Shown: piece after piece, positions 1 through 59,837 of the stretch | Position numbering within the stretch: position 1 is the stretch's first letter | Layout of the letters: each line of letters begins with the position of its first letter | Notes under the pieces: model-generated | The model's input: the letters and a program-made list of their open reading frames with translations, nothing else | Database searches by the model: none | What the model was told of the DNA's origin: nothing | Source: Candidatus Gastranaerophilales bacterium | GTDB taxonomy: Bacteria; Cyanobacteriota; Vampirovibrionia; Gastranaerophilales; Gastranaerophilaceae | Assembly (NCBI GenBank): GCA_944326465.1 | Contig: CALVEB010000012.1 | Coordinates: 1-59,837 of the forward strand | Direction: 5' to 3' | DNA: 59,837 nucleotides | Made by a program: the position numbers and the translations under genes

Positions 1-423
1 ACTGACTTTGCTGCAAATACAGCAATAAATACATGTGATGACACAACATACGACCCAAATGGTTCAGCAAATTCATATTGTGCAAATAATTATTGGGCAG
101 GAGCAATAAAAGCATGTAAAGATAAAGGCATGGAATTACCGACGAGAGCCCAATTGGCACAATTAGCAAGCAATCTATACGTAGATAGCAGCGGCAATGA
201 AGTAACAATAGGAGCGAACGAAAACAAAAGTAACCTAAAAGTAAAGGACGAATACAAAGATAACCCTCCACTTACTCTTGGCTACGACTACTGGTCCAGT
301 GAGGAGTACGGTGCGAATAACGCGTACCACCGGTACTTCCGCACTTCCTACACGTACGGCAATGACACTGGCTGGAACGCCAAGGACAGCAGCCGCCGCC
401 GCGCTATATGTGTGTCGAACTAA
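1..423 (+). CDS. Pilin-like DGR target protein, 3' part (variable C-terminal FISUMP/DUF1566-like domain)
   Basis: The reading frame is open from the first base of the window to the TAA at 421-423, so the N-terminus lies outside. The visible 140 residues match the C-terminal half of the complete paralogue at 57600-58712: a Cys-containing stretch (CANNYWAGA, ACKDKGMELPT), then AQLAQLASNLY, and finally YWSSEE...RAICVSN. This resembles FISUMP/DUF1566 (C-type-lectin-like) tails. The last 45 codons are a variable repeat of the DGR template at 10073-10208. By homology the missing part should carry a type IV prepilin leader, making this a surface or pilus protein. The tail is probably the ligand-binding face; the ligand is unknown. 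Confidence is high for the target role and lower for the pilin nature, because the N-terminus is not seen. Confidence 0.88.
   Translation, partial: TDFAANTAINTCDDTTYDPNGSANSYCANNYWAGAIKACKDKGMELPTRAQLAQLASNLYVDSSGNEVTIGANENKSNLKVKDEYKDNPPLTLGYDYWSSEEYGANNAYHRYFRTSYTYGNDTGWNAKDSSRRRAICVSN
276..411 (+). repeat. DGR variable repeat VR1
   Basis: This segment aligns without gaps to the template repeat at 10073-10208 (minus strand), 136 bp each. I count 21 differences, and every one falls on an adenine of the template: for example AAC becomes GAC, TAC, CAC, CGC, GGC, GCC or AGC. No non-A position differs. Most changes hit asparagine codons, so residues vary while the scaffold (YWSSEE, RAIC) stays fixed. 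Adenine-specific change is the hallmark of DGR mutagenic retrohoming. Confidence 0.96.
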
Positions 424-447
424 GAGGCCAGAAGCCTCTTAGTTCGA
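415..447 (+). repeat. Perfect stem-loop after VR1 (DGR target hairpin candidate)
   Basis: A 14-bp perfect inverted repeat (tcgaactaagaggc / gcctcttagttcga) has a 5-nt loop, and its left arm contains the stop codon. It begins 4 bp after the VR. Known DGR targets carry a hairpin or cruciform just after the VR that aids homing. The equivalent hairpin follows VR2 and, shorter, VR3. No T-run follows directly, so a terminator role is less likely. The template repeat lacks it. Confidence 0.8.
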
Positions 448-448
448 A

Positions 449-480
449 GGGAATAAGGAAATAGGGGAATAAGGGAATAA
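449..480 (+). repeat. GGGAATAAGG-type short direct repeats
   Basis: Three to four imperfect copies of GGGAATAAGG stand in tandem directly after the VR1 hairpin. The same tract follows the VR2 hairpin (57537-57574, opposite strand). Copies also flank the repeat modules at 7970-8200 and 21754-21899. The function is unknown; the tract marks module boundaries. Confidence 0.6.
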
Positions 481-492
481 GTTCGTTAATAT

Positions 493-531
493 AATCAGGC
501 AATGCGGGATTTTCCACGTTGCCTGATTTTT
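493..531 (+). terminator. Terminator of the VR1 target gene
   Basis: The arms atcaggcaa / ttgcctgat enclose a loop of about 20 nt and are followed by a T-run (attttta). It lies about 70 bp after the stop codon and would end the pilin-like transcript. Confidence 0.6.
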
Positions 532-1130
532 ATCCGTCATACCGCAGCAGTTTTGCTACGATTCGCGGGTGTCGACGCCTTGCGGTATCTCTATTGGGCA
601 CATAGTTTGATGCACCAGTTTTTCGTTTGAGATCCCGCAAGGTAACAATGCCAGTCGGACGCATACATCCACGTTGCGGGATGACGTAACGAACGCCGTT
701 ATCCTTTAGCAGATGTCCAGTGTATAAGAGCAGACTTCGTCTGCCCGCAAGGCAACGACACCCTCAAGTCGTAACGAAACTGCTGCGGTATGACGGAAAG
801 GCATTGGTGAGACGCCACTTTGCCATCTCCGAGGGGGAGGGCAGAAACACTTAACGAACGTAAGTGAGTTTTAGTGTTTCGGGTGGGGGTTGGTTCGTTG
901 AATCCACACAATTGACCCCCTCCTAGAATTTCTAGCCTCACTTCGTTCGGCAACAAATTCTTTTCCTCCCCCTTGGAGAGGGTGGACACAGTCCACTTTT
1001 ACATACTGGATGCCCGTAATTTTTGCGTGGGCTAGTGTGCAGGAGCACACTTTGTGTGCCTCTAGCGGGTGTCCAGTATGTTGGTGCAGGCTAGCCTGCT
1101 GGACTGTGTCCAACACCGTCATTGCAACTA
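531..1130. repeat. Mosaic intergenic repeat region A
   Basis: This stretch holds no convincing gene. Positions ~745-1103 are a near-identical inverted copy of ~21979-22338, 21 kb away. Positions ~600-690 resemble ~59200-59250 (gcaaggtaacaatgcc, gttgcgggatgacg). It contains palindromic micro-units such as gcaggctagcctgc and agcagacttcgtctgct, and flanks of the form ccctccccctcggag / ctccaagggggagg. Open frames across it follow the repeat in both copies and are judged spurious. It looks like a non-autonomous dispersed repeat family without transposase. Confidence 0.75.
1002..1080. repeat. 79-bp palindromic element, copy 1
   Basis: The ends are imperfect inverted repeats: catactggatgcccg at one end and cgggtgtccagtatg at the other. 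The 79-bp copy at 22002-22080 has the same ends and partly the same interior. A shorter derivative lies at 59140-59180. This resembles a MITE- or REP-like unit. No target-site duplication was established. Confidence 0.6.
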
Positions 1131-1145
1131 TCTCTCAGGTACAAA

Positions 1146-1186
1146 AACGGGCAATGTGGAATATCCGCATTGCCCCGTTTTTATAC
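1146..1186 (-). terminator. pgk terminator
   Basis: The arms ggcaatgtgga / tccgcattgcc (one G-T wobble) are bounded by aaaaacggg and ccccgttttt, so the hairpin can work in both directions. On the minus strand it ends the pgk transcript about 15 bp after its stop. Confidence 0.7.
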
Positions 1187-1200
1187 AAGTTCACTATTAA

Positions 1201-2403
1201 TTACTTATCATCAAGTGCTGCAACACCCGGAAGGATTTTCCCTTCAATAAACTCAAGTGATGCGCCGCCGCCTGTTGATACGTGTGTAAAGTCTTCGGCT
1301 TTAAAGAACTTCTTAGCTGCTGAAACTGAATCGCCGCCGCCAATAACAGAAGTTGCACCATTCTTGGTAGCTTCTACAATAGCTTTCAAAACTGCTTTTG
1401 TACCTTCTGCAAATGCCGGATTTTCAAACGCACCTACAGGGCCGTTCATCAATATTGTCTTTGAATTTTTAAGCACTTCTGCAAATGCTTTTCTTGATTC
1501 CGGGCCGGCGTCAACGCCTTCATATCCGTCAGGAATTTCGTCAATCTTAACGAATTTGTTTGTACCATTGCCTGAAAAATCATCGGTTGCAAGTACATCG
1601 GTTGCCATAACAAGCTTAACGCCTTTGTCAGCAGCTTTCTTTTCAATAGCTTTTGCTACTTCTAACTGGTCGTCTTCACAAATAGAGTTACCGATTTTGC
1701 CGCCGTTAGCTTTTACAAATGTATAAGCCATACCGCCGCCGATAATCATATTGTCAACTTTGTCTAACAAGTTTTCTAATACTCCGATTTTAGAAGAAAC
1801 TTTTGCACCGCCAACAACTGCTGTAAACGGACGTGTAGGGTTGTCAAGTGCTTGAGACAAACATCTCAATTCTTTTTCCATTAACAAGCCTGATACAGCC
1901 GGTTTAAGAACTTTTGCAAGTTTAGCAGTTGATGTGTGGTTTCTGTGTGCTGCGCCAAATGCATCGTTTACATAGAAGTCACCGAGTTTCGCAAGTTCAT
2001 TAGCAAAATTCATATCGTCATCTTTAGCTTCTTCTGCTTTGTAGTAACGGATGTTTTCCAATAATGCAACCTGACCGTCTTTAAGCGCTTCTAATTCTTT
2101 TTCAGCGCCTTCGCCAACAGGGGTAGAAACAAATAATACATCTTCACCCAGAACTTTTGATAAATATTTTGCAACCGGTGCAAGTGTAAATTCAGGATTT
2201 CTTTCACCTTTCGGACGGCCTAAGTGTGCCATCAAAATGATTTTTGCACCTTTATCTTTCAAAAAGTTTACTGTAGGCAAAATTGCCTGTATTCTTGTGT
2301 CATCTGTAACGTTTTTGTCTGCATCCAGAGGTACATTGATGTCAACTCTGACCAATGCTCTTTTTCCTTGAATGTCTCCTAAGTCTTTAATTGATTTTTT
2401 CAT
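1201..2403 (-). CDS. pgk: Phosphoglycerate kinase
   Basis: Cytosolic glycolytic enzyme that moves a phosphate from 1,3-bisphosphoglycerate to ADP. The 400-residue length is typical. Visible motifs are the N-terminal substrate site RVDINVPLD (~19-27), HLGRPKG (~60), the hinge segment GGAKVSSKIGVL (~198), GPVGAFE (~325) and the C-terminal nucleotide site GGGDSV (~365). The ATG is preceded by taaggag. It is monocistronic here, with a terminator behind it and a divergent ompH-like gene in front. Another glycolytic gene, tpiA, lies about 6 kb away in the next block. Confidence 0.97.
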   Translation of the reverse strand: MKKSIKDLGDIQGKRALVRVDINVPLDADKNVTDDTRIQAILPTVNFLKDKGAKIILMAHLGRPKGERNPEFTLAPVAKYLSKVLGEDVLFVSTPVGEGAEKELEALKDGQVALLENIRYYKAEEAKDDDMNFANELAKLGDFYVNDAFGAAHRNHTSTAKLAKVLKPAVSGLLMEKELRCLSQALDNPTRPFTAVVGGAKVSSKIGVLENLLDKVDNMIIGGGMAYTFVKANGGKIGNSICEDDQLEVAKAIEKKAADKGVKLVMATDVLATDDFSGNGTNKFVKIDEIPDGYEGVDAGPESRKAFAEVLKNSKTILMNGPVGAFENPAFAEGTKAVLKAIVEATKNGATSVIGGGDSVSAAKKFFKAEDFTHVSTGGGASLEFIEGKILPGVAALDDK

Positions 2404-2552
2404 AAGTTTTCTCCTTATTTAAAACTTCGCAAATAAATTCTACACAAAACAAAAATTTTACGCAACGTTGTTTTAATATGGCAGAATTATACTGTCAGGT
2501 AATTTCAAAACTAAAATTTTACGCTAAATTGGGTTATCAAAAGGGGGTAAAA

Positions 2553-3017
2553 ATGAAAAAACATATTATCACAATGTTAGTTGCAGTACTGGCATTTACC
2601 GGCGGGTATTCATTGAATAACAAGGCGATATCAGGAGATACCGATTATAAAATAGCGGTTGTAGATGTACAGCAGCTTGTTGCAAATTCCAATGAAGTAA
2701 AAAAATTAAAAGCAGAACAAGAAAAGAAAATGCAGACTATGCAATCAACTCTGGAAAAAGCGCGTACTGACATCGCAAAAGAAACAGATCCTGAAAAAAT
2801 CAAAACACTTGAAGAGAAATACCGCAATGATATAAACAAACAAAAGCAAGCAATGGAACAGGAATATAATGCAAAATTTGATGCAATAGATAAAAATATC
2901 AGAAACGCAGTTGTAGAAAAAGCGCGTTCAATGAATTATAACCTTGTTTTACCTAAAAATATAGTATTACTGGGCGGAGACGATATTACAAATCAAGTAG
3001 CGCCGGCAATTAAATAA
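2553..3017 (+). CDS. OmpH/Skp-family periplasmic chaperone
   Basis: A protein of 154 residues. The start at 2553 is chosen because aagggggt lies just before it and a signal peptide follows (MKKHIITMLVAVLAFTGGY); the longer frame from 2478 has no such site. The mature part begins YKIAVVDVQQLV, typical of OmpH/Skp, and continues as a Lys/Glu-rich coiled coil (~45-125). Family members escort outer-membrane proteins across the periplasm, which fits a diderm cell with LPS export genes (lptB at 42110). The exact client is unknown. Confidence 0.85.
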   Translation: MKKHIITMLVAVLAFTGGYSLNNKAISGDTDYKIAVVDVQQLVANSNEVKKLKAEQEKKMQTMQSTLEKARTDIAKETDPEKIKTLEEKYRNDINKQKQAMEQEYNAKFDAIDKNIRNAVVEKARSMNYNLVLPKNIVLLGGDDITNQVAPAIK

Positions 3018-3049
3018 TATATATACTATCCAAAATGTTATAAGTCATA

Positions 3050-3077
3050 AAAAAAATGCCGGCATAAAATGCCGGCA
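3050..3077 (-). terminator. Terminator of the fab operon
   Basis: A perfect 8-bp stem (tgccggca / tgccggca) with a 5-nt loop is flanked on the plus-strand left by a run of seven A. This gives a minus-strand terminator 24 bp after the fabD stop. It may also slow transcription from the convergent ompH-like gene. Confidence 0.8.
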
Positions 3078-3100
3078 ACGTCATCCTATTCCGTCTTAAT

Positions 3101-4048
3101 CTAAACCATTATTAATTCTGATTTTAAAGCATCCAGAGTTGCTTCCAGTGATGCTTTATCAAATACATTATAAACCTTAGCTTCAGGCACAATTTTTTTA
3201 TTCAGACCTGCAAGAACTTTACCTGGGCCAATTTCTACAAAAATTTCAACGCCGTCAGCAGCCATTTTTTCTATTGTTTGAGTCCAGTGAACAGATGAGT
3301 AAATCTGTTTCGGCATTTTTACTCTAAAATCAGCGGCAGAAGTTGTCGGTTCTGCATCGACATTGGTAATAACAGGGATTTCAGCATTACTCAAATCCAA
3401 ATCAGCAGTGAATTTTTCAAATTCGTGACCTGCATTTTCCATAAATTTAGAGTGGAAAGCCCCTGAAACTGCAAGCGGAACAACTCTTCTTGCGCCTTTT
3501 GCAAGCAACAATTCTCCTGCTTTAGCCACCGCTTTTTCATCACCGGTAATAACAACCTGAGCAGGTGAATTGTAGTTTGCGACATCCACATAACCAACTT
3601 CTGATGCTTCTTTCAAACTTTCTTTTAAAGCTTCTTCAGACGCGTTTAAAACAGCCGCCATAGCGCCGCCTTTTGTCGCGCCCATTAGATCTGCACGTTT
3701 TTGTATTGCTTTAAGAGTTGTTTCAAGTGACATAACTCCTGCCGCATACATAGCGCAGTATTCGCCGAGTGAATGGCCGGCAACATAATCAACACTAACA
3801 TCAAGTTGTGATTTTAAGCTTTCCAGTGCGGCGATAGACATTGTAACGATTGAAGGCTGGGTATTAACAGTTTGTTTCAAATCTTCATCCGGCCCTTCAA
3901 AGCACAATGTTGTAATACTTTTACCTAAAGTTTTGTCAGCAGTATCGAATACATTCTTAGCTGCAGTGTAATTGTCATATAAATCTTTTCCCATTCCGAC
4001 GGCCTGTGAGCCCTGTCCCGGAAATAAAAACGCTATCTTCTTTGTCAT
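3101..4048 (-). CDS. fabD: Malonyl-CoA:ACP transacylase
   Basis: Loads malonate onto acyl carrier protein for fatty acid synthesis. It has 315 residues. FPGQGSQ lies near the N-terminus, the nucleophile motif GHSLGEY around residue 90, and the catalytic-His region GAFHSKFM around 200. The ATG at 4048 is preferred over 4054 because agagga sits 7 nt upstream of it and only 1-2 nt from the other. It is the last gene of the yceD-rpmF-plsX-fabH-fabD order, separated from fabH by a deacetylase-like gene. Confidence 0.95.
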   Translation of the reverse strand: MTKKIAFLFPGQGSQAVGMGKDLYDNYTAAKNVFDTADKTLGKSITTLCFEGPDEDLKQTVNTQPSIVTMSIAALESLKSQLDVSVDYVAGHSLGEYCAMYAAGVMSLETTLKAIQKRADLMGATKGGAMAAVLNASEEALKESLKEASEVGYVDVANYNSPAQVVITGDEKAVAKAGELLLAKGARRVVPLAVSGAFHSKFMENAGHEFEKFTADLDLSNAEIPVITNVDAEPTTSAADFRVKMPKQIYSSVHWTQTIEKMAADGVEIFVEIGPGKVLAGLNKKIVPEAKVYNVFDKASLEATLDALKSELIMV

Positions 4049-4119
4049 AAACATATCCTCTTTTTCCTTATTAATTATACATTAAACAAGATAAAAGTAA
4101 ATTATTTAATCGGTATAAA

Positions 4120-4890
4120 TCATTTTTTATGATATTCAAAAATTCCTGTGTTTTCAAACGGCATGACCCATTTAATATTTTTTTGCTGTGTTGTCAATTT
4201 GAAAAATTTATCTAAAAATTGAAATCCTTTTTTTCGAACACAATTATGATGTCCGTTTATTCCAATATAATGAACTCCGCTGTTTATCAGTTGTATAAGT
4301 TCATCTAAAATAGCATCTTCACTACGCATACGTGCAGTTTGCCAATCTGTTATATCAATATCCACATTATAATTATTATGTGCCGTATTAATTGTATTGC
4401 GTTTCGAAATACATCTAAAGCCTACAGCAAGCAAACTTTCTTCCAATTTAGCTGATATATTATTATAAGGCGGAGTAAATACTGGTAATAGTCTATTACC
4501 AAATATTTCACTAAATTGGTGTTGATAATCCGAAATTATCCTGGTTAATTCCACAACATTACAACCATCTGGGAATTCATTACTAACGCCATTGTCATTA
4601 CTGTTATTAATATGGTAAATACCATGTAAAGATATATAAACATTATGCTTTTTAAGTATTTTAATTAGGGGGTGCCCCCACTTAAAAAAGTTATCAGGTA
4701 TAACGGCAAAAATACCAGAAATATTATATTTTTCTAAAAGTTTTAACATTTTTATCAGCCGACTCTGATAACGTAAGCAAGTAAGATTGATTAATTTTGG
4801 TTTTCTGGCTTTTACATCGTCATCACGCCACCAAAAAAATACTTCATCCGTATTTTTTAAACAATTTTCAAATTCCAACCACTTGTTCAT
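4120..4890 (-). CDS. Polysaccharide deacetylase-like (NodB-fold) protein
   Basis: A protein of 256 residues with the layout of a carbohydrate esterase 4/NodB-like enzyme. It has WWRDDDVKA (~20-28, acidic dyad replacing the usual TFDDG), an HGIYH motif (~106, metal-binding histidines), FTPPYNN (~163, replacing RxPY) and GINGHHN near the C-terminus. No signal peptide is visible, so the substrate is probably cytosolic or membrane-proximal (a glycan precursor?). It starts 8 bp after the fabH stop, inside a conserved lipid operon, and reads more AT-rich than its neighbours, which suggests later insertion. The motifs are divergent, so the activity is uncertain. Confidence 0.65.
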   Translation of the reverse strand: MNKWLEFENCLKNTDEVFFWWRDDDVKARKPKLINLTCLRYQSRLIKMLKLLEKYNISGIFAVIPDNFFKWGHPLIKILKKHNVYISLHGIYHINNSNDNGVSNEFPDGCNVVELTRIISDYQHQFSEIFGNRLLPVFTPPYNNISAKLEESLLAVGFRCISKRNTINTAHNNYNVDIDITDWQTARMRSEDAILDELIQLINSGVHYIGINGHHNCVRKKGFQFLDKFFKLTTQQKNIKWVMPFENTGIFEYHKK

Positions 4891-4897
4891 AAATTTT

Positions 4898-5908
4898 CTA
4901 GCAAATACCTTCGCGTAATCTAACTATAGCCCCGCCCCAGGTCATGCCTGCCCCGAAACCACAAAGCACTGCTGTTGTACCAAGTTTAACATTGCCTTTT
5001 TCAACGCTTTCTGCCAATGCTATCGGAATAGATGCGGCTGATGTGTTGCCATAGTATTTGATATTTGTAACTACTTTCTCATCAGGATAGCCAAGTCTTT
5101 CCTGCACTGCCTGTATAATTCTGATATTTGCTTGATGAGGGATCAAATAATCAATATCTTCCGGTTTTAAACCTGCGTTTGAAATTAAATTTTCCACATA
5201 ATGCGGCAATATTTTAGCAACAAACGTATAAACGCCGCGGCCATTCATTCTGATACCTTTTGGTTTTTCCTGATACTGTTCAACCAGCGGACAGTTTTTA
5301 CCATCAAAGGCAAGTTCTATTAAATGCCCGTAATTTCCGTCTGCCTTAATATCAATCGCAATAACATCATCAATGCCATCCTCAGCCTGTGTAACAACCA
5401 TGGCGCCTGCACCATCGCCAAAAAGAATAGATGTACCTCTGTCTGTCCAGTCAACAAGTCTTGAGTTGTTATCTGTCGCAACTATCAGAATATTTTTGTA
5501 CATGCCCGTACCGATATATGCTTTTGCAATGCTTAAACCATAAATTAAACCGGAACAAGCTGCTGTTATATCAAATGCAGGGATCTGTTCTTTTATACCC
5601 AATCTCTGATGAATATGGCAGGCAATAGCCGGATATAAATCAGGCGGAGCAGATGATGCTGCAATGATTAAGTCAATATCATCCGGCTGCATTTTAGATT
5701 TTTCCAATGCTCTTTGAGCAGCTTCAAATCCAAGATCTATAGCATTTTGTTCACCAGATACAACACGTCTTTCTTTTATACCTGTACGGGTATAAATCCA
5801 TTCGTCTGATGTATCATACAATTTTGTCAAATCATCATTTGTAATAACTGTTTCGGGTAAACTGTATCCAACGCCCGCAATTCTTAACGGTATAATATTA
5901 TTTGTCAT
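4898..5908 (-). CDS. fabH: Beta-ketoacyl-ACP synthase III
   Basis: Condenses acetyl-CoA with malonyl-ACP to start fatty acid synthesis. It has 336 residues with the full triad: Cys in DITAACSGL (~121), His in LIPHQANIR (~260) and Asn in YYGNTSAASIP (~290). TRTGIKERR near the N-terminus is the CoA-binding signature. The start lies 5 bp after plsX, so the two are translationally close. A standard operon member. Confidence 0.96.
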   Translation of the reverse strand: MTNNIIPLRIAGVGYSLPETVITNDDLTKLYDTSDEWIYTRTGIKERRVVSGEQNAIDLGFEAAQRALEKSKMQPDDIDLIIAASSAPPDLYPAIACHIHQRLGIKEQIPAFDITAACSGLIYGLSIAKAYIGTGMYKNILIVATDNNSRLVDWTDRGTSILFGDGAGAMVVTQAEDGIDDVIAIDIKADGNYGHLIELAFDGKNCPLVEQYQEKPKGIRMNGRGVYTFVAKILPHYVENLISNAGLKPEDIDYLIPHQANIRIIQAVQERLGYPDEKVVTNIKYYGNTSAASIPIALAESVEKGNVKLGTTAVLCGFGAGMTWGGAIVRLREGIC

Positions 5909-5913
5909 CTAAA

Positions 5914-6969
5914 CTATTCCTCATAAAATTTAGCGATTTTTTCGTTAACGCCGGTTTCAACGGCATTTTTCGCAACTCTTACTGCATTTTTTATTGCATA
6001 AGCCTTACTTCTTCCGTGAGATATTACGGTTATACCTTTAACCCCGAGCAATAACGCACCGCCAAATTCTTCATAATTAATTTTTGTATAAATTCTTTTC
6101 ATAAACGGTTTTGCAAGAAGTCCGATTATTTTGCCCATCAAATCAGCTTTAAATTCTTGTTTCAACATTCTGAAAAGCATTGAAGAAGTACCTTCCGTAA
6201 CTTTCAATGCAACATTGCCGACAAAACCGTCACATACAACGACATCGCAAAGACTCAGGAATATTTCTTTACCTTCAATATTTCCTACAAAATTCAACTT
6301 GCCGCTGTGTTCTTCCAGAAGTTTATAAGTAGATTGCGCAAGTTCATTACCTTTACCGGCTTCTTCTCCGATATTCAGAACACCGATACGAGGATGCTCT
6401 ATACCGAGAACGTTTTTAGAAAAAGTTGCGCCCATAATAGCAAATTGATAAAGCATTTCCGGTGTACAATTACTGTTTGCACCGCCGTCAATTACAACAA
6501 TAGGTTTTTTGATAGTCGGGAGTGTAACGGCAATCGCCGGTCTGTCAATTCCAGGGATTCTGCCTAAACCGAATAAGCTTGAAGCCATAGCGGCACCTGT
6601 TGAGCCGGCTGCGACTACAGCGTCAGAACTGCCTGTTGCTACTGCATCTACAGCAAGAACTATTGAAGACTTTTTCTTTTTTCGAATAGCCTGTCCTGGA
6701 GCTTCGCCCATTTCTATAATTTCTGATGCGTGGGTAATTTTTATATCAAGTTTACTGGTATCAATTTTTAGCTTATATTGCTTACCGGCCTTTCCGCAAT
6801 CTGAATAAAAACCTTCATTAGATATTTTATCTAATTCCTGTTCAATCCTATCCTGCTTACCGACCAATTCGATAGCAACCCCGTATTCTTGTGCTGCCCA
6901 GACTGCACCTGCTACGATTTCGTGTGGGGCATGGTCTCCGCCCATTGCATCAATTGCTATTCTTGTCAT
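5914..6969 (-). CDS. plsX: Phosphate acyltransferase PlsX
   Basis: Makes acyl-phosphate from acyl-ACP for phospholipid synthesis at the membrane surface. It has 351 residues, an N-terminal RIAIDAMGGDHAP typical of PlsX, and VVAAGSTGAAMAS (~110). It lies between rpmF and fabH, the common bacterial order that links lipid supply to ribosome production. A possible attenuator hairpin stands between rpmF and this gene. Confidence 0.95.
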   Translation of the reverse strand: MTRIAIDAMGGDHAPHEIVAGAVWAAQEYGVAIELVGKQDRIEQELDKISNEGFYSDCGKAGKQYKLKIDTSKLDIKITHASEIIEMGEAPGQAIRKKKKSSIVLAVDAVATGSSDAVVAAGSTGAAMASSLFGLGRIPGIDRPAIAVTLPTIKKPIVVIDGGANSNCTPEMLYQFAIMGATFSKNVLGIEHPRIGVLNIGEEAGKGNELAQSTYKLLEEHSGKLNFVGNIEGKEIFLSLCDVVVCDGFVGNVALKVTEGTSSMLFRMLKQEFKADLMGKIIGLLAKPFMKRIYTKINYEEFGGALLLGVKGITVISHGRSKAYAIKNAVRVAKNAVETGVNEKIAKFYEE

Positions 6970-7011
6970 AGTTCCCTCTCAAAGTCTTATTATTGTTGTT
7001 TATTTACAAAA

Positions 7012-7060
7012 ACCGTCACCCGCACTTTTTACTGTAAAAAATCCAGAGTGACGGTTCTTT
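7012..7060 (-). terminator. Hairpin between rpmF and plsX
   Basis: The arms ccgtcac / gtgacgg enclose a loop of about 25 nt, and on the minus strand a T-rich run follows (gttttt). It could end or attenuate transcription after rpmF, so that plsX-fabH-fabD is partly independent. The long loop lowers confidence. Confidence 0.45.
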
Positions 7061-7066
7061 TAATTT

Positions 7067-7423
7067 TTACTCAGCTTCTTTTTCTGAAGTTTCTTCTTTT
7101 TCAACTTCAACTTCTTCAGCTTTAGTTTCTTCTGCTGCAGGAGTTTCAACAACGGTTTCTTTAACTTCTTCAGCTTTTTCTTCCGTTTTAGCTTCTGCTT
7201 TTTTAGTTGATTTTTTTGAAGGTTTTTCTTCTACAACTTCTTCAACTCTGTCTTTAATGCTTACCGGTTTTCCTTTGTAGTAGCCGCAAGCTGTGCAAAC
7301 AGTGTGTGTTAAAACTGTTGCGCCGCAATTTGAGCAAACTGTAGTTTCCGGTTTAGTTGCTTTCCAATTAGATCTTCTGTGTCCTTGTGCGGAATGTCCT
7401 GTTCTTTTCTTAGGTACTGCCAT
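7067..7423 (-). CDS. rpmF: Ribosomal protein bL32 with long acidic tail
   Basis: Large-subunit ribosomal protein. Residues 1-55 are the usual bL32 (MAVPKKRTGHSAQGHRRS, then the zinc ribbon CSNCG...CTACGYYKG). The protein is 118 residues, about twice the normal length. The extra C-terminal ~60 residues are almost wholly Lys/Glu/Ala/Val/Thr (VEEKPSKKSTKKAEAK, TEEKAEEV), a low-complexity, probably disordered tail. The frame is continuous, so the tail is genuine in this sequence. It sits between yceD and plsX as in many bacteria. Confidence 0.93.
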   Translation of the reverse strand: MAVPKKRTGHSAQGHRRSNWKATKPETTVCSNCGATVLTHTVCTACGYYKGKPVSIKDRVEEVVEEKPSKKSTKKAEAKTEEKAEEVKETVVETPAAEETKAEEVEVEKEETSEKEAE

Positions 7424-7450
7424 TTTCTTTTTTCCTTTTTATTTTAACTA

Positions 7451-7945
7451 CTATTTATTTTTCGGTTGTATCTGAATATTTTTAAAAACATCCAGACGCG
7501 GATCGGACATGCTGTCCTCAGTCGGGAAATGCTTCCCTTTACAATTTATACCACAAACTTTCTGATTTGGTAAATTTAATATTACAGATTGATACAATAA
7601 GTCATAAATATCAATTTCATCACTACCGTTCAAATCGGTTACGAACTGTCCTTCTTTAAGTTCATATTCCTGACCGTAATCCTCTAATAATGCCTGTTTT
7701 GCAAACATTTCATCTATATCAAAATCAAGTTTATAATCAAAATTTTCTAAACATCTGTCACATTGGAGCTTAACAATCCCCTTAACATTTCCTTTGACTT
7801 CAATAAACTCGCCGAGGGATTCAAGGGTTAAATGCGCCTTAATAGGTTCAACGCAATCTATACCGTCAATTTTTTCATCAAAATCTACGGTAATAGTCTT
7901 ATTTTTTGAATTTTCGATTGTGTCTATGGCTATGATGGCAGACAT
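7451..7945 (-). CDS. yceD: YceD-family (DUF177) protein
   Basis: A protein of 164 residues upstream of rpmF, the classic position of the YceD/DUF177 family, linked in plants and bacteria to 23S rRNA processing. It has a CxxC-like pair (LQCDRCLENF) and a second Cys pair near KVCGINCKGKHFP, which is typical. The start at 7945 (MSAIIAIDTIENS) is preferred because aaagaggt lies about 9 nt upstream. The longer frame from 8005 begins in repeat-like sequence. Confidence 0.85.
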   Translation of the reverse strand: MSAIIAIDTIENSKNKTITVDFDEKIDGIDCVEPIKAHLTLESLGEFIEVKGNVKGIVKLQCDRCLENFDYKLDFDIDEMFAKQALLEDYGQEYELKEGQFVTDLNGSDEIDIYDLLYQSVILNLPNQKVCGINCKGKHFPTEDSMSDPRLDVFKNIQIQPKNK

Positions 7946-7964
7946 CTTTAAATACCTCTTTAGA

Positions 7965-8205
7965 CAAGGCAATAAGGGATTAAGGGAATATGGGAATAAG
8001 TGCATTAATAATTATTTAAAAGTTTACTTAAATCAATAAAGCTATATCACTTATTCCCTTGTCTTGGATTTGCTCCACGCTCGCAGAGTTTCGCCTGTTG
8101 TGCTTATGCACAAGTCGGCTCAATCTGCTCGCTATCCGGATTTGCTCACTTCGTTCGCGCCATCCGTACGCAAATCCGCTATTGCCCTATTTCCTTATTC
8201 TCCTT
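7965..8205. repeat. GGGAATAAGG repeats and ~150-bp repeat module
   Basis: The gap between the 82-residue gene and yceD contains a GGGAATAAGG-like tract (7970-8000), then a module (~8049-8200) running from cttattccc-tgtcttggatttgctcc to caaatccgctattgccc. The module is an inverted relative of ~21754-21899, with a similar end order but a different middle. It holds small palindromic pieces (gcttatgcacaag, cacttcgttcgcg). No gene is supported. Confidence 0.65.
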
Positions 8206-8206
8206 T

Positions 8207-8455
8207 TTAAACATACTGTTCTTCTTGCAGAGCGACAGCGGCTATCTGGTTTGAGACAAAACAAACCTTTTTCAAAGGCCCTTGAGTTTCTTTTTCTACA
8301 AGAACAGCTGATGTGCTCTTCATCAATTGCGTAAGCTCCGCATAGAGATCCTGCGGGTTTTCAACATACAAAACCAAAGGGGCTGTTGACCCTTTTAAGA
8401 ATACTAATGTTGAAATTCTTTTTTTGATGTTTTGCGCATTGTATTGTTGTGACAT
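8207..8455 (-). CDS. Small conserved-looking protein of unknown function
   Basis: A protein of 82 residues (MSQQYNAQNIKKRIST...) that I do not recognise. It has alternating hydrophobic stretches (TLVFLKGSTAPLVLYV, KKVCFVSNQIAAVALQ) suggesting a small alpha/beta fold, and no signal peptide or membrane segment. The ATG is followed by normal coding sequence, and the gene lies codirectional between tpiA and yceD. A 13-bp hairpin stands between it and tpiA. Confidence 0.6.
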   Translation of the reverse strand: MSQQYNAQNIKKRISTLVFLKGSTAPLVLYVENPQDLYAELTQLMKSTSAVLVEKETQGPLKKVCFVSNQIAAVALQEEQYV

Positions 8456-8498
8456 AAATTTTTCCCTTTATATTTTCCGGTCAAAAAATAATTTTCAA

Positions 8499-8532
8499 GT
8501 GAACAGTGAACTGATTACCGTTCACTGTTCAC
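8499..8532. terminator. Strong 13-bp inverted repeat between tpiA and the 82-residue gene
   Basis: The arms gtgaacagtgaac / gttcactgttcac enclose a loop of about 8 nt. It lies 10 bp after the tpiA stop on the minus strand, followed within about 25 nt by an A/T-rich stretch. It may be a terminator or an RNA-stability element; the T-run is imperfect. Confidence 0.5.
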
Positions 8533-8541
8533 AGAATGCTC

Positions 8542-9336
8542 TTATACTGCAACTTTCATTGTGTTTGCAATAATTTCATTAAAGCTGTCAGCTTTGAGTG
8601 ATGCACCGCCTACTAATGCACCGTCAATGTCAGATTTTGACATTTGTTCAGCAATAGTGGAAGGTTTTACAGAACCGCCGTAAAGGATTCTGATAGCATC
8701 TGCAGCATCAGCACCTGCAACATCTTTAACAACACTTCTAATCATTGCAATTACTCTGTTTGCTTCATCGCTGTCACAAGTTTTACCTGTTCCGATAGCC
8801 CAGATTGGCTCATAAGCGATAACTGATTTAGCTACATCTTCAGAAGAAATACCGGATAAAGCCGCACGGATTTGAGATGCGATGTGTTCATCCGTAACAC
8901 CAGATTCTCTTTGCTCAAGAGTTTCGCCGCAGCAGATAATCGGAATTAAGCCGCCTGCTAAAATTGCTTTTGCTTTTTTGTTAATCATTTCATCAGTTTC
9001 TGAGAAGTATTGTCTTCTTTCTGAGTGGCCGATGATTACATAAGAACAGCCTGCATCTTTTACCATTTCAACAGAAACTTCACCGGTGTAAGCACCTGAA
9101 TTTTCCCAGTGGCAGTTTTGAGCCGCGATATTAATTCTGTTGCCGCCGCATCCACAGTCACATTTTTCAGCGTGCACTGCTGATAATGATGTGAAAGTCG
9201 GCGCAATGATTACTGTCGGTAAATCTTTTGCACTGTAATCTTTTACAAATGATTTAATACCTTCAAATAAAGCTTCAGCATCTGCTCTTAACAGATTCAT
9301 TTTCCAGTTTCCTGCGATAATTGGTTTTCTTGACAT
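8542..9336 (-). CDS. tpiA: Triose-phosphate isomerase
   Basis: Interconverts dihydroxyacetone phosphate and glyceraldehyde 3-phosphate. It has 264 residues with GNWKMN at the N-terminus, the catalytic His in IIGHSERRQYF (~102), the catalytic Glu in AYEPIWAIGTGKT (~178) and the phosphate loops YGGSVKP and GGASL. A short Cys-rich insert, EKCDCGCGGN (~57-66), precedes the AAQNCHW strand; I know of no such insert in standard enzymes. It is downstream of avd on the same strand but separated from it by a terminator. Confidence 0.96.
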   Translation of the reverse strand: MSRKPIIAGNWKMNLLRADAEALFEGIKSFVKDYSAKDLPTVIIAPTFTSLSAVHAEKCDCGCGGNRINIAAQNCHWENSGAYTGEVSVEMVKDAGCSYVIIGHSERRQYFSETDEMINKKAKAILAGGLIPIICCGETLEQRESGVTDEHIASQIRAALSGISSEDVAKSVIAYEPIWAIGTGKTCDSDEANRVIAMIRSVVKDVAGADAADAIRILYGGSVKPSTIAEQMSKSDIDGALVGGASLKADSFNEIIANTMKVAV

Positions 9337-9412
9337 AATAACTCTCCTTTATAAAATAAAATTTGCAAAAACATAATAAAACAAAAATAAAACATTTACA
9401 AGTGTTAATCAA

Positions 9413-9440
9413 GCAAAAAAAACACCGGACAAGCCGGTGC
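9413..9440 (-). terminator. avd terminator
   Basis: The stem caccgg / ccggtg with a 5-nt loop is bounded on the plus-strand left by a run of ten A, so transcription of the minus strand meets a strong T-run. It sits about 45 bp after the avd stop and isolates the DGR locus from tpiA. Confidence 0.8.
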
Positions 9441-9486
9441 GTAATTACAGTTCTGCTTTTTACAGCAGTTGAAATACTAATATCCG

Positions 9487-9858
9487 TTAAACACTTCCTG
9501 CTGCATTCTCAGCAACAACCGACATTGCTGCCAGCCACCCCTGAGACTGCTTGGCAATGGAAGAAGTTTTTTCTATAAAAGCGCAGTAACGCGCCTGGGG
9601 CAAAATTCTTAAATCAAATGATATTCGTAAAAACAAATTAAGGAACTGAACATGCTCCTGTATGGACAAAATAAATTCTTTCTTGTCCTTTGCACTGTTT
9701 GCACGATATATATCAACGAGGAGATCAACAATATGAAGCTGTATCTTTTCACCCAGCGAAAACTTGAACTCTCTCGGAAAATCTTTTGTTGAATGCATAA
9801 GCTCCAGCAGTAAATCGTATGTTGTTTTATAAATAGGTAAGTGATGATATTGTGCCAT
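9487..9858 (-). CDS. avd: DGR accessory variability determinant (Avd)
   Basis: A protein of 123 residues that matches the Avd pattern: HLPIYKTTYDLLLEL at the start, FPREFKFSLGEKI (~29-41), then VDLLVDIYRANSA (~48) and an amphipathic C-terminal helix ending SQGWLAAM. In DGRs Avd is a pentameric four-helix-bundle protein that binds the reverse transcriptase and template RNA and is needed for mutagenic cDNA synthesis. It lies about 210 bp downstream of the template repeat on the same strand. The ATG has tgggga upstream. The related 23S-rRNA-IVS (S23) family shares the fold, but the adjacent template decides for Avd. No reverse transcriptase gene accompanies it. Confidence 0.9.
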   Translation of the reverse strand: MAQYHHLPIYKTTYDLLLELMHSTKDFPREFKFSLGEKIQLHIVDLLVDIYRANSAKDKKEFILSIQEHVQFLNLFLRISFDLRILPQARYCAFIEKTSSIAKQSQGWLAAMSVVAENAAGSV

Positions 9859-10018
9859 AAATCCCCACTTTTAATCAATTCGTGCTTTATGTAAATTTAT
9901 ATATAATTAATATTCAGAATATCTGACATTTAACAAAGATAAATTTACCACCTTAAAAGTAAAAAGTCAAGCTGATTAATGATAATTACATAAAAAAAAT
10001 AGGCCGAATGGCTAATAT

Positions 10019-10048
10019 AAAAAACGGGATTGCATTAAACACAATCCC
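10019..10048 (-). terminator. Terminator of the template-repeat RNA
   Basis: The stem gggattg / caatccc with a 9-nt loop is followed on the minus strand by a T-run (gtttttt). It lies about 25 nt past the template repeat and before avd. This implies that the template RNA can be made as a short separate transcript. Confidence 0.7.
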
Positions 10049-10072
10049 TGAATTTTCTATTTATCTCCCGAG

Positions 10073-10208
10073 ACATATAGCGCGGTTGTTGCTGTTGTTC
10101 TTGTTGTTCCAGTTATTGTCATTGCCGTTCGTGTTGGAAGTGTTGAAGTTCCGGTTGTACGCGTTATTCGCATTGTTCTCCTCACTGGACCAGTAGTTGT
10201 AGCCAAGA
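10073..10208 (-). repeat. DGR template repeat (TR)
   Basis: A 136-bp adenine-rich segment (minus strand) that reads as the C-terminal codons of the pilin-like targets but with 19 Asn codons (for example SSEENNANNAYN, WNNKNNSNN). It contains 52 A. VR1 and VR2 each differ from it at 21 sites, all A. Because most are AAY codons, random change at A gives NNY codons and never a stop; the one AAG (Lys) codon is the exception. No start codon, leader or complete domain surrounds it, so it is a template and not a gene. It ends in cgcgctatatgt, shared with the VRs, and then diverges (initiation-of-homing boundary). Confidence 0.96.
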
Positions 10209-10211
10209 ACG

Positions 10212-10382
10212 ACGGATTCTAAATCGATAAAAAAGACTCTTTCCCAATTACCGACCTCCGTTTCCGGAGCTTTGCTTGATGTCAGGCACCAAGCACCGCC
10301 GACGAGATAAATAAAGAGTACACCCCGCTATACCGTAGCATAGACAGGCTCTGACTCGTACTGTCTTTATGACAGCTTTTTT
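10212..10382 (-). ncRNA. Structured leader of the template RNA or separate small RNA, unidentified
   Basis: No protein frame is supported. On the minus strand the stretch folds well: ctgtc-ataaa-gacag, ctccg-gaaa-cggag (GAAA tetraloop) and gcttg...caagc are clear stems, and gcggggtgtactc sits between. It lies between a plausible minus-strand promoter and the TR, so it may be the 5' part of the template RNA. On the plus strand, ctgtc-tttat-gacag followed by six T (10361-10382) would be a terminator, so a plus-strand small RNA is an alternative. I matched it to no known RNA family. Confidence 0.45.
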
Positions 10383-10411
10383 AGCATAGCATACCGTGCC
10401 CAATTCTTCAA
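10383..10411 (-). promoter_or_regulatory. Candidate promoter for the template RNA
   Basis: On the minus strand TTGAAG (10411-10406) and TATGCT (10388-10383) stand 17 nt apart, close to the sigma-70 consensus. Transcription would begin near 10376, run through the structured leader and the TR, and stop at 10019-10048. It is a sequence match only. Confidence 0.45.
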
Positions 10412-10470
10412 TTTTGTTAAGAAATCTTTAAGAATAAAAATATACTGCGCGACAAACCACTTAACCGGAT

Positions 10471-11904
10471 TTACGCTCTCCCATAAATATCCGCATATCT
10501 GATAATATCATCCTCTGAGAGCAAATCACCCTTTTGAACCTCAATAATTTCTAAATCTTCATCATAAGGGTTTTCGAGTGAATGTATTGCCTTAACAGGA
10601 ATATCAATACTGTGCTCCGGACTCAAAATCATTTCCTTACTTTCTAAACTAACTTTTGCCATGCCTGTCAGCACAACCCAGTGTTCGCTGCGATGGTTGT
10701 GGGATTGGACAGAAAGCTTTTGCCCCGGATTTACATGGATAATTTTTGTCAAAAATCCTTTTCCGTACGCAATAACTGTATAATATCCCCACGGACGCAC
10801 CACCGGTTTGTTTAACTCAGGAGTGACAACTACTACTTCTTCCTGTGTAGTTGCAGGAGCAGTGTCATTTGTTAAAGAGGCACCGGATTTATTTTCTATC
10901 TTGTCTAAAAACTGCTGTGCAGCATTTTCAGGACTTGACGCATTAATAATTGCACGGACAACCGCAATGCGTTTTGCGCCGTGTTGAATCACTTCACTCA
11001 CATTATCCAGATCAATTCCGCCAATTGCAAACGCAGGAATATCAATATTTTTACTTACCCATTCAACATATTCAAGTCCAACGGATTTTCGTCCGGGTTT
11101 GGTCGGAGTGGTAAACACAGGCCCCATACCAATATAATCAGCGCCATCCTGAACCGCTTTTTGTGCTTGTTCAGGAGCATGTGTGGAAACCCCTATTATA
11201 GCGTTATTTCCAAGAATTTTCCTTGCAGATGCGACATCCATATCATCCTGTCCGAGGTGAACCCCGTCGGCCTCAAGTATTGCCGCAATATCAACCCTGT
11301 CGTTTACAATAAATGTCGCATTGTATTCAGCGCAAAGGAGTTTTATTTTTTTGCCGAGTTCTATTATTCTATTTGCCGGCATGTTCTTTTCGCGCAACTG
11401 TAAAATATCAACACCGCCTTTAAGAGCAGAAGCAACTGCATCTAAAAACGCATCGTCAGAATCAAATTTATCTGAATTTGTGACTAAATAAAGTTTTTTA
11501 TTGCCTAAAATTAACTTGTTATATTTTTCTTTTAATTTATCCCACATAATTTTCTCCAGCGTGTAAGATTTGTAGCGCAAATTTTCAAAAGTAGAAGCAT
11601 GTTCCGGTGCATACTCCGCAAGAACCCTCAAAACCTGCTGCAAACGTTTAATATTTGCCTTAAAAATATTTTCAATATCAGTACGGAAATCAGGATTTTT
11701 TATTGTTGTTCCGATATCATTTTCAGTATCTCTTGCACTTAACAGTGCGTCGTAATCATGCTCCTGCAGGGCATTAAGTTCATGTCTTATAAGTTTAAGT
11801 GTTTGAGAGGATTCTCTATCATCGAGCAGAAACCTTGAAATCTCTTCCAGCACTCTCAAAGCTTCTGTTCCTCTGTTTAAATTTGCGTCTATAATTCTTT
11901 TCAT
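10471..11904 (-). CDS. thiE: Fusion: ThiD2-like domain, thiamine-phosphate synthase, cupin (mannose-6-P isomerase type II C-terminal)
   Basis: A protein of 477 residues with three parts. Residues 1-~120 (MKRIIDANLNRGTEALRVLEE) are the N-terminal domain found on cyanobacterial ThiE. Residues ~135-345 are a complete ThiE TIM barrel, with DILQLREKNM, FIVNDRVDIA, DGVHLGQDD, GMGPVFTTPTKPG and FAIGGI; it joins HMP-PP and thiazole phosphate to make thiamine phosphate. Residues ~365-477 are a cupin like the C-terminus of ManC-type mannose-1-P guanylyltransferase/isomerase (RPWGYY, HRSEHWVVLTG, IPVKAIHSLEN). The linker is Thr/Ala-rich and the frame is continuous. The cupin's role here is unknown. Confidence 0.88.
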   Translation of the reverse strand: MKRIIDANLNRGTEALRVLEEISRFLLDDRESSQTLKLIRHELNALQEHDYDALLSARDTENDIGTTIKNPDFRTDIENIFKANIKRLQQVLRVLAEYAPEHASTFENLRYKSYTLEKIMWDKLKEKYNKLILGNKKLYLVTNSDKFDSDDAFLDAVASALKGGVDILQLREKNMPANRIIELGKKIKLLCAEYNATFIVNDRVDIAAILEADGVHLGQDDMDVASARKILGNNAIIGVSTHAPEQAQKAVQDGADYIGMGPVFTTPTKPGRKSVGLEYVEWVSKNIDIPAFAIGGIDLDNVSEVIQHGAKRIAVVRAIINASSPENAAQQFLDKIENKSGASLTNDTAPATTQEEVVVVTPELNKPVVRPWGYYTVIAYGKGFLTKIIHVNPGQKLSVQSHNHRSEHWVVLTGMAKVSLESKEMILSPEHSIDIPVKAIHSLENPYDEDLEIIEVQKGDLLSEDDIIRYADIYGRA

Positions 11905-11954
11905 AAATTTATTTTACCATGATAAAACTTAAATTTTTATAATAGAATAAATTT

Positions 11955-12374
11955 ATGAAAGAATTTAAAAATATAGTCTTATTAATCCTTATGGCAGTTG
12001 TTTTTAGTGGTTGCACAACACAAACAACAAGCAGCAACCCTATAGACAGGGCTGAGGAAGAATGTATAGCTAAGGCAAGCTCCACATACGAGATGAACAG
12101 GTGCAGTGTAATAGCACAAAAAAAATGGGAACAGGAGATACAAAACAGTCTTGATACATTGAAAAAGAATTTGACGGAAGATGATTATGCCGTAATCGAA
12201 AAATCTCAGCAGGCATGGAATGAATACAAAATAGCTGAATATGAATTGATAGATAAAATTATATCTTATAAGCAAGGTACTATGTATTCAAATGTAAGAG
12301 AAGGGCTGCGGACAGACATTCTTAAACAGCGTGCTTTAAAATTAAAGGAATATATTAATATATATAATGATTAA
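11955..12374 (+). CDS. Lipoprotein with LprI-type (DUF1311) domain
   Basis: A protein of 139 residues with an N-terminal hydrophobic segment and a lipobox ending at Cys20 (VVFSGC), so probably a lipid-anchored periplasmic protein. The rest matches the LprI/DUF1311 pattern: a Cys pair (EECIAKAS, NRCSVIAQKKW), then LKKNLTEDDYAVIEKSQQAWNEYK. Some family members inhibit lysozyme. It lies next to a muramidase relic and a lytic transglycosylase, consistent with a cell-wall role, but that is inference. Transcribed divergently from thiE. Confidence 0.8.
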   Translation: MKEFKNIVLLILMAVVFSGCTTQTTSSNPIDRAEEECIAKASSTYEMNRCSVIAQKKWEQEIQNSLDTLKKNLTEDDYAVIEKSQQAWNEYKIAEYELIDKIISYKQGTMYSNVREGLRTDILKQRALKLKEYINIYND

Positions 12375-12418
12375 ATTTATTCTACTTAGAGACACTTTAA
12401 CTAAGGAGAATAAAGCTT

Positions 12419-13325
12419 ATGCAAGACGAAATTTTTGAAAAAACATTACAGTTTATACTTCAACGTGAAGGGGCTATGTTAATGACCCTCACGATTTGGG
12501 AGGTGAAACAAACAAGGGGATAACTCACAATACTTATAATACATATAGAAAGAGTAAAGGTTTACCCATGCAGAGTGTAAAATATATTACTGATAATGAA
12601 GTAAGGGATATATATTATAACAATTATTATAAAGCTTCTGGCGCCGATAAATTGTCTAATCCAAAGCTTGCAGCTTATGTTTTTGATACTGCTGTAAATA
12701 TGGGAGTTTCAAGAGCCAAAACTTTTTTAAACCAATCTAATGGCGACCCTGAGCAATTTGAAAAATTGAGACGGGCTAAATATGATGAATTTGTCAAGTA
12801 TAATCCAGATCAAAAAAGGTATTTACAAGGTTGGAACAGTCGAGTAACAGCTGTTAAAACTTTTGCGGAGAACAATTTTAAAAGTACAGAAACTCAATCA
12901 AAAAGTGCGCCACTTACACTTAAAGTTGGTATAAACAAAAATGTTGATAGATATGGTAATCATATCTTTACTCCGGAGAAATAGGTAATTTATCCCGTGA
13001 GGATTTTGAAAAATATTTGCCGATAATTGAACAACAATTAAAGGACGGGCTTATAAAACCACCTTCACAGCAGGAAAAAGATTACTCCGGTTATATTAAT
13101 CCTGCAACGGGAAGCAGGAAACTTTATTCCAGAGAAGATATTGCTTCTATGACTACGGATGAATACTTACAAAATGAAAAAGAAATAATGGCACAAATGC
13201 AAAGTATTGGCATACCTACAAATAACGAGTTATACTCTGCAAGTAGCCGTGGTGGAACTATTTATGTCAGACCTTATACCAGATCCGACGGTACACCTGT
13301 CAGAGGTTATTATAGGTCTGTATAA
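12419..13325 (+). pseudogene. GH108-like N-acetylmuramidase, broken by two frameshifts
   Basis: The gene starts at 12419 after taaggag and encodes QDEIFEKTLQFILQREG. A one-base deletion in the G-run at 12470-12473 then shifts the frame. The next piece continues GYVNDPHDLGGETNKGIT, giving the GH108 signature with its catalytic Glu in REG. A second one-base deletion near 12976 (gagaaata where gaggaaata is expected) shifts the frame again into EIGNLSREDFEKYLP and on to the stop at 13323-13325. The whole would be about 300 residues. It resembles phage or secreted peptidoglycan hydrolases. Real decay and assembly error in short homopolymers are both possible. Confidence 0.7.
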
Positions 13326-13351
13326 AAAAAGAGGCTTTATGCCTCTTTTTT
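13324..13351. terminator. Bidirectional terminator
   Basis: A gaggc / gcctc stem with a tttat loop is flanked by seven A on one side and six T on the other. It directly follows the muramidase relic. Confidence 0.8.
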
Positions 13352-13396
13352 GAATAATTTGCCTGAAATTGCTTTTTTGTGTATTATAGAGTTAAG

Positions 13397-15388
13397 ATGA
13401 ACGGGTTAAGTTTCAAACAGAAAATAATTGTTGGGTGTGTTACAGGCGCTTTATTAATTACAGGCGTAACAGCCGCTATATTATATCAGCCCGAAACTAA
13501 AACTATGGAGATTTATTCTCAGGCACTTGAAAGTTTACAAAAAGGAGATTTTTCAAATTCATATTATCAGTTTTCTAAAGTCTCTTTTTTGTCCAACCTT
13601 AAACCAATCGCGATTTTTCATCAGGCACAGGCCGCGCATGAACTCGGTGATGATGATGCCGCAGTTAAACAATATCAGTTATTATTCAACAATTACCCCG
13701 GACACGCCCTGAGTTTACGCGCTAAATACCTCACCGCGCAGCAAATTATTTTCAAAAACCCCAAACTCGCTCATAAATACTTTGAAGAAATAGTAAACAA
13801 GCACCCGCATACGGATTACGGTATTGCGTCAGAATACTATCTCGGCGTCATGATTATTAATAAATATCATGACAACGAACAAATGTTTCCGCAGTCAGAA
13901 AAGGTTAATGCAGAAAACTACTTCCGCCATTATCTTGAAAAAGCCCCGACAGGCAGGCTGGCAATTAATGCCTGTGAAAACTGGCTCGGCTTAAAAACAG
14001 AAATTAACAAAGATGATTATCTGCTTATGGCAAAATCCTATTATCTCTTCGGGGATTACAACAAAGCAAAATCGCTGCTTGCCAGAACAGAAATTTCAGA
14101 AAGCTGGGCAACGGATGTTCTTGTATCTTATGCACTGAAAAATTATTCCAGAGCCCAAAAATTAACAGAACTCGGATTGCAGCAATATACGCAATATGTA
14201 AGCGACGATGAAATCCATGACGTTGTCGACAAATACATTGCTATGTCTGATAAAAATAAACTTGAAACAGTTATGCATTTGATTACTCTCAATCCGCAAA
14301 AAGGCAATGATTATCTTATGCATATAAAATGTACTCAGGTTAAAGCCGTTGATCAACCGGCCTGCTACAGTCAGCTTTATTTAAAATACCCGCAGGGGCA
14401 GTTTTCGGCAGATGCATTATCAAACATATTTTTTGCAAAATACAAACAGCAAAAATACACTGATGCAGAAAAAGTCGGGCTGGATTATCTTAAAAAATTT
14501 CCTGACGCAAATTCAACCCCTATGGTTATGTTCTGGATGGGAAAATTATATGAACGCCTGAATGATTACAGGCAATACAACAACTACTACAGCAATGTAA
14601 TAACCAGATATCCGGATTCATATTATGCTTATAGAGCCTATCTCCACCTTAACCGGCTTGAAGGCCCGATTATTACAAATTATATTGCCCCGAAACCTGT
14701 TGTCTATCCGTATAAATACACGCGCAAGAATATAATCGTTAAGCTTGTTGAATTAAAAGATTTTGATGTAATAAGCGAACTGTATGGTGATGACGACTTT
14801 ATAAAAAGCTGGGTGCTTTATAAAAAAGGTGATTATGCACATTCAATGCTTGTAGCGCGTGATGCCATGGAGAAAATATCAGATAAACCGCCAAAATATG
14901 ATCTACGCTGGCGTCTTGTATATCCCGTGAATTATTATGAAACAGTGGAAAAATATTCTGATGCTGCCGGAACAAGCCTGCCGTTGATGCTTTCTGTCAT
15001 AAGAGAGGAAAGTTATTTTGACCCTCTGGCACAGAGTGCAGCCGGTGCAAGCGGTTTGATGCAATTAATGCCGGCCACTGCATTTGAGATAAGCCGGCGT
15101 TACGGTTTAGGTATGACATCTGCTGAAGATTTATTTAATGATTCTTTTAATATAAAACTCGGAAATTATTATTACGCATATTTAAAAAGCATGCTTGAAG
15201 GCCGTGATGTATCATCAATTGCGGCCTATAACGGCGGAATAGGGTCTTTATGGAACTGGCGCCAGTCGATTAATTATAATGACACTGATGAATTTGTGGA
15301 ACAGATTCCGTATTCAGAGACGCGAAATTATGTGAAAAAAGTGTTTCGTACATACTGGAATTACATACGCCTGTACACGGGAAATTAA
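13397..15388 (+). CDS. Soluble lytic murein transglycosylase
   Basis: A protein of 663 residues. The N-terminus has one hydrophobic segment (KIIVGCVTGALLITGVTAAILY), so it is membrane-anchored or exported. A long alpha-helical, TPR-like repeat region (~40-500) matches the Slt70 superhelix. The C-terminal SLT domain (~530-650) has the catalytic Glu in VIREESYFDP, then SGLMQLMPATA and AAYNGG. It cleaves peptidoglycan to 1,6-anhydro muropeptides. The start at 13397 is chosen because agag stands before it and the signal segment begins there; a GTG 18 bp upstream is possible. Confidence 0.9.
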   Translation: MNGLSFKQKIIVGCVTGALLITGVTAAILYQPETKTMEIYSQALESLQKGDFSNSYYQFSKVSFLSNLKPIAIFHQAQAAHELGDDDAAVKQYQLLFNNYPGHALSLRAKYLTAQQIIFKNPKLAHKYFEEIVNKHPHTDYGIASEYYLGVMIINKYHDNEQMFPQSEKVNAENYFRHYLEKAPTGRLAINACENWLGLKTEINKDDYLLMAKSYYLFGDYNKAKSLLARTEISESWATDVLVSYALKNYSRAQKLTELGLQQYTQYVSDDEIHDVVDKYIAMSDKNKLETVMHLITLNPQKGNDYLMHIKCTQVKAVDQPACYSQLYLKYPQGQFSADALSNIFFAKYKQQKYTDAEKVGLDYLKKFPDANSTPMVMFWMGKLYERLNDYRQYNNYYSNVITRYPDSYYAYRAYLHLNRLEGPIITNYIAPKPVVYPYKYTRKNIIVKLVELKDFDVISELYGDDDFIKSWVLYKKGDYAHSMLVARDAMEKISDKPPKYDLRWRLVYPVNYYETVEKYSDAAGTSLPLMLSVIREESYFDPLAQSAAGASGLMQLMPATAFEISRRYGLGMTSAEDLFNDSFNIKLGNYYYAYLKSMLEGRDVSSIAAYNGGIGSLWNWRQSINYNDTDEFVEQIPYSETRNYVKKVFRTYWNYIRLYTGN

Positions 15389-15549
15389 AACAGACTAAGA
15401 GAGTAAAATAAGTAATGAGAATAGAGTGAGTTTTCAGTACACACTCCTATATTTTTATTAAGAAATATTAAAACTAATAATTATTCTCACTTTACAAATA
15501 TTGTTTTTTGTTTTATCATTATCATGTAAATTAAGAAAGGTGGTTAATT
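15389..15549. other. Intergenic, probable rubrerythrin promoter
   Basis: AT-rich, with no gene. A symmetric aataattatt lies near 15475, and gaaaggtgg (RBS) stands just before the rubrerythrin ATG. A peroxide-responsive operator would be expected here by analogy, but I see no clear match. Confidence 0.3.
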
Positions 15550-16086
15550 ATGAAATACGTATGTACTGTTTGTGGTTGGTCAACAGAAGCTGACAAGGCT
15601 CCGGAAAGATGTCCGCTTTGCGGCGCTACTACTTTCAAAGAAATAGGCGGCGGCGAAAAAGTTTATGCTTGTGAACACAATGTTGGCGACGGACAGGTTG
15701 AAGATAAAGAAGTTATGGAAGGTTTGAGAGCACACTTTACCGGTGAATGTACAGAAGTCGGTATGTATCTTGCAATGGCAAGAGTTGCCGAAAGAGAAGG
15801 ATATCCTGAAGTTGCAGAAGCTTACAAAAGATACGCTTTTGAAGAAGCTGAGCACGCTGCTAAATTCGCTGAATTACTCGGTGAAGTTGTTACTAATTCA
15901 ACTAAGAAAAACCTTGAATTGCGTGCAGAAGCTGAACACGGCGCTTGCGAAGGTAAATTAGCTATTGCTAAACGCGCTAAAGAATTAGGTTATGATGCTA
16001 TTCACGATACAGTTCACGAAATGGCTAAAGATGAAGCACGTCACGGCAAAGGTTTTGACGGTTTATTGAAAAGATACTTTTCATAA
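15550..16086 (+). CDS. rbr: Reverse-type rubrerythrin (rubredoxin domain first)
   Basis: A protein of 178 residues. Residues 1-35 form a short rubredoxin-like Fe(Cys)4 domain (CTVCGW, CPLCGA), followed by a ferritin-like four-helix domain with diiron ligands ([40 protein letters not shown]). Domain order is reversed from classical rubrerythrin. Such proteins reduce hydrogen peroxide in anaerobes in the cytosol, which fits an anaerobic lifestyle. A strong aaaggtgg RBS is present. It appears monocistronic. Confidence 0.92.
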
Positions 16087-16118
16087 TAATATTTTATAAT
16101 TTTATAGATTAAGGAACA

Positions 16119-16143
16119 GGCGCGAAAGTTTAACTTTCGCGCC
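16119..16143. terminator. Hairpin between convergent genes
   Basis: A long perfect stem (ggcgcgaaag / ctttcgcgcc) lies between rubrerythrin and the convergent acyl-CoA synthetase gene. There is no clear T-run on either side, so it could be a terminator or simply a stable RNA end. Confidence 0.5.
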
Positions 16144-16177
16144 CGCCTGCTTGTATCCAGCAGAAAGGAGGCTTGAT

Positions 16178-17851
16178 TTATGCCTTCACCAACTCTTTAA
16201 CTTCTTTACGTTTTACTTTTCGGGTTGCAGTACGCGGTAAAGGTTCATGTGATACTACAATATTTACCGGACGCTTGTACTGCGTTAGTTGGAGTGAAAG
16301 GCGTTTGACCTCATCACGTATGAGTTTATTGACTGTATCTCTATCATATTTATTTTCAACATCTTCTGACGGAACGACGACCGCAACAATTTCTTCTGTA
16401 CCGTCTTTTGCTCCGAAGGTTCTTGATACCCCGAGAACACAAACTTCACTGAAATAAGGGCTTTTTTCAAGAACTGCCTCTACTTCTTCCGGAAATACTT
16501 TTTTACCTCCGGATAGGACTATCATATTCTTTATGCGGCCTGTAATATATAAATGTCCGTTTCTTCTGATTTCACCGATATCGCCCGTATGAAGCCAGCC
16601 GTCTTCCGTAAATGCTGCGGCTGTAAGTTCCGGCTGATTATGATAGCCTTTCATAACAGCAGGCCCTTTCAAAAGCAATTCGCCTGTCTGTTCGTCGATT
16701 TTTGCCTGAAAACTTTTTAAAAGCGGCCCGACTGATGCCAGATCTCTGGATTTATTTGTGTTAACAGAGGCAACCGGACTGACTTCTGATAATCCGTAGC
16801 CCTGATATATCTTTATACCGATTCTTTCAAAAAATTCACCAACGGATAAATCCAGCGGAGCGCCGCCAGACATACAGCCCATAAAGCAGCCGCCGAATTT
16901 GGCATGTATTGGTTTGAACATAAGTTTTTTTACTGTTGCAAACGGGATGTATTTTGCTATTGCAAGCATAGTTTTAAACGCTTTGCGCACAGGCAGCGGT
17001 TTGCTTGCTATATCACTTTCTATTGCTGTTTTTAAAAGTTTCAAAAATGCCGGTACAACTACCATAAATTCAACACGTTTTTCTCTCATTATGCTCAATA
17101 TGTCACGCGGTTTCAGACTTTGCGTGTAATATATTGAAAAACCGAAATTCATAAATGTTGAAAATCCGACAGTCATTTCAAATAAGTGGTTCATTGGAAG
17201 GATCGAAAGAATGTTAATCGGGCGATTTGGGAGGAAACTGCTGAAAGCTTCACTTAAATCGTCAAGCTGCGCAAACATGTTTGCGAAACTTATTTCAACG
17301 CCTTTAGGAGAACCGGTTGTGCCGGATGTATAAATAATAAATGCAGTTGCTTTAGAACTGCGCATTACCCATTTGTGTTCGTAATTATTAGGGAGTTCAT
17401 AAATACTCTTTAAGCCGCTTGTACAAGGCGGTTCATCCATAACCAGTATTTCTCTGATAGATGGAATTTCTTTTTGGAGTTCAACAGCTTTAGCTATGTT
17501 GGCCATAGAAACCAGCATGACTTTTGGCTGACAGTCAGAGAGTATATTTCTAAGTTCGTATTTAGTAAGTTTAACATCAAGCGGGACTGTTGTAAGACCT
17601 GAGATTATTGACGCAAAAACAGCAACTCCGAATTCAGGTTTAGATTCTGAAAGTATTGCAAGACAATCACCCTTTTGAACTTTTACTTCATCCATCAGGT
17701 AGCAGGCTACTTTTTTGGATAAAAGACTCAAGCCTTTGTATGTAAATTCACGCCAGCCGAGTTGATTTTTAATTCCAAGAGCAACTCTGTCTGCATAATT
17801 GTTTGTTCTGTCTTCCAAAAGTGTTAAAGCATTGTATTTTCTCAATCCCAT
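16178..17851 (-). CDS. AMP-forming acyl-CoA/acyl-ACP synthetase
   Basis: A protein of 557 residues of the ANL superfamily that activates a fatty acid through an acyl-AMP. Visible motifs are the P-loop-like IIYTSGTTGSPKGVE (~180), QGYGLSE (~360), GWLHTGDIG (~440), ITGRIKNMIVLSGGKKV (~455) and a C-terminal catalytic Lys region (RTATRKVKRKE). It resembles long-chain acyl-CoA ligases and cyanobacterial acyl-ACP synthetases. The start at 17851 (MGLRKYNALT) has taggag about 11 nt upstream; the longer frame to 17914 has no RBS. Fatty acid recycling is the likely role. Confidence 0.88.
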   Translation of the reverse strand: MGLRKYNALTLLEDRTNNYADRVALGIKNQLGWREFTYKGLSLLSKKVACYLMDEVKVQKGDCLAILSESKPEFGVAVFASIISGLTTVPLDVKLTKYELRNILSDCQPKVMLVSMANIAKAVELQKEIPSIREILVMDEPPCTSGLKSIYELPNNYEHKWVMRSSKATAFIIYTSGTTGSPKGVEISFANMFAQLDDLSEAFSSFLPNRPINILSILPMNHLFEMTVGFSTFMNFGFSIYYTQSLKPRDILSIMREKRVEFMVVVPAFLKLLKTAIESDIASKPLPVRKAFKTMLAIAKYIPFATVKKLMFKPIHAKFGGCFMGCMSGGAPLDLSVGEFFERIGIKIYQGYGLSEVSPVASVNTNKSRDLASVGPLLKSFQAKIDEQTGELLLKGPAVMKGYHNQPELTAAAFTEDGWLHTGDIGEIRRNGHLYITGRIKNMIVLSGGKKVFPEEVEAVLEKSPYFSEVCVLGVSRTFGAKDGTEEIVAVVVPSEDVENKYDRDTVNKLIRDEVKRLSLQLTQYKRPVNIVVSHEPLPRTATRKVKRKEVKELVKA

Positions 17852-17974
17852 TTTTTGGTTTACTCCTAAAAACTGTCCTGATAATAGAATATAATTTCTA
17901 TACACAAAAGTCAAGATATAAAGATATTTGTATTATAATAGAAATAGTGGATTAGGGAATTACAGGATAAACAA

Positions 17975-19345
17975 ATGAAACAGGTATATATAGAAACAAT
18001 GGGCTGCCAGATGAATAAATCAGATACAGAAAGAATGCTTGGCATGCTTGCACACTTTAATTATGTTGAGACTAAAGAACCTCACGAAGCAGACTTGTTG
18101 ATGATTAACACATGTTCCATAAGGCAGTTGAGTGAAGATAAAGCTTTCAGCGCAATAGGCTTGTGGGGAAAATGGAAAAAACACAAACCTGATTTAAAGA
18201 TTGGTTTTTGCGGCTGCGTTGCCCAGCAAAAAGCAGAAGGTATTCTTAAACGCTGTCCTTATGTTGATTTTGTACTCGGCACACATACTATTTACAGACT
18301 TCCGGATATTATAAAAAGAATTAATCAAGGGGAACGTGTTTGTGAATGCGAAGAAACACACAAAACCGAAGCTGATAAAGAAAAAGATTACGAGATTAAA
18401 CGCGTAAAAAGTGTTAATGCGTGGATTCCGATAACAGAAGGCTGCAACAATTTTTGTACATATTGCATAGTTCCTTATACCAGAGGCCGCGAGCGCTCCC
18501 GTGAACCCGAAATAATTATTAAAGAAGCGCAAGATGCGCTTAATCAGGGATTTAAAGAAATTACACTTCTCGGACAGAATGTTGACAGCTACGGCAAAGA
18601 TTTTAAAGATAAAAGTTACAGACTGGCACAGCTTCTGAGAGATTTGAATGCGCTGGAAGGTAATTTCCGTATCCGGTTTGTTACATCTTATCCGACAGAT
18701 ATTACTGATGAATTGATTGATACGGTGGTTGAATTGGATAAAGTATGTGAGTATTTTCACATCCCGATGCAGTCAGGCTCCACTCCTGTATTAAAAGCAA
18801 TGAACAGGCGTTATGACCGCGAAACCTATGCGGCTATTGTTAAAAAAGTACGGGATAGAGTTAAAGATGTCACTATAACAAGTGATTTTATAGCTGGTTT
18901 TCCGGGTGAAACAGAAGAACAGTTTGTCGAAACCCTTACTGCAATTGATGAATTTGAACTTGATTACTCAAACACCGCGGCGTACTCTCCACGCGAAAAA
19001 ACCGTTGCCGCAAAATGGGTCGACAAATATATTCCGGAAGATGTTAAAACAAAGCGACTCGCCAGATTAAACGAACAGGTGAGAATTAACTGTCTTAAAT
19101 CAAACCAAAAATTCATCGGGCGCGAAATGGAAGTTCTGATAGAAGGTTTTGAAAACCATAAAGGTCAAAACGTAATCACCGGACGCACACGTAACAACAA
19201 AATAGTACACATACCTTGCGATAAGGATTTAACCGGAGAATTTGTAAATGTTAAAATAACCGGCGCCAAAACCTGGTATGTTAACGGTGAATTGCTAAAT
19301 GCGGAATATGATAAAATTTCAACCTCTACAGCCGCTGCAAATTAA
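17975..19345 (+). CDS. miaB: tRNA-2-methylthio-N6-dimethylallyladenosine synthase
   Basis: Radical-SAM methylthiotransferase that modifies A37 of tRNAs. It has 456 residues. The N-terminal UPF0004 domain has three cluster cysteines (TMGCQMN, NTCSIR, GCVAQQ), the radical SAM motif is GCNNFCTYCIVPYTRG (~150), and a TRAM domain closes the protein. The N-terminus IETMGCQMNKSDTE is characteristic of MiaB and not MtaB. It stands alone, divergent from the acyl-CoA synthetase gene. Confidence 0.95.
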   Translation: MKQVYIETMGCQMNKSDTERMLGMLAHFNYVETKEPHEADLLMINTCSIRQLSEDKAFSAIGLWGKWKKHKPDLKIGFCGCVAQQKAEGILKRCPYVDFVLGTHTIYRLPDIIKRINQGERVCECEETHKTEADKEKDYEIKRVKSVNAWIPITEGCNNFCTYCIVPYTRGRERSREPEIIIKEAQDALNQGFKEITLLGQNVDSYGKDFKDKSYRLAQLLRDLNALEGNFRIRFVTSYPTDITDELIDTVVELDKVCEYFHIPMQSGSTPVLKAMNRRYDRETYAAIVKKVRDRVKDVTITSDFIAGFPGETEEQFVETLTAIDEFELDYSNTAAYSPREKTVAAKWVDKYIPEDVKTKRLARLNEQVRINCLKSNQKFIGREMEVLIEGFENHKGQNVITGRTRNNKIVHIPCDKDLTGEFVNVKITGAKTWYVNGELLNAEYDKISTSTAAAN

Positions 19346-19485
19346 CCGCCGCGGTAAAATGATTATATTTTTTAACATTTTTCACATTCAATATTTGTAA
19401 AAATTCATGTTTGTGTGATACTTAAAATATGGCTAAATATATAATAGCAAAGTACTAAATAATTAATGTAAAAAGGAAAAAAGAA

Positions 19486-21573
19486 ATGGCAAGAAAAACT
19501 CCATTAGAAAAAATCAGAAACATTGGTATTGCCGCTCACATTGATGCCGGTAAAACCACTACAACCGAACGTATTTTGTTCTATACCGGTAAAACACACA
19601 AAATCGGTGAAGTACACGATGGTGCTGCTGTTACCGACTTTATGGAACAAGAACGTGAAAGAGGTATTACAATCCAATCCGCTGCAGTAACAGCAACCTG
19701 GAAAGGTCACCAGATTAACGTCATCGACACCCCGGGGCACGTTGACTTCACAATTGAAGTAGAACGTTCATTACGTGTATTAGACGGCGTAGTTGCAGTA
19801 TTCTGTGCGGTAGGCGGTGTTCAATCACAATCAGAAACAGTTTGGCGTCAAGCTAACAGATACGAAGTTCCGCGTATGGTATTTGTTAATAAAATGGACA
19901 GAACAGGTGCTAACTTCTATCGTGTAGTTGACCAGATAAGAAACCGTTTAGGTGCAAACGCTCACCCTATCAGACTTCCTATCGGTGCAGAAGCTGACTT
20001 CAAAGGTCTTATAGACTTGTTTGAAATGAAAGCATATATCTACACCAACGATTTGGGTACTGATATTAAAGTTGAAGACATTCCGGCAGATATGCTTGAA
20101 AAAGCTCAACAATACAGAGAAGCACTTGTTGAAGCGATTGCAGAATGCGACGATGATGTTATGATGAAATACCTTGAAGGCGAAGAACTTTCAATTGAAG
20201 AATTGAAAAAAGGTTTAAGAAAAGGTGTTTGTGAAAACAAAATCGTTCCAGTAACCTGCGGTACCGCTTTCAAAAATAAAGGTGTTCAATTACTTCTCGA
20301 TTCAATCGTAGAACTGATGCCGTCACCGGTTGATGTAAAAGCTATTGAAGGTGAACTTGAAGACGGAACAAAAGTTGAAAGACATTCATCAGATGAAGAA
20401 CCGTTCTCAGCATTGGCATTTAAAGTTATGACAGACCCTTATGTAGGCCGTCTTACATTCTTGAGAATATATTCCGGCAAATTAACATCAGGATCTTATG
20501 TGCTTAACGCAACTAACGGCAAAAAAGAACGTATTTCAAGACTTGTTCAAATGTACGCTGATCAACGTATTGAAGAAGATGAAGTTTATGCAGGCGACAT
20601 CTGCGCGGCTGTTGGTTTGAAAGACACAACAACAGGTGATACATTGTGTGACGAAAAATCACCGATTATCCTTGAAAGAATGACATTCCCTGAACCGGTT
20701 ATTTCCGTTGCTATTGAACCTAAAACAAAAGCTGATCAGGATAAAATGGGTATCGCACTTCAAAAACTTGCAGAAGAAGATCCGTCATTCAAAGTTAAAT
20801 CAGACAACGAAACCGGCCAGACAATCATCTCCGGTATGGGTGAACTTCACTTAGACATCATCGTTGACCGTTTATTACGTGAATTTAAAGTAGACGCAAA
20901 CGTTGGTAAACCGCAGGTAGCATACCGTGAAACAATCCGCGGCAACGCTGATCAAGACTCTAAATTCATCCGTCAATCAGGTGGTAAAGGTCAATACGGC
21001 CACGTTAAAATCAAAATTTCACCGGCAGAAGAAAATGCAGGATTTGTATTTGAAAACAAAATTGTCGGTGGTGCAATTCCGAAAGAATACATTGAACCTG
21101 CAAGAAAAGGTATGGAAGAAGCGCTTGAAGGCGGTATTCTTGCCGGCTATCCGATGATCGACGTAAAAGTTGAACTTTATGACGGTTCTTACCACGAAGT
21201 CGACTCTTCAGAAATGGCGTTCAAAATTGCCGGCTCAATGGCAATCAAAGAAGGCTGCCGTAAAGCAAGACCTTGTATTCTTGAACCTATGATGAAGGTA
21301 GAAATTGAAGTACCGGAAGAAAACACAGGTGATATTATCGGCGACATTTCATCACGCCGCGGCCGTGTTGAAGGTATGGAAATTATAGAAGGTACCGGAA
21401 TCCAGAAGATTAACGCAATCGTTCCTCTGGCAGAAATGTTCGGTTATGCAACAGACATCCGTTCAAAAACTCAGGGACGCGGTACATTCTCAATGGAATT
21501 CAAATGCTATGAACAGGTTCCTGCAAATATCGAAAAAGAAATTATCGAAAAATCAGGCGTTGCAAAAGCATAA
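19486..21573 (+). CDS. fusA: Elongation factor G
   Basis: Ribosomal translocase GTPase of 695 residues. G1 is [10 protein letters not shown] (~17), G2 [10 protein letters not shown]3 DTPGHVDF, G4 NKMDR, and domains II-V follow with [12 protein letters not shown] and the C-terminal fold. The ATG is preceded by aaaaggaaaaaag. It is not in the usual str operon here: the neighbours are miaB and a repeat region, so it is transcribed alone with its own terminator. Confidence 0.97.
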
Positions 21574-21594
21574 GAATTTGCTCATATAAATTAA

Positions 21595-21623
21595 AGAGGA
21601 TGCTCAATGCATCCTCTTTTTTT
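21595..21623 (+). terminator. fusA terminator
   Basis: A perfect 9-bp stem (agaggatgc / gcatcctct) with a 5-nt loop is followed by a run of T, about 20 bp after the fusA stop. Confidence 0.9.
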
Positions 21624-21753
21624 ATACGAATCAGAAACTACTATCATTTATTACTTAACAGACAGGCAACGCGGGGAATCACACATTACCTTTTCAAAAG
21701 GCACTAAGGAGTAAATGTAGGGTGCAATTTATTGAACCAAATTATTTTTTTAG

Positions 21754-22338
21754 AAGGGAATAAGGGATTAGCGGATTTGCGGACGGACGGAGCGAAGCGA
21801 GTCCGGATAGCGAACGGAACGAGCCGACTGGAGCAACGCTCCTCAGGCGAGTCTCCGTGAGCGTGGAGCAAATCCAAGACAGGGAAATAAGGGAATAAGT
21901 TCTTTACAAAAAATAAGGCAACGTGGAAAATTTCACAAGCATGTCATTGCAAGCGGATTTGCGTACGGGCGGACGTAGTCCGGCAGGCTAGCCTGCATCA
22001 ACATACTGGACACCCGTTAAAGGCAGACACAGTCTGCTCTTATACACTAGCCCACGCAAAAGTTACGGGCATCCAGTATGTAAAAGTAGACTGTGTCCAC
22101 CCTCTCCAAGGGGGAGGAAAAGAATTTGTTGCCGAACGCAGTGAGGCTAGAAATTCTAGGAGGGGGTCAATTGCGTGGATTCAACGAACCAACCCCCACC
22201 CGAAACACTAAAACTCACTTACGTTCGTTAAGTGTTTCTGCCCTCCCCCTCGGAGATGGCAAAGTGGCGACTCACCAATGCCTTTCCGTCATACCGCAGC
22301 GGTTTCGCTGCGTCTTGCGTGTGCCGTTGCCTTGCGGT
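21754..22338. repeat. Mosaic intergenic repeat region B
   Basis: Two modules lie in tandem. The first, ~21754-21899, is bounded by GGGAATAAGG-type ends and contains cggatttgcgg...gtggagcaaatccaagac; its relative is at ~8049-8200. The second, ~21979-22338, is a near-identical inverted copy of ~745-1103. Palindromic micro-units recur (gcaggctagcctgc, cagacacagtctg). The open frame in the second module is shared with region A only because the DNA is repeated; I do not call it a gene. Confidence 0.75.
22002..22080. repeat. 79-bp palindromic element, copy 2
   Basis: The ends catactggacacccg and cgggcatccagtatg are inverted repeats. It has the same length as the copy at 1002-1080 but differs in its internal hairpin (cagacacagtctg here, gcacactttgtgtgc there). 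Confidence 0.6.
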
Positions 22339-22563
22339 ATCTCAAAATTTGCCAAAAACTTTGGCATCAGAATAAAATATTTTAGATTATTAAGAGGGAT
22401 GACTCAGGAAACTCTGTCTGACAAAATCGCAATGAGTACGCGATATGTAAGTGATATTGAAAACGGTAAAGTAAATGTCACTTTAAAAACTATACACAAA
22501 ATTGCCGAAAGTCTCGCTATAGAAGAATGGGAACTGTTAAAATTCCATGACTGTAAGCGCTAG
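22321..22563 (+). CDS. Small XRE-family helix-turn-helix regulator, start captured from a repeat
   Basis: The coding core (FGIRIKYFRLLRGMTQETLSD, then STRYVSDIENGKVNVTLKTI) is a complete XRE/Cro DNA-binding domain of about 65 residues. The frame is open far upstream through the repeat module, so the true start is unclear. I give the GTG at 22321, inside the repeat boundary; TTG at 22330 or a start lost to repeat insertion are alternatives. No RBS is evident. It may therefore be poorly expressed or broken at its 5' end. The target is unknown. A histidine kinase follows 64 bp later. Confidence 0.6.
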   Translation: MPLPCGISKFAKNFGIRIKYFRLLRGMTQETLSDKIAMSTRYVSDIENGKVNVTLKTIHKIAESLAIEEWELLKFHDCKR

Positions 22564-22627
22564 CAGACCCTCAAGTTAAATATCTTTAAGATTTTGCATT
22601 ATTATATATAATTGCTAAAATATTACT

Positions 22628-24310
22628 ATGATTTTATTTATATCAGACAGGCAGGAAAAAATTAATTTTATAAAAGAAATTTTCGGCAAAAAAACTGAAA
22701 ATATCTACTGTATTTCAGACGAATTATCTGTTACCGATATGATATCGGTTAATCCGCCTGATATAATTATTGTCGACACCCTCTCCAATACCTTTAAACC
22801 TAAAAACATTATAAAAAAAATTAAACAGATTCTTGAAAATCCTATAATAATTCTCGTCACCGGTCAAAAAACAGAAAAAGATCTGATAAAACACACTAAT
22901 GCATTCATTACCGATGATATGTCAAAAGAGCTTATAGAAGCTACCGTAAATGTTAATCTCAGGATGAAAAACTCTTTAGAGCAGCTTTCTAATTCTAACA
23001 AAGATCTTGCCGACAGCCTTTATATGCTGAACACGTTATACAGTACAAGTTCTCAATTTGCTGGTACGCTGGACAAAACAGAACTTATCAATTATATGAT
23101 TGAAGGCATGGATAAATCTCTAAGTTTCTCGCTCACCTGTACGCTTTCTTTTTGCACGGAAGAACAGCCTGTTCTGATTTTAAACGCTCTGTATGACATC
23201 TCTGATGAGTTATTAAGCGCAATTAAATTACGCACAATATTGAATTACAAATCACTATTTAATAATAAAACTTTACCGTTTGAACTGGACGAAAATAATT
23301 TAAAAGTAATAAAAACGATAAAATATCCGGCAAGTAAATTTACTTTTAACTTATTTCAATATGACAATATGTTTGCCCCTATTGCACTCGGCAAAAATTT
23401 CTTTGGCTGTATTGAAATTTTTAAGGAAACACCATTTTCCTCAGAAGACGCCAAATGTTTTCAAACTCTTGCACAGCAGGTTTCATTACCGTTAAAAAGC
23501 GCAACTTTATATCAGGAAATAAAAGAAACTAACCAGAAGTTAGAGAAACTTGAGCGGCTTAAATCCGAGTTTATATCAATTGTATCACATGAATTGCGGA
23601 CACCTTTGACATCTATTAAAAATTCGCTGGATATATTGCACAGCGGGCGCTGCGGAGAAGTACCACAGGCCGCCGATAAGTTTTTGTCAATGGCTCAAAG
23701 AAATGTGCAGCGGCTTTCCGGCATAATAAATGATCTTCTTGATTTATCAAAAATCGAAGCAGGGAAAATGGATTTCCACTTTACTCAAACCGATATTCAT
23801 GCCGTGATAGATTATGTTAAATCAACTTTCTTGAATGTGGCCAAAGAAAAAGGTCTGAATTTAATATCAGAAGAAACACCTTCACTTCCGCAAATTACGG
23901 CAGATTCGCAAAGATTGGAACAGGTGCTGACAAACCTTGTTTCTAACGCAATAAAATTTACACCGGCAGGGAAAAATATTACTATCAAATCTGAACTTGT
24001 AAATGCAGATGAAATAGATAAAAACAATTGTTTCAGGGATATTTTAAGCAAACTCAACGGTAAATATATAATGGTGAGTGTCGTAGATGAAGGTATCGGA
24101 ATTTCTGAGGAGAATTTGCTGCGTGCATTTGACAAATTCGCGCAGATAGAAAATTCACTGTCAAGAAAAGTGGGCGGTACAGGATTGGGCTTGCCTATTG
24201 CTAAACAGCTTATTGAAACGCATAAGGGGGCTATCTGGTGCGAAAGTAAACCGGATAAAGGATCGGCGTTTAAATTTGTCCTTCCTGTTGAGGCAAAAAC
24301 AGAAAATTAA
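22628..24310 (+). CDS. Sensor histidine kinase with receiver-like and GAF regions
   Basis: A protein of 560 residues. Residues 1-~110 look like a degenerate receiver (IIIVDTLSN holds the candidate Asp), a GAF-like part follows (~130-290), then HisKA with the phospho-acceptor His321 in IVSHELRTPL. The HATPase domain has an N box (TNLVSNAIKFTP), G1 (VDEGIGIS) and G2 (GGTGLGLPIA). No membrane segment is seen, so it is a cytosolic hybrid-type kinase. Its partner may be the receiver protein at 38576 or lie elsewhere. Confidence 0.88.
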   Translation: MILFISDRQEKINFIKEIFGKKTENIYCISDELSVTDMISVNPPDIIIVDTLSNTFKPKNIIKKIKQILENPIIILVTGQKTEKDLIKHTNAFITDDMSKELIEATVNVNLRMKNSLEQLSNSNKDLADSLYMLNTLYSTSSQFAGTLDKTELINYMIEGMDKSLSFSLTCTLSFCTEEQPVLILNALYDISDELLSAIKLRTILNYKSLFNNKTLPFELDENNLKVIKTIKYPASKFTFNLFQYDNMFAPIALGKNFFGCIEIFKETPFSSEDAKCFQTLAQQVSLPLKSATLYQEIKETNQKLEKLERLKSEFISIVSHELRTPLTSIKNSLDILHSGRCGEVPQAADKFLSMAQRNVQRLSGIINDLLDLSKIEAGKMDFHFTQTDIHAVIDYVKSTFLNVAKEKGLNLISEETPSLPQITADSQRLEQVLTNLVSNAIKFTPAGKNITIKSELVNADEIDKNNCFRDILSKLNGKYIMVSVVDEGIGISEENLLRAFDKFAQIENSLSRKVGGTGLGLPIAKQLIETHKGAIWCESKPDKGSAFKFVLPVEAKTEN

Positions 24311-24331
24311 AAAATTGTCATGTAATTGTCA

Positions 24332-24425
24332 ACTTTTGGAAGTCAATTTCCAAAAGTATGCAGAAATTTAAAGTTTTAGAAGTGCGTTTCCAAAACTTTA
24401 TAAAACTATCGGGTTTTGGAAGTTG
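24332..24425. repeat. Three TTTTGGAAGT-type repeats forming two hairpins
   Basis: The first hairpin is acttttggaa / ttccaaaagt (332-357) and the second aaagtttt / aaaacttt (370-399). A third copy of the half-site (gttttggaagttg) overlaps the 3' end of comEC. It lies between convergent genes and may serve as a terminator. Confidence 0.45.
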
Positions 24426-26814
24426 TTCTTACGGAATATTTTTTTTGCAAAATATATTTCTTACTTATGTTATCAAATGTAAGCGTTTTGTATTCGTTAC
24501 CGTCAGAAACTATTTTTATGGAATGATTTCTGTCTGTTCTATAAATATCAGTATTTCTTAACACATCAAGAGTGCCGCGTGCAGGATGTCCGAAAGGATT
24601 CGGGCCGGTTGAAACAATAGAAACTTCGCTATTCAATTTATTCATCATTTCACTGTTTACTACCCCGCGTGCACCGTGATGTCCTACTTTCAAAACTTCT
24701 ATATCTGGCGGGAGTTTTGAACTTATCCTGTTAAATGCATTAACACCTGCATCACCCATAAATAGCATTTCAAAGTTTTTATACTTTAACATTGTAATAA
24801 TTGAATTTTCGTTATCGCTGTCTGTTAAACCTGACATATAAGATGTCATAGTTAATTCCGGTTCTGAATATATAACTTCGCCATTATTTGGAATTACATC
24901 AGGAATTGACAATTCTTTTGCCGTGTCGTAAAGATGTTTTGCTGTCGCTGTTCCGGCATTATATGTGTTAATATAAACCTTTTTAACTCTTAAATTCCGC
25001 ATAATATCTTCTGCGCCGCCGGCGTGGTCGTTATCAAAATGGGTGACAATCATTCCTTCTATATCTTTTATTCCTCTGTCAATAAGGTATTTTATCATTA
25101 TAATTTTTGCCTGTGAATTTTTACTTGTATAAGAATATTTGCCTGTATCTATAATGAAATACTTGTTTTCCGGAGTTTTAATCAAAAATGCATCCGCGTT
25201 TTGAACATCGAATGTTATGATTTCTAAATTCTTATTCGGAATAGTGACTGTCGTGAGTATCAGAAAAACAAGCATGCCTGCAAGAGTTATAAAAATTTTC
25301 TTGTGCCAGCCGGTTTTACACATTAGCGTCAACCCGAGCAATATTGCATAATAAAGCAAAATCTGGAATACATTCGGATGAGAAGTTGTTATAAGAGAAT
25401 TTGGCAGAGTTGACACAAAAACAGAAATATTTACCAGAACATCAAGCGAGATATTACAAATCCAATCAAGCGCCATACATAGATATTTTGTAAAAGGCAT
25501 AAAGATAGCAAGAACCGAACTCACAAAGCCGCCAAAACTTACAACACTCAAAAACGGCATTATCGCAATATTTGCAAGAACGGAATATAGTGAAAATGTA
25601 TTAAAATAGAACATCTGGACAGGTGCAACCCATGCTTGCGCAACAACAGGTACAAGAACAGCGCCTGTAATTACCGGATGAATTTTCCAATCTTCTATTG
25701 TCTCAAAAAGTACACTGCCGGTGACTAAAATTCCGAATGTGGCAAGAAATGATAGTTGAAATCCTACATCATTTATATATGCGGGATTATAAATCAGCAT
25801 TAACATTCCGACCAGAGCAAGCAAGGAAACACTGTGCGCATCACGATCTATTAATTTCCCTACAAGTATAAAAAGCAGCATAAGCGCTGCACGAATTACA
25901 GACGCGCCAAGTCCTGTCATAAGAGTGTAAAGTATAATTACTCCCATACCACTGATGACAGAAATTTGGAACGGAACCCGAAACCGGCGCATAAAAAAGC
26001 ACCAGAATCCGTAAATAAAAGCTACGTTCATGCCGGAAGCTGCAAGTATATGAAGAATACCTGAATTAATAAAGGAATCTTTTATATTTTCAGGCGGAGT
26101 AACTGCATCATCTCCAAACACAATTCCGCCGAGTATTTCAAGATTCGGGGATTTCAAAAACATCGCATGTGTTGCAAGAATACGTTCGCGAAGATTGTTA
26201 AGTCCGCGCATAAACTTCCATTTTAATGAAAGTTTAGTATCAAGTTCCTCACAATCCGCGGCTTTTGCATAAAATGTTGTATACGCTTTGAAATTTCTCA
26301 GATAATTTTTATACGCAAATTGAGAAGGATTTGTTGCGTCAAAAGGCACCCGTAATTTACCTTTTATCGTCAAATCATCACCAATCTTTAAATCAGGGAA
26401 TTCTGTTTTATCAGGATTAATAGTTACAAAAGTTTTCGCGTTCAATTTTTCTTTATCAGCTTCCTTAACTTCAAAGAAAAATTTCTTGCCGCCGGTTGCG
26501 GAATCCGCCGGAATTGATACTATTTGACCTGTCAAAACAGTATCTTTCGGCGCAACGGTAAGAAGCTCATCACTCGATGCCACTCTGAAATATGCGTTGA
26601 AAAATCCTAAATAAAATACAGTTATCCATATTAATATCAAACGCGGCGACACAAGATTAAATACAACAAAAATTATAGATATTACAGAAATTACTGTTGC
26701 GGTAAAAATTTCTATATTGTTAAAGTATGACAAAATCCCGCACATAAATGCGAGGGAAGTTATCAACATTAAAAAGTTTTTATTTTGTACTAATGTCCCT
26801 AAAAATATTCTCAT
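24406..26814 (-). CDS. comEC: ComEC/Rec2 DNA-uptake channel
   Basis: A protein of 802 residues. The N-terminal membrane helices and an OB-like DUF4131 segment (~70-170) come first, then the ComEC core with many membrane helices (ILHILAASGMNVAFIYGF, ~245). The C-terminal metallo-beta-lactamase domain has THFDNDHAGG (~590) and GHHGA (~730). In competent bacteria it carries single-stranded DNA across the inner membrane, and the MBL domain probably degrades the other strand. Together with pilin-like proteins it hints at natural transformation, though pilus machinery is not complete here. Confidence 0.92.
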   Translation of the reverse strand: MRIFLGTLVQNKNFLMLITSLAFMCGILSYFNNIEIFTATVISVISIIFVVFNLVSPRLILIWITVFYLGFFNAYFRVASSDELLTVAPKDTVLTGQIVSIPADSATGGKKFFFEVKEADKEKLNAKTFVTINPDKTEFPDLKIGDDLTIKGKLRVPFDATNPSQFAYKNYLRNFKAYTTFYAKAADCEELDTKLSLKWKFMRGLNNLRERILATHAMFLKSPNLEILGGIVFGDDAVTPPENIKDSFINSGILHILAASGMNVAFIYGFWCFFMRRFRVPFQISVISGMGVIILYTLMTGLGASVIRAALMLLFILVGKLIDRDAHSVSLLALVGMLMLIYNPAYINDVGFQLSFLATFGILVTGSVLFETIEDWKIHPVITGAVLVPVVAQAWVAPVQMFYFNTFSLYSVLANIAIMPFLSVVSFGGFVSSVLAIFMPFTKYLCMALDWICNISLDVLVNISVFVSTLPNSLITTSHPNVFQILLYYAILLGLTLMCKTGWHKKIFITLAGMLVFLILTTVTIPNKNLEIITFDVQNADAFLIKTPENKYFIIDTGKYSYTSKNSQAKIIMIKYLIDRGIKDIEGMIVTHFDNDHAGGAEDIMRNLRVKKVYINTYNAGTATAKHLYDTAKELSIPDVIPNNGEVIYSEPELTMTSYMSGLTDSDNENSIITMLKYKNFEMLFMGDAGVNAFNRISSKLPPDIEVLKVGHHGARGVVNSEMMNKLNSEVSIVSTGPNPFGHPARGTLDVLRNTDIYRTDRNHSIKIVSDGNEYKTLTFDNISKKYILQKKYSVRTTSKTR

Positions 26815-26826
26815 TCCTGATTATAA

Positions 26827-28785
26827 TTAATTTTTACCCCACCATAAAAAGCCTTTTTTCTTCTTTTTTGGCTGCGGCTTATTTTTATTTGTATCAATTG
26901 TTTTGTTGTTTAACTGTGCCTGCTGCGGCTGCTGTACAATTGTTTTTGCGGCAGACCTTGTTGAAAAGACGCTTGTTGCAAGCGTTTTTGCGTACTTATT
27001 TGCAAAATGGGCGTAATCAAATATAATAACCCCTTTTGTATTAAGTTTTCTTGCCTCATGAATTTGTCTTATCAAATCTTCTTCGGCCCCGCCCATAAAC
27101 GTAACGAACAAACCGGCATAGATATCGGTTTTTGCGGCAGATGTCGCTCTTAAAACATCCTGCATCATTGAGTTAGCTGTTTTAGAATCACAGGTGAGGA
27201 AAAGAGGTGTTAATCCGTCCACATAATGATTGTCAGACCATGTTTTCCAATCCTGCATTTTAGTATTCAGAGCAGAAAGCCTGTTAGGGAATACAACGGC
27301 TGAAAGATAGAGATTACGCTGCTTGCAATAGGCATTTACTTTTTTGACCATTTGAGTAATTTTTCCGCGGCGGTAATTAGACCATGTTAGCCACATAGGA
27401 TCTGATACTCTGATATCTACCGGATCTACATTATAAAGCGCTTTAAATTCTCTCCTTGCATATTCAGTGTACCCCCAGCTTGTATCTTCAGTTACAGAAA
27501 CAATTTGCGGATATCTTATGTAATCCAGATTTAAGCCATCGACTTTATATTTTGTCGTAACTTCTTTAATCAATTTCATTACAAAATCCTGAACAAGCGG
27601 GTTTGCAGGATCAAGAAAATATCCATTGTGTTCGGATTGTGAACGGGTAGGCTGTGTGGAATCCGCATCTTTTCTCATACGGTTTCCCCACTCCGGATGC
27701 ATGGCAATAATACTATGCGGATTATAATTTATATTTGCGTTTCCGGCATAAAATGTTTCAAACCAGATGTGCACTTTTATGTCCCGTTTATGCGCTTCTT
27801 TAAGCCATACAGCAAGCGGATCAAAACCTTTAAAATGTTCATACTGCTCTGTTGCGCCGTAATCTTTCATAACTTGACTCGGATATATTGTTTTTCCGTG
27901 AAAATAAGTTTCCAGAAATATTGTATCTATTCCCGCATTTTTAACCCGTTGAATGGTTTTTACTATATCCTGCGGATTTTTTTCTGTCGGACGGAGCCAG
28001 ATACCTTTTAATTCACCGTATTTATATGGAATAACACTTTTTAAAGCATCATTTGCGGCTTCTATTGCAAGTTTTGAATATTTTTGTACGTGCTCCGGAT
28101 TCTTACGTGCTTTTTTCAGATAGTTTTTAGCGTCATCTATATAACTTGTCGGAACTTTCCAGTTGTAATCCGTATAATTTTCCCTGTAATAAGCTATCAT
28201 CTGTTCAGCTTCTGTAATTTTTTTCTGCGATTCAAAGATGTAACTTTCAGAGGTTGTATAGGTGTAAACCAATTTTTTATCTAGGTCAACATATATTTTT
28301 GTTCCGACTTTAATACTGTTGTTAATCCAGTTTTTAGCGCGTCCATGTCCGCTTATGACAATTCCGTCCGGCGGAATAGGAGAATCCGCGCCTGACAATT
28401 CGGTAACTGTATTACCTACAACAATAGCTTCTGCCCCGTATTCGTTTGTATTGGTTCTTGCACCGTAAAACGGTGTATATATGACAAGCTGGTTTGTACC
28501 GCGGGTCCCCGGGAGATGGCTTGCCATACGGTTTGATGAAGGCGTCGGATCTATTGCATTTATTAAATTTTTGGTATAACTGAACTGCACTTCATGGGTC
28601 GATAGAGTATAGGGCTTGAAAACAGGCGAAGAATAGAAATTATTCATAATGCTTTCTGATATAGAGGATGACAACGGTTCAAGCGATTCAACCTGCGCAT
28701 CAGACTGCTTGCTGTTATCCGCATAAACAAGCGTTGTCGTAAGCATTAATGTCAGTAATAATATCAATATTTTTTTTATTTTCAT
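26827..28785 (-). CDS. GHL10-type glycoside hydrolase-like exported protein
   Basis: A protein of 652 residues with a signal peptide (MKIKKILILLLTLMLTTTLVYA). The core (~265-610) matches the GHL10/YngK family (PF02638): ELKGIWLRPTE, TIFLETYFHG, HKRDIKVHIWFE, VDGLNLDYIRYPQ. A beta-rich N-terminal domain precedes it (PFYGARTNTNEYG), and a basic tail (KPQPKKKKK) ends the protein. Relatives are predicted periplasmic or surface glycosidases of unknown substrate. It is codirectional with the TPR gene (4-bp gap). Confidence 0.82.
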   Translation of the reverse strand: MKIKKILILLLTLMLTTTLVYADNSKQSDAQVESLEPLSSSISESIMNNFYSSPVFKPYTLSTHEVQFSYTKNLINAIDPTPSSNRMASHLPGTRGTNQLVIYTPFYGARTNTNEYGAEAIVVGNTVTELSGADSPIPPDGIVISGHGRAKNWINNSIKVGTKIYVDLDKKLVYTYTTSESYIFESQKKITEAEQMIAYYRENYTDYNWKVPTSYIDDAKNYLKKARKNPEHVQKYSKLAIEAANDALKSVIPYKYGELKGIWLRPTEKNPQDIVKTIQRVKNAGIDTIFLETYFHGKTIYPSQVMKDYGATEQYEHFKGFDPLAVWLKEAHKRDIKVHIWFETFYAGNANINYNPHSIIAMHPEWGNRMRKDADSTQPTRSQSEHNGYFLDPANPLVQDFVMKLIKEVTTKYKVDGLNLDYIRYPQIVSVTEDTSWGYTEYARREFKALYNVDPVDIRVSDPMWLTWSNYRRGKITQMVKKVNAYCKQRNLYLSAVVFPNRLSALNTKMQDWKTWSDNHYVDGLTPLFLTCDSKTANSMMQDVLRATSAAKTDIYAGLFVTFMGGAEEDLIRQIHEARKLNTKGVIIFDYAHFANKYAKTLATSVFSTRSAAKTIVQQPQQAQLNNKTIDTNKNKPQPKKKKKGFLWWGKN

Positions 28786-28788
28786 GTT

Positions 28789-29457
28789 TTACTCCCTGAT
28801 AAGATGATAATACTCGGATTTGTCATATCCCATATCATTTATCGACTGTATTTTTTCCTGTAATTCTGTATCTTCCGGCTTTAGTGAATAAGTTGCTTCA
28901 TAGAATTTTTTTGCGTTCATTAAGTCTGCAAACTTTTCATAAATTGTTGCCAGCCTGAAATTCAAATCATAATTATTTGCATATCCGTTGTTGTAGGCAA
29001 TAGTATAATGTTTTAATGCTCTTTTAAAGTCCCTTCTTTTAAAATAATACTCTCCAAACCAAAAATTTGCATACGGGTCATTTGCGACAAGATTAGTGGC
29101 ATGAAAAAAATTTGATTTTGCAAGTGAATCTTTTTTTAATTCATCATAAATCCTTGCTATTTGAACATAAATTCTCTCATCATCAGGGTTAATTTTTGAA
29201 GCCAGATAATATTTGCCCATAGCAAGGTTTATAAATCGGTCTTTTTCCTGAGGTTCTTCTAACTGCATGGCAATATCAAAGTAATAATCAGCTTCTTCCA
29301 GAACAGGAGTAATATCAAGTTTGGAATAATCAAACAATTGCGCAGCCGCATTATATTCAATATTACCGGATTGAACAGCGTATGTAGAACAAACAGGGAA
29401 CAATATCATTAGAAATAATATTGTTAACAGAGTGACAAATTTGTTTCTACAAATCAT
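28789..29457 (-). CDS. Exported TPR-repeat protein
   Basis: A protein of 222 residues with a hydrophobic N-terminal signal (FVTLLTILFLMILFPVC) and at least three TPR-like helix pairs (NPDDERIYVQIARIYDELK, DPYANFWFGEYYFKRRDFK, NYDLNFRLATIYEKF). TPRs mediate protein contacts, probably in the periplasm. The start at 29457 overlaps the upstream gene by 11 bp; 29484 is an alternative. It forms a unit with the GHL10 gene. Confidence 0.7.
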   Translation of the reverse strand: MICRNKFVTLLTILFLMILFPVCSTYAVQSGNIEYNAAAQLFDYSKLDITPVLEEADYYFDIAMQLEEPQEKDRFINLAMGKYYLASKINPDDERIYVQIARIYDELKKDSLAKSNFFHATNLVANDPYANFWFGEYYFKRRDFKRALKHYTIAYNNGYANNYDLNFRLATIYEKFADLMNAKKFYEATYSLKPEDTELQEKIQSINDMGYDKSEYYHLIRE

Positions 29458-29764
29458 AAATTGAAGGATAATACTTGATATCATGGTTCATAAACGAATC
29501 ATCGTCCAATGAGGGATCAGTATATCTCAAGAATTTACCGAACCAGCCGGCTCTGTTTCTGAATAAAGAACGATCAACATATCCGTTGTATTCTTCACCC
29601 ATAGCTCTTGCTTTACTTCTGCCGACTATTTCAACAGCAGAGCTTGAATATCCGTTATTTATCAGATAATCCTGAGAAACTGTATCTGCTACGGTAAATT
29701 CCTTAGCATTGGCACACAATGTCGATAAACCAAGTATTGTGATAGTTAATAATATTTTTTTCAT
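29447..29764 (-). CDS. Small exported protein of unknown function
   Basis: A protein of 105 residues with a signal peptide (MKKILLTITILGLSTLCANA). The mature part is short and polar (EFTVADTVSQDYLINNGYSS, YVDRSLFRNRAGWFGKFLRYTDPSLD), and I recognise no family. The start at 29764 is fixed by gaggtg just upstream. It is the first gene of the three-gene minus-strand unit with the TPR and GHL10 genes, so it may share an envelope role. Confidence 0.65.
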   Translation of the reverse strand: MKKILLTITILGLSTLCANAKEFTVADTVSQDYLINNGYSSSAVEIVGRSKARAMGEEYNGYVDRSLFRNRAGWFGKFLRYTDPSLDDDSFMNHDIKYYPSIYDL

Positions 29765-29848
29765 GTCCACCTCTGTCAGTATCAATTATAATACTTTTTA
29801 CAACAGTTACAAAAACATTATAATTTCTTTACATAAAAACCGCATGGA

Positions 29849-30904
29849 TTATTTGGAGGATTTTATTATAATTTCTTCTAACTTTTCTAATAATTGATCT
29901 TCCGGAACTCTTGCGACTATTTCACCTTTTTTGAATATATACCCTTCATTTATGCCGCCGGCAATACCAAAATCAGCATGCCTTGCTTCACCGGGGCCGT
30001 TAACCGCACACCCCATAGTCGCAATAGTAATCGGCAGATCAAGATTTTTAAATTTCTCTTCAACTTTTTTAGCCAGACCGATAAGATCAATTTGAGTTCT
30101 GCCGCAGGTCGGGCAGGAAACAAAATTTACCCCGTGCCTGCGAAGATTTAAACTTTTCAGAATATCGTAACCTGCAATAACTTCCTCTACAGGATTTTCT
30201 GTTAAAGAAACTCTTATAGTATCTCCGATACCTTCAGCGAGCAGAGTTCCCAGACCAACAGAAGATTTAACGAGTCCGCCGCGCAATGTGCCTGCCTCGG
30301 TAACACCTAAGTGCAGCGGATAAGGGATTTTTTCCGCAATAGAACGATATGCTTCTATTGTTGTTAAGACATCTGAGGATTTCAGGGAAACTTTTATCAG
30401 GTCAAAATCCAGATCTTCAAGAATTTGGACGTGTTTGAGGGCACTTTTAACCATTTTTTCTGAGAGCGGAATATCTTCATCCTGCAATTCTTTTTCTAAT
30501 GAACCTGCATTTACCCCAATTCTAATAGGAATTTTTTGTTGTTTTGCAAGTGATACGACTTTTTCTACATTTTCGCGCTTGCCAATGTTCCCCGGATTAA
30601 GGCGCAGTGCATTAATCCCGTTATTTATACACTGTATAGCAAGACGGTAATCAAAATGGATATCTGCAACCAACGGTACGGATGTGCGTTTGACGATTTC
30701 TTTTATTGCCTCAGCCGCATCTTTATTCAGAACTGCAAGACGTACAATTTCACATCCGTGGTCAGCAAGTTCCTGTATCTGGTTAACAGTTGCCTCAATA
30801 TTTCTTGTGTCAGTGTTACACATAGATTGAACACTTATCGGGGCACCGGCTCCGATTTTTATATTTCCTATATTTATACCATTTGATTTTCTTCTTTTTA
30901 TCAT
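29849..30904 (-). CDS. ispG: 4-hydroxy-3-methylbut-2-enyl diphosphate synthase
   Basis: Penultimate enzyme of the MEP isoprenoid pathway, converting MEcPP to HMBPP with a [4Fe-4S] cluster. It has 351 residues. The N-terminal TIM barrel (GAPISVQSMCNTDT) precedes cluster cysteines in FVSCPTCGRTQ (~265) and MGCAVNGPGEARHADFG (~300). It stands alone between envelope genes and a divergent phosphodiesterase. Its presence implies isoprenoids are made by the MEP route. Confidence 0.96.
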   Translation of the reverse strand: MIKRRKSNGINIGNIKIGAGAPISVQSMCNTDTRNIEATVNQIQELADHGCEIVRLAVLNKDAAEAIKEIVKRTSVPLVADIHFDYRLAIQCINNGINALRLNPGNIGKRENVEKVVSLAKQQKIPIRIGVNAGSLEKELQDEDIPLSEKMVKSALKHVQILEDLDFDLIKVSLKSSDVLTTIEAYRSIAEKIPYPLHLGVTEAGTLRGGLVKSSVGLGTLLAEGIGDTIRVSLTENPVEEVIAGYDILKSLNLRRHGVNFVSCPTCGRTQIDLIGLAKKVEEKFKNLDLPITIATMGCAVNGPGEARHADFGIAGGINEGYIFKKGEIVARVPEDQLLEKLEEIIIKSSK

Positions 30905-30944
30905 AGTATTATTTTAGCACAAGAAAAACAAAGGAGTGTACTTT

Positions 30945-31679
30945 ATGAAAATAGCAGTAATATCTGACATCCATGGTAATATGCAGGCGTTAGAGAGTGT
31001 GTTAGAAGATGCGAAACAGCAAAAATGTGAAAAAATCCTCTGTCTTGGCGATTTAGCTATGGCCGGCCCTCAGCCGCGTATGACAATAGATTTTATTCAG
31101 GAACAAAAAAACTGGGAAATAATTCAGGGGAACACTGACAAACTCATCGGTGACTTTTGTCCTGAATATATGGAAGAAGTAAAGTCACATTTTCCGATTA
31201 TGGCAAACGCTCTGGCAGAAGAAATTTTATATCTGAGCGATGAACAAAAAGAATATTTACGTACACTTCCTGAAAATAAAATACTTTCAATAGAAGGTGT
31301 AAGAATAATGATGGTTCATGGCTCACCTCGCCGGAATAATGAGAATATTTTTCCTGATATGCCGATAAGCGAAATAGAAGAGATATTTAAAGAGGATCTT
31401 GCCGATTTAACCTTCTGCGGGCATACACATATTCCTTGCGGGTATCAAACCAATAAGAAACAGACAATTGTAAATGTCGGAAGCGTAGGGCGTCCGATGA
31501 CAAAAGATGCAAAAGCATGTTATGTAATCGCTAACATTGAAAACGGCGGCTTTTCTATTGAACACCGTTTTCTTGATTATGACAGAGAAGTCGCGGCTGA
31601 ACTTTTAATGCAGAGAACATTTGAAGGCCGCGACAAAATCGCGCAACTGCTTTTACATCCGACTCAAAGACACGTATAA
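30945..31679 (+). CDS. YfcE/MJ0936-type metallophosphoesterase
   Basis: A protein of 244 residues with all five metallophosphatase blocks: ISDIHGN (~6), LGDLAMAGP (~40), GNTD (~67), VHGSPR (~125) and GHTHIP (~160). The start at 30945 has aaggag 9 nt upstream; the annotated GTG at 30936 is less likely. It is a cytosolic phosphodiesterase with unknown substrate. Divergent from ispG. Confidence 0.85.
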   Translation: MKIAVISDIHGNMQALESVLEDAKQQKCEKILCLGDLAMAGPQPRMTIDFIQEQKNWEIIQGNTDKLIGDFCPEYMEEVKSHFPIMANALAEEILYLSDEQKEYLRTLPENKILSIEGVRIMMVHGSPRRNNENIFPDMPISEIEEIFKEDLADLTFCGHTHIPCGYQTNKKQTIVNVGSVGRPMTKDAKACYVIANIENGGFSIEHRFLDYDREVAAELLMQRTFEGRDKIAQLLLHPTQRHV

Positions 31680-31686
31680 AAAAGAT

Positions 31687-33825
31687 TTATTTTCTCTTAT
31701 ACAAACTTGCGTAAGTTATCTTAAATGGTTTATCTGATGTAAAAGTGATTTTCAAAATATTATCAGCACATAACCAGGAAGGGTAATTGTCTAAAGGTAT
31801 AAGTAATTTTCTTTTCTTTGAACGCAATTCTAATTGTGTGGGAATTGCGTTCACCTGCATTTTAATACATACCTCACCTTCGGCCTCATATTCAACGTAT
31901 ACTAAATCAGTATTTTCAGGTTTTACACCGTCTTTTATATGAACAGTATTGTCCTCAATTTCAATATCAGCCACCACACTTTCAAGCGGCAGTGTGCTAA
32001 GTGAAGCGCCCCAAACATCAGGAAGATATTTTAAATCCGGCTGTCCTATAACATCAGCCTCTTCAAAATCCGCCTCGCCTGTATAATCAGGATTATAAAT
32101 AAGGAAGTGACCGTTTTCATATTGTCTGTATTCATATAACCCTGACAAAAACAGCCATCGATAAACTTTATTAATCCGCTGCGGTATTCTGATATCATCA
32201 AAGCCCATAAAAATTTCCGGCGCATAAAGAAAAACTATCTTTGGCGGATTACTTTTTAAATGTTCCAGAATTTCTTCTGTCTGTGGGGTGTTTACAACAT
32301 TATAAAAAGAAGTATACGGCATAGCCGGTTTTCGTTCAGTATAATAATACATCATACCGGCATTATTCAAATCTAAGTATAAATCATCCTTCGTTGTAAC
32401 AGATCTTATGTATTCTGTATAGGCTTTCTTCGATTGATTTTTCTGCATTGAGGTAAGTTTTGGATAATCTCCTCTTTTTGATCCTGCACCATCTAATCTA
32501 AAGACGGGCTGCATAAGCCAGATAGAAAAAATTAACAGAGAAGATATTATAACAATATTTGCATTAAATAAATTTTTAGATTTCATTCGATAATAAATAT
32601 ATGGAATAACAACTGTCATAACCGCAATTGACCACTCTAATGCCCTTGGAATAAATGTACGCTGTTCAGTACGGCCAAATGCATAATTAAACATAAATAA
32701 TGTTGTAAGAACAACAAAAATTATTGTATGTTGTGATTTTCTATCTGTTGTTGTTAACATTTGCAGAAGGAATGCCGGCATGAACAAAAAAGCAAAAGTT
32801 CCTATCATAAATTTATAAGGATTTATTAATCCGGGGAAATTAGTACCAAAAGCATACAAATTCGATGTAACATAATACTGTGATTTTTGCAAAAAAGCAG
32901 CAATATCTTCTCCTAACAAAACATAAGCAGCTCCTGCTGCTAAAATAAGAATAAGACACCCTGATTTTTTATGCTCTTTTATCTGAATAAAAAGAAGCGG
33001 TAAAGATGCAACCAATACTGACATACCTATGGTTGTTTTATACATTGCAAAAAATATTGTAGCGGTAAAATATAATATAAACCATAATACAGAATTAAGC
33101 TTATCATTATATTGGATTAAAAATACATATACCAATGTAACAGTAGTTATGAAAGTAAAATCCACAGCAGGCAGCAGAAAGAAAAAAATATTAGATGCAA
33201 CCAGCACGGAAAGCAAGTTTTTTCGAAATATCAAGACGGACAATACCAGATTAATAAATAAAAACAGATAAGTTATAAGCCCTGAAGCAATACGTTCACT
33301 TAAAAAAGTCAAATTTCCAAAAATATTGTCTGCAATCCACGAAGGCAAAATATCCAAATATCCATGCACAAGCATTATGTCAGAATAATATTTCATATTG
33401 AATTGTGAATGAGCATAATAGGCTGCAAATTTTTCACCGTAATGATGATCGTCAAGCACGGACGGCCAAGAAAAATTAAGTGCATATTTACTCATTAAAA
33501 TAAAAAATAAAATACCGATTCCCCAGTATATACAGCGCTCATATTTTTCTAAATTAAAATTTAATTGAGGAAACTTTATCTGATTAAAAAAATAAGTAAT
33601 ATAAAATACCAGAATATAGAATAAAAATACCGGAAATATCAAGTATTTATTATAATTGCAATAAAGAGTTGAACCCACATAAAAATCTTTTAGATTAGTA
33701 TAACCGAATACAGGCAACAATATCTTATATAAAATACATGACAAAAGCAAAGCTACACTAATTGAAAAAAATATATTCAAAAAAGTATCTTTGCTTTTAA
33801 TCGCTTCTATTAACTTTTTATACAT
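31687..33825 (-). CDS. Large integral membrane protein (GT-C glycosyltransferase-like)
   Basis: A protein of 712 residues with roughly ten to twelve hydrophobic segments in residues ~15-440, then a soluble ~270-residue C-terminal domain (YWTERKPAM-like YYTERKPAMPYTSFY, LPDVWGASLSTL). An extracytoplasmic loop after the first helices has SVLDDHHYGEKFAAYY, like the Asp-containing loop of GT-C enzymes. I infer transfer of sugars from lipid carriers to surface glycans, supported by the O-antigen ligase-like gene nearby. No closer assignment is possible. Confidence 0.6.
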   Translation of the reverse strand: MYKKLIEAIKSKDTFLNIFFSISVALLLSCILYKILLPVFGYTNLKDFYVGSTLYCNYNKYLIFPVFLFYILVFYITYFFNQIKFPQLNFNLEKYERCIYWGIGILFFILMSKYALNFSWPSVLDDHHYGEKFAAYYAHSQFNMKYYSDIMLVHGYLDILPSWIADNIFGNLTFLSERIASGLITYLFLFINLVLSVLIFRKNLLSVLVASNIFFFLLPAVDFTFITTVTLVYVFLIQYNDKLNSVLWFILYFTATIFFAMYKTTIGMSVLVASLPLLFIQIKEHKKSGCLILILAAGAAYVLLGEDIAAFLQKSQYYVTSNLYAFGTNFPGLINPYKFMIGTFAFLFMPAFLLQMLTTTDRKSQHTIIFVVLTTLFMFNYAFGRTEQRTFIPRALEWSIAVMTVVIPYIYYRMKSKNLFNANIVIISSLLIFSIWLMQPVFRLDGAGSKRGDYPKLTSMQKNQSKKAYTEYIRSVTTKDDLYLDLNNAGMMYYYTERKPAMPYTSFYNVVNTPQTEEILEHLKSNPPKIVFLYAPEIFMGFDDIRIPQRINKVYRWLFLSGLYEYRQYENGHFLIYNPDYTGEADFEEADVIGQPDLKYLPDVWGASLSTLPLESVVADIEIEDNTVHIKDGVKPENTDLVYVEYEAEGEVCIKMQVNAIPTQLELRSKKRKLLIPLDNYPSWLCADNILKITFTSDKPFKITYASLYKRK

Positions 33826-33843
33826 ACACTCTCCGGATAAAAA

Positions 33844-34143
33844 TTATGCCAGTTCGTTCAGCAATTTTACATTGTCCTGCATTTTGCGATAATCATCAGC
33901 CTGAGTGCGGTTTTGTACATTTCTGCCCATAAGGCTTGTAACGCCGGTTGCTATTATTCTGTCTGCAAGCATCTGGCGCGCACGCATTTTTTCTACATCC
34001 ATTTGCAATGTATTCATCTTTTTGACAAGCAGATCCAATTTCGCTGTATCAGACATCTTATTCAAATCAGGCTGTTTGTTTTCGTTTCCGCTGAAAACTG
34101 CTTTATAAAAACTCTGTCCTGCATTTATTTTTGATACAAACAT
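33844..34143 (-). CDS. Small alpha-helical protein of unknown function
   Basis: A protein of 99 residues, not recognised. A predicted coiled coil spans ~30-60 (TAKLDLLVKKMNTLQMDVEKMRA). There is no signal peptide. The ATG follows ggagac (caaaaggagacgaacATG). It lies alone, in a divergent pair with the heptose kinase-like gene. Confidence 0.55.
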   Translation of the reverse strand: MFVSKINAGQSFYKAVFSGNENKQPDLNKMSDTAKLDLLVKKMNTLQMDVEKMRARQMLADRIIATGVTSLMGRNVQNRTQADDYRKMQDNVKLLNELA

Positions 34144-34265
34144 GTTCGTCTCCTTTTAACAAGATTATAAAAACATAAAAGCACCAAAAAAAATTTTTTG
34201 CCACTTTTTAATATTTTTGTGTTAAAATTTCTTTATAAAGGATTTTACTTTTTCAGAGAATTGCT

Positions 34266-35270
34266 ATGGATATTAATAAAGAACAATTAGTTTCTCTAAT
34301 AAAAAAACTCAAAGAGCCGAAAATTCTTGTTGTCGGTGATTTAGCGCTTGACGAAATGATATATGGCGATGCTGAAAGAATTTCACGGGAAGCCCCTGTG
34401 TTAATATTGCAGCATTCTCATACAAAATTAATCTTAGGCGGCGCATCCAATGCTGCCCACAACGTATCAACATTAAACAACGGTCAGGTTAGTGTCTGCG
34501 GCGTTATCGGAGACGATTATCAGGCCGGATTGCTTATTGAAGCTTTTGAAAAAGCTAATGTTGACTGCAAGTATCTGATTAAAGACAAAACCAGAAAAAC
34601 AACAACAAAAACCCGCATCTCAGGTTCGATTACAACCTCTATAACACAGCAGATAGTCAGAGTCGACAGACAAACAAATGAACTTTTGTCAGCGGAAACA
34701 GAAAAACTTATGCTGGCAAATCTTGAAAAAGCAATACCGGAATTTGATGCCGTTATACTCTCAAACTATCATATCGGTACAATTACACCTGAAATTATCA
34801 AAAGAACTATTGAACTTGCAAATAAATATAAGAAAATTATCGTTGTTGATGCTCAACGAGATTTATCAGAATACAAAAACGTCACATCAATGACTCCAAA
34901 TCTTCCGGACACGCAAAAGTCTGTCGGATTTTTTATTGAAAACGAAGAAGATATGAAAAAAGCCGGCGACAAACTCTTGGCTCAGACAAATGCAGGCTCT
35001 ATACTTATTACCTGCGGGGCTGACGGTATGTTTGTCACCGAACATAACCAAAAGTATACAAAGATCCCTGTATTCAACAAATCAGAAGTATTTGATGTTA
35101 CAGGTGCCGGAGACACTGTTACTGCTGTTTATACACTTGCACTTGCAGCAGGAGCAAATCCGGTTTATGCAGCTATAATCGGCAATATTGCAGCAAGCAT
35201 TGTTGTCAGACAATTCGGTTGTGCAACAACAACAGAAGCCGAACTTCTTGACGCTGCCGCTAAACTCTAA
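34266..35270 (+). CDS. PfkB-family heptose-7-phosphate kinase (RfaE1/HldE N-type)
   Basis: A protein of 334 residues of the ribokinase family. The N-terminus ILVVGDLALDEMIYGDAERIS and LGGASNAAHNV (~57) match the kinase domain of HldE/RfaE1. The C-terminus has the anion-hole DVTGAGDTVTAVY (~276). RfaE1 phosphorylates D-glycero-D-manno-heptose 7-phosphate for LPS core. The adenylyltransferase half is absent, so RfaE2 should be separate. First gene of a unit with DUF4330 and O-antigen ligase genes. Confidence 0.85.
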   Translation: MDINKEQLVSLIKKLKEPKILVVGDLALDEMIYGDAERISREAPVLILQHSHTKLILGGASNAAHNVSTLNNGQVSVCGVIGDDYQAGLLIEAFEKANVDCKYLIKDKTRKTTTKTRISGSITTSITQQIVRVDRQTNELLSAETEKLMLANLEKAIPEFDAVILSNYHIGTITPEIIKRTIELANKYKKIIVVDAQRDLSEYKNVTSMTPNLPDTQKSVGFFIENEEDMKKAGDKLLAQTNAGSILITCGADGMFVTEHNQKYTKIPVFNKSEVFDVTGAGDTVTAVYTLALAAGANPVYAAIIGNIAASIVVRQFGCATTTEAELLDAAAKL

Positions 35271-35286
35271 CAAATAGGAGAATTTT

Positions 35287-35871
35287 ATGAAAGAAAAATT
35301 ATTAGAATTTCTGGAACTGTTAAAAGAACCGAACAAAGTTGATTTAATAATCTTTATCGGTATTGCAATTGCGTTATGCGTCGGATTATTCACATTTACG
35401 CACATACGCCAGACAGCAGATAAACAGATTGAGGCGACTTCAAAAATCTCTTTCACGGTTTTTATCCGCGGTATTACATATACCGGTAATGATATGCCTA
35501 TTAAAGCAAATGAAAAAACTTTTATCAGTATCAGAAATGTTCCGTATTCAGACCTCGATATAGTTAATGTAACAGCTGACCGCAGAAAAGTTGTTCTACC
35601 TACTATGAATAATAAAAAAGTTATGGTTGCCGATGATGTATCACAGGCATACCTCTATGATGTAGCCGTAACCCTTACAGATACAGCAAAAATCACAAAA
35701 GACGGCGCCGTTGTCGGCGGTAACAAAGTTAAAATCGGACTGCCTATTACTTTAGAAGGCCGAGATTACAAATTTACCGGTACTGTTGCCGATATCCAGA
35801 TAATGAATGAAACAGAAAATGCAGAATTAAACAAAACTATTCAATCAGTTAATACGGCAGACAATGTTTAA
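35287..35871 (+). CDS. DUF4330-like membrane-anchored protein
   Basis: A protein of 194 residues with one N-terminal membrane helix (DLIIFIGIAIALCVGLFTF) and a beta-rich periplasmic part (~45-180: ITYTGNDMPIK, FTGTVADIQIM). It resembles DUF4330, known mainly from Cyanobacteria, of unknown function. It starts after aataggag, and its stop overlaps the next gene by 8 bp, so the two are translationally coupled. Confidence 0.65.
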   Translation: MKEKLLEFLELLKEPNKVDLIIFIGIAIALCVGLFTFTHIRQTADKQIEATSKISFTVFIRGITYTGNDMPIKANEKTFISIRNVPYSDLDIVNVTADRRKVVLPTMNNKKVMVADDVSQAYLYDVAVTLTDTAKITKDGAVVGGNKVKIGLPITLEGRDYKFTGTVADIQIMNETENAELNKTIQSVNTADNV

Positions 35872-37168
35872 TAAATTATTTACGCTTTCCCAAAATAAAT
35901 TAAATTACATATACGAAAACAGTTTGTTGCTGCAACACATCGACAAACTGATTTTCCTGTCAATATTGGGTGTATTTATATCCTCAACAATGTTATCATC
36001 TGATGTTATCGGATTTATTGCTCTGATTACAACCTTTTTAACAATAATAAAGCTCCTGACACGCAAAGGTGCTAAATTGGAGGCTCAAACCTTTGACCTC
36101 TGGCTGCTTGCATACTTTATGATTGTTATAATAAGCCTTTTCGGTTCAACATTGTTTTATTTGAGTTTAAAAGGATTTTTGAAAACAGTTACATACCTTG
36201 GATTTTATGTTTCTGTTGCGAACTACCTGAAAGATAACAAACGCCATATACCTGCTATCCTCGGCACAATAGGATTGTGTGTAAGCTTTGAGAGTATTGT
36301 AGGATTTATGCAGAATTTTGCACAGGTATCTGAAATTTCCACATGGCAGGATGTTTCAAAACTCAACCCTGAAGAAGTTATGACAAGGGTATACGGAACA
36401 TTAAAACCGCTTAATCCGAATCTTCTCGGGGGGTATTTTGTTGCCGGAATTCCTGCATTGTTTGCCTGTTCAGCTTACAGTTTTACCGGAAAGAATTATA
36501 AAAATACTTTAATATGGGGTACATTAGCTATACTGTCCTGCATTACGCTATTTTTAACAGGCTGCCGCGGCTCATATATCGGGTTAATGGTTGTTCTTGC
36601 CGGTATATTTGCTGTTTCTGCCAAATATCTCTGGCACAATTACAAAAAGATCTATTTATCTATTATCGGAGCCTGCATTACATTTATAACTCTTGCTATA
36701 CTTTGCGTAACCTCATTACGCGCAAGAGTTTTATCTATTTTTGCAATGCGACAGGATTCATCAAACTCTTTCAGATTTAATGTTTATCATTCTTCAATTG
36801 ACATGTTCAAAGATAACTGGCTTTTAGGAATAGGTATCGGCAACCAGAATTTCCGCGAAATTTACGGATTATATATGAAAACAGGTTTTGATGCTCTATC
36901 AGCTTATAATATTTTTCTTGAAATTGCAGTAGAAAGCGGCATATTTGCTCTCATTGCATTCTTAGGATTTGCAATAACTCTTATAAAAAATGCCATTAAA
37001 TTTATTATCCGTTCTCAAGACGCAAAACAGGTGATATTTGTTTCAGCTGCAATAATTTCTATTTGCGCTGTTATGGTTCACGGGCTTGTTGACACTGTAT
37101 TTTTCAGACCGCAAATCCAGTTTGTATTCTGGACAATGGTCGCAATTGTAAAGAATGAAATAAAATAA
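35864..37168 (+). CDS. O-antigen ligase/polymerase family membrane protein
   Basis: A protein of 434 residues with about ten membrane helices and the long periplasmic loop of the WaaL/Wzy-C family: GTLKPLNPNLLGGYFVAGIP, TGCRGSYIGLMV, and DMFKDNWLLGIGIGNQNF before the last helices. It joins O-antigen or other glycans to lipid A core or polymerises them at the outer face of the inner membrane. Last gene of the heptose-kinase unit, convergent with the PilB-like gene. Confidence 0.8.
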   Translation: MFNKLFTLSQNKLNYIYENSLLLQHIDKLIFLSILGVFISSTMLSSDVIGFIALITTFLTIIKLLTRKGAKLEAQTFDLWLLAYFMIVIISLFGSTLFYLSLKGFLKTVTYLGFYVSVANYLKDNKRHIPAILGTIGLCVSFESIVGFMQNFAQVSEISTWQDVSKLNPEEVMTRVYGTLKPLNPNLLGGYFVAGIPALFACSAYSFTGKNYKNTLIWGTLAILSCITLFLTGCRGSYIGLMVVLAGIFAVSAKYLWHNYKKIYLSIIGACITFITLAILCVTSLRARVLSIFAMRQDSSNSFRFNVYHSSIDMFKDNWLLGIGIGNQNFREIYGLYMKTGFDALSAYNIFLEIAVESGIFALIAFLGFAITLIKNAIKFIIRSQDAKQVIFVSAAIISICAVMVHGLVDTVFFRPQIQFVFWTMVAIVKNEIK

Positions 37169-37177
37169 TCAAACAAG

Positions 37178-38566
37178 TTATGCAAGATATTTCTGGACAG
37201 TGTTTTTGTCAAAAACTTCTATGCTGTCTTTTGAATGAATAAATATCATACAGCTAATGAGTTCTTTCAAACTTTCAAAGTCTGAAAAAGCCATTTTGTT
37301 GCGCAAATCTTCCATGTTGTTCGCAAGAAATTCCATGATTATAATTTTTTCATCATAAACAAGGCTTGCATAATAATCAAAGGTTTCCTTTGTCTTAATC
37401 CCTTCTGTATAAATCACATCAGGTGATTGAAACTCAATAAATCTTGATGCTTTATCCATATTAAATCCGACATTTTCGTTAAGTTCGCATTGATTTACAT
37501 GATTAAGATTGTATTTCGCGATACTTTCAAGCGTCATTATGGTTTTATCTTTATGTTTTGCGGCAATTTCAATTAATAAAGAATAGATAATATGCGTTTT
37601 ACCGCTCAAAGGCGAGCCGCAAACCATAATAATTCCGGGTATATCAAGTGACTTTTTAATTACGGACAGAAATTTTTCATCTTTAATTATTTGATTCAAT
37701 TTTTTAGGCGGCTTATAAATTTTGAGGAAAATTCTTTCGCCCATAATTGTCGGGAATGTAGAGATACTCGCAATAAGCGCTATATCATCCACTTTAAAAT
37801 TCAATTTGCCGAGCTGCGGTACTTCGCTGACAGATGGATCAAGTTCCGCGAGAGTTTTCAATTTACCGACAAACGATGCTGTTAGAACAGAAGGGATTGT
37901 ACCTCTGTTTAAGAGTTCACCCTGCTTTTTAAAATTCACACACAAGCCTTCATCTTCACATTGAAATGTAACTTCATGAACATCTTCCATTATTGCCTGT
38001 TTAAGAATTGCGCGGATTATTTTTTGCATGTGGTTATCGCTCAAATCTTCGCTGTGTAATTCATCACGCCAATCATAGCCGGCTTCTTGATTTTGTGTAA
38101 ATATTTCTCCGACAGTAATATCTGTCTGATAGTACTCATCAATTTTTTTATTAATACTTGCTTCTGATGAAATAACGGGTTCAATTGAACACTCTGCATT
38201 TTCGATTATTCTGTCAATAGCAAACAAATCCAAAGGATCAGCCATTGCAACAGTCAATGTGTCCTCTATTTTGAACAGCGGGATAATCCTGTATTTTTTT
38301 GCATCAGAAAAATTTATGTATTTCAAGCATTTCTTATCTAAAGTATAATCTTCAAGATTAACATAAGGTATATGGAGCTTAGCTTCCAAAAATTTAAGGA
38401 TAGCTTCTTCTGTGAGAACACCGGAGTTAATCAAAACCTGACCTATATTTATATTCTGCGCTGCAGCAATTTCTTCTGCCTGTTCTATAGTTTCATACTG
38501 AACAAGTCCTGCACGCACAAGATCATATTTTAATTTTTCCAGAGTTTTATTAGTAACCGCTTCCAT
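37178..38566 (-). CDS. Degenerate PilB/GspE-type secretion ATPase
   Basis: A protein of 462 residues. An N-terminal MshEN/T2SSE-N-like domain (~20-140: NIGQVLINSGVLTEE, AKLHIPYVNLED, VAMADPLD) is followed by a GspE-like ATPase domain with an altered Walker A (CGSPLSGKTH, ~318). The Walker B, Asp and His boxes are barely recognisable: the usual VGEIRD is replaced by YTEGIKT, and the STLHTND region by MEFLANN. It may bind nucleotide without normal hydrolysis, as a regulator of pilus function. It lies 10 bp from a receiver protein, codirectional. Confidence 0.7.
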   Translation of the reverse strand: MEAVTNKTLEKLKYDLVRAGLVQYETIEQAEEIAAAQNINIGQVLINSGVLTEEAILKFLEAKLHIPYVNLEDYTLDKKCLKYINFSDAKKYRIIPLFKIEDTLTVAMADPLDLFAIDRIIENAECSIEPVISSEASINKKIDEYYQTDITVGEIFTQNQEAGYDWRDELHSEDLSDNHMQKIIRAILKQAIMEDVHEVTFQCEDEGLCVNFKKQGELLNRGTIPSVLTASFVGKLKTLAELDPSVSEVPQLGKLNFKVDDIALIASISTFPTIMGERIFLKIYKPPKKLNQIIKDEKFLSVIKKSLDIPGIIMVCGSPLSGKTHIIYSLLIEIAAKHKDKTIMTLESIAKYNLNHVNQCELNENVGFNMDKASRFIEFQSPDVIYTEGIKTKETFDYYASLVYDEKIIIMEFLANNMEDLRNKMAFSDFESLKELISCMIFIHSKDSIEVFDKNTVQKYLA

Positions 38567-38575
38567 TTTTTATCC

Positions 38576-38938
38576 TTACTTTAAATATTCATCGACTTTT
38601 TTCAGAACCGCATCCAGATCAAAAGGTTTGGTAATATATTCATCAGCGCCTGTTTCTTCGCCGATGAGCTTGTCCGCCTCCTGAGAACGCGCTGTTAGCA
38701 TGAGTATCGGAATATTTTTATATTTGTTATCAAACTTTAAAAGACGGCTTATTTTGTAACCGTTAATTTTCGGCATCATAACATCCAGAATAATCAAATC
38801 CGGAATTATTTCTTTTGCAAGCCTTAGACCGTCTTCACCGTTATAGGCGCAAAAACATTGATAATCTGATGTTTCCAATACAAATTTAAGACTTTCTACA
38901 ATATCCTGTTCGTCATCTACAATTAAAATCTTTTTCAT
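38576..38938 (-). CDS. Single-domain response regulator (CheY-like)
   Basis: A protein of 120 residues, receiver only. It has the acidic pair in VDDEQD (~7-9), the phospho-acceptor Asp in LIILDVMMPK (~52), Thr in MLTARS (~82) and Lys in ITKPFD (~104). All key residues are present, so it should be active. It lies directly upstream of the PilB-like gene with a 9-bp gap and may control it; the cognate kinase is not adjacent. Confidence 0.93.
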   Translation of the reverse strand: MKKILIVDDEQDIVESLKFVLETSDYQCFCAYNGEDGLRLAKEIIPDLIILDVMMPKINGYKISRLLKFDNKYKNIPILMLTARSQEADKLIGEETGADEYITKPFDLDAVLKKVDEYLK

Positions 38939-39179
38939 AACTTCCCTCAGTCTTGAGTATAACCGCTACAATAAGATTATAACACAGATTTTAGTGTAAC
39001 AGTTTTTATTACAATTTGTAAAATACTTTATAGAATATTTACCGTTATGCTAATAATTTATGTAAGAAATGCAAAATTCTCCAACTAAAGTATGAAATTT
39101 TACAAAAAGTATTAAAGTTTTATTGATGTCATGCCGTATATATATACAAAAGCATGTAGTAGAGAAGGAATAAAAGTTC

Positions 39180-40445
39180 ATGGACAATAAAGATTTGCAA
39201 AATGGCGTTTCACTGTTCGGACAGTCTGAATACCTCATGGGACAAGATCCTATTGAGGAGATTTTTGCACTTAACCTTGGTGACTTTATCTCAGAACATC
39301 TTATTTCTGAAGATCTCGCAAAGAAAATAAGTTCCAATGTAAAGGATAAGAAAGCAGGACTGAAAAACCAGTTATCTGAACTTATTTCGATATATTCACT
39401 GCAAAATACTCTTTGCGTACTGAGTTTTGATAAAAAAGAGGACTATGCAATATACACATCAATTGCAGAATCAATCGCCCGTATGCTTGAAGTCGAAAGC
39501 TGTCAGATATATCTGAACAAAGACATTGCAAAAGGACTGGAAAAAACAGATAAACAACTTTCTCTTGCAGGTTCCTGCGGTAAAGAACTGCCGCAAATGT
39601 ATCAGATAGCAGAAATTGCGTTTAGTACAAAAGATTTAACATCAGCGAACAATATTACAGCTGTTCCTATGGACAGTCACCTGCAAACAATAGGCGTTAT
39701 TACACTGTATTCAGAAAAAACAATACAGAAAGAATATATTGAACTTGTTGAAAGCATCGCGGCTCTGTTTGCGACTTCAATTACACTGCAAAGTGAAATT
39801 GATATAACAAACAAACTTATAGATGATGAAACATCTACAGTAGGAGATTTGCAGCATATCAGAGCGGAATTAACAGCATTAATCGGGGATTTATGCGATT
39901 ATCAGCAGGCATTTGTTGAAAGACTTGCCAACGCTGTTGATGCAAAAGGTCATTACAAAGTTTCACACTCTAAAAATACAGCAAATCTTGCGCGTCAAAT
40001 CTGTCGGGAACTCGGTCTTAATGAAAAGACAACCGATTTGATATATTATGCAGGTCTGTTATTAAATATCGGTAAAATAGCATTACCGGAAAGAATGTTT
40101 GCGACTAACGGCAAACTTTCATCTGAAGACTTAAAACGGATTAAAAACCATTCAAATATCGGTGTTCATTTCTTGATGAATATAAACTTCTTATCAGAAG
40201 TGGTTCCGTATATCACCTATCAGACAGAGCGTGTTGACGGTTCTGGCACACCGGAAGGTCTCAAAGGTCAATCTATACCGTTCGGTTCAAGGATAATCGC
40301 AGCGGCTGACGCATTTTCTGCAATGACATCAGACAGACCTTACAGAAAAGCAATGTCAAAAGAAGAGGCGCTGGAAATTATGCAAAAAGAGGCGGGAAGC
40401 AAGTGGGACAACGATGTTGTTCAGGCTTTAGCCCATATCATATAA
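39180..40445 (+). CDS. GAF plus degenerate HD-GYP domain protein
   Basis: A protein of 421 residues. A GAF-like region (~75-215) precedes an HD-GYP fold (~235-420). In the normal family the metal ligands read HD in LHDIGK; here the motif is LLNIGK (Asn296 in place of Asp). The GYP motif reads DGSGTPEGLKG (about residue 355), and the HHE motif is YQTERVDG. Most c-di-GMP phosphodiesterase ligands are therefore gone, and catalysis is unlikely. The fold could still bind a nucleotide or partner. Adjacent to the receiver gene and transcribed divergently from it. Confidence 0.85.
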   Translation: MDNKDLQNGVSLFGQSEYLMGQDPIEEIFALNLGDFISEHLISEDLAKKISSNVKDKKAGLKNQLSELISIYSLQNTLCVLSFDKKEDYAIYTSIAESIARMLEVESCQIYLNKDIAKGLEKTDKQLSLAGSCGKELPQMYQIAEIAFSTKDLTSANNITAVPMDSHLQTIGVITLYSEKTIQKEYIELVESIAALFATSITLQSEIDITNKLIDDETSTVGDLQHIRAELTALIGDLCDYQQAFVERLANAVDAKGHYKVSHSKNTANLARQICRELGLNEKTTDLIYYAGLLLNIGKIALPERMFATNGKLSSEDLKRIKNHSNIGVHFLMNINFLSEVVPYITYQTERVDGSGTPEGLKGQSIPFGSRIIAAADAFSAMTSDRPYRKAMSKEEALEIMQKEAGSKWDNDVVQALAHII

Positions 40446-40447
40446 CA

Positions 40448-40482
40448 CAAAAGGTGAGTTTTTAAAAACTCACCTTTTTCAA
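40448..40482. terminator. Bidirectional terminator
   Basis: A long A/T-bounded stem (aaaggtgagtttt / aaaactcaccttt) ends the HD-GYP gene and can also end the convergent Cys-rich gene. Confidence 0.85.
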
Positions 40483-40484
40483 TT

Positions 40485-40778
40485 CTATTGAATAATACTG
40501 AATGCTACTATATCATCAATATTTATGTTCAGCCAATCATAGCGGAAGCATATATAATCATTACATTCACATGCCTGATCATCACATGCACAGTAGTCCT
40601 CAAGCCGGCATATTAAAGCATTTTCAAGAGTTAAATATTCGTCATTGCATTCATCACATCGCCCTTCAGCCTTAAATACAGAGCCATCAATTTTCAAATG
40701 GCTTGTAAAAACAGTAATCTTGTCAGATTGGCTTGACTCCATAATTTTGTCAATGGTTTTTAAAAGTTTTTTAGACAT
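40485..40778 (-). CDS. Cys-rich small protein of unknown function
   Basis: A protein of 97 residues. The start at 40778 is chosen for aaggagg 8-9 nt upstream; the longer frame to 40892 lacks an RBS. It has a CDECN motif and a dense cluster CACDDQACECNDYIC, eight cysteines in the C-terminal half, which suggests metal binding. It has no signal peptide and is probably cytosolic. I do not recognise the family. Confidence 0.65.
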   Translation of the reverse strand: MSKKLLKTIDKIMESSQSDKITVFTSHLKIDGSVFKAEGRCDECNDEYLTLENALICRLEDYCACDDQACECNDYICFRYDWLNINIDDIVAFSIIQ

Positions 40779-41003
40779 TATATGTTCCTCCTTACCCGAT
40801 ATATTATAAATGACGATGTTTAAAAAATTATGCGACAAAACTGCAATATATCGGGAGATGGTAAAAAACAGAAAAATGATAATTTCTTTCAAAAGAAGTA
40901 AAAGATTTCATATAATTACCAGACAAAAGTTACGAAATCAGACAACACAAGATTTTTCTATGTTGCCTGATTTTTATAAATACTTAATGATTTAGCCGCT
41001 TTA

Positions 41004-42005
41004 TTAGTACATTCCTATAATTTTACGTACTTCTTTCAGCACCTTTTGTGCTTCCTCTCGTGCACGGGCAGAACCGTCGTGAATAATTTCTTTAACTTCT
41101 TCGGGATGTTCTTCGTAATAATGGCGTTTATCCCTTATCGGAGCAAAATATTCATTGATAACTTCTGCAAGCTGGCGTTTACAGTCGGCACAGCCGCGCA
41201 AGCCTTGTTCGCATTCTGATTTTACATTAGATACCAACTCCGGTGAACCAAAGATTTCCCAGTATTTGAACGCGACCTCGCACTGGTCAGGGTGCCCTAA
41301 ATCTGTTTTTCTCAGCCGGCTTCTATCGGTTATTGCGGTCATAATCTTTTTGGCGGTAACTTCTGCGGTATCAGAAATTTTTATGTCATTATTGAAAGAT
41401 TTACCCATTTTATTGCCGTCCAGACCACAGATAAGTGAGCAATGATTTAAAAGAGGTTTTGCTTCTTTAAAGAAATCTGTTTTATATATGTTATTAAATC
41501 TTCTTGCAATGTCACGTGTAATTTCAATATGTGCCACCTGATCTATACCAACCGGTACAGCCGTTGCATTGAACATCATAATATCTGCACTCATTAAAAC
41601 AGGATAGCCAAGTAAGCCGTAACTTACCTGAGAATTAGCACCCTCTTTTGTTCTGAGAATTTTTGCCATATCTTTCAGGGTAGGATCTCGCTCAACCCAG
41701 TTTTGCGGTGTAATCATACTTAAATATACATTTAACTCCGCGATTTCAGGCACAAGTGATTGAACATATATCGTTGAAATATCAGGATCCAGCCCGCACG
41801 CAAGCCAATCGATTACAACATCTTTTACATCCTGTTTAAGATTAGCTGTATTGTCGTATTTTGTTGTCAGAGCATGCCAATCAGCTACAAAAAAGAAACT
41901 TTCATATTCCTTTTGCAGTTTAACCCAGTTTTGTATTACACCGAGATAATGTCCTAAGTGTAATTTACCGGTTGATCTCATTCCTGATACTATTCTTTCT
42001 GTCAT
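41004..42005 (-). CDS. trpS: Tryptophanyl-tRNA synthetase
   Basis: Charges tRNA-Trp. It has 333 residues from the ATG at 42005 (aagaaaggg upstream), with the HIGH-like motif GKLHLGHYLG (~13), ADWHAL and VPVGIDQVAHIE, and a KMSKS-like KMGKS (~200). A class I enzyme of normal length. Divergent from lptB. Confidence 0.96.
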   Translation of the reverse strand: MTERIVSGMRSTGKLHLGHYLGVIQNWVKLQKEYESFFFVADWHALTTKYDNTANLKQDVKDVVIDWLACGLDPDISTIYVQSLVPEIAELNVYLSMITPQNWVERDPTLKDMAKILRTKEGANSQVSYGLLGYPVLMSADIMMFNATAVPVGIDQVAHIEITRDIARRFNNIYKTDFFKEAKPLLNHCSLICGLDGNKMGKSFNNDIKISDTAEVTAKKIMTAITDRSRLRKTDLGHPDQCEVAFKYWEIFGSPELVSNVKSECEQGLRGCADCKRQLAEVINEYFAPIRDKRHYYEEHPEEVKEIIHDGSARAREEAQKVLKEVRKIIGMY

Positions 42006-42109
42006 AATTTTACCCTTTCTTCCCAAATATAATATCACAAAAAATTTATATTTGGTTGCAAGGTAAAATTTTTTCAGATAGAATGTTGAATAAACAGAGG
42101 GGATATGAA

Positions 42110-42835
42110 ATGAGAATAGAGGCAAGAAATTTAATCAAAATATATGGCGACAGAAGCGTTGTAAATGACGTATCTTTTGATGTAAATAAAGGCGAAGTTG
42201 TATGTCTTTTAGGGCCGAACGGTGCAGGTAAAACCACAACATTCTATATGGTTGTAGGTCTTGTAAAGCCTAATAAAGGCCAGATATTACTTGATGGTCA
42301 GGATATTTCTGCATGGCCGATGAATATTCGTGCGAAAGCAGGCATCGGATATTTGCCGCAAGAAGCTTCTATTTTCAGGAAATTAACGGTTGAAGATAAT
42401 ATCAAATTAGTTTTGCAGATGAATGACAAACTGACAGAAAACGAAAAGAAAAGGAAACTTGAAGAACTTCTGGATGAGTTTGGTGTAACAAGATTAAGAA
42501 ACTATTCTGCAGTATCTCTTTCCGGCGGTGAAAGAAGAAGGGTTGAACTTGCAAGGGCGCTTGCTGCAAGTCCGGATTTTATCCTGCTTGACGAACCTTT
42601 TACGGGTATTGACCCTATTGCAATAGGAGAAATTAAAGACAACATCCGTAAATTATCAGAAGATAAGGGGCTTGGTGTTTTAATCACCGACCACAATCCA
42701 AAAGCAACACTTTCTATTACAGATCGTGCGTATGTTATATTTGACGGAAAAATCAAGATTCAGGGACGCAGTCAGGATGTTGCTGTTGATCCGGTAGCTA
42801 AAGAATTTTATCTCGGAAAGGATTTCGCGCTATAA
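42110..42835 (+). CDS. lptB: LPS export ATPase LptB
   Basis: ABC ATPase that powers LPS extraction from the inner membrane with LptF/LptG. It has 241 residues. Walker A is GPNGAGKTT (~36), the signature motif SLSGGERRRVELARAL (~139) and Walker B FILLDEPFTGID (~160). The start at 42110 has agagggg upstream. Its stop overlaps the permease start at 42835, so they are translationally coupled. A diderm marker. Confidence 0.95.
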   Translation: MRIEARNLIKIYGDRSVVNDVSFDVNKGEVVCLLGPNGAGKTTTFYMVVGLVKPNKGQILLDGQDISAWPMNIRAKAGIGYLPQEASIFRKLTVEDNIKLVLQMNDKLTENEKKRKLEELLDEFGVTRLRNYSAVSLSGGERRRVELARALAASPDFILLDEPFTGIDPIAIGEIKDNIRKLSEDKGLGVLITDHNPKATLSITDRAYVIFDGKIKIQGRSQDVAVDPVAKEFYLGKDFAL

Positions 42836-43935
42836 TGAAACTCCGCATATCAATTTACGACAAATATATTTTTAATCAGGTGTTGATTACAACCTTTGTA
42901 GCAATTTTATTGTTTACAGTTGTGTGGATTGCACCGGAAATGCTTCTGAATACAATTAAAAAGACTCTTGAAGGTGTCTATACAGCAAAAGAAGCGGTCT
43001 GGGTGTTAGTGCTTGAATTGCCTAAAATTTTGGGAAAAGCGTTTCCTGTAGGGCTTTTACTCGGAACACTTTTTACATTTGATAAATTGAGTAAGGATTC
43101 AGAATTGACGATTTTCCGCGCAGTTGGTTTGTCTTTTAAAAGAATTCTTGCGCCTGTTCTCGTTCTGAGTTTTATTGTGACCGGTATGTGTTTTGTAACT
43201 TATGACAAACTTATTCCGTACTCTGTTGCAAAACGTGATAAGCATCCGTCTACACAGTATATTTACACGCAGAAAGATAAAAATAATGTCCCGACACTTG
43301 CGGTTGTTATTTCGCATTTTCGCGATAATTATATGGAAAATATTATTGTTCTGGATTTCTCTACAAAATTGTATAATGATGTTCATCAGCTTTCAGATAT
43401 TTATTCTGCAAAGACAGGTACGACTTATCAGGACAAGTGGGTGTTGAATGATGTATCGCATTACAAAATTAACAGTGACGGTATATTTACAAACATTGAA
43501 AAAATTCCTGCTATGAATATTCTGGAAGAAGGTACATCCGCGCAAGATGCGTATATTCTTATGACATATTCAATGAAAAAAGAACGTGAGATAACAAACG
43601 CTAATTTGAAAAAGTATATAGACTTACTTAAACGCGAGGGGCTTGATGAAGAATACAGATATATGCTGAACAAATACCTGCAAAGATTTTTCCACCCGTT
43701 TGTATGTGTTTTACTTGCAATAATGGGAACATTGCTCGGCTTTAGCAAGCCGCGCGAACAAAGACTCATCGGGTTTACTATAGCTATAGGGTGTATATTT
43801 TTGTATTATATAACACTGCCATTCTTTGATCTGCTTGCAGAAAAAGGTGTTTTGCATCCGTTGATTACGGCAGCGTTCCCGCCTCTGGCATTTTTGGCAG
43901 CTATTATAGGATTTTACAAGTCTAAGGATTTATAA
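42835..43935 (+). CDS. LptF/LptG (YjgP/YjgQ) family permease
   Basis: A protein of 366 residues with the family layout: N-terminal helices (NQVLITTFVAILLFTVVWIAP), a coupling motif region, a large periplasmic beta-jellyroll loop (~130-270) and three C-terminal helices. It works with LptB to move LPS to the periplasmic bridge. Only one such permease is seen here; the partner may be elsewhere or the complex may be a homodimer. Confidence 0.9.
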   Translation: MKLRISIYDKYIFNQVLITTFVAILLFTVVWIAPEMLLNTIKKTLEGVYTAKEAVWVLVLELPKILGKAFPVGLLLGTLFTFDKLSKDSELTIFRAVGLSFKRILAPVLVLSFIVTGMCFVTYDKLIPYSVAKRDKHPSTQYIYTQKDKNNVPTLAVVISHFRDNYMENIIVLDFSTKLYNDVHQLSDIYSAKTGTTYQDKWVLNDVSHYKINSDGIFTNIEKIPAMNILEEGTSAQDAYILMTYSMKKEREITNANLKKYIDLLKREGLDEEYRYMLNKYLQRFFHPFVCVLLAIMGTLLGFSKPREQRLIGFTIAIGCIFLYYITLPFFDLLAEKGVLHPLITAAFPPLAFLAAIIGFYKSKDL

Positions 43936-44741
43936 TGAAAAAAATAGTTTTAAGTTTACTCGCTTTATTTTGTCTTACATCAGGTGTTTATGCGTTTGGC
44001 GACCCGCCGATACGTGTTGATTACGAAAACGGGATTTATCATATAATTTTAAAGGGTGATAAAATCAAAAAGCGTATAAAATTCGTTTCAAGCGAACATT
44101 TAGTTACTGCGCGTGAAATGCATCAAATGGCAAGACCGCGTTTAACTGTGAACGCCGGATTCTTTGACCCTAAGAATGAAAAAACTATTTCCTATATTGT
44201 GACAGACAGGCAGACCGCTGATGATCCTTTGTTTAATGAAAATTTGATGCGTGATCCTGTACTGCGTCAAAATATAGATAAGATTATTAACCGTACTGAA
44301 TTCCGTGTAATTCAGTGTGATGACGATAATTCATGGAGATATGAAATTACACCGCACAAAAGTTCTGTAGATTTTGCATGCCATATCGAAAATTCAGCGC
44401 AGGGCGGCCCGCTGGTTTATCCGGATCTCAAGCTGGAAGAAGAATTTTTTGTACAGAAAAAAGATAGCAAAGTCGTTAGAGAAAGTGCGTCAGTTCTGCA
44501 TAAGACGTCCAGAACAATTATTGGATTGAAAAACGGGGAAGCGCATATTCTTATTATTACGGATGAAAACCCTATGGATTTGTATGAAGTGCACGAATTG
44601 TGTAAAGAAATGGGGTTTGATCGTGCAATGGCGTTTGACGGCGGCAGTTCAACATCAATGAATTACAAAAATAAAATTGAAGTTACCTCCCGCGGCGACG
44701 GTGGCGGACGCAGTGTAAAATCTTTTATGCTTGTATATTAA
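43935..44741 (+). CDS. Exported phosphodiester glycosidase (NAGPA) family protein
   Basis: A protein of 268 residues with a signal peptide (MKKIVLSLLALFCLTSGVYA). The body matches the NAGPA domain: TVNAGFFDP (~75), GGPLVY (~158), SRTIIGLKNGEAHILI (~195) and the signature FDGGSSTSMNY (~235). Family members cleave GlcNAc-1-phosphodiesters or act on envelope glycans. It follows the permease without gap in the lptB unit, supporting an envelope role; the substrate is unknown. Confidence 0.85.
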   Translation: MKKIVLSLLALFCLTSGVYAFGDPPIRVDYENGIYHIILKGDKIKKRIKFVSSEHLVTAREMHQMARPRLTVNAGFFDPKNEKTISYIVTDRQTADDPLFNENLMRDPVLRQNIDKIINRTEFRVIQCDDDNSWRYEITPHKSSVDFACHIENSAQGGPLVYPDLKLEEEFFVQKKDSKVVRESASVLHKTSRTIIGLKNGEAHILIITDENPMDLYEVHELCKEMGFDRAMAFDGGSSTSMNYKNKIEVTSRGDGGGRSVKSFMLVY

Positions 44742-44759
44742 TGTATCCGGTGTTGTTGG

Positions 44760-45587
44760 TTATGAAACAATACTTTGACGGAGGCGCGATGTACGATTTT
44801 CGCTCAGGATGTTTTTCAGTTTCATAATTGCCTGAGCATGAAGCTGACAAATTCTTGATTCTGACATTCCGATTGTTTCACCTATTTCCTTCAAGGTCAT
44901 GTTTTCCTGATAGTAAAGAACCATTATGATACGTTCGCGTTCAGGAAGCCGTTTAAGCGCTTTTTCAAGTTCCTGCTTAACGTTTTTCTCTTCCATTTCT
45001 TCATGCGGTGTAAGTTTGTGGGTATCTTCTATTGTATCAATAATTTCAAGACTTTCTTCTGTATTGCCTTTTTTGTCATAGATGGAAGTCATTGTCATGT
45101 CTTCTGACAGGATTTGAGTAACCTTATCCGGATCCATTTCCATAGCTTCGGCAACTTCGTTTGTTGTCGGCATACGGCCGAGTTCTTGTTTTAACTCTTC
45201 TTGTACCTCTTTTATTTCTTTTATTTTCTTCCTTACACTTCTCGGCAGAAAATCTTGAGAGCGGATACGGTCAAGAATTGCGCCGCGGATACGGATAAGC
45301 GCATAGGTTTCAAATCGTGTATTTTTTTGCGGGGAATATCGTTCTATTGCATTTATAAGTCCTTCGACGCCATAGCCGGCGATGTCTTCTATTGCGATTG
45401 TTGCAGGAAGAGTTACTCTGACACGGCCTACTACATATCTGATTAAATATATGTATTGAACAATTAAGGTATCTCTGACTTCTTTATTCGTTTTATCATT
45501 AAAATAATTTTGCCATAGATTTATAAGCTCGTTTTCAGAAAGCCGTTTTATATTATTGTAAGATGTAAAATCAATACTCTGGCTCAT
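44760..45587 (-). CDS. FliA/WhiG-type alternative sigma factor
   Basis: A protein of 275 residues (sigma-70 group 3). Region 2 has EDIAGYGVEGLINAIERYSP and ALIRIRGAILDRIRSQDFLP, typical of FliA/WhiG. Regions 3 and 4 follow, with the HTH MTLKEIGETIGMSESRICQLH. It has no flagellar neighbours, so pili or stress genes are possible regulons. The ATG at 45587 has gggaagg upstream. Confidence 0.9.
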   Translation of the reverse strand: MSQSIDFTSYNNIKRLSENELINLWQNYFNDKTNKEVRDTLIVQYIYLIRYVVGRVRVTLPATIAIEDIAGYGVEGLINAIERYSPQKNTRFETYALIRIRGAILDRIRSQDFLPRSVRKKIKEIKEVQEELKQELGRMPTTNEVAEAMEMDPDKVTQILSEDMTMTSIYDKKGNTEESLEIIDTIEDTHKLTPHEEMEEKNVKQELEKALKRLPERERIIMVLYYQENMTLKEIGETIGMSESRICQLHAQAIMKLKNILSENRTSRLRQSIVS

Positions 45588-45730
45588 TAACCTTCCCAAT
45601 TCTTTTCTTCTGACATACTTATATTCTATACAATATAAGTTTGACTACATCATTTAAAAAGAGGAAAAAACTATAAAGTGTGTACTGAATAGACTAGCAG
45701 CAGGCATGGGTAAGACGGAAATAAACAAAT

Positions 45731-45770
45731 AAAAGGAGTGTTTATTTATGCGCTAAACACTCCTTTTTTA
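45731..45770. terminator. Bidirectional terminator
   Basis: The stem aaggagtgttt / aaacactcctt with an 11-nt loop is flanked by A and T runs. On the minus strand it ends the CNNM transporter region's upstream or the convergent transcript. The surrounding 200 bp hold no gene. Confidence 0.7.
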
Positions 45771-45788
45771 TAAATTTAATCCGGAAAT

Positions 45789-47138
45789 CTAATCTGTTTC
45801 TGTTTCAGTATTTTCAGGTTCTTTTTCACGAATAATCAATAGTTTTGTAATTCTTGCGCCGTCGATTTCTTTTACAATAAATCTAAGGTTATGAATTGTC
45901 ACTTCGTCTTTTACCTGTGCAAGACGGCCGAGAGCTTTTATTACAAGCCCGCCGATTGTATCGACATCCTCATCATCAATTTCTTCTTCATTCATGTTAA
46001 AGAATTCTGCAAATTCATCAAGTCTCATCATTGCGTTAGTGAGATAAGTATTCGGGGCAACTTCTTTGATATCAGTTTCTTCTTCCTCATCAAATTCATC
46101 CTGAACCTCGCCGAAGATTTCTTCAAGCACATCTTCAAGAGTTATAAGACCGGAAGTTCCGCCAAACTCATCAACAACAATTGCCATTTGACCTTTACGT
46201 TTTTTGAATTCCAGAACAAGATTGTCCATTGTTATGGTTTCCGGCACAAGAAGCACAGGACGGAGTATTTTTTCAACAGGACAAACTTCGTCTTTTATTG
46301 ACAGCTGGAATAAATCTTTAACATGTACAAGCCCTATTATATGGTCGATATCTTCTTCGTAAACCGGATATCTTGTGTATTGATTTTCTGCGGCAAGCGC
46401 ATTTAACTCTTCTATCGGCATGTCTTTCGGGATACAAATCATATCTGTTCTCGGAATCATCACCTGTTTTGCGTTTAAATCAGAGAATTTAAATACATTA
46501 TGAAGCATGTCTTTTTCCGTTTCATTCAAAACACCGCCGTTGTAACTTGCGTTTACGAGCATGTCCAGTTCTTCTGTTGAATGAACAAGAGATGCCTTAT
46601 GTGAATGCGGAATTTTAAAAAGATTTAAAAGCCAGTTTCCAAATCCGTTCAACACCCAGATGAAAGGATTGAACACGAATGTAATCATTTGCATTGGCTT
46701 TGCAACTATCAAGGCTGTTTTTTCGGTGTACTCAAGCGCAATTGATTTTGGTAAAAGTTCACCGATTACAACGTGCATAAAAGTTATCAGTGCAAATGCA
46801 ATAGATACTGAAACTGTATGCGTTGCGATTGTCTGGCCGGCACCCGGCAAAAATGCAAATATTGGTTCTATAATACGTGCAAGTGTACTTTCGCCGACCC
46901 AACCTAAACCGATACTGGATATTGTTATACCGAGTTGGACTGCGGCTATAAATTTATCCAGATCTTTTATTGCTTCAAGTGCAATTTTAGCAACGCCGTT
47001 TCCTTCTTTTACTAGCTGTTCAATACGAGTCTTTCTGACCTTTACCATCGCAAATTCAGATGCAACAAAAAATCCGTTTGCAAACAGTAGAAACGCTATT
47101 ATAAATAAGTTAAAAAATATACTACCCGACTCATGCAT
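45789..47138 (-). CDS. CNNM/CorC-type transporter (DUF21-CBS-HlyC)
   Basis: A protein of 449 residues. An N-terminal DUF21 membrane domain with about four helices (IAFLLFANGFFVASEFAMVK) is followed by a CBS pair (~215-345: MIPRTDMICIPKDM, MAIVVDEFGGTSGLITLEDVLEEIFG) and a C-terminal CorC_HlyC domain (~360-440). Relatives handle Mg/Co efflux or act as CBS-regulated ion transporters in the inner membrane. It sits with a GTG-free ATG start; no operon partner is close. Confidence 0.9.
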   Translation of the reverse strand: MHESGSIFFNLFIIAFLLFANGFFVASEFAMVKVRKTRIEQLVKEGNGVAKIALEAIKDLDKFIAAVQLGITISSIGLGWVGESTLARIIEPIFAFLPGAGQTIATHTVSVSIAFALITFMHVVIGELLPKSIALEYTEKTALIVAKPMQMITFVFNPFIWVLNGFGNWLLNLFKIPHSHKASLVHSTEELDMLVNASYNGGVLNETEKDMLHNVFKFSDLNAKQVMIPRTDMICIPKDMPIEELNALAAENQYTRYPVYEEDIDHIIGLVHVKDLFQLSIKDEVCPVEKILRPVLLVPETITMDNLVLEFKKRKGQMAIVVDEFGGTSGLITLEDVLEEIFGEVQDEFDEEEETDIKEVAPNTYLTNAMMRLDEFAEFFNMNEEEIDDEDVDTIGGLVIKALGRLAQVKDEVTIHNLRFIVKEIDGARITKLLIIREKEPENTETETD

Positions 47139-47212
47139 ATATGTATTTTATTATCCTTCTCTTATTATTGACAATTATAATATTATTTATAAAAAAATGC
47201 AACCGCTTATTA

Positions 47213-48031
47213 CTAAGGCTGAATATTTACATCGCGAAGCTGCGTATAAATCATTGGAGAAAAGCCTTTAGTTGTAACTATATCAATAATTTTGTATTGA
47301 TACGGCTCATTTAACAGAGTTGGAGTACAAATATGGTAAATACCGTCTTTCATCTGTTCTCCGTTAATATGATAGTGACCTGCAACAACTGCTATTACAT
47401 TGTTATGCTTATCAAGCATTTCCAGATATTTTTCTGCCTGATATGTTTTATGTGTTGCCATCTCCTTTGGCGCTACAAGCGGAAAGTGCTGAAGAATTAC
47501 CGTCGGCATTTTTGAATGCTTTGTTAATTCTTTATCTACCCATTCAAGAGTATCTTCTCTGTAATATCCGTTTGCACCGGGGATAACTTCCTTTGCGCCG
47601 TCAACAATCAGGAACATAAATCCGTTTTTGGTAAATTTGTAATTCGGCTTTGACGGCCGGTAGAATATATTATTCTCTTTGATGATTTCCATATACCTGA
47701 GTTTAGACAAATCTCCGCTTTTAAACACCTCATGATTCCCGATTACCATATAATAAGGTACATTAAGCTTGTTGACTATTTTTACAAATTCTTTTAAATA
47801 TTCAGGATTTGCCTTATCAATGTTATCACCTGTAAACACTACAAATGATACGCCTTTCAGAGTATTTATATCTCTTATTGTACTTTCAAGCACATTTCTT
47901 TTAAATTCATTACCTGAAGAGTAATGTGAATCTGTGACCTGAACAAACTTTATATCATTTGCCATTGCCGTTGTCTGTATTGCTATTAGAGCAATTAGCG
48001 AGAATAAAAAGGTTATCAGTTGTTTTTTCAT
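47213..48031 (-). CDS. Exported metallophosphoesterase
   Basis: A protein of 272 residues with a signal peptide (KKQLITFLFSLIALIAIQTTAMA). Metallophosphatase motifs are QVTDSHYSS (~32), FTGDNIDKANPEY (~64), MVIGNHEVF (~97), LQHFPLVAP (~183) and VAGHYH (~218). A calcineurin-like periplasmic phosphatase, unlike the cytosolic one at 30945. The substrate is unknown. Divergent from the S4 gene. Confidence 0.85.
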   Translation of the reverse strand: MKKQLITFLFSLIALIAIQTTAMANDIKFVQVTDSHYSSGNEFKRNVLESTIRDINTLKGVSFVVFTGDNIDKANPEYLKEFVKIVNKLNVPYYMVIGNHEVFKSGDLSKLRYMEIIKENNIFYRPSKPNYKFTKNGFMFLIVDGAKEVIPGANGYYREDTLEWVDKELTKHSKMPTVILQHFPLVAPKEMATHKTYQAEKYLEMLDKHNNVIAVVAGHYHINGEQMKDGIYHICTPTLLNEPYQYKIIDIVTTKGFSPMIYTQLRDVNIQP

Positions 48032-48119
48032 TTAAAATATCCCGTTTATATTTCTGACAGGTGAATTATACCACAAATTATCATTCTATGTTAAAATGTA
48101 ACAAAGAGGAGACATAAAA

Positions 48120-48365
48120 ATGAGATTAGACAAATATTTGAAAGTATCACGATTAATAAAACGCCGCACAGTTGCGAATGATATTTCTGATATGGGACGG
48201 GTTTGTGTAAACGGGCAGCCGGCAAAGGCCGCAAAACAGCTTAAAATCGGTGATGAAATAAGTATTGAATATGCGAATAAAACTGTTAAAGTGCGCGTTA
48301 TAAATATTCCGCAAAATAATGTCAGCGTTCAGGAAGCCGCAACATTATATGAAGTAATAGAATAA
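48120..48365 (+). CDS. S4-domain RNA-binding protein (Hsp15/RqcP-like)
   Basis: A protein of 81 residues made of one S4 domain: MRLDKYLKVSRLIKRRTVANDI, VNGQPAKAAKQLKIGD. This size and start match RqcP/Hsp15-like proteins that bind stalled 50S subunits. The RBS is aaagaggaga. A good terminator follows. Confidence 0.85.
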   Translation: MRLDKYLKVSRLIKRRTVANDISDMGRVCVNGQPAKAAKQLKIGDEISIEYANKTVKVRVINIPQNNVSVQEAATLYEVIE

Positions 48366-48423
48366 AGTCAATTAGCCACTTGATTAATTTTTATTTTTGA
48401 GTAATATATAAATATATTCTATC

Positions 48424-48448
48424 CCTCGGCCCCCCCGAGGTTTTTTTT
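48424..48448 (+). terminator. Terminator of the S4 gene
   Basis: The stem cctcgg / ccgagg with a C-rich loop is followed by eight T. Confidence 0.85.
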
Positions 48449-48456
48449 ATTATTTT

Positions 48457-49476
48457 TTATAATACTTTTCCGCTCAACTGACCGCAGGCCGCATCAATAT
48501 CCGCTCCGCGTTCCAGTCTTACTGTAACTTTTTTACCGGATTGTTCCAGAAGTGATTTAAAACGCATAATAGAATTATTGGAAGGCCGCTTGTAATCGTT
48601 CTCTGCAGTCGGGTTATAAGGAATTAAATTGATATTACATTTCAAATCATGTAAATATTGCACAAGTTGCTTTGCGCTATCAAGTGTATCGTTTAAATCT
48701 TTAATCAACAGATATTCTATTGTAATTCTTCTGCCGGTTTTTTCAATATAATTTTTCAATGCATTTTTTAACTCCGGCATGGGATATTTATTTTCTATCT
48801 GCATAATTTGTTTTCTTATTTCATGGTTAGGTGCGTGGAGTGAAATGGCCAGAGTTGACTGCATATCAAGATTGGCAAGCTCATTGATTTTCGGTATAAT
48901 ACCTGCTGTTGAAACTGTCAAACGTCTTGCACCTATTTGAAGGTTTTCGTTAAATATCTCCATTGCCTTGAGCACGTTTTCAAGGTTTAAAAGCGGTTCC
49001 CCCTGCCCCATAAAAACAACATTAGTAACCTTTAAACCTGTATCACGCTGAATTGTCAACACCTGTTCAATAATCTCTTTATAAGTAAGATTTCTTATAA
49101 AACCGCGTTTTCCTGTCGCGCAAAAAGAACAGTTGACAGCGCAGCCCACCTGTGAACTTACGCACGCTGTTAAATTGGCGCGGTTATCAAATCTCATTAA
49201 CACTGTCTCAACGCATTCTCCATCAGAAAATTCAAGTAAATATTTTAGTGTTCCGTCGGAACTCGTCTGTTTTACTTTTATCTTTGTATCGGTTACGCAG
49301 GCATGCTTTTTCAATTCTTCCCTGAATTTTACAGATAAATCAGTCATTTCATCAATTGATTTAACTGATTTTAAATAAATCCAGTTATGAATTTGTCTTG
49401 CACGAAATTTTGAGGCATGCAGGGCGTCTGTAATTTTTTCTATTTCATCTAAAGTCAATCCTGAAAGTATTTGCAT
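48457..49476 (-). CDS. rlmN: 23S rRNA/tRNA (adenine-C2) methyltransferase RlmN
   Basis: Radical-SAM enzyme that methylates A2503 of 23S rRNA and A37 of some tRNAs. It has 339 residues. The radical SAM cluster motif is CAVNCSFCATG (~115), the catalytic Cys lies in ADIDAACGQLSG at the C-terminus (~332), and the second Cys in CVSSQVGC. The start lies 2 bp from the stop of the next gene on the same strand, so the two form an operon. Confidence 0.96.
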   Translation of the reverse strand: MQILSGLTLDEIEKITDALHASKFRARQIHNWIYLKSVKSIDEMTDLSVKFREELKKHACVTDTKIKVKQTSSDGTLKYLLEFSDGECVETVLMRFDNRANLTACVSSQVGCAVNCSFCATGKRGFIRNLTYKEIIEQVLTIQRDTGLKVTNVVFMGQGEPLLNLENVLKAMEIFNENLQIGARRLTVSTAGIIPKINELANLDMQSTLAISLHAPNHEIRKQIMQIENKYPMPELKNALKNYIEKTGRRITIEYLLIKDLNDTLDSAKQLVQYLHDLKCNINLIPYNPTAENDYKRPSNNSIMRFKSLLEQSGKKVTVRLERGADIDAACGQLSGKVL

Positions 49477-49478
49477 TT

Positions 49479-50153
49479 TTAATCCTTGTTAAGCGGTATT
49501 TTTTCTTTGTAATAATCTATAATTTCGACCATTGAGTGCAGCATAAGAACAACAGGTTCAACTTCCTGCTTCCACGGATAATACCCGCAGGATTCCGGCA
49601 AAATATCTAACGGATTGTCAGGGAATGTCCGGCAAATTTGCGGGCGGTTTTCATAATCAGAACAGCGCTTGCACTCTGTGAGTTTCGGGCAGTGGTAAAA
49701 ATACACATCGCCCTTATCTTTTAGCATTGCGAGATATTCCGGATAAATTTTTTCGGCCTCTTCGCGAGTTTTGTATGGGATAAAAATACTTGTGAATTGT
49801 TTTGCAAAATTATCCCCGTTTTTAGCTTTTTCCTGTAATTCTTCGGGTGAAAACTCACTGCATGCAAGATTGCAGCAGGTCGCACAGCCTTTACAATGAA
49901 ATTCTTTTCTATATGCCAGAACTTTTGTCCATTTTTCCAGAATCTCTTTTGATATATCGTTTAAAAGCATATCAAGAACAGCTGTTTGCCACTTGCGGCC
50001 TTCGGAATTTTCCGGATATGTTTCAAAAATATCAGTGACAACTCCGTCAGGTTTTATGGCATCAATTCTTTCTTGTATGGCCTCAAGTGATTGAACAAAA
50101 ATTTCTCTGTAATTTTTTCTGGTCTTTTCAATAGTCTTATTCAAGTCTTTCAT
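49479..50153 (-). CDS. YkgJ-family cysteine cluster protein
   Basis: A protein of 224 residues with the CxxCxxCC-type metal-binding signature (FHCKGCATCCNLAC, ~90), continuing with CPKLTECKRCSDYENRPQIC, the standard YkgJ pattern (PF03692). The N-terminus is helical. It likely binds zinc or iron in the cytosol. Coupled to rlmN by 2 bp. Confidence 0.85.
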   Translation of the reverse strand: MKDLNKTIEKTRKNYREIFVQSLEAIQERIDAIKPDGVVTDIFETYPENSEGRKWQTAVLDMLLNDISKEILEKWTKVLAYRKEFHCKGCATCCNLACSEFSPEELQEKAKNGDNFAKQFTSIFIPYKTREEAEKIYPEYLAMLKDKGDVYFYHCPKLTECKRCSDYENRPQICRTFPDNPLDILPESCGYYPWKQEVEPVVLMLHSMVEIIDYYKEKIPLNKD

Positions 50154-50300
50154 AACAGAATTATAACACGAAAAAGTGCCGGATTAACCACAAAACCGCA
50201 GACAAATCAGGTTTACATTTCAAATTATTACATTTGTAAACATTTTTTGTAATTCTGAATTTAGCATATAAAATAATTTTTAATATAAATGAGGTATATA

Positions 50301-50513
50301 ATGATTAACGGTATTGATGCAATACAACAACAGAATATTTATAAGGTGAATGCCGTCAACCTGTTTGAAAATAGTCCATCAGGCACAATGAGGCGCACGG
50401 AATTATTTAATTCAGGCCTGTTTGCGCAACAAACTAATGATACCTATAATCCCAATCACCCTATGGTAAGAGGAAGCGAAACGCAGGCAAGACACCTTGA
50501 TTTGTTAGCATAA
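50301..50513 (+). CDS. Small protein of unknown function
   Basis: A protein of 70 residues (MINGIDAIQQQNIYKVN) with no recognised domain or signal peptide. gaggtata before the ATG acts as RBS, and the ATG at 50289 overlaps this RBS, so 50301 is the preferred start. It ends 1 bp from the convergent gene. Confidence 0.5.
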   Translation: MINGIDAIQQQNIYKVNAVNLFENSPSGTMRRTELFNSGLFAQQTNDTYNPNHPMVRGSETQARHLDLLA

Positions 50514-50514
50514 A

Positions 50515-50730
50515 TTATGCGCAATAGCAAAGTGTACTACCCGGAACATCATCACCAAGAAGCCCTCTTACATTACAAACATCAGCATGTGAAGGCGCAT
50601 TCAAATTAGTCTGACCGCTGAATGTATTTGTTAAACCGGTACTGTACGCTGTTCTTACGACAGGTTTTCTGAAAGCTGTACCGTTGGCTGCGGTTAAAGT
50701 ATTTAAAAAACTGATTGCACTTACGCCCAT
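50515..50730 (-). CDS. Small protein of unknown function
   Basis: A protein of 71 residues (MGVSAISFLNTLTAANGTAFRKP...). It ends CNVRGLLGDDVPGSTLCYCA with a C-terminal CYC. It has no clear signal peptide. ttgggga stands before the ATG. It is convergent with the preceding gene. Small proteins of this style occur in pairs here; the function is unknown. Confidence 0.45.
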   Translation of the reverse strand: MGVSAISFLNTLTAANGTAFRKPVVRTAYSTGLTNTFSGQTNLNAPSHADVCNVRGLLGDDVPGSTLCYCA

Positions 50731-50817
50731 ATTTTTATCCCCAATATTTCCCTTATATTTATATAAAGTAATTTATTGAGAATAAATTGCTAAATTTGTG
50801 TAAAATATTAAGAAATA

Positions 50818-50976
50818 TTAATTAACAAAAAAGTTGTTAGTATACTTAGTACCATAAACAAGTTTAGTGGCTGAAAATTGCGGAGTAAAAGAGAGTTGTT
50901 TTTTTTCTTTTTTCTTAAAGGCACATAGTCCAATCACTTTGTCGTCGTCTCTGAATAATCTTTTTAGTAATTCCAT
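50818..50976 (-). CDS. Very small basic protein (52 residues)
   Basis: ATG at 50976 to TAA at 50818. The product begins MELLKRLFRDDDKVIGLC and continues with a Lys-rich stretch (AFKKKEKKQLSFTPQF). aagaagga stands 8-9 nt before the start, which supports translation. I recognise no family. It lies between the 71-residue gene and DUF1858, divergent from the latter. Confidence 0.5.
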   Translation of the reverse strand: MELLKRLFRDDDKVIGLCAFKKKEKKQLSFTPQFSATKLVYGTKYTNNFFVN

Positions 50977-51052
50977 GCTCAAATCCTTCTTTTAATGTTA
51001 TAATATTTTTAACGATAGAAAGAAAAAAATCAACACACAAAAGGAGGAAATT

Positions 51053-51256
51053 ATGCCAAAAATTACAAAAGACATGAATATTATGGAAATCGTACAAACA
51101 TGCCCTCAAAGTATTGAAGTATTTCAGAAATACGGTTTAGGCTGTATAGGCTGTGCAGCAGCACGTTTTGAAAACCTTGAAGCAGGCGCAAGGGTTCACG
51201 GTTTTGATCCTGATGCAATGGTTGACGATATCAATGCTTTGATTGGCGAAGAATAA
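51053..51256 (+). CDS. DUF1858-domain protein
   Basis: A protein of 67 residues. The motif YGLGCIGCAAARFENLEAGA is the hallmark of DUF1858 (CxxC), usually found beside hybrid-cluster or nitrogen/sulfur redox proteins in anaerobes. The RBS is aaggagg. Monocistronic with a terminator behind it. Confidence 0.88.
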   Translation: MPKITKDMNIMEIVQTCPQSIEVFQKYGLGCIGCAAARFENLEAGARVHGFDPDAMVDDINALIGEE

Positions 51257-51278
51257 ATTTAGTTCTTATTAAATTTAT

Positions 51279-51303
51279 AGGCAGGCTTTCGCCTGCCTTT
51301 TTA
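51279..51303 (+). terminator. DUF1858 terminator
   Basis: A perfect 8-bp stem (aggcaggc / gcctgcct) with a tttc loop and a T-run. Confidence 0.88.
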
Positions 51304-51317
51304 TTTTGTGTACTGCT

Positions 51318-51453
51318 TTAGTCTACCAGACCGCTTACAACACGGTATATCAGTTTAATTTCATCATCATTTGCATTATTTATAAGAGTTAAAAGATCTT
51401 GTCGCAATTCATTACAAAAAAATATCTCGATAATTTTGGGGTTAAAGGCATAT
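51318..51453 (-). pseudogene. Remnant of a regulator C-terminus
   Basis: On the minus strand an uninterrupted stretch without a start codon encodes NPKIIEIFFCNELRQDL followed by DDEIKLIYRVVSGLVD and a stop. It resembles C-terminal ends of small XRE-type regulators. An in-frame stop precedes it. Probably a gene relic. The rest of 51454-51566 holds nothing I can identify. Confidence 0.35.
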
Positions 51454-51566
51454 TATAGAAGTTAAATTATATCAATAAAAGCATTACAGCCATTTCTTAA
51501 AACATACACCGCACTGACACTTGTTAACAAATTGACCTCATTCGTAAATAATGTTTTAATTTATTT

Positions 51567-52190
51567 ATGAATTACATTTTCTACTTTTTAATCGTCATAT
51601 CAATAATTGCCGGTGCAATTAACGGCAAATTATCCGATGTTGTCAACTCTATTCTCACAGGCGCTGAACTATCTGTAAAAGTCGCCTTCTCGCTAATCGG
51701 AATAATGGCCTTCTGGCTCGGCATAATGAAAATAGCTGAAAAATGCGGGCTTGTGACACTTATCGCCAAAATTCTCAAACCAATTACAAAAAGACTTTTC
51801 AATGAATTACCCGAAGATTCGCCTGCCATTGGTGATGTTGCAATGAGTTTTTCAGCAAATGCTCTCGGGCTTGCCAATGCAGCAACGCCGATCGGAATAA
51901 AAGCCATGACTGAAATGCAAAAACAAAATATCGACAAAAAATCTGCATCCAATTCAATGTGTGTATTTCTTGCAATGAGTACCGCCGGATTTCAGTTAAT
52001 TCCTGCAACAGTCATCGCAATTCTTATCGGCATCGGTTACAAAAATCCGACCGAAATAATCGCTCCGACACTTCTTGTCACAACCATAGCTTTTATCAGC
52101 GCAATTATAATCGCAAAAATCTTCCAGCGCTTCTGGGCGCCTCAAACAGCCCCCATGCCGGACACGCCTGAAACAGGAGGTAAAAATTAA
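51567..52190 (+). CDS. SpmA-type nucleoside-recognition membrane protein
   Basis: A protein of 207 residues with about five membrane helices. NALGLANAATPIGIKAM (~92) is typical of the Gate/nucleoside recognition domain of spore maturation protein A. These proteins are widespread beyond spore formers and the substrate is not established. The stop overlaps the spmB-like start by 1 bp, so the pair is one unit. Confidence 0.85.
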   Translation: MNYIFYFLIVISIIAGAINGKLSDVVNSILTGAELSVKVAFSLIGIMAFWLGIMKIAEKCGLVTLIAKILKPITKRLFNELPEDSPAIGDVAMSFSANALGLANAATPIGIKAMTEMQKQNIDKKSASNSMCVFLAMSTAGFQLIPATVIAILIGIGYKNPTEIIAPTLLVTTIAFISAIIIAKIFQRFWAPQTAPMPDTPETGGKN

Positions 52191-52726
52191 TGTTTCAAAC
52201 CATAATGAACATAATTTCACTCTGGGCGCTTCCGATTATAATAATCTTAATCCTGACAATGGGATTAGTTAAAAAAATTCCTATTTATGAGGTTTTTACA
52301 GACGGTGCAAAAGACGGTTTCAAAATTTCTGTCGGTATAATCCCGTATCTTGTGGCAATAATCGTTGCAATATCAATGTTACGTGCATCAGGCATAATAG
52401 AAATGACAGGAGCCGCGCTTGCACCGGTATTAAACTATTTTCATATACCTGTTGACACTATCCCGATTATGATAGTACGTTCACTTTCAGGTTCTGCGGC
52501 ACTCGGAGTGTTTTCAGACATTGCACATACTCTTGGACCGGATGCATACGCAACAAAACTTGCCGCCGTTATGCTCGGCAGCAGCGAAACTACCTTCTAC
52601 GTACTCGCCGTATATTTTGGCGCTGTCGGAATTACAAAACTAAGATATGCTCTCATCGTCGGATTAATCGCTGATGTTATTGGTATTGTTGCAGCAGTAA
52701 GCGTATCTCATTGGCTTTTTGCGTAG
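52190..52726 (+). CDS. SpmB-type nucleoside-recognition membrane protein
   Basis: A protein of 178 residues with four or five membrane helices. Motifs are PIMIVRSLSGSAALGVFSDI (~95) and LGSSETTFYVLAVYFG (~128). It is the partner of the preceding gene; both may form one membrane carrier. Its 3' end overlaps a convergent zinc-ribbon gene by 50 bp. Confidence 0.85.
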   Translation: MFQTIMNIISLWALPIIIILILTMGLVKKIPIYEVFTDGAKDGFKISVGIIPYLVAIIVAISMLRASGIIEMTGAALAPVLNYFHIPVDTIPIMIVRSLSGSAALGVFSDIAHTLGPDAYATKLAAVMLGSSETTFYVLAVYFGAVGITKLRYALIVGLIADVIGIVAAVSVSHWLFA

Positions 52727-53057
52727 AATCAACCCAGCTTTGTGTAATATCAGGTCTTTCGTGCGTCACAACTTTTTTGACAAGCACCGCATAATTCACA
52801 TCAATAAAATTAATCTTATCTATTTTATCAATTGTATAAATTGAAGATCCGCAATTATGGCAGAATTTTTCTTCTGAAACGATTTCGCCGTTCTTAATCA
52901 TTGCCTTAACTTTTACACCGCAGCAGGCACAGCGCATTATAAACCACTGATTTTCAATTAATTCGCCGCAATCAGGGCAGTATGCAAAATCGACATCTGG
53001 TGTTACTTTGTCATGCTGACAAACTCTATTTCGTTTTAAATACTCCATTATCATCAT
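52677..53057 (-). CDS. Zinc-ribbon protein
   Basis: A protein of 126 residues with three Cys pairs: YCPDCGEL, RCACCGVKV and FCHNCGSS, a multi-ribbon pattern. It probably binds zinc and nucleic acid or protein. It overlaps the 3' end of the spmB-like gene antiparallel. The start is uncertain (53057 or 53048) because no RBS is visible. Confidence 0.65.
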   Translation of the reverse strand: MMIMEYLKRNRVCQHDKVTPDVDFAYCPDCGELIENQWFIMRCACCGVKVKAMIKNGEIVSEEKFCHNCGSSIYTIDKIDKINFIDVNYAVLVKKVVTHERPDITQSWVDSTQKANEIRLLLQQYQ

Positions 53058-53149
53058 ATTTTCTATTTAATGATGATTTTTTAAAAGTCAAATTATTTTT
53101 ATGCAAAATTTTATCTTTACGCTTTTTAATTCTTCTATAGGAGAACTCA

Positions 53150-53803
53150 ATGCAAATTACAAACAAAAATAATACAAGTTTTACAGGTATCCATATTTTA
53201 AATACAAAATGTTTATCTCGTGACAATAAAATAACACGTTTAAAGGTTTTTGAATTAACACCTGATGACAAGCCGTTTTTGCGATATATGTATAACAATC
53301 TGGAAATAGAAAGACTTGCGCCCCAAATTGACAGCAGCAAAATGGAAGTCTGGTACACAATGTTAAAAGAAGCCATAGATCTTTCAGGCGGCCAAAAGTA
53401 TAAGTCTTATCTGCTTGCCAGAGGTAAAAAGCCGTGCGGTGTTATGACATTTGAGCCAAATTCCCATAAATATGAAATAACACGTGTCTGCACGTGGCCT
53501 GTTAAAAAGAACGAAAAAGTTCCGCTTGCTGGCAAAACTCTTTTCAAAACCGCGTTTGAAGAATTTCTGAAAAGCAATGCTAATATAATTAATATTGACG
53601 CAATAAAAAACGGGCCTTATGATACCGTAGGCAAATACATGCAGCTTGGCTTTAAGCCTGTTGGCGGCGGAAATTTTATAGAAGTTATGCGTACAACCCG
53701 ATCCGCAGTTACACAAACTCTTGAAAAATTAAACTCATTGATAACCTCAAAACCGACCGGCAAAACAGAAAACCTGAATCTGTTTGATGAATTGTATGTA
53801 TAG
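53150..53803 (+). CDS. GNAT-like acetyltransferase
   Basis: A protein of 217 residues. The N-terminus (KNNTSFTGIHI) is followed by a fold like GNAT enzymes: CGVMTFEPNSHKYEITRVCTWP, GKTLFKTAFEEFL, YDTVGKYMQLGFKPVG (C-terminal strand-helix of GNAT). The acceptor is unknown. RBS aggaga about 8 nt upstream. The acetyl-CoA P-loop is weak, so the assignment is moderate. Confidence 0.6.
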   Translation: MQITNKNNTSFTGIHILNTKCLSRDNKITRLKVFELTPDDKPFLRYMYNNLEIERLAPQIDSSKMEVWYTMLKEAIDLSGGQKYKSYLLARGKKPCGVMTFEPNSHKYEITRVCTWPVKKNEKVPLAGKTLFKTAFEEFLKSNANIINIDAIKNGPYDTVGKYMQLGFKPVGGGNFIEVMRTTRSAVTQTLEKLNSLITSKPTGKTENLNLFDELYV

Positions 53804-53839
53804 AAAAATCTGATAAATATAACATTTATCAGATTTTTT
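53804..53839. terminator. Bidirectional terminator
   Basis: A 15-bp arm pair (aaaaatctgataaat / atttatcagattttt) with a 5-nt loop lies between convergent genes. Confidence 0.88.
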
Positions 53840-53863
53840 ACAATTTTGATTATTAGTACTTAA

Positions 53864-54325
53864 TTATTGTTCATCGTCAATCTGACGACCATAATCAACT
53901 GATCCAGCCCAAGGCTCAATCTCGCAGCTATATTCAACCATTCCTATGTCATCAAATGGCGGAATTTCGTCTATCTCTACCAGTTTACCTGTAGGGAAGA
54001 AATCTTTAGATTTTGCGTTTTCTTTGTCAATAAGTTCCTGCGGTAAATCGCTCGGGTGAGAGCCATGAAGTGTCGATATAGTACCATCCGGTGTTTGTTC
54101 ATATCTGATTACACCGGTTTTGTCATCTAGATACCAGTCAACTTCATTACCACTATAAACTTTACTATTATCAACTTCCAAATTTTCTCCTGTAAGTTTA
54201 TAATGTTCTCTTGCTTTTGTATATAAAGATTCAGAATCTTTTGGTTTTGCTGTTTTTTTAGGGTCTATCCTATCTGATGCAGGATAATTACTTGTTTGCT
54301 TTGTTCCATTTAATTTGTCAACCAT
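53864..54325 (-). CDS. Hypothetical acidic protein
   Basis: A protein of 153 residues, unrecognised. It is hydrophilic and acidic, with YTKAREHYKLTGENLEVD and VDWYLDDKTGVIRYEQ, and has no membrane segment. The start ATG has gaggac upstream. Transcribed convergently with the GNAT-like gene. Confidence 0.55.
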   Translation of the reverse strand: MVDKLNGTKQTSNYPASDRIDPKKTAKPKDSESLYTKAREHYKLTGENLEVDNSKVYSGNEVDWYLDDKTGVIRYEQTPDGTISTLHGSHPSDLPQELIDKENAKSKDFFPTGKLVEIDEIPPFDDIGMVEYSCEIEPWAGSVDYGRQIDDEQ

Positions 54326-54618
54326 TGTCTAGTCCTCATTTTAAAATTACTACATACTGTGCTTTCGAAATCACTACAACAACTATTACGGAAATATATT
54401 AAAAAACATCATAAGCCCGAAGAAGACTTATATTTGCAACATAACCAATGATTTCTAAAATATCCATTTGGACAGGTTCGGTAATTAAAACAGAATTATT
54501 CATATTTATTTTTTAACTCATTTAAAAAGTCAAATGCATCAGATGTATAACAAAAAATCCGCGAAATTTCAACTTTAAAAATGAGCCCAAAATTATAATT
54601 AAATGCTAATATAATTTT
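54326..54618 (-). other. Intergenic; two overlapping small frames, possible relics
   Basis: On the minus strand a frame without a clear start ends VEISRIFCYTSDAFDFLN..., with its stop at 54496-54498. It overlaps an ATG at 54503 that opens a 34-residue frame (MNNSVLITEPVQMD...) ending at 54399. Neither has a good RBS. They could be a decayed toxin-antitoxin or regulator pair, but I cannot support that. Confidence 0.25.
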
Positions 54619-55152
54619 ATGCCTATTTCTCCGAACATAACACAATACATAAACAATTCACTCATCCGCGGGAATCTCTGCGGATGGAACAAAAGTCATG
54701 TAACTGTTTTTATCACACCGATTACCGCTGGCATTGATAACAAAGAATATATGTATTCACAGGTAGAAAACGCTATTAATTCGTGGAATAATGTTCTGCG
54801 CCAGAATAATATTCCTGTTCAATTTCAAAAAACCGCACAGGCTCAAGCGGCAGACGTTGTTGTCCACTGGGTTAAAGTCGGACGTGTTTATGAAGGTATG
54901 TGTAAGTATTTAAGTGTTGTCGGAACTTCTCTGAAAAAAATATCTATAGATATCGGACTGCCCAATTCCTATGGACGCGAAACAACTGATTTAAGCATCT
55001 ATTGTGCTATTATGCATGAATTCGGACACGCACTAGGACTCGGACACGGGGTAGAAATAGATGATATAATGTATGTTCCGCATCAGAAAAATATCTCTGT
55101 GCCGGACGAAAATGATATTTATGTACTTAAACAAATTTATTGCGCAGAATGA
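54619..55152 (+). CDS. Matrixin-like zinc metalloprotease (M10)
   Basis: A protein of 177 residues. The zinc site HEFGHALGLGH (~134) is followed by a Met-turn (DDIMYVPH), the metzincin signature. PITAGIDNKEYMYSQVENAINSWN matches the matrixin N-terminal part. No signal peptide or prodomain is seen, so export would need another route, or it acts inside the cell. It lies alone. Confidence 0.85.
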   Translation: MPISPNITQYINNSLIRGNLCGWNKSHVTVFITPITAGIDNKEYMYSQVENAINSWNNVLRQNNIPVQFQKTAQAQAADVVVHWVKVGRVYEGMCKYLSVVGTSLKKISIDIGLPNSYGRETTDLSIYCAIMHEFGHALGLGHGVEIDDIMYVPHQKNISVPDENDIYVLKQIYCAE

Positions 55153-55220
55153 AAATATAACGCTCACACTAGCAAGAACTCATCATGCCAGCTTACCTTT
55201 GAATACAGCTAAAAACTATA

Positions 55221-56438
55221 CTAATAAGCTAAATAAAAAACAGGTATTGCACTAACATTATTTGTCAACGGCAAATCCTCCTTTACAAGACAAATTACAG
55301 CACCGGCCCCCTGTTTATCTAAAGGTATTACACCAAAACTACGTATCATATTTTTGTCCGGATTGGCGGTCTTTTTTATTTCAACAGGATATAATTTTCC
55401 ATTCTGCTCTATAATAACATCGATTTCCCGCTTATCTCTATCTCGATAATAATATATTTTAGGAGTCTTGCCATTATGTTTGTAACTCTTAATAATTTCA
55501 GTCACAACAAAAGTTTCAAATATAGCACCTGACATCGCTCCTGTCTCCAAAACTTCGGCACTATTCCAACCTGTAAGATATGAACATAAACCCGTATCCG
55601 CAAAATATACCTTTGGTGTTTTGACTAATCTTTTATTAATATTATTAAAATAAGGCTGCAACATATAAACAATACCTGATGATACAAGTAACGACAACCA
55701 TGATTTTACAGTTGGTACAGAAACTCCGACTTCATTTGCAATATCAGAATAATTAATCATTTGGCCTGTACGTGATGCAACAACCTTTATAAAAGTTAAA
55801 AAAGTCATCTCATTAGACACAGCAGTCAAATCTCTGATATCCCGCTCAAGATATGTCTGCAGGTATGAACTATAAAACGTTTCCCAATTTATATCTTTAT
55901 CTGCAATAACTGCAGGATAAGACCCACGCCAGATAATTTGGTATAAATCTTTTAAATTATATGATTTTGTATTTTTTCTGGCACATTCAATATAATCTAA
56001 AACCGGCAAAAAAGACTCCTGCGAAGTTTTATGCAATAATTCACTCAAAGAAAACCCCATAAGATTGATAATTCCTACTCTGCCTGCAAGACTTTCAGAA
56101 ACATTTTTCATCATATTGAATTGCTGTGAGCCTGTAAGCCAGTATCCGCCATTATCATTACTGTTATCAACCCTTATCTTTATATAAGATAATAAATTTG
56201 GCGCATATTGTATCTCATCAATAATAACAGGCGGAGAATATCTATCCAAAAATAATTCAGGTTCTTTCAGTGCCATTTCTCTGATATTAGGATTATCCAG
56301 AGTCACATAATTTCTATTACTATCACACATTTTTAATAATGTACTTTTACCTACCTGCCTTGCACCTGTAACAAGTAATACCTTAAAATGCTGACTTGTT
56401 TCAATAATGACATTTTCAAGAGTTCTTTTTATATACAT
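55221..56438 (-). CDS. ATP-binding protein with DUF4143
   Basis: A protein of 405 residues. Walker A is VTGARQVGKSTLLK (~25) and Walker B PVIIDEIQYAP (~91). A winged-helix part follows (DIANEVGVSVPTVKSWL, ~245), then the DUF4143 nuclease-like domain with VTEIIKSYKHN, YYYRDRDKREIDVII and KKTANPDKN. Members are widespread, and some may behave as toxin-linked or mobile ATPases of unknown purpose. It is preceded by an inverted repeat (56451-56476) that could be its operator. Confidence 0.85.
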   Translation of the reverse strand: MYIKRTLENVIIETSQHFKVLLVTGARQVGKSTLLKMCDSNRNYVTLDNPNIREMALKEPELFLDRYSPPVIIDEIQYAPNLLSYIKIRVDNSNDNGGYWLTGSQQFNMMKNVSESLAGRVGIINLMGFSLSELLHKTSQESFLPVLDYIECARKNTKSYNLKDLYQIIWRGSYPAVIADKDINWETFYSSYLQTYLERDIRDLTAVSNEMTFLTFIKVVASRTGQMINYSDIANEVGVSVPTVKSWLSLLVSSGIVYMLQPYFNNINKRLVKTPKVYFADTGLCSYLTGWNSAEVLETGAMSGAIFETFVVTEIIKSYKHNGKTPKIYYYRDRDKREIDVIIEQNGKLYPVEIKKTANPDKNMIRSFGVIPLDKQGAGAVICLVKEDLPLTNNVSAIPVFYLAY

Positions 56439-56450
56439 AACACCCCGCTA

Positions 56451-56476
56451 ATTTAAAGTACAATTTTAAATTAGCC
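56451..56476. promoter_or_regulatory. Inverted repeat before the DUF4143 gene
   Basis: The half-sites gctaatttaaa and ttaaattagc lie 13-38 bp upstream of the DUF4143 ATG. They may be an operator or a 5' hairpin. Confidence 0.35.
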
Positions 56477-56597
56477 GAAATTAAAATAAAAGTCAAGATG
56501 TAAACAAATTTATTGCGTGCAATGACAATATAACACCTGCACTTTAATCAAATAATACATAAACGGAATTTTTTTAAAAAGATTGCCCTCGCCCCGC

Positions 56598-56627
56598 CCT
56601 ATCCTATCCTATCCTATCCTATCCTAT
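56598..56627. repeat. Six tandem CCTAT units
   Basis: A perfect 5-bp tandem repeat, six copies, in an otherwise gene-poor gap (56477-56862). Such tracts can vary in copy number by slippage. No promoter function is shown. Confidence 0.8.
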
Positions 56628-56862
56628 AAAGGATTATCACTGGATTTCGGCCTATTGTAAATTCATTTTTACATTTTGTTACATTATACTTAATAAATAG
56701 ATTTATCAAAATTCCGGACAGCTTACCGGTATGTAAATGTCTTAGAGCAAAATAACTTCTTAAAGCTGCAATACATAACAGAGAGAATTTATAAAAATAG
56801 ACACATGTCTAATAGCCAAATGGGGAATATTTTGTTATATTAATTGCGTGAAGGAGAGTTAG

Positions 56863-57021
56863 ATGATGCAAATATTGGATAAAAGAGAAAAAAGTATACT
56901 GGAATATCATAAAGCAGGTAAAAGTTTTCACGAAATTGCTGATAAATTAGCAATCAGTCACCATACAGTAAAAGCAATATTAAACTCAGCCCAAAGGAAA
57001 TTAAAAACACAGACGAATTAG
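56863..57021 (+). CDS. Small helix-turn-helix protein (sigma-4/LuxR-like)
   Basis: A protein of 52 residues. gaaggagag lies 5-6 nt before the ATG. It reads ILEYHKAGKSFHEIADKLAI and then SHHTVKAILNSAQRKLK, a single HTH like sigma-70 region 4 or LuxR. It is the nearest regulator-like gene to the repeat and target region, though separated by about 600 bp of repeats. The role is unknown. Confidence 0.6.
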   Translation: MMQILDKREKSILEYHKAGKSFHEIADKLAISHHTVKAILNSAQRKLKTQTN

Positions 57022-57043
57022 TGACACACAGACAGACAAAGGT

Positions 57044-57440
57044 GTACGAAGGCGGACACAGTCCGGCAGGCTAGCCTGGCAGACACAGTCTGGTGGACAC
57101 AGTCCACTCTTATACACAGGAGACCCGCTAAGTCCTATCAGTAGCTGCTATATTTACCTCTCCAAGGGGGAGGAAAAGAATTTGTTAGCGAATGAAATGA
57201 GCTTACAAATTCTAGGTGGGGGTCAAATGTGCGCGTCCCACCAATCGCGTTACACTCCCTCACACCTTGGGGAGAGGGTAGAATTTCTTAGTGAGCTTTG
57301 CGAGCTTAGAAATTCGGGTGAGGGGTCCTTGGAATTCTTCAAAGTCCCGCTTTGACCCCTCATCCGGCCTCCGGCCACCTTCCCCCCAAGGGGGGAAGGT
57401 ATATAGCGGGTTCCGTTACAACTTAGCGGGTGTCCAGATA
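57044..57440. repeat. Mosaic intergenic repeat region C
   Basis: A collection of the same micro-units as regions A and B: ggcaggctagcctgg, ggacacagtcc, cctctccaagggggagg, gaggggtc and a G/C-rich palindrome (ccttccccccaaggg). It resembles a derived copy of the family. No gene is supported. Confidence 0.6.
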
Positions 57441-57484
57441 TGTAGGTCAGCTTTACTAAGCTTACAGAAAAGCTGTCAAAAGAC

Positions 57485-57534
57485 GTTAATACGATAAGAC
57501 GCGTCCTAACGTCTTATCGTATCTATTAATGAAC
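57485..57534. terminator. Inverted repeat with TTAATAGATACG-type arms
   Basis: The arms cgttaatacgataagacg and cgtcttatcgtat-tta read as a near-perfect inverted repeat around gcgtccta. It lies about 65 bp after the VR2 gene's stop on its coding strand; a T-run is not obvious. Possible terminator or RNA end. Confidence 0.4.
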
Positions 57535-57536
57535 TT

Positions 57537-57574
57537 ATTCCCTTAATTCCTCATTCCCTTATTCCCTTATTCCC
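57537..57574 (-). repeat. GGGAATAAGG-type direct repeats after VR2
   Basis: On the minus strand at least four imperfect copies of gggaataag follow the VR2 hairpin directly. This matches the VR1 locus, showing that homology between the two targets extends beyond the hairpin. Confidence 0.65.
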
Positions 57575-57609
57575 TTCGAACTAAGAGGCTTTGGGCCTCT
57601 TAGTTCGAA
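57575..57609 (-). repeat. Perfect stem-loop after VR2
   Basis: The 15-bp arms ttcgaactaagaggc / gcctcttagttcgaa with a 5-nt loop include the stop codon, equivalent to the VR1 hairpin with a different loop. It is just past the variable repeat on the coding strand, the expected place for a DGR homing hairpin. Confidence 0.8.
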
Positions 57610-58712
57610 ACACATATAGCGCGGAGGCCGCTGGTGTTCTTGTAGTACCAGCGATTGTCATTGCCGTCCGTGCGGGAAGCGCCGAAGCCCCGGTAGTACG
57701 CGGTATTCGCATTGTCCTCCTCACTGGACCAGTAGCTGTAGCCAAGAGTAAGTGGAGGATTATCTTTGTATTCGTCCTTTACTTTGAGTCCTGATTTATC
57801 TTCGTTGTATGCTATCTCTACTTCATTGCCGCTGCTATCTACGTAAAGATTGCTTGCTAGTTGTGCTAGTTGGGCTCTCGTAGGAAGTTCCATGCCTTTC
57901 TCTTGACAGCTTAATTTAGCACCTGCCCAATAGTTTGTAGAGCAATTACTTCCATGGTTTTGTTCCATATCTTCATATTCGCTGCCAGCGCAGGTATCTA
58001 TTGCGCGGTTTGCTTGGAATTCCGTTGACCAGCACATGTCACCTATCGGGTTATCGCAAGTGGAAAAGGCAACGCCTGAAGATAATTCAATATCTTTACC
58101 AACTCTATTCGGGCCTTTCTTTCCGTTTACATCTACCATGTATGCCATGCAAGATACTTGTGAACCTGTATCCTCTATTGGATCAGCATAAGGGCATTCC
58201 GGCTGGTATGCCATAATTACTGTTGTACCGTCTGCAACCACAAAGCTCATGGTATTTGTGTTAGTTTGCCATTCCTTTAATCCCATGCTTGATGCGGAAG
58301 TTAGAGTTTCTGTTTCTATGTCAAGAGGCGCATCGTCTTTACCTGTTGTTACGATTTTAGGTGAATAGCATTTGTTGATGTCATCCTTGTCGCATGTCTT
58401 AATAACTTTCATGTAGTTTTTGAAAGTATTCATGAAATCCTCAGTAGAATTGTGACCGGTCATGACACCGTCTACGTTCATGCGTCGGACGGTTTCCGTG
58501 AGTTTCTTTTCCCAGAGGTCTTTCGCAGTTTTCCATGCTGTCTCATTGTGGTTCTGGATAAGACCCGGTAATGTAAGTGCGGCAACGATGCCGATAACCG
58601 CAAGGGTGATGAGGACTTCGGCGAGAGTGAATGCTGCTTTAGCGGTCTCCAGAGTGTTGGTGCAGACCAGCCTGTCTTCAGCGAAAGTAAAAGCTAATTT
58701 GTAATTTGTCAT
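57600..58712 (-). CDS. Type IV pilin-like DGR target protein (complete)
   Basis: A protein of 370 residues. The start at 58712 (MTNYKLAFTF) is fixed by ggaggt 7 nt upstream; the longer frame starts on the RBS itself. Residues 28-50 (FTLAEVLITLAVIGIVAAL) form a class III prepilin N-terminal helix with Glu32 at position +5, so peptidase should cut at A27/F28. A helical middle region follows, then a Cys-rich FISUMP/DUF1566-like C-terminal domain ending in VR2. The first 27 residues contain a second, imperfect AFTFAE motif, as if a 60-nt piece had been inserted. The protein probably sits on a pilus or the cell surface. Divergent from the XRE gene. Confidence 0.9.
   Translation of the reverse strand: MTNYKLAFTFAEDRLVCTNTLETAKAAFTLAEVLITLAVIGIVAALTLPGLIQNHNETAWKTAKDLWEKKLTETVRRMNVDGVMTGHNSTEDFMNTFKNYMKVIKTCDKDDINKCYSPKIVTTGKDDAPLDIETETLTSASSMGLKEWQTNTNTMSFVVADGTTVIMAYQPECPYADPIEDTGSQVSCMAYMVDVNGKKGPNRVGKDIELSSGVAFSTCDNPIGDMCWSTEFQANRAIDTCAGSEYEDMEQNHGSNCSTNYWAGAKLSCQEKGMELPTRAQLAQLASNLYVDSSGNEVEIAYNEDKSGLKVKDEYKDNPPLTLGYSYWSSEEDNANTAYYRGFGASRTDGNDNRWYYKNTSGLRAICVSN
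57612..57747 (-). repeat. DGR variable repeat VR2
   Basis: A gap-free alignment to the template repeat (10073-10208) over 136 bp. I count 21 differences, all at template adenines (for example AAC to GAC, TAC, CGC, GGC, CTC and AGC; ACT to GCT). It differs from VR1 at many of the same codons, so the two targets carry separate rewrites. Confidence 0.96.
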
Positions 58713-58734
58713 AATCCTTACCTCCAATAATACT

Positions 58735-58770
58735 ATTATACCCTTATTACGTATTGACAGTACGTATAAT
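58735..58770. promoter_or_regulatory. Divergent promoter region with palindromic operator
   Basis: Plus-strand TACGTA-N7-TACGTA (58748-58766) is a near-perfect palindrome that contains TTGACA, a -35-like element. On the minus strand a TATAAT-like -10 for the pilin gene lies at 58735-58740. A protein binding the palindrome would overlap promoters of both divergent genes. Confidence 0.55.
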
Positions 58771-58781
58771 TAACAAAAATT

Positions 58782-58800
58782 TACGTATAGACTGTACATA
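58782..58800. promoter_or_regulatory. Second operator-like palindrome
   Basis: TACGTA-N7-TACAT (58782-58799) repeats the half-site of the first operator and abuts the XRE ATG at 58800. Two matching sites next to a small XRE gene are typical of self-regulation, which probably also covers the pilin-like gene. Confidence 0.5.
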
Positions 58801-59018
58801 TGAATAAAGATTTCTACCTTAAATTAGGTAAAAATATTAAAAATAGACGAGTAGAACTCAAGCTTACTCAACAGCAATTGGCCGATAAATTGGATATCAG
58901 CCTGAATTTTATGGGTAAAATTGAAGTTGCATTTTCTAAACCATCACTGGACACACTAATAAAAATTTCCGAAGCCCTTGAAACATCTGTCAGTGATTTG
59001 ACAAATTTTACTAAATAG
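58800..59018 (+). CDS. XRE-family regulator next to a DGR target
   Basis: A protein of 72 residues that is almost entirely an HTH: NRRVELKLTQQQLADKLDIS, then MGKIEVAFSKPSLDTLIKI. It starts at the ATG with no strong RBS (operator-like DNA directly precedes it). It is transcribed divergently from the VR2 pilin gene. Two repeated palindromes in the gap suggest that it controls itself and the pilin. No C-terminal sensor domain. Confidence 0.85.
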   Translation: MNKDFYLKLGKNIKNRRVELKLTQQQLADKLDISLNFMGKIEVAFSKPSLDTLIKISEALETSVSDLTNFTK

Positions 59019-59094
59019 TGAGCAAAGAGCAAAAGCGGCGCCCTTTAGCGTTAGTGCCGCAATACAGGCCAGCCTACTTAAATGTTTCGTTACG

Positions 59095-59250
59095 TCTTGC
59101 GGGTGTCGTTGCCTTGCGGGTGGACACAGTCCACTCTTACATACTGGATGCCCGTTAACTTTAGCGGGTGTACAGTGTATAAGAGCAGACTTCGTCTGCC
59201 CCGCAAGGTAACAATGCCCGCTTGACGCAAACATTCCCGTTGCGGGATGA
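59095..59250. repeat. Mosaic intergenic repeat region D
   Basis: Shares tgccttgcgg, ggtggacacagtccac, gcagacttcgtctgc and gcaaggtaacaatgcc with region A, including the stretch near 600-690 in the same order. It contains the short 40-bp element copy at 59140-59180. No gene is supported. Confidence 0.65.
59140..59180. repeat. Short derivative of the 79-bp palindromic element
   Basis: catactggatgcccg followed by gcgggtgtacagtgta: the same ends as at 1002 and 22002, with the interior deleted to about 40 bp. Confidence 0.55.
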
Positions 59251-59257
59251 CGGATAA

Positions 59258-59296
59258 AAAAGAGGCAATGCAAGATTTATGCATTGCCTCTTTTTG
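59258..59296. terminator. Bidirectional terminator
   Basis: The stem gaggcaatgca / tgcattgcctc is bounded by six A and five T. It separates the XRE gene from the convergent third target gene and would end both transcripts. Confidence 0.85.
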
Positions 59297-59325
59297 AAAA
59301 TTCTCTTAATCACTTAGTCACGTCC

Positions 59326-59348
59326 AACTAAGGGCTATGCCCTTAGTT
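59326..59348 (-). repeat. Stem-loop after VR3
   Basis: A 10-bp perfect stem (aactaagggc / gcccttagtt) with a 3-nt loop at the stop codon. It is shorter than the VR1 and VR2 hairpins and lies at the same place. Confidence 0.7.
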
Positions 59349-59837
59349 CGAAACACATATAGCGCGGAGGTTGCTGAGGTTCTTGTTGGTTTTGTACCAG
59401 TAACTGACCGTAGTGGACAAGAGCCGCCTGTACGCGCGATTTGCATCGACCTCCTCACTGGACCAGTAGGGGTAAGGAAGAGTAAGGGGAGGGTTAGCTT
59501 TGTATTCGTCCTTTACTTTTAGGCCTGAGTCTATTGTTTCGTTCGCACCTATGGTTATCTCTGTGCCGTCACTCTTTACATATAATTCACTCGCTAGTTG
59601 CGCCAGTTGGGCTCCTGTTGGTAATTCCATACCTTTATCCTTACACGCTTTTATCGCTCCTGCCCAGTAATTGGTTGAACAAAATTGATTATCTGTACCA
59701 TGTTTATCATATGTTGTATCACTACAGGTATCTATTGCAGTATTAGCAACAAAGTCAGTACTCCAGCACATGTCACCTATCGGGTTATCGCAAGTGGAAA
59801 AGGCTACACCTGAAGATAATTCAATATCTTTGCCAAC
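59343..59837 (-). CDS. Pilin-like DGR target protein, third copy (5' truncated by window)
   Basis: The frame is open to the window edge, where it begins VGKDIELSSGVAF on the minus strand, matching residues of the complete copy. The C-terminal FISUMP/DUF1566-like region includes CWSTDFVANTAIDTC, GMELPTGAQLAQLASELY and YWSSEEVDANRAY...RAICVSN. The tail carries VR3. Similar length and order to the other copies show a recently expanded target family. The prepilin leader lies outside. Confidence 0.88.
   Translation of the reverse strand, partial: VGKDIELSSGVAFSTCDNPIGDMCWSTDFVANTAIDTCSDTTYDKHGTDNQFCSTNYWAGAIKACKDKGMELPTGAQLAQLASELYVKSDGTEITIGANETIDSGLKVKDEYKANPPLTLPYPYWSSEEVDANRAYRRLLSTTVSYWYKTNKNLSNLRAICVSN
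59355..59480 (-). repeat. DGR variable repeat VR3 (not from the visible template)
   Basis: The first ~20 bp (cgcggaggttgctg...) and the codons YWSSEE...RAIC align with VR1 and VR2. The middle differs in length and at non-adenine bases, so the visible template cannot have produced it. The segment nearest the stop (aag-aac-ctc-agc-aac-ctc) differs from the template only at A positions, as expected if a second template with the same frame exists. Confidence 0.75.

Follow-up and report, generated by a model that had tools for sequence, protein, structure and literature searches.

The DGR of Bordetella phage BPP-1 keeps all of its parts together, namely mtd, avd, the template repeat (TR) and the reverse transcriptase (RT) gene brt. 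Its TR-to-VR changes are adenine-biased, and the variable region (VR) lies at the 3' end of the target gene, directly followed by a hairpin that is required for efficient retrohoming (PMC3240598). At the RNA level, a structured RNA located 3' of the TR recruits RT-Avd, while a motif in the avd mRNA halts copying (PMC12875486). Less compact systems have also been described. In Thiohalocapsa PB-PSB1, the available part of the published account describes incomplete loci, targets that fit a TR elsewhere, and DGR diversity observed in nature; activity in trans was proposed as the best explanation, with components supplied by one other DGR locus and targets linked to conflict systems (PMC10907252). 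Cyanobacterial DGRs have numerous CLec paralogs at remote sites, whose genes bear the VR at the 3' end, and a cyanobacterial RT-only locus was interpreted as a degraded cassette (PMC7517822).

Here, a DGR from a Candidatus Gastranaerophilales bacterium is described, starting from a 59,837-nucleotide contig (C12; GenBank CALVEB010000012.1), the whole of which is referred to as the window. Like BPP-1, it has a DGR RT, Avd and adenine-biased differences between TR and VR, with a 3'-terminal VR in the target and a hairpin directly behind it. Unlike BPP-1, the RT stands by itself, avd and TR occur together at two loci, the pilin-like targets number about 35, and a conserved structured RNA element lies 5' of the TR, which is followed by a terminator-like stem. 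Remote targets are shared with the cyanobacterial systems; the RT-only locus, however, holds the single DGR RT and is accompanied by live-looking VRs. The difference from Thiohalocapsa is that no avd or TR accompanies the sole RT, and that the targets are pilin-like. The closest known relative is a cassette in two genomes of the same family (G071 and G177), where RT, a target with VR, avd and TR lie in cis; it has the closest RT (64-65% identity) and the closest avd, but only 6-7 pilin-like target homologs were found there. A limited literature search returned no papers on DGRs in Gastranaerophilales, Melainabacteria or Vampirovibrio.

The avd-template locus

The first avd-template locus occupies the minus strand of the window and consists of the following features:

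9487..9858 (-): avd1, accessory variability determinant, 123 aa (Pfam bAvd, NCBIfam DivGenRetAVD, kinship to the cis avd of G071/G177)
10026..10048 (-): terminator-like stem and T run between TR1 and avd1 (pattern scan)
10073..10208 (-): TR1, template repeat, 136 nt, 52 A (32 VRs genome-wide with A-biased differences)
10230..10352 (-): conserved pre-TR RNA element with two covarying hairpins and a GGGwGTGC...ATCwCGT core (alignment, covariation counts, covariance model)

Read in the direction of transcription, the RNA element comes first, followed by TR1, the terminator-like stem and avd1; the TR1 RNA probably ends at the stem. The Avd accessory protein expected of a DGR is supplied by avd1 on the strength of its Pfam bAvd match (49.1 bits, cut-off 40); against NCBIfam DivGenRetAVD it scores 56 bits, below the cut-off of 80. 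A preliminary description of this DNA had placed the locus between tpiA and a thiE fusion and had noted the absence of any RT gene from the window. Both points hold: the neighbors are tpiA (8542-9336) and a ThiD2-ThiE-cupin fusion (10471-11904), and no RT was found in the window either by a whole-genome PF00078 search, which matches only contigs C9 and C49, or by tblastn with three DGR RTs as queries. What that description had missed is that the window also holds three diversified targets, at its two ends. The fusion on the minus strand at 10471-11904 is a single 477-aa protein combining ThiD2, thiamine phosphate synthase (ThiE) and a mannose-6-phosphate isomerase C-terminal cupin. The tpiA neighborhood was considered as an empty site for avd1-TR1 and set aside, as gene order differs in every sister species examined. 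With the pattern used, no TR1-like sequence was found in viral contigs.

The pre-TR element spans about 90 nt, comprises two hairpins and an invariant core, and lies upstream of TR1, of a second template (TR2, below) and of the TRs of relatives. Compensatory change is seen in 11 of 16 pairs, and none of 500 shuffles matched the covariation score. The covariance model matches avd/TR loci, including loci outside its training set, and hits the window once. Since Rfam gave no match in the window, the element is a candidate new RNA family. By analogy with BPP-1, where RNAs serve both in RT-Avd recruitment and in stopping the copying, either job is possible for the 5' element, which may recruit RT-Avd or end copying.

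Variable regions and pilin-like targets

A search of the genome with TR1 returned 32 VR-like sites, three of which lie in the window together with their genes and hairpins:

1..423 (+): target gene with VR C12a, 3' part only, cut by the contig start; paralog of P0001
276..411 (+): VR C12a, 21 A changes, non-A positions all identical to TR1
414..448 (+): post-VR inverted repeat after C12a, 15-bp stem, one mismatch
57574..57610 (-): post-VR inverted repeat after C12b, 16-bp stem, one mismatch
57600..58727 (-): type IV pilin-like target gene with VR C12b, 375 aa (N_methyl match)
57612..57747 (-): VR C12b, 21 A changes, non-A positions all identical to TR1
59323..59351 (-): post-VR inverted repeat after C12c, 13-bp stem, one mismatch
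59343..59771 (-): second target gene, with VR C12c, cut by the contig end
59355..59469 (-): VR C12c, older or drifted, 20 A and 13 non-A changes

When the 32 VRs are aligned to TR1, 684 of 1624 adenine cells (42%) are changed versus 154 of 2641 non-A cells (5.8%), which is the adenine bias that marks a DGR. In nine of the VRs every difference from TR1 is at an adenine, and each of these VRs has 14 to 27 changes. Changes fall in codon positions 1 and 2. Two window VRs match TR1 at all 84 of its non-A positions; the match is not a product of chance, since of 20 shuffled TRs even the best left 41 of the 84 unmatched.

The targets are type IV pilin-like paralogs. Except for a few at contig ends without a readable gene, the VRs sit at the 3' ends of these genes and mostly stop three codons before the stop codon. 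Of the 32 TR1 targets, 29 have a hairpin behind the VR, with stems of 10-17 bp versus 7-10 bp in BPP-1, so that the DGR hallmark of a 3'-terminal VR followed by a hairpin or cruciform is present. Members with an intact N-terminus carry a type IV prepilin motif (FTLAEVL), and every one of ten scanned targets matches the prepilin methylation model N_methyl. Single scores are near the cut-off (20.1-20.7 versus 21.2 bits), with the gene at 57600..58727 slightly below it at 20.1 bits. In ten targets of this genome, Pfam gave no match to a C-type-lectin-like variable domain. A homologous target in another genome of the order (G024) matches Lcl_C below the cut-off (E 4e-6), and the variable domain is probably lectin-like, though without proof. 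For one target a structure model was made and discarded for its low pLDDT of 43.

Several other features of the target set deserve record. At two VRs (L013 105-254 on C8 and L030 1576-1722 on C41) the match to TR1 extends beyond its usual end (CTCGGGAG), and the search used found no post-VR hairpin at either. Contig C30 bears identical VRs in two targets about 2.8 kb apart (L036 2145-2271 and 4948-5074), a sign of recent gene duplication. An intergenic repeat of about 120 bp (GCGGATTTGCGTACGGATGGCGCGAACGAAGTGAGCAAATCC...) is dispersed in both orientations, close to target genes and elsewhere; copies occur at 8060-8190 of the window, at about 4010-4130 of L041 and behind several VR targets.

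A solitary reverse transcriptase

The preliminary description proposed a genome-wide search for a DGR-clade RT, and this search found one, intact and alone on contig C9. The C9 protein scores 66.9 bits against PF00078. Its best PDB match, 8ub7, the BPP-1 enzyme, scores 140.8 bits against 41.3 for the runner-up, and both LPIGNLTSQ and YVDD are present. It is the only DGR-clade RT in this assembly. The other RT of the genome, on C49, was rejected as the missing partner on being identified as a Drt2 defence RT (NCBIfam 360 bits; PADLOC 407). This Drt2-type antiviral RT lies at L002 1135-2562, on a 5.3-kb contig.

Within the 35 kb examined around the C9 RT there is no avd, TR or pre-TR element, and no TR relic was found nearby. 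The gene is located mid-contig (the contig measures 83 kb) and is flanked by maf on one side and an unrelated gene (gene X) on the other. In two sister species maf and gene X directly adjoin each other without an RT, spaced by 58 bp in G002 and 12 bp in G003. The C9 RT is therefore a genuine single-gene insertion rather than an assembly accident, and this clean empty site makes misassembly of the solo RT unlikely. A second RT in a gap remains possible, as the assembly comprises 52 contigs, many of which break at target genes, and the C9 RT itself could be silent.

The search for further avd/TR loci, also proposed in the preliminary description, uncovered a second RT-less avd-template locus on contig C19, consisting of a pilin-like target, avd2 and TR2. 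Neither an RT nor an RT relic was found there. TR2 carries a pre-TR element of the TR1 type (88.2 bits with the covariance model) and has three VRs, of which one is free of non-A changes. The VR on C19 has 20 A and no non-A changes and that on C22 has 19 and 1, which suggests recent rewriting; the third has 17 and 14. Two other avd-like matches were dismissed: that on C7 is a 23S rRNA IVP four-helix protein (PF05635 123 bits versus bAvd 23.6), and that on C4 reaches only 14.6 bits.

Kinship and distribution in the order

In the RT tree, the C9 RT groups with G071/G177 and their kin (98 SH-aLRT). In the avd tree, avd1 falls with G071/G177/G024 at moderate support (90) and avd2 with G003/G065 (93). 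Because both the RT and avd1 are akin to G071/G177, whose parts are together, the RT and avd1-TR1 can be read as a former single cassette. Judged from these trees, they probably descend from one G071/G177-like cis cassette that was later split, and avd2-TR2 stems from a second, G003-like lineage. The RT belonging to the avd2 lineage (G003/G065 RT clade) is absent from this assembly.

Co-occurrence of RT and avd in related genomes, another check raised earlier, indicates that separation is the exception. Among 383 genomes of the order, an RT occurs in 41, avd in 43 and both in 34; in 31 of these 34 the two lie on one contig within about 2.5 kb. Adjacency of RT, avd and TR is thus usual in the order, if not essential, and is not met here, with the RT on C9 and avd-TR on C12 and C19. 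The remaining exceptions, G079 and G189, were rejected as further true splits, since both parts lie near contig ends and assembly breaks are probable. In the assemblies of G024, G133 and G083 no RVT_1 protein was found, though avd and the pre-TR element are present. G024 and G133 have local VRs without non-A changes over 80 and 60 nt, respectively. The G083 locus (L137 4107-4577) comes from an assembly of 30 contigs that is 99% complete, and no VR was found within the 8 kb fetched around it.

Four sister species (G001, G002, G004 and G005) have, at the thresholds used, neither a match to the C9 RT nor an avd. They nevertheless retain 35-65 pilin-like paralogs each, with 65 in one of them; the upkeep and origin of such repertoires without RT or avd are unexplained. 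In G002, 20 sampled VRs have the same design as in this genome, yet none is free of non-A drift versus 10 of 32 here (p = 0.008). Diversity at third codon positions of the VRs is 0.108 here versus 0.199 in G002. The 20 VRs from G002 were those that best matched a single query, and the reference for scoring them was their own consensus, so the comparison is indicative only. Within that limit, it fits RT loss followed by slow VR decay in G002 and recent activity in this genome.

A probable dispersed DGR acting in trans

With good confidence, avd1-TR1 can be regarded as part of a dispersed, recently active DGR that is served in trans by the solitary C9 RT. The parts, the adenine-biased VR differences, the intact RT and its solo insertion, the kinship of RT and avd, and the conserved RNA are observed; action in trans is inferred. 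That the same enzyme also serves TR2 is a further inference, held less firmly than that for avd1-TR1, and activity at present is likewise inferred, without strain series or reads. In the proposed mechanism, transcription of the minus strand would yield TR1 RNA together with its structured 5' element, and Avd1 would be produced from the next transcription unit. The C9 RT would copy TR1, and also TR2 of C19, in trans with errors opposite adenines. In about 35 pilin-like genes the cDNA would then replace the 3' end, and the constant 3' terminus of the VR and the hairpin directly after it would determine the site. The preliminary description had offered three options; an RT acting in trans and one RT serving several template loci are now favored jointly, while loss of the RT leaving a fossil is disfavored by the intact C9 RT and by VRs free of non-A changes for both TR1 (9/32) and TR2 (1/3).

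The alternative that retains most weight, although it is rather unlikely, is that the C9 RT serves avd1-TR1 only and that avd2-TR2 is a second DGR recently orphaned by loss of its RT. The G003/G065 ancestry of avd2, whose own RT clade is missing here, agrees with this, as do the small number of TR2 VRs and the drift in one of them. The nearly pure adenine changes on C19 and C22, however, point to recent rewriting, and TR1 and TR2 have the pre-TR element in common. A wholly fossil system, with VRs frozen through RT loss or silencing, appears improbable. Loss of RT and avd does occur in the genus, as the four sister species that keep only targets demonstrate, and about half of the VRs here have at least 4 non-A changes; against this stand the intact RT, the nine VRs without non-A change and third codon positions less diverse than in G002.

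It is harder still to credit an assembly artefact, in which the RT truly adjoins avd1-TR1 and was displaced by repeats. Contigs do often terminate in target genes, and the apparent splits in G079 and G189 are probably breaks of this sort. The RT, though, is far from any contig end, in flanks about 83% identical to the adjacent maf and gene X of G002/G003, and avd1-TR1 lies 9.5 kb inside its own contig between tpiA and thiE. Either an RT directly outside the locus, or genome-wide absence of RT together with frozen VRs, would have refuted the preliminary description. Neither applies: no RT adjoins the locus, the genome does encode one, and its VRs are not frozen.

Implications

The system remains a DGR; what is new is the complete separation of its only RT from all avd and TR, together with the extent and nature of the target set. 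Surveys that demand an RT next to a TR would overlook or misfile such systems. If action of the C9 RT in trans is true, a DGR enzyme would be fully uncoupled from avd and template in the chromosome while serving several templates and dozens of targets. How an RT recognizes a foreign template RNA, the role of the conserved 5' RNA element, and the benefit to the bacterium of about 35 diversifiable pilin-like proteins would all become testable, which DGRs of the cassette type do not permit. More tentatively, the DGR of this family may be a network rather than a cassette, in which a shared 5' RNA element lets one stand-alone RT serve templates from different DGR lineages. RT and avd may come and go while pilin repertoires of tens of genes persist, so that gain or loss of the RT would switch mutability on or off for this whole set of surface proteins.

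Follow-up and report, generated by a model that had tools for sequence, protein, structure and literature searches.

The window, a contig of 59,837 nt from the genome of a Candidatus Gastranaerophilales bacterium, carries a non-coding repeat (TR1), an adjoining avd gene followed by tpiA, and three copies (VRs) of the repeat (Table 1). When the reverse complement of TR1 is aligned with VR-a (plus strand) and VR-b (minus strand), both match over 136 bp without gaps, as a sequence-only reading of this DNA had claimed, and its count of the differences proved exact: each VR carries 21 substitutions, and tabulation by template base assigns every one of the 42 to a template A, with the 84 non-A positions unchanged. 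The spectrum (23 A>G, 11 A>C and 8 A>T) includes 19 changes to a pyrimidine besides the 23 to G, again in agreement with that reading. The 19 Asn codons proposed to protect the targets against stops are indeed present in the template as AAY codons, which can turn only into NNY and thus never into a stop codon. VR-c, which that reading had overlooked along with the avd gene, is more diverged, with 20 changes at A and 13 at other bases as compared to TR1, and is 9 nt shorter.

Table 1 Features of the window related to the template repeat and its targets
Feature	Position	Strand	Evidence
TR1, template repeat, non-coding, 19 AAY codons	10073..10208	-	alignment
Structured RNA leader upstream of TR1	10209..10375	-	15/22 predicted pairs with compensatory changes
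Intrinsic-terminator-like hairpin and T-run, 24 nt after TR1	10026..10048	-	sequence
avd gene (Avd1), DGR accessory protein	9487..9858	-	PF22296 bAvd, NCBIfam DivGenRetAVD
VR-a, 21 changes, all at template A	276..411	+	alignment
Pilin-like target gene with VR-a, 3' part; 5' end lost at contig end	1..423	+	
Hairpin, 14-bp stem, just downstream of VR-a	415..447	+	
VR-b, 21 changes, all at template A	57612..57747	-	alignment
Pilin-like target gene with VR-b; prepilin N-methylation motif, C-type-lectin-like tip	57600..58727	-	
Hairpin, 15-bp stem, just downstream of VR-b	57575..57609	-	
VR-c, diverged	59355..59481	-	alignment
Pilin-like target gene with VR-c, 3' part; runs off contig end	59343..59837	-	
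Hairpin downstream of VR-c, 12/13 pairs	59323..59351	-	

TR1 is the template repeat of a diversity-generating retroelement (DGR). The proposal of a DGR template with two remote VRs is supported by the A-specific change, the Asn-rich non-coding template and the Avd gene, and further by a DGR-type reverse transcriptase (RT) in the genome, C-type-lectin-like tips of the target proteins and hairpins following the VRs. The targets at 10 kb and 48 kb, whose distance had been singled out as unusual, are real remote targets, although remoteness itself is already known elsewhere. More unusual are the position of the RT away from the template locus and the size of the target family, about 35 genes.

A leader of about 150 nt lies upstream of the TRs across the clade, and its predicted pairing is accompanied by compensatory changes (Table 1). 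In several relatives it overlaps the 3' end of avd; at TR1 it is conserved though no avd precedes it, and it therefore probably functions as an RNA. A search of Rfam gave no match for the leader. The terminator-like hairpin is the probable 3' end of the template RNA.

The Avd1 protein matches PF22296 at 8.8e-13, above the cut-off, and the NCBIfam model at 3.1e-15, below its cut-off. An RT was looked for beside TR1 and none was found. The same holds for a second template, TR2 (C19:12686-12816), where the order on the contig is target, Avd2, TR2. The only DGR-type RT found in the genome (G000) stands alone on another contig (C9:49540-50670), with neither an Avd nor a TR detected near it, whereas an RT next to the template is usual, if not obligatory, in DGRs. 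It has the motifs IGNLTSQ and YVDD and is 32% identical to Brt of BPP-1. The RT lies between the maf gene and a gene for a 372-aa protein. These two genes are immediate neighbours in two genomes of the same genus (G002 and G003), so that the RT of G000 represents a 1.2-kb insertion. We infer that it serves TR1, and perhaps TR2, since it is the only DGR RT found and its grouping with the lineage of loci L110 and L111 is consistent with this pairing, if weakly supported. Another RT, on C49 (L061, 482 aa), was rejected as a DGR enzyme because it has no IGNLTSQ motif and lies beside a transposase-like gene. A weakly Avd-like protein on C7, encoded beside ribosome-maturation and NusA-like genes, was also discarded, as it probably belongs to the 23S rRNA intervening-sequence type.

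The number of targets was obtained by searching G000 (2.07 Mb, 52 contigs, 99.7% complete, 0.5% contaminated) with TR1. Besides TR1 itself, at least 32 VRs of this type occur, on 24 contigs, and together with those of TR2 there are at least 35 targets on 27 contigs. They are distinct loci, because they lie in separate places and each has its own downstream sequence. As many as 16 contig ends lie less than 1 kb from a VR; the assembly breaks at VRs, and the true number is therefore probably higher. Ten VRs, spread over eight contigs, are free of any non-A change: they differ from TR1 at 205 of 518 A sites and at 0 of 836 other sites, a contrast for which chance is excluded (Fisher p ~1e-99). 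For all 32 VRs pooled the figures are 683 of 1615 A sites and 153 of 2614 other sites. The remaining 22 VRs have 1 to 16 non-A differences, which implies that some members of the family are not fresh copies of TR1. Of the 205 changes in the ten clean VRs, 204 fall in AAY codons, and adenines in TAC, GAG, AAG, AGC and ACG codons are untouched; we attribute this confinement to selection that preserves a stable framework once mutagenesis has taken place.

Among the genes with clean VRs, the 700 bp preceding the VR show 17.6% divergence, and the segment nearest to it about 20%. Despite this divergence of the host genes, the non-A positions of the clean VRs are identical, so the VRs were overwritten from TR1 after the paralogs had diverged. 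By this comparison, the clean VRs are recent copies of TR1 at distant loci. They match one TR at all non-A sites and lie far from both RT and TR, the pattern by which remote targets diversified in trans are recognized. The same observations bear on the proposal that the variation arises mainly by recombination among pilin paralogs, in the manner of pilE/pilS gene conversion and without a retroelement. The targets do form a large dispersed pilin-like family in which duplication occurs, as neighbouring copies with identical VRs on C30 indicate. Recombination, however, predicts neither base specificity nor identical non-A sites in genes that differ by 18% up to the edge of the VR, and only adenines have changed, relative to a non-coding template that lies next to an Avd gene; we regard this explanation as extremely improbable. 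The two pilin targets on C30 (L049:1767-2780 and 4570-5583), with identical VRs 2.8 kb apart, are a recent tandem duplication. Near targets in the window, families of dispersed direct and inverted repeats were also seen (704-1111, 21971-22343, 57091-57244 and 59084-59252), including one 367-nt pair that is 93% complementary. They may be MITE- or REP-like elements by which the targets have been dispersed.

Three VRs belong to TR2. The one on C19 has 19 changes, all at A, the one on C22 has 18 at A and one other, and the one on C11 is diverged. Six diverged VRs (on C32, C13, C24, C14 and C9, and VR-c at C12:59355) share a VR that is three codons shorter. In most variable codons of this group the first two bases vary but the third is constant, either C or T, as expected if the codons derive from AAY in a template. 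The sequences of this short subfamily thus point to a third template, which was not found in the G000 assembly; it is either lost or located in an assembly gap.

A hairpin with a stem of 10–15 bp follows 30 of the 32 VRs. The distance is 2–5 nt in 29 cases; for the most diverged target it is 30 nt, counted from the end of the alignment. Changes in the stems are mostly compensated (TCGAAC/GTTCGA, TCCAAC/GTTGGA, TCTAAC/GTTAGA), with covarying cores CGAA/TTCG, CCAA/TTGG and CTAA/TTAG, and the stop codon of the target falls inside the hairpin. No similar hairpin occurs right after TR1, where the only stem is the terminator-like one with its T-run. The TR2 targets on C19 and C22 have a different hairpin, GGGGCGATTTT-TTCAG-AAAATCGCCCC. 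In BPP-1, homing requires such a hairpin, and its structure matters rather than the sequence of the stem (PMC3240598).

All VRs are located at the 3' ends of type-IV-pilin-like genes. Full-length targets begin with a prepilin-type motif, [AG]FTLAE, which is part of AFTLAEVLITLAVIGIVAALTLPGLIQN in most of them, and end in the VR. A target of the window passes NCBIfam TIGR02532 (22.0 bits against a cut-off of 16.3) and stays just under the cut-off of Pfam N_methyl. The C-terminal 119 residues of a target were modelled with a pLDDT of 89 and a pTM of 0.81. In a Foldseek search, the best PDB match of this tip was the C-terminal domain of Bdellovibrio Bd2740 (probability 0.99, E 0.02), followed by that of Legionella Lcl (probability 0.92) and further C-type lectins, the matches spanning probabilities of 0.92–0.99 and E values of 0.02–0.08. 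Bd2740 has a C-type lectin fold, and its trimer resembles the DGR target Mtd (PMC10769870). Proteins of some relatives match Pfam Lcl_C directly. The tip is thus predicted from the model to adopt a C-type lectin fold, and the target products would serve as binding tips exposed at the cell surface by a pilus or pseudopilus.

The named relatives are MAGs assigned to Candidatus Gastranaerophilales and other Melainabacteria. One genome of the same genus, G003, has a contiguous Avd-TR-RT arrangement, and L110 and L111 carry RT-HTH-target-Avd-TR-tpiA in one stretch. Since relatives hold the parts in one cassette, that of G000 must have been dismantled and has to work in trans. It is very unlikely that the RT is in reality in cis and that the split results from an assembly or binning error. 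Assemblies of this clade do break at VR and TR repeats. Two relatives have RT and TR-Avd contigs whose ends correspond in position and that probably join, with overlapping target sequence shared by L114 and L193. In G000, however, TR1 and Avd1 lie between thiDE and tpiA, 10 kb into their contig; the RT, flanked by maf and the 372-aa gene, lies 50 kb into a contig of 83 kb; and Avd2-TR2 lies 12 kb into one of 40 kb. The neighbouring genes are in every case ordinary chromosomal ones, and for tpiA and maf counterparts are seen in the same genus. A separation of RT from TR-Avd in L109, L112, L114 and L116 was considered and dropped, the L114 and L193 contigs appearing to join inside a target gene.

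The origin of the separated parts in G000 can be traced to some extent. Avd1 is 67–68% identical to proteins of L110, L111 and L194, and Avd2 is 63% identical to the G003 protein. The RT groups loosely, with weak support, with L109, L110 and L111 and not with G003. A target with a VR-like end lies next to tpiA in G001; as tpiA also borders TR1-Avd1 and the L110 and L111 cassettes, its side is probably an old DGR site. The simplest history is the break-up of an L110-like cassette, with relocation of its RT, and the loss of the RT from a G003-like cassette. The possibility that the RT has stayed at an ancestral site beside ribBA/ribE, as in L110 and L111, was abandoned because junctions in sister genomes show the insertion to be on the other side, and the shared ribBA/ribE neighbourhood is only suggestive. 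In other genomes, a phage-like region in G012 (L083, ~6072-9222) has a separate reverse transcriptase beside a protein with a VR-like tail, and the MAG RGIG4789 harbours three different DGR-type RTs (L125, L128, L132). Close relatives of the RT clade occur in Acidobacteriota and alphaproteobacterial MAGs (L134, L136, L141), with Avd alongside in L134 and L136, and horizontal spread is possible.

Taken together, we consider it highly probable that G000 contains a cellular DGR whose dispersed parts act in trans. The sequence basis consists of the parts themselves, A-specificity, recent overwriting of VRs, compensated hairpins and the lack of an RT at the template loci. TR1 gave no match in phage records, nor did an 18-base TR1 pattern in IMG/VR contigs. 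A stand-alone RNA composed of the structured leader, TR1 and the terminator would be transcribed at 10375-10026 (minus strand). Avd1 and the solitary RT could then form a complex that copies TR1 with errors at adenines, and the cDNA would replace the 3' end of any pilin-like gene that has matching anchors and a hairpin right after the VR. The target pool would comprise at least 32 genes via TR1, plus three via the second, RT-less Avd-TR cassette on C19.

Such a system may also have ceased to function. After the cassette fell apart, the RT would no longer have access to the templates, and the VRs would be frozen records of past activity. The sister genome G002 (same genus, 97% complete; L091-L108) has at least 21 VR-like pilin target ends, and no DGR RT or Avd was found in it, so that its set is probably a relic repertoire. 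Some Treponema denticola strains keep targets without an RT (PMC4891356), and 22 VRs of G000 display some non-A drift. On the other hand, the RT, both Avds and both templates are intact in G000, the leader RNA is still conserved where no avd overlaps, and ten TR1 VRs and the TR2 VR on C19 are without non-A change against 18% divergence of the flanks. We therefore judge a relic in G000 unlikely, and prefer a dispersed DGR that acts in trans. More tentatively, and with rather less than even confidence, we suggest that the one solitary RT serves both TR1-Avd1 and Avd2-TR2, which are unlinked and of different lineages, that it is still rewriting about 35 tips, and that older VRs bear the imprint of a third template, lost or unassembled. 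If this is true, each cell would have a private set of adhesins.

The dispersed organization has several implications. A DGR cassette is not a necessary unit, as RT, template with Avd, and targets can occupy separate chromosomal sites. Trans-acting mutagenic homing becomes testable with natural parts, as separable RT, RNA and target modules, and thirty-odd targets with covarying hairpins provide a natural alignment of what a VR target requires. A non-photosynthetic gut relative of the cyanobacteria would also possess a hypervariable set of surface proteins comparable in scale to antigenic-variation gene families.

It is useful to compare this system with known DGRs. The searched literature, mostly without subscription journals, contained no DGR report in Gastranaerophilales or Melainabacteria, nor a full separation of DGR parts or a target set of such scale. 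A global metagenome survey of DGRs states that remote targets would escape detection; another survey mentions dozens of VRs in some cases, its main example having mostly non-A changes. The DGR of BPP-1 (mtd-avd-TR-brt) shares with G000 the A-specific TR-to-VR change, Avd, a related RT, the VR at the 3' end of the target, a hairpin just after it and a C-type-lectin-like tip. It has, however, one target in a compact cassette, whereas the parts in G000 are on separate contigs with about 35 targets, and its hairpin stems are 7–10 bp, shorter than in G000, where the loops depart from GRNA. In T. denticola, with seven remote target genes and 2–7 targets per strain (PMC4891356), one template likewise diversifies paralogous surface-protein genes chromosome-wide, and here too targets may persist without an RT; RT, TR and one target nevertheless form a core cassette, and the targets are FGE-type lipoproteins instead of pilin-like proteins. 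Trichodesmium erythraeum, with 18 TR/VR loci (PMC8867640, PMC7517822), and other cyanobacteria also have remote VRs dispersed through the genome, but their RTs stay with proximal targets, the targets are mostly of a cytosolic signalling type, and the host lineage is another one. In Thiohalocapsa PB-PSB1 (nine loci, 15 targets, four classes; PMC10907252), some loci lack an RT or TR and were proposed to be diversified in trans, but each class has one complete cassette, which G000 lacks altogether. The cis cassettes of Gastranaerophilales (G003/L135, L110, L111) have the same RT clade, Avd and leader RNA, with pilin-like targets in L110 and L111, and differ in that RT, Avd and TR are contiguous. 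The set of at least 35 targets is the largest DGR target set found in the literature searched. Thus, the mechanism and the use of remote targets are known, and what is new is the architecture, the scale and the host.

Follow-up and report, generated by a model that had tools for sequence, protein, structure and literature searches.

The window, the whole stretch of DNA analysed here (59,837 nucleotides), is contig C12 of a Gastranaerophilales genome of 2.07 Mb in 52 contigs that is 99.73% complete. Its relevant features, and two on other contigs, are as follows.

1-423, plus strand: VR1 target ORF, a paralog of the VR2 and VR3 genes.
289-411, plus strand: VR1, a long-class variable repeat made from TR1 (against TR1, 20 mismatches at A, 0 non-A, 0 gaps).
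9487-9858, minus strand: gene for the accessory protein Avd, beside TR1 (bAvd, E 8.8e-13; "Avd protein of DGR", E 1.5e-22).
10073-10195, minus strand: TR1, 123 nt, the long template visible in the window, which fits VR1 and VR2 and does not fit VR3.
57600-58727, minus strand: VR2 target gene, complete, with a prepilin N-terminal motif (TIGR02532, E 1e-4).
57612-57734, minus strand: VR2, long class, made from TR1 (against TR1, 20 mismatches at A, 0 non-A, 0 gaps).
59326-59348, minus strand: inverted repeat spanning the stop codon, AACTAAGGGC-ATA-GCCCTTAGTT, with a 10-bp stem and an ATA loop.
59343-59837, minus strand: VR3 target gene, the C-terminal 164 codons of a pilin-like paralog, open at the contig end.
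59355-59468, minus strand: VR3 core, short class, 114 nt (against the reconstructed template TR-B, 19 mismatches at A, 4 non-A, 0 gaps).
Contig C9, 49540-50670: DGR-type RT, 377 aa (best solved-structure match 8ub7, E 6.8e-40; GLPIGNLTSQ motif).
Contig C19, locus L073, 2-1330: second DGR module, with a target end (..LAVCLGD), Avd2 at 687-1058 and an A-rich template, TR2, at about 1165-1320.

The structural match of the C9 RT, 8ub7, is presumably the BPP-1 DGR RT. The sole other RT gene in the genome, on C49, is Drt2-like and was ruled out as the DGR RT; it (locus L072:2609-4036, minus strand) matches a Drt2-like defence RT at 360 bits, slightly below the NCBIfam cut-off, and its neighbours are an IS481-like transposase and a probable ATPase. 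No RT lies near TR1 and Avd on C12, and the C19 module, which also has none, would need the C9 RT in trans. Judged by the RT, Avd, the A-directed differences between templates and variable repeats (VRs) and the hairpin, the system is a DGR. With the RT, the TR/Avd modules and most targets on different contigs, its parts are unlinked.

The targets are pilin-like paralogs, about 35 of which carry a VR in this genome. VR1, VR2 and eight further VRs differ from TR1 only at A and require no gaps. In a look for a C-type lectin fold of the target variable domain, no Pfam domain except N_methyl and no PDB relative was found for the VR2 protein, and its predicted structure has a mean pLDDT of 39, too low to assign a fold. 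VR paralogs sit at many contig ends, and many assembly breaks fall within this gene family. The last 77 nt of the window (59761-59837) recur, reverse-complemented, as the end of C24, and C39 contains them internally; this overlap of C12, C24 and C39 is an assembly branch within the repeated gene family.

An earlier note on this DNA described VR3 as a third variable repeat that shares its hairpin and RAICVSN end with VR1 and VR2 and differs from the visible template in length and at non-A sites, with A-only differences near the stop. These observations are borne out. The VR3 gene product ends YWSSEEVDANRAYRRLLSTTVSYWYKTNKNLSNLRAICVSN, and its C-terminal ..LRAICVSN* is that of VR1 and VR2. The VR3 core has 114 nt against 123 nt in TR1, VR1 and VR2, that is, three codons less, and its alignment to TR1 needs 21 gap columns and leaves 4 non-A mismatches. 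From codon AAG through the Cys codon before the stop, every difference between VR3 and TR1 falls at a template A. VR3 is thus a real VR, though one of the genome's many and not the third.

Stems of at least 8 bp occur at the stop-codon site in 26 of the 32 sequences examined, against 0.4% of shuffles, and their sequences differ between genes in matched pairs. By analogy, this inverted repeat resembles the target-recognition hairpin of DGRs. Homing in Bordetella phage BPP-1 needs an inverted repeat at the target stop codon or immediately past it, the stem sequence of which may vary (PMC3240598). The position is shared with the VRs studied here, although the role of the hairpin is known only from BPP-1; the stems seen here are mostly of 10-15 bp with loops of 3-5 nt. 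The usual stop-codon hairpin is missing from some VRs that, as in the template flank, end in CTCGGGAG(C/A)TAA (L017, at the left end of C8; L006, on C41; and L104, L107, L109 and L111 in genome G003).

VR3 belongs to a set of seven VRs, here called class B, at separate loci on seven contigs (VR3, C32, C24, C13, C14, C29 and C10-middle; VRs made from TR1 are class A). We reconstructed from them a 114-nt, A-rich template, TR-B, with the sequence TACTGGTCCAGTGAGGAGAACAATGCGAATAACGCGTACAATCGGAACTTCAACACTACGAACAGTAACTGGAACAACAACAACAAGAACAACAGCAACAACCGCGCTATATGT, which encodes YWSSEENNANNAYNRNFNTTNSNWNNNNKNNSNNRAIC. For class-B VRs, TR-B scores 17-34 units better than TR1 and leaves 0-4 non-A mismatches, and the 114-nt members fit it without gaps. 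VR3 is the most diverged of these: 4 non-A changes in its core are private to it, and a GGC-to-CCT codon change lies just upstream of the core; 19 of its 23 differences from the full TR-B are at A. The C9 paralog has the 114-nt register and was left out of class B (10 non-A mismatches to TR-B). TR2 was ruled out as the source of VR3, as it encodes IWSGQESDG..NELAVCLGD, of another family.

TR-B was first drafted by eye from the aligned VRs, and a fixed rule applied to five VRs agrees with that draft at 112 of 114 sites; the rule sets variable columns to A and is partly circular, only the controls are independent, and TR-B is reconstructed, not observed. As positive controls, the rule returned TR1 at 123/123 sites from 12 class-A VRs and at a mean of 121.3/123 sites from five class-A VRs drawn at random. 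When VR3 was excluded from the inference, 19 of its 26 differences fell at a predicted A (p = 9e-5). The 495-nt VR3 region also matches a paralog at E 1.6e-111, and the two results together exclude chance.

Real templates in the short 114-nt register are present in other genomes of the family, three of them within Avd-TR-RT cassettes (G001, G042 and G191). These cassettes, from the same genus or family, share with TR-B the register and the columns that hold Asn codons. The ends of their templates are of the LAVCLG/QAVCLG type, in contrast to RAICVSN, and Avd, TR and RT lie together there. At the 27 columns without a 4/5 class-B majority, the real templates carry A at 25 (G042), 26 (G191), 25 (G001), 23 (G282) and 23 (G077) sites; at the remaining 87 columns, the same five carry A at only 13-19. 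The sequence evidence strongly supports the second template of the same family posited in the earlier note: it can be rebuilt, and its predicted A sites match real templates elsewhere. The absent template is predictable nearly to the base.

The template itself was not found. A TR-B query against the genome returned TR1 (86%) and VRs only, the template tail with three mismatches allowed returned TR1 and three VRs, and the A-rich relative of VR3 that the earlier note expected is thus missing from the assembly. The tail pattern revealed no TR-B in the family's 382 other genomes; matches in G003, G001, G092, G309 and G364 were VRs or unrelated sequence. A further hit, L178 in G092, is a long-class VR and no template. 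Full-length searches of 306 genomes, exact-pattern searches of GTDB and searches of phage and plasmid records did not find TR-B. Exact patterns had two matches in IMG/VR, of which L142 was examined and rejected as TR-B, being a template beside an RT elsewhere with generic likeness only. The absence of TR-B from the genome comes from a 52-contig assembly with many breaks in this family and is not proof.

Third codon positions, which hardly ever hold an A in these templates, were used as an inference-free clock for the age of class B. Five class-B VRs contain 11 third-position minority letters, whereas the 792 five-member class-A sets have 0.8 on average and never more than 2; the VRs of G003 are intermediate (mean, 5.2). 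The non-A load is likewise higher (10/335 in class B versus 3/888 in class A; p = 2.7e-4). As leave-one-out inference is noisy when only four VRs are used (class-A non-A counts of 0-7), the case for staleness rests on the third-position count. The greater drift fits copies that are no longer refreshed; the extra variety could instead mean that the short template had several alleles from which class B came.

We read VR3 as a leftover of DGR mutagenic retrohoming from the short template TR-B, which has since been lost or displaced in use by TR1, with a probability of about 0.7. TR-B would have been transcribed and copied by the DGR RT with errors at A, and at the stop-codon hairpin the cDNA would have overwritten, in trans, the ends of seven or more pilin-like genes at unlinked loci. 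Later, TR-B would have been lost, or the long TR1 would have taken over in use, and the class-B ends may have been drifting, unrefreshed, since then. The sequences themselves show the common register, the restriction of differences to A, the scattered origin of class B, the lack of TR-B in the assembly and the older-looking drift; we infer that TR-B was transcribed and reverse-transcribed, that the C9 RT did so, and that the template was lost. The earlier note offered a diverged, inactive copy as its fallback; the data favour a middle reading, in which VR3 was made from TR-B and the template is probably gone.

TR-B might still be in the cell or population and be absent from the assembly, on an unbinned contig, a mobile element or a strain variant, with VR3 still diversifying; we consider this unlikely. 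There is precedent in DGR 7 of Thiohalocapsa PB-PSB1, where the reference lacks a matching TR and long reads show it in rarer structural variants (PMC10907252). In G003, of the same genus, about 33 VRs of the family are present, some without any non-A change, and no RT, Avd or TR was found in the 97%-complete genome, which suggests that DGR machinery may be missed by assemblies. The left VR of C32 also looks fresh, with no non-A mismatch to TR-B. However, our genome is nearly complete, with TR1, the RT and both Avd modules assembled, an assembly built on 77-base overlaps should not break at a 114-nt template whose flanks are unique, and class B is stale relative to class A. TR-B is probably lost, not hidden.

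A gene tree was built on the VR-free upstream region of the targets. Class B requires seven changes for its seven rows, and a single class-B clade is rejected (AU p = 9e-5); the VR3 gene lacks firm placement. The scatter of class B on this tree argues that TR-B acted in trans on separate genes. One could take class B for a normal subfamily of paralogs that never had its own template and spread as genes were duplicated or as one variable end converted another, since the paralogs are many and similar and C30a and C30b are nearly identical to each other. This is very improbable: duplication of a single ancestral gene does not explain a class that is no clade outside the VR, and VR-to-VR copying would pass on mutated letters, whereas each class-B VR bears its own set at A sites. 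Horizontal acquisition of a VR3 gene whose end was already written in another species with a short template is just as hard to credit. Short-class VRs do occur in G003, and a long-class VR of the family with a hairpin lies in G092, of a different genus (G092:C20:28241, locus L178), which suggests transfer of a target gene. Several separate imports would be needed, however, and starred branches pair at least two class-B genes with resident class-A genes (C29 with C16, C10-middle with VR2). That VR3 is a TR1 product with a later deletion and drift, as its TR1-like ends and mostly A-only differences could suggest, can be dismissed, for six other unlinked VRs agree with VR3 in their short register and in their middle part, real short-register templates exist in relatives, and the shared register and scattered gene tree contradict it.

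The VRs of G003 point to a third template. They rebuild TR-C, identical to TR1 at 115/123 sites, and a few VRs of our genome (C6, C43 and C41) fit TR-C better than TR1. A short template was rebuilt poorly from only four G003 VRs, matching TR-B at 98/114 sites and leaving as many as 8 non-A mismatches in a VR, and it serves solely to show that the short class exists there. The simplest picture we can infer is that the targets stayed in place while their templates turned over. We give even odds to the fuller version, in which the roughly 35 dispersed pilin-like targets were kept while the template was exchanged and three or more templates have left their record in one genome: TR1, still resident, TR-B, now missing, and TR-C, rebuilt from the sister species. 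If the turnover reading is true, extinct templates could be read from the genes they wrote.

Among the papers searched, none on a DGR in Gastranaerophilales or Melainabacteria was found. The principle of a leftover VR from a lost template is already known from Treponema denticola SP32, in which the VR of a remote target (HMPREF9732_00892) fits the template of another isolate, and not its own, with 19/21 differences at A; its authors interpreted it as the leftover of a lost DGR (PMC4891356). VR3 likewise does not match its own genome's template. The Treponema case concerns a single gene, and its former template is found in other isolates; in our genome, seven genes at unlinked loci together yield a template that has not been observed. 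New here are a class of seven in one genome, from which an absent template can be reconstructed and checked, and the separation of RT, templates and targets. Thiohalocapsa PB-PSB1 likewise has VRs without a matching TR, and the targets of its DGRs 2, 4 and 5 are diversified in trans; its targets are sensors of conflict systems and not pilin-like proteins (PMC10907252). Remote variable proteins of cyanobacterial DGRs are also many dispersed paralogs with 3'-terminal VRs and distant DGR parts, although tied to the genome's DGR cassette (PMC7517822).

The usual description of a DGR is a single cassette that has one template and serves one target or a few. In this genome, an RT, a template and about 35 targets can sit apart, the histories of template and targets are separable, and template turnover leaves a record; VRs without a matching template should not be dismissed as false positives. 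Near the target genes, intergenic repeats around GGTGGACACAGTCCACTC occur in the window at 57092-57131 and 59119-59158.
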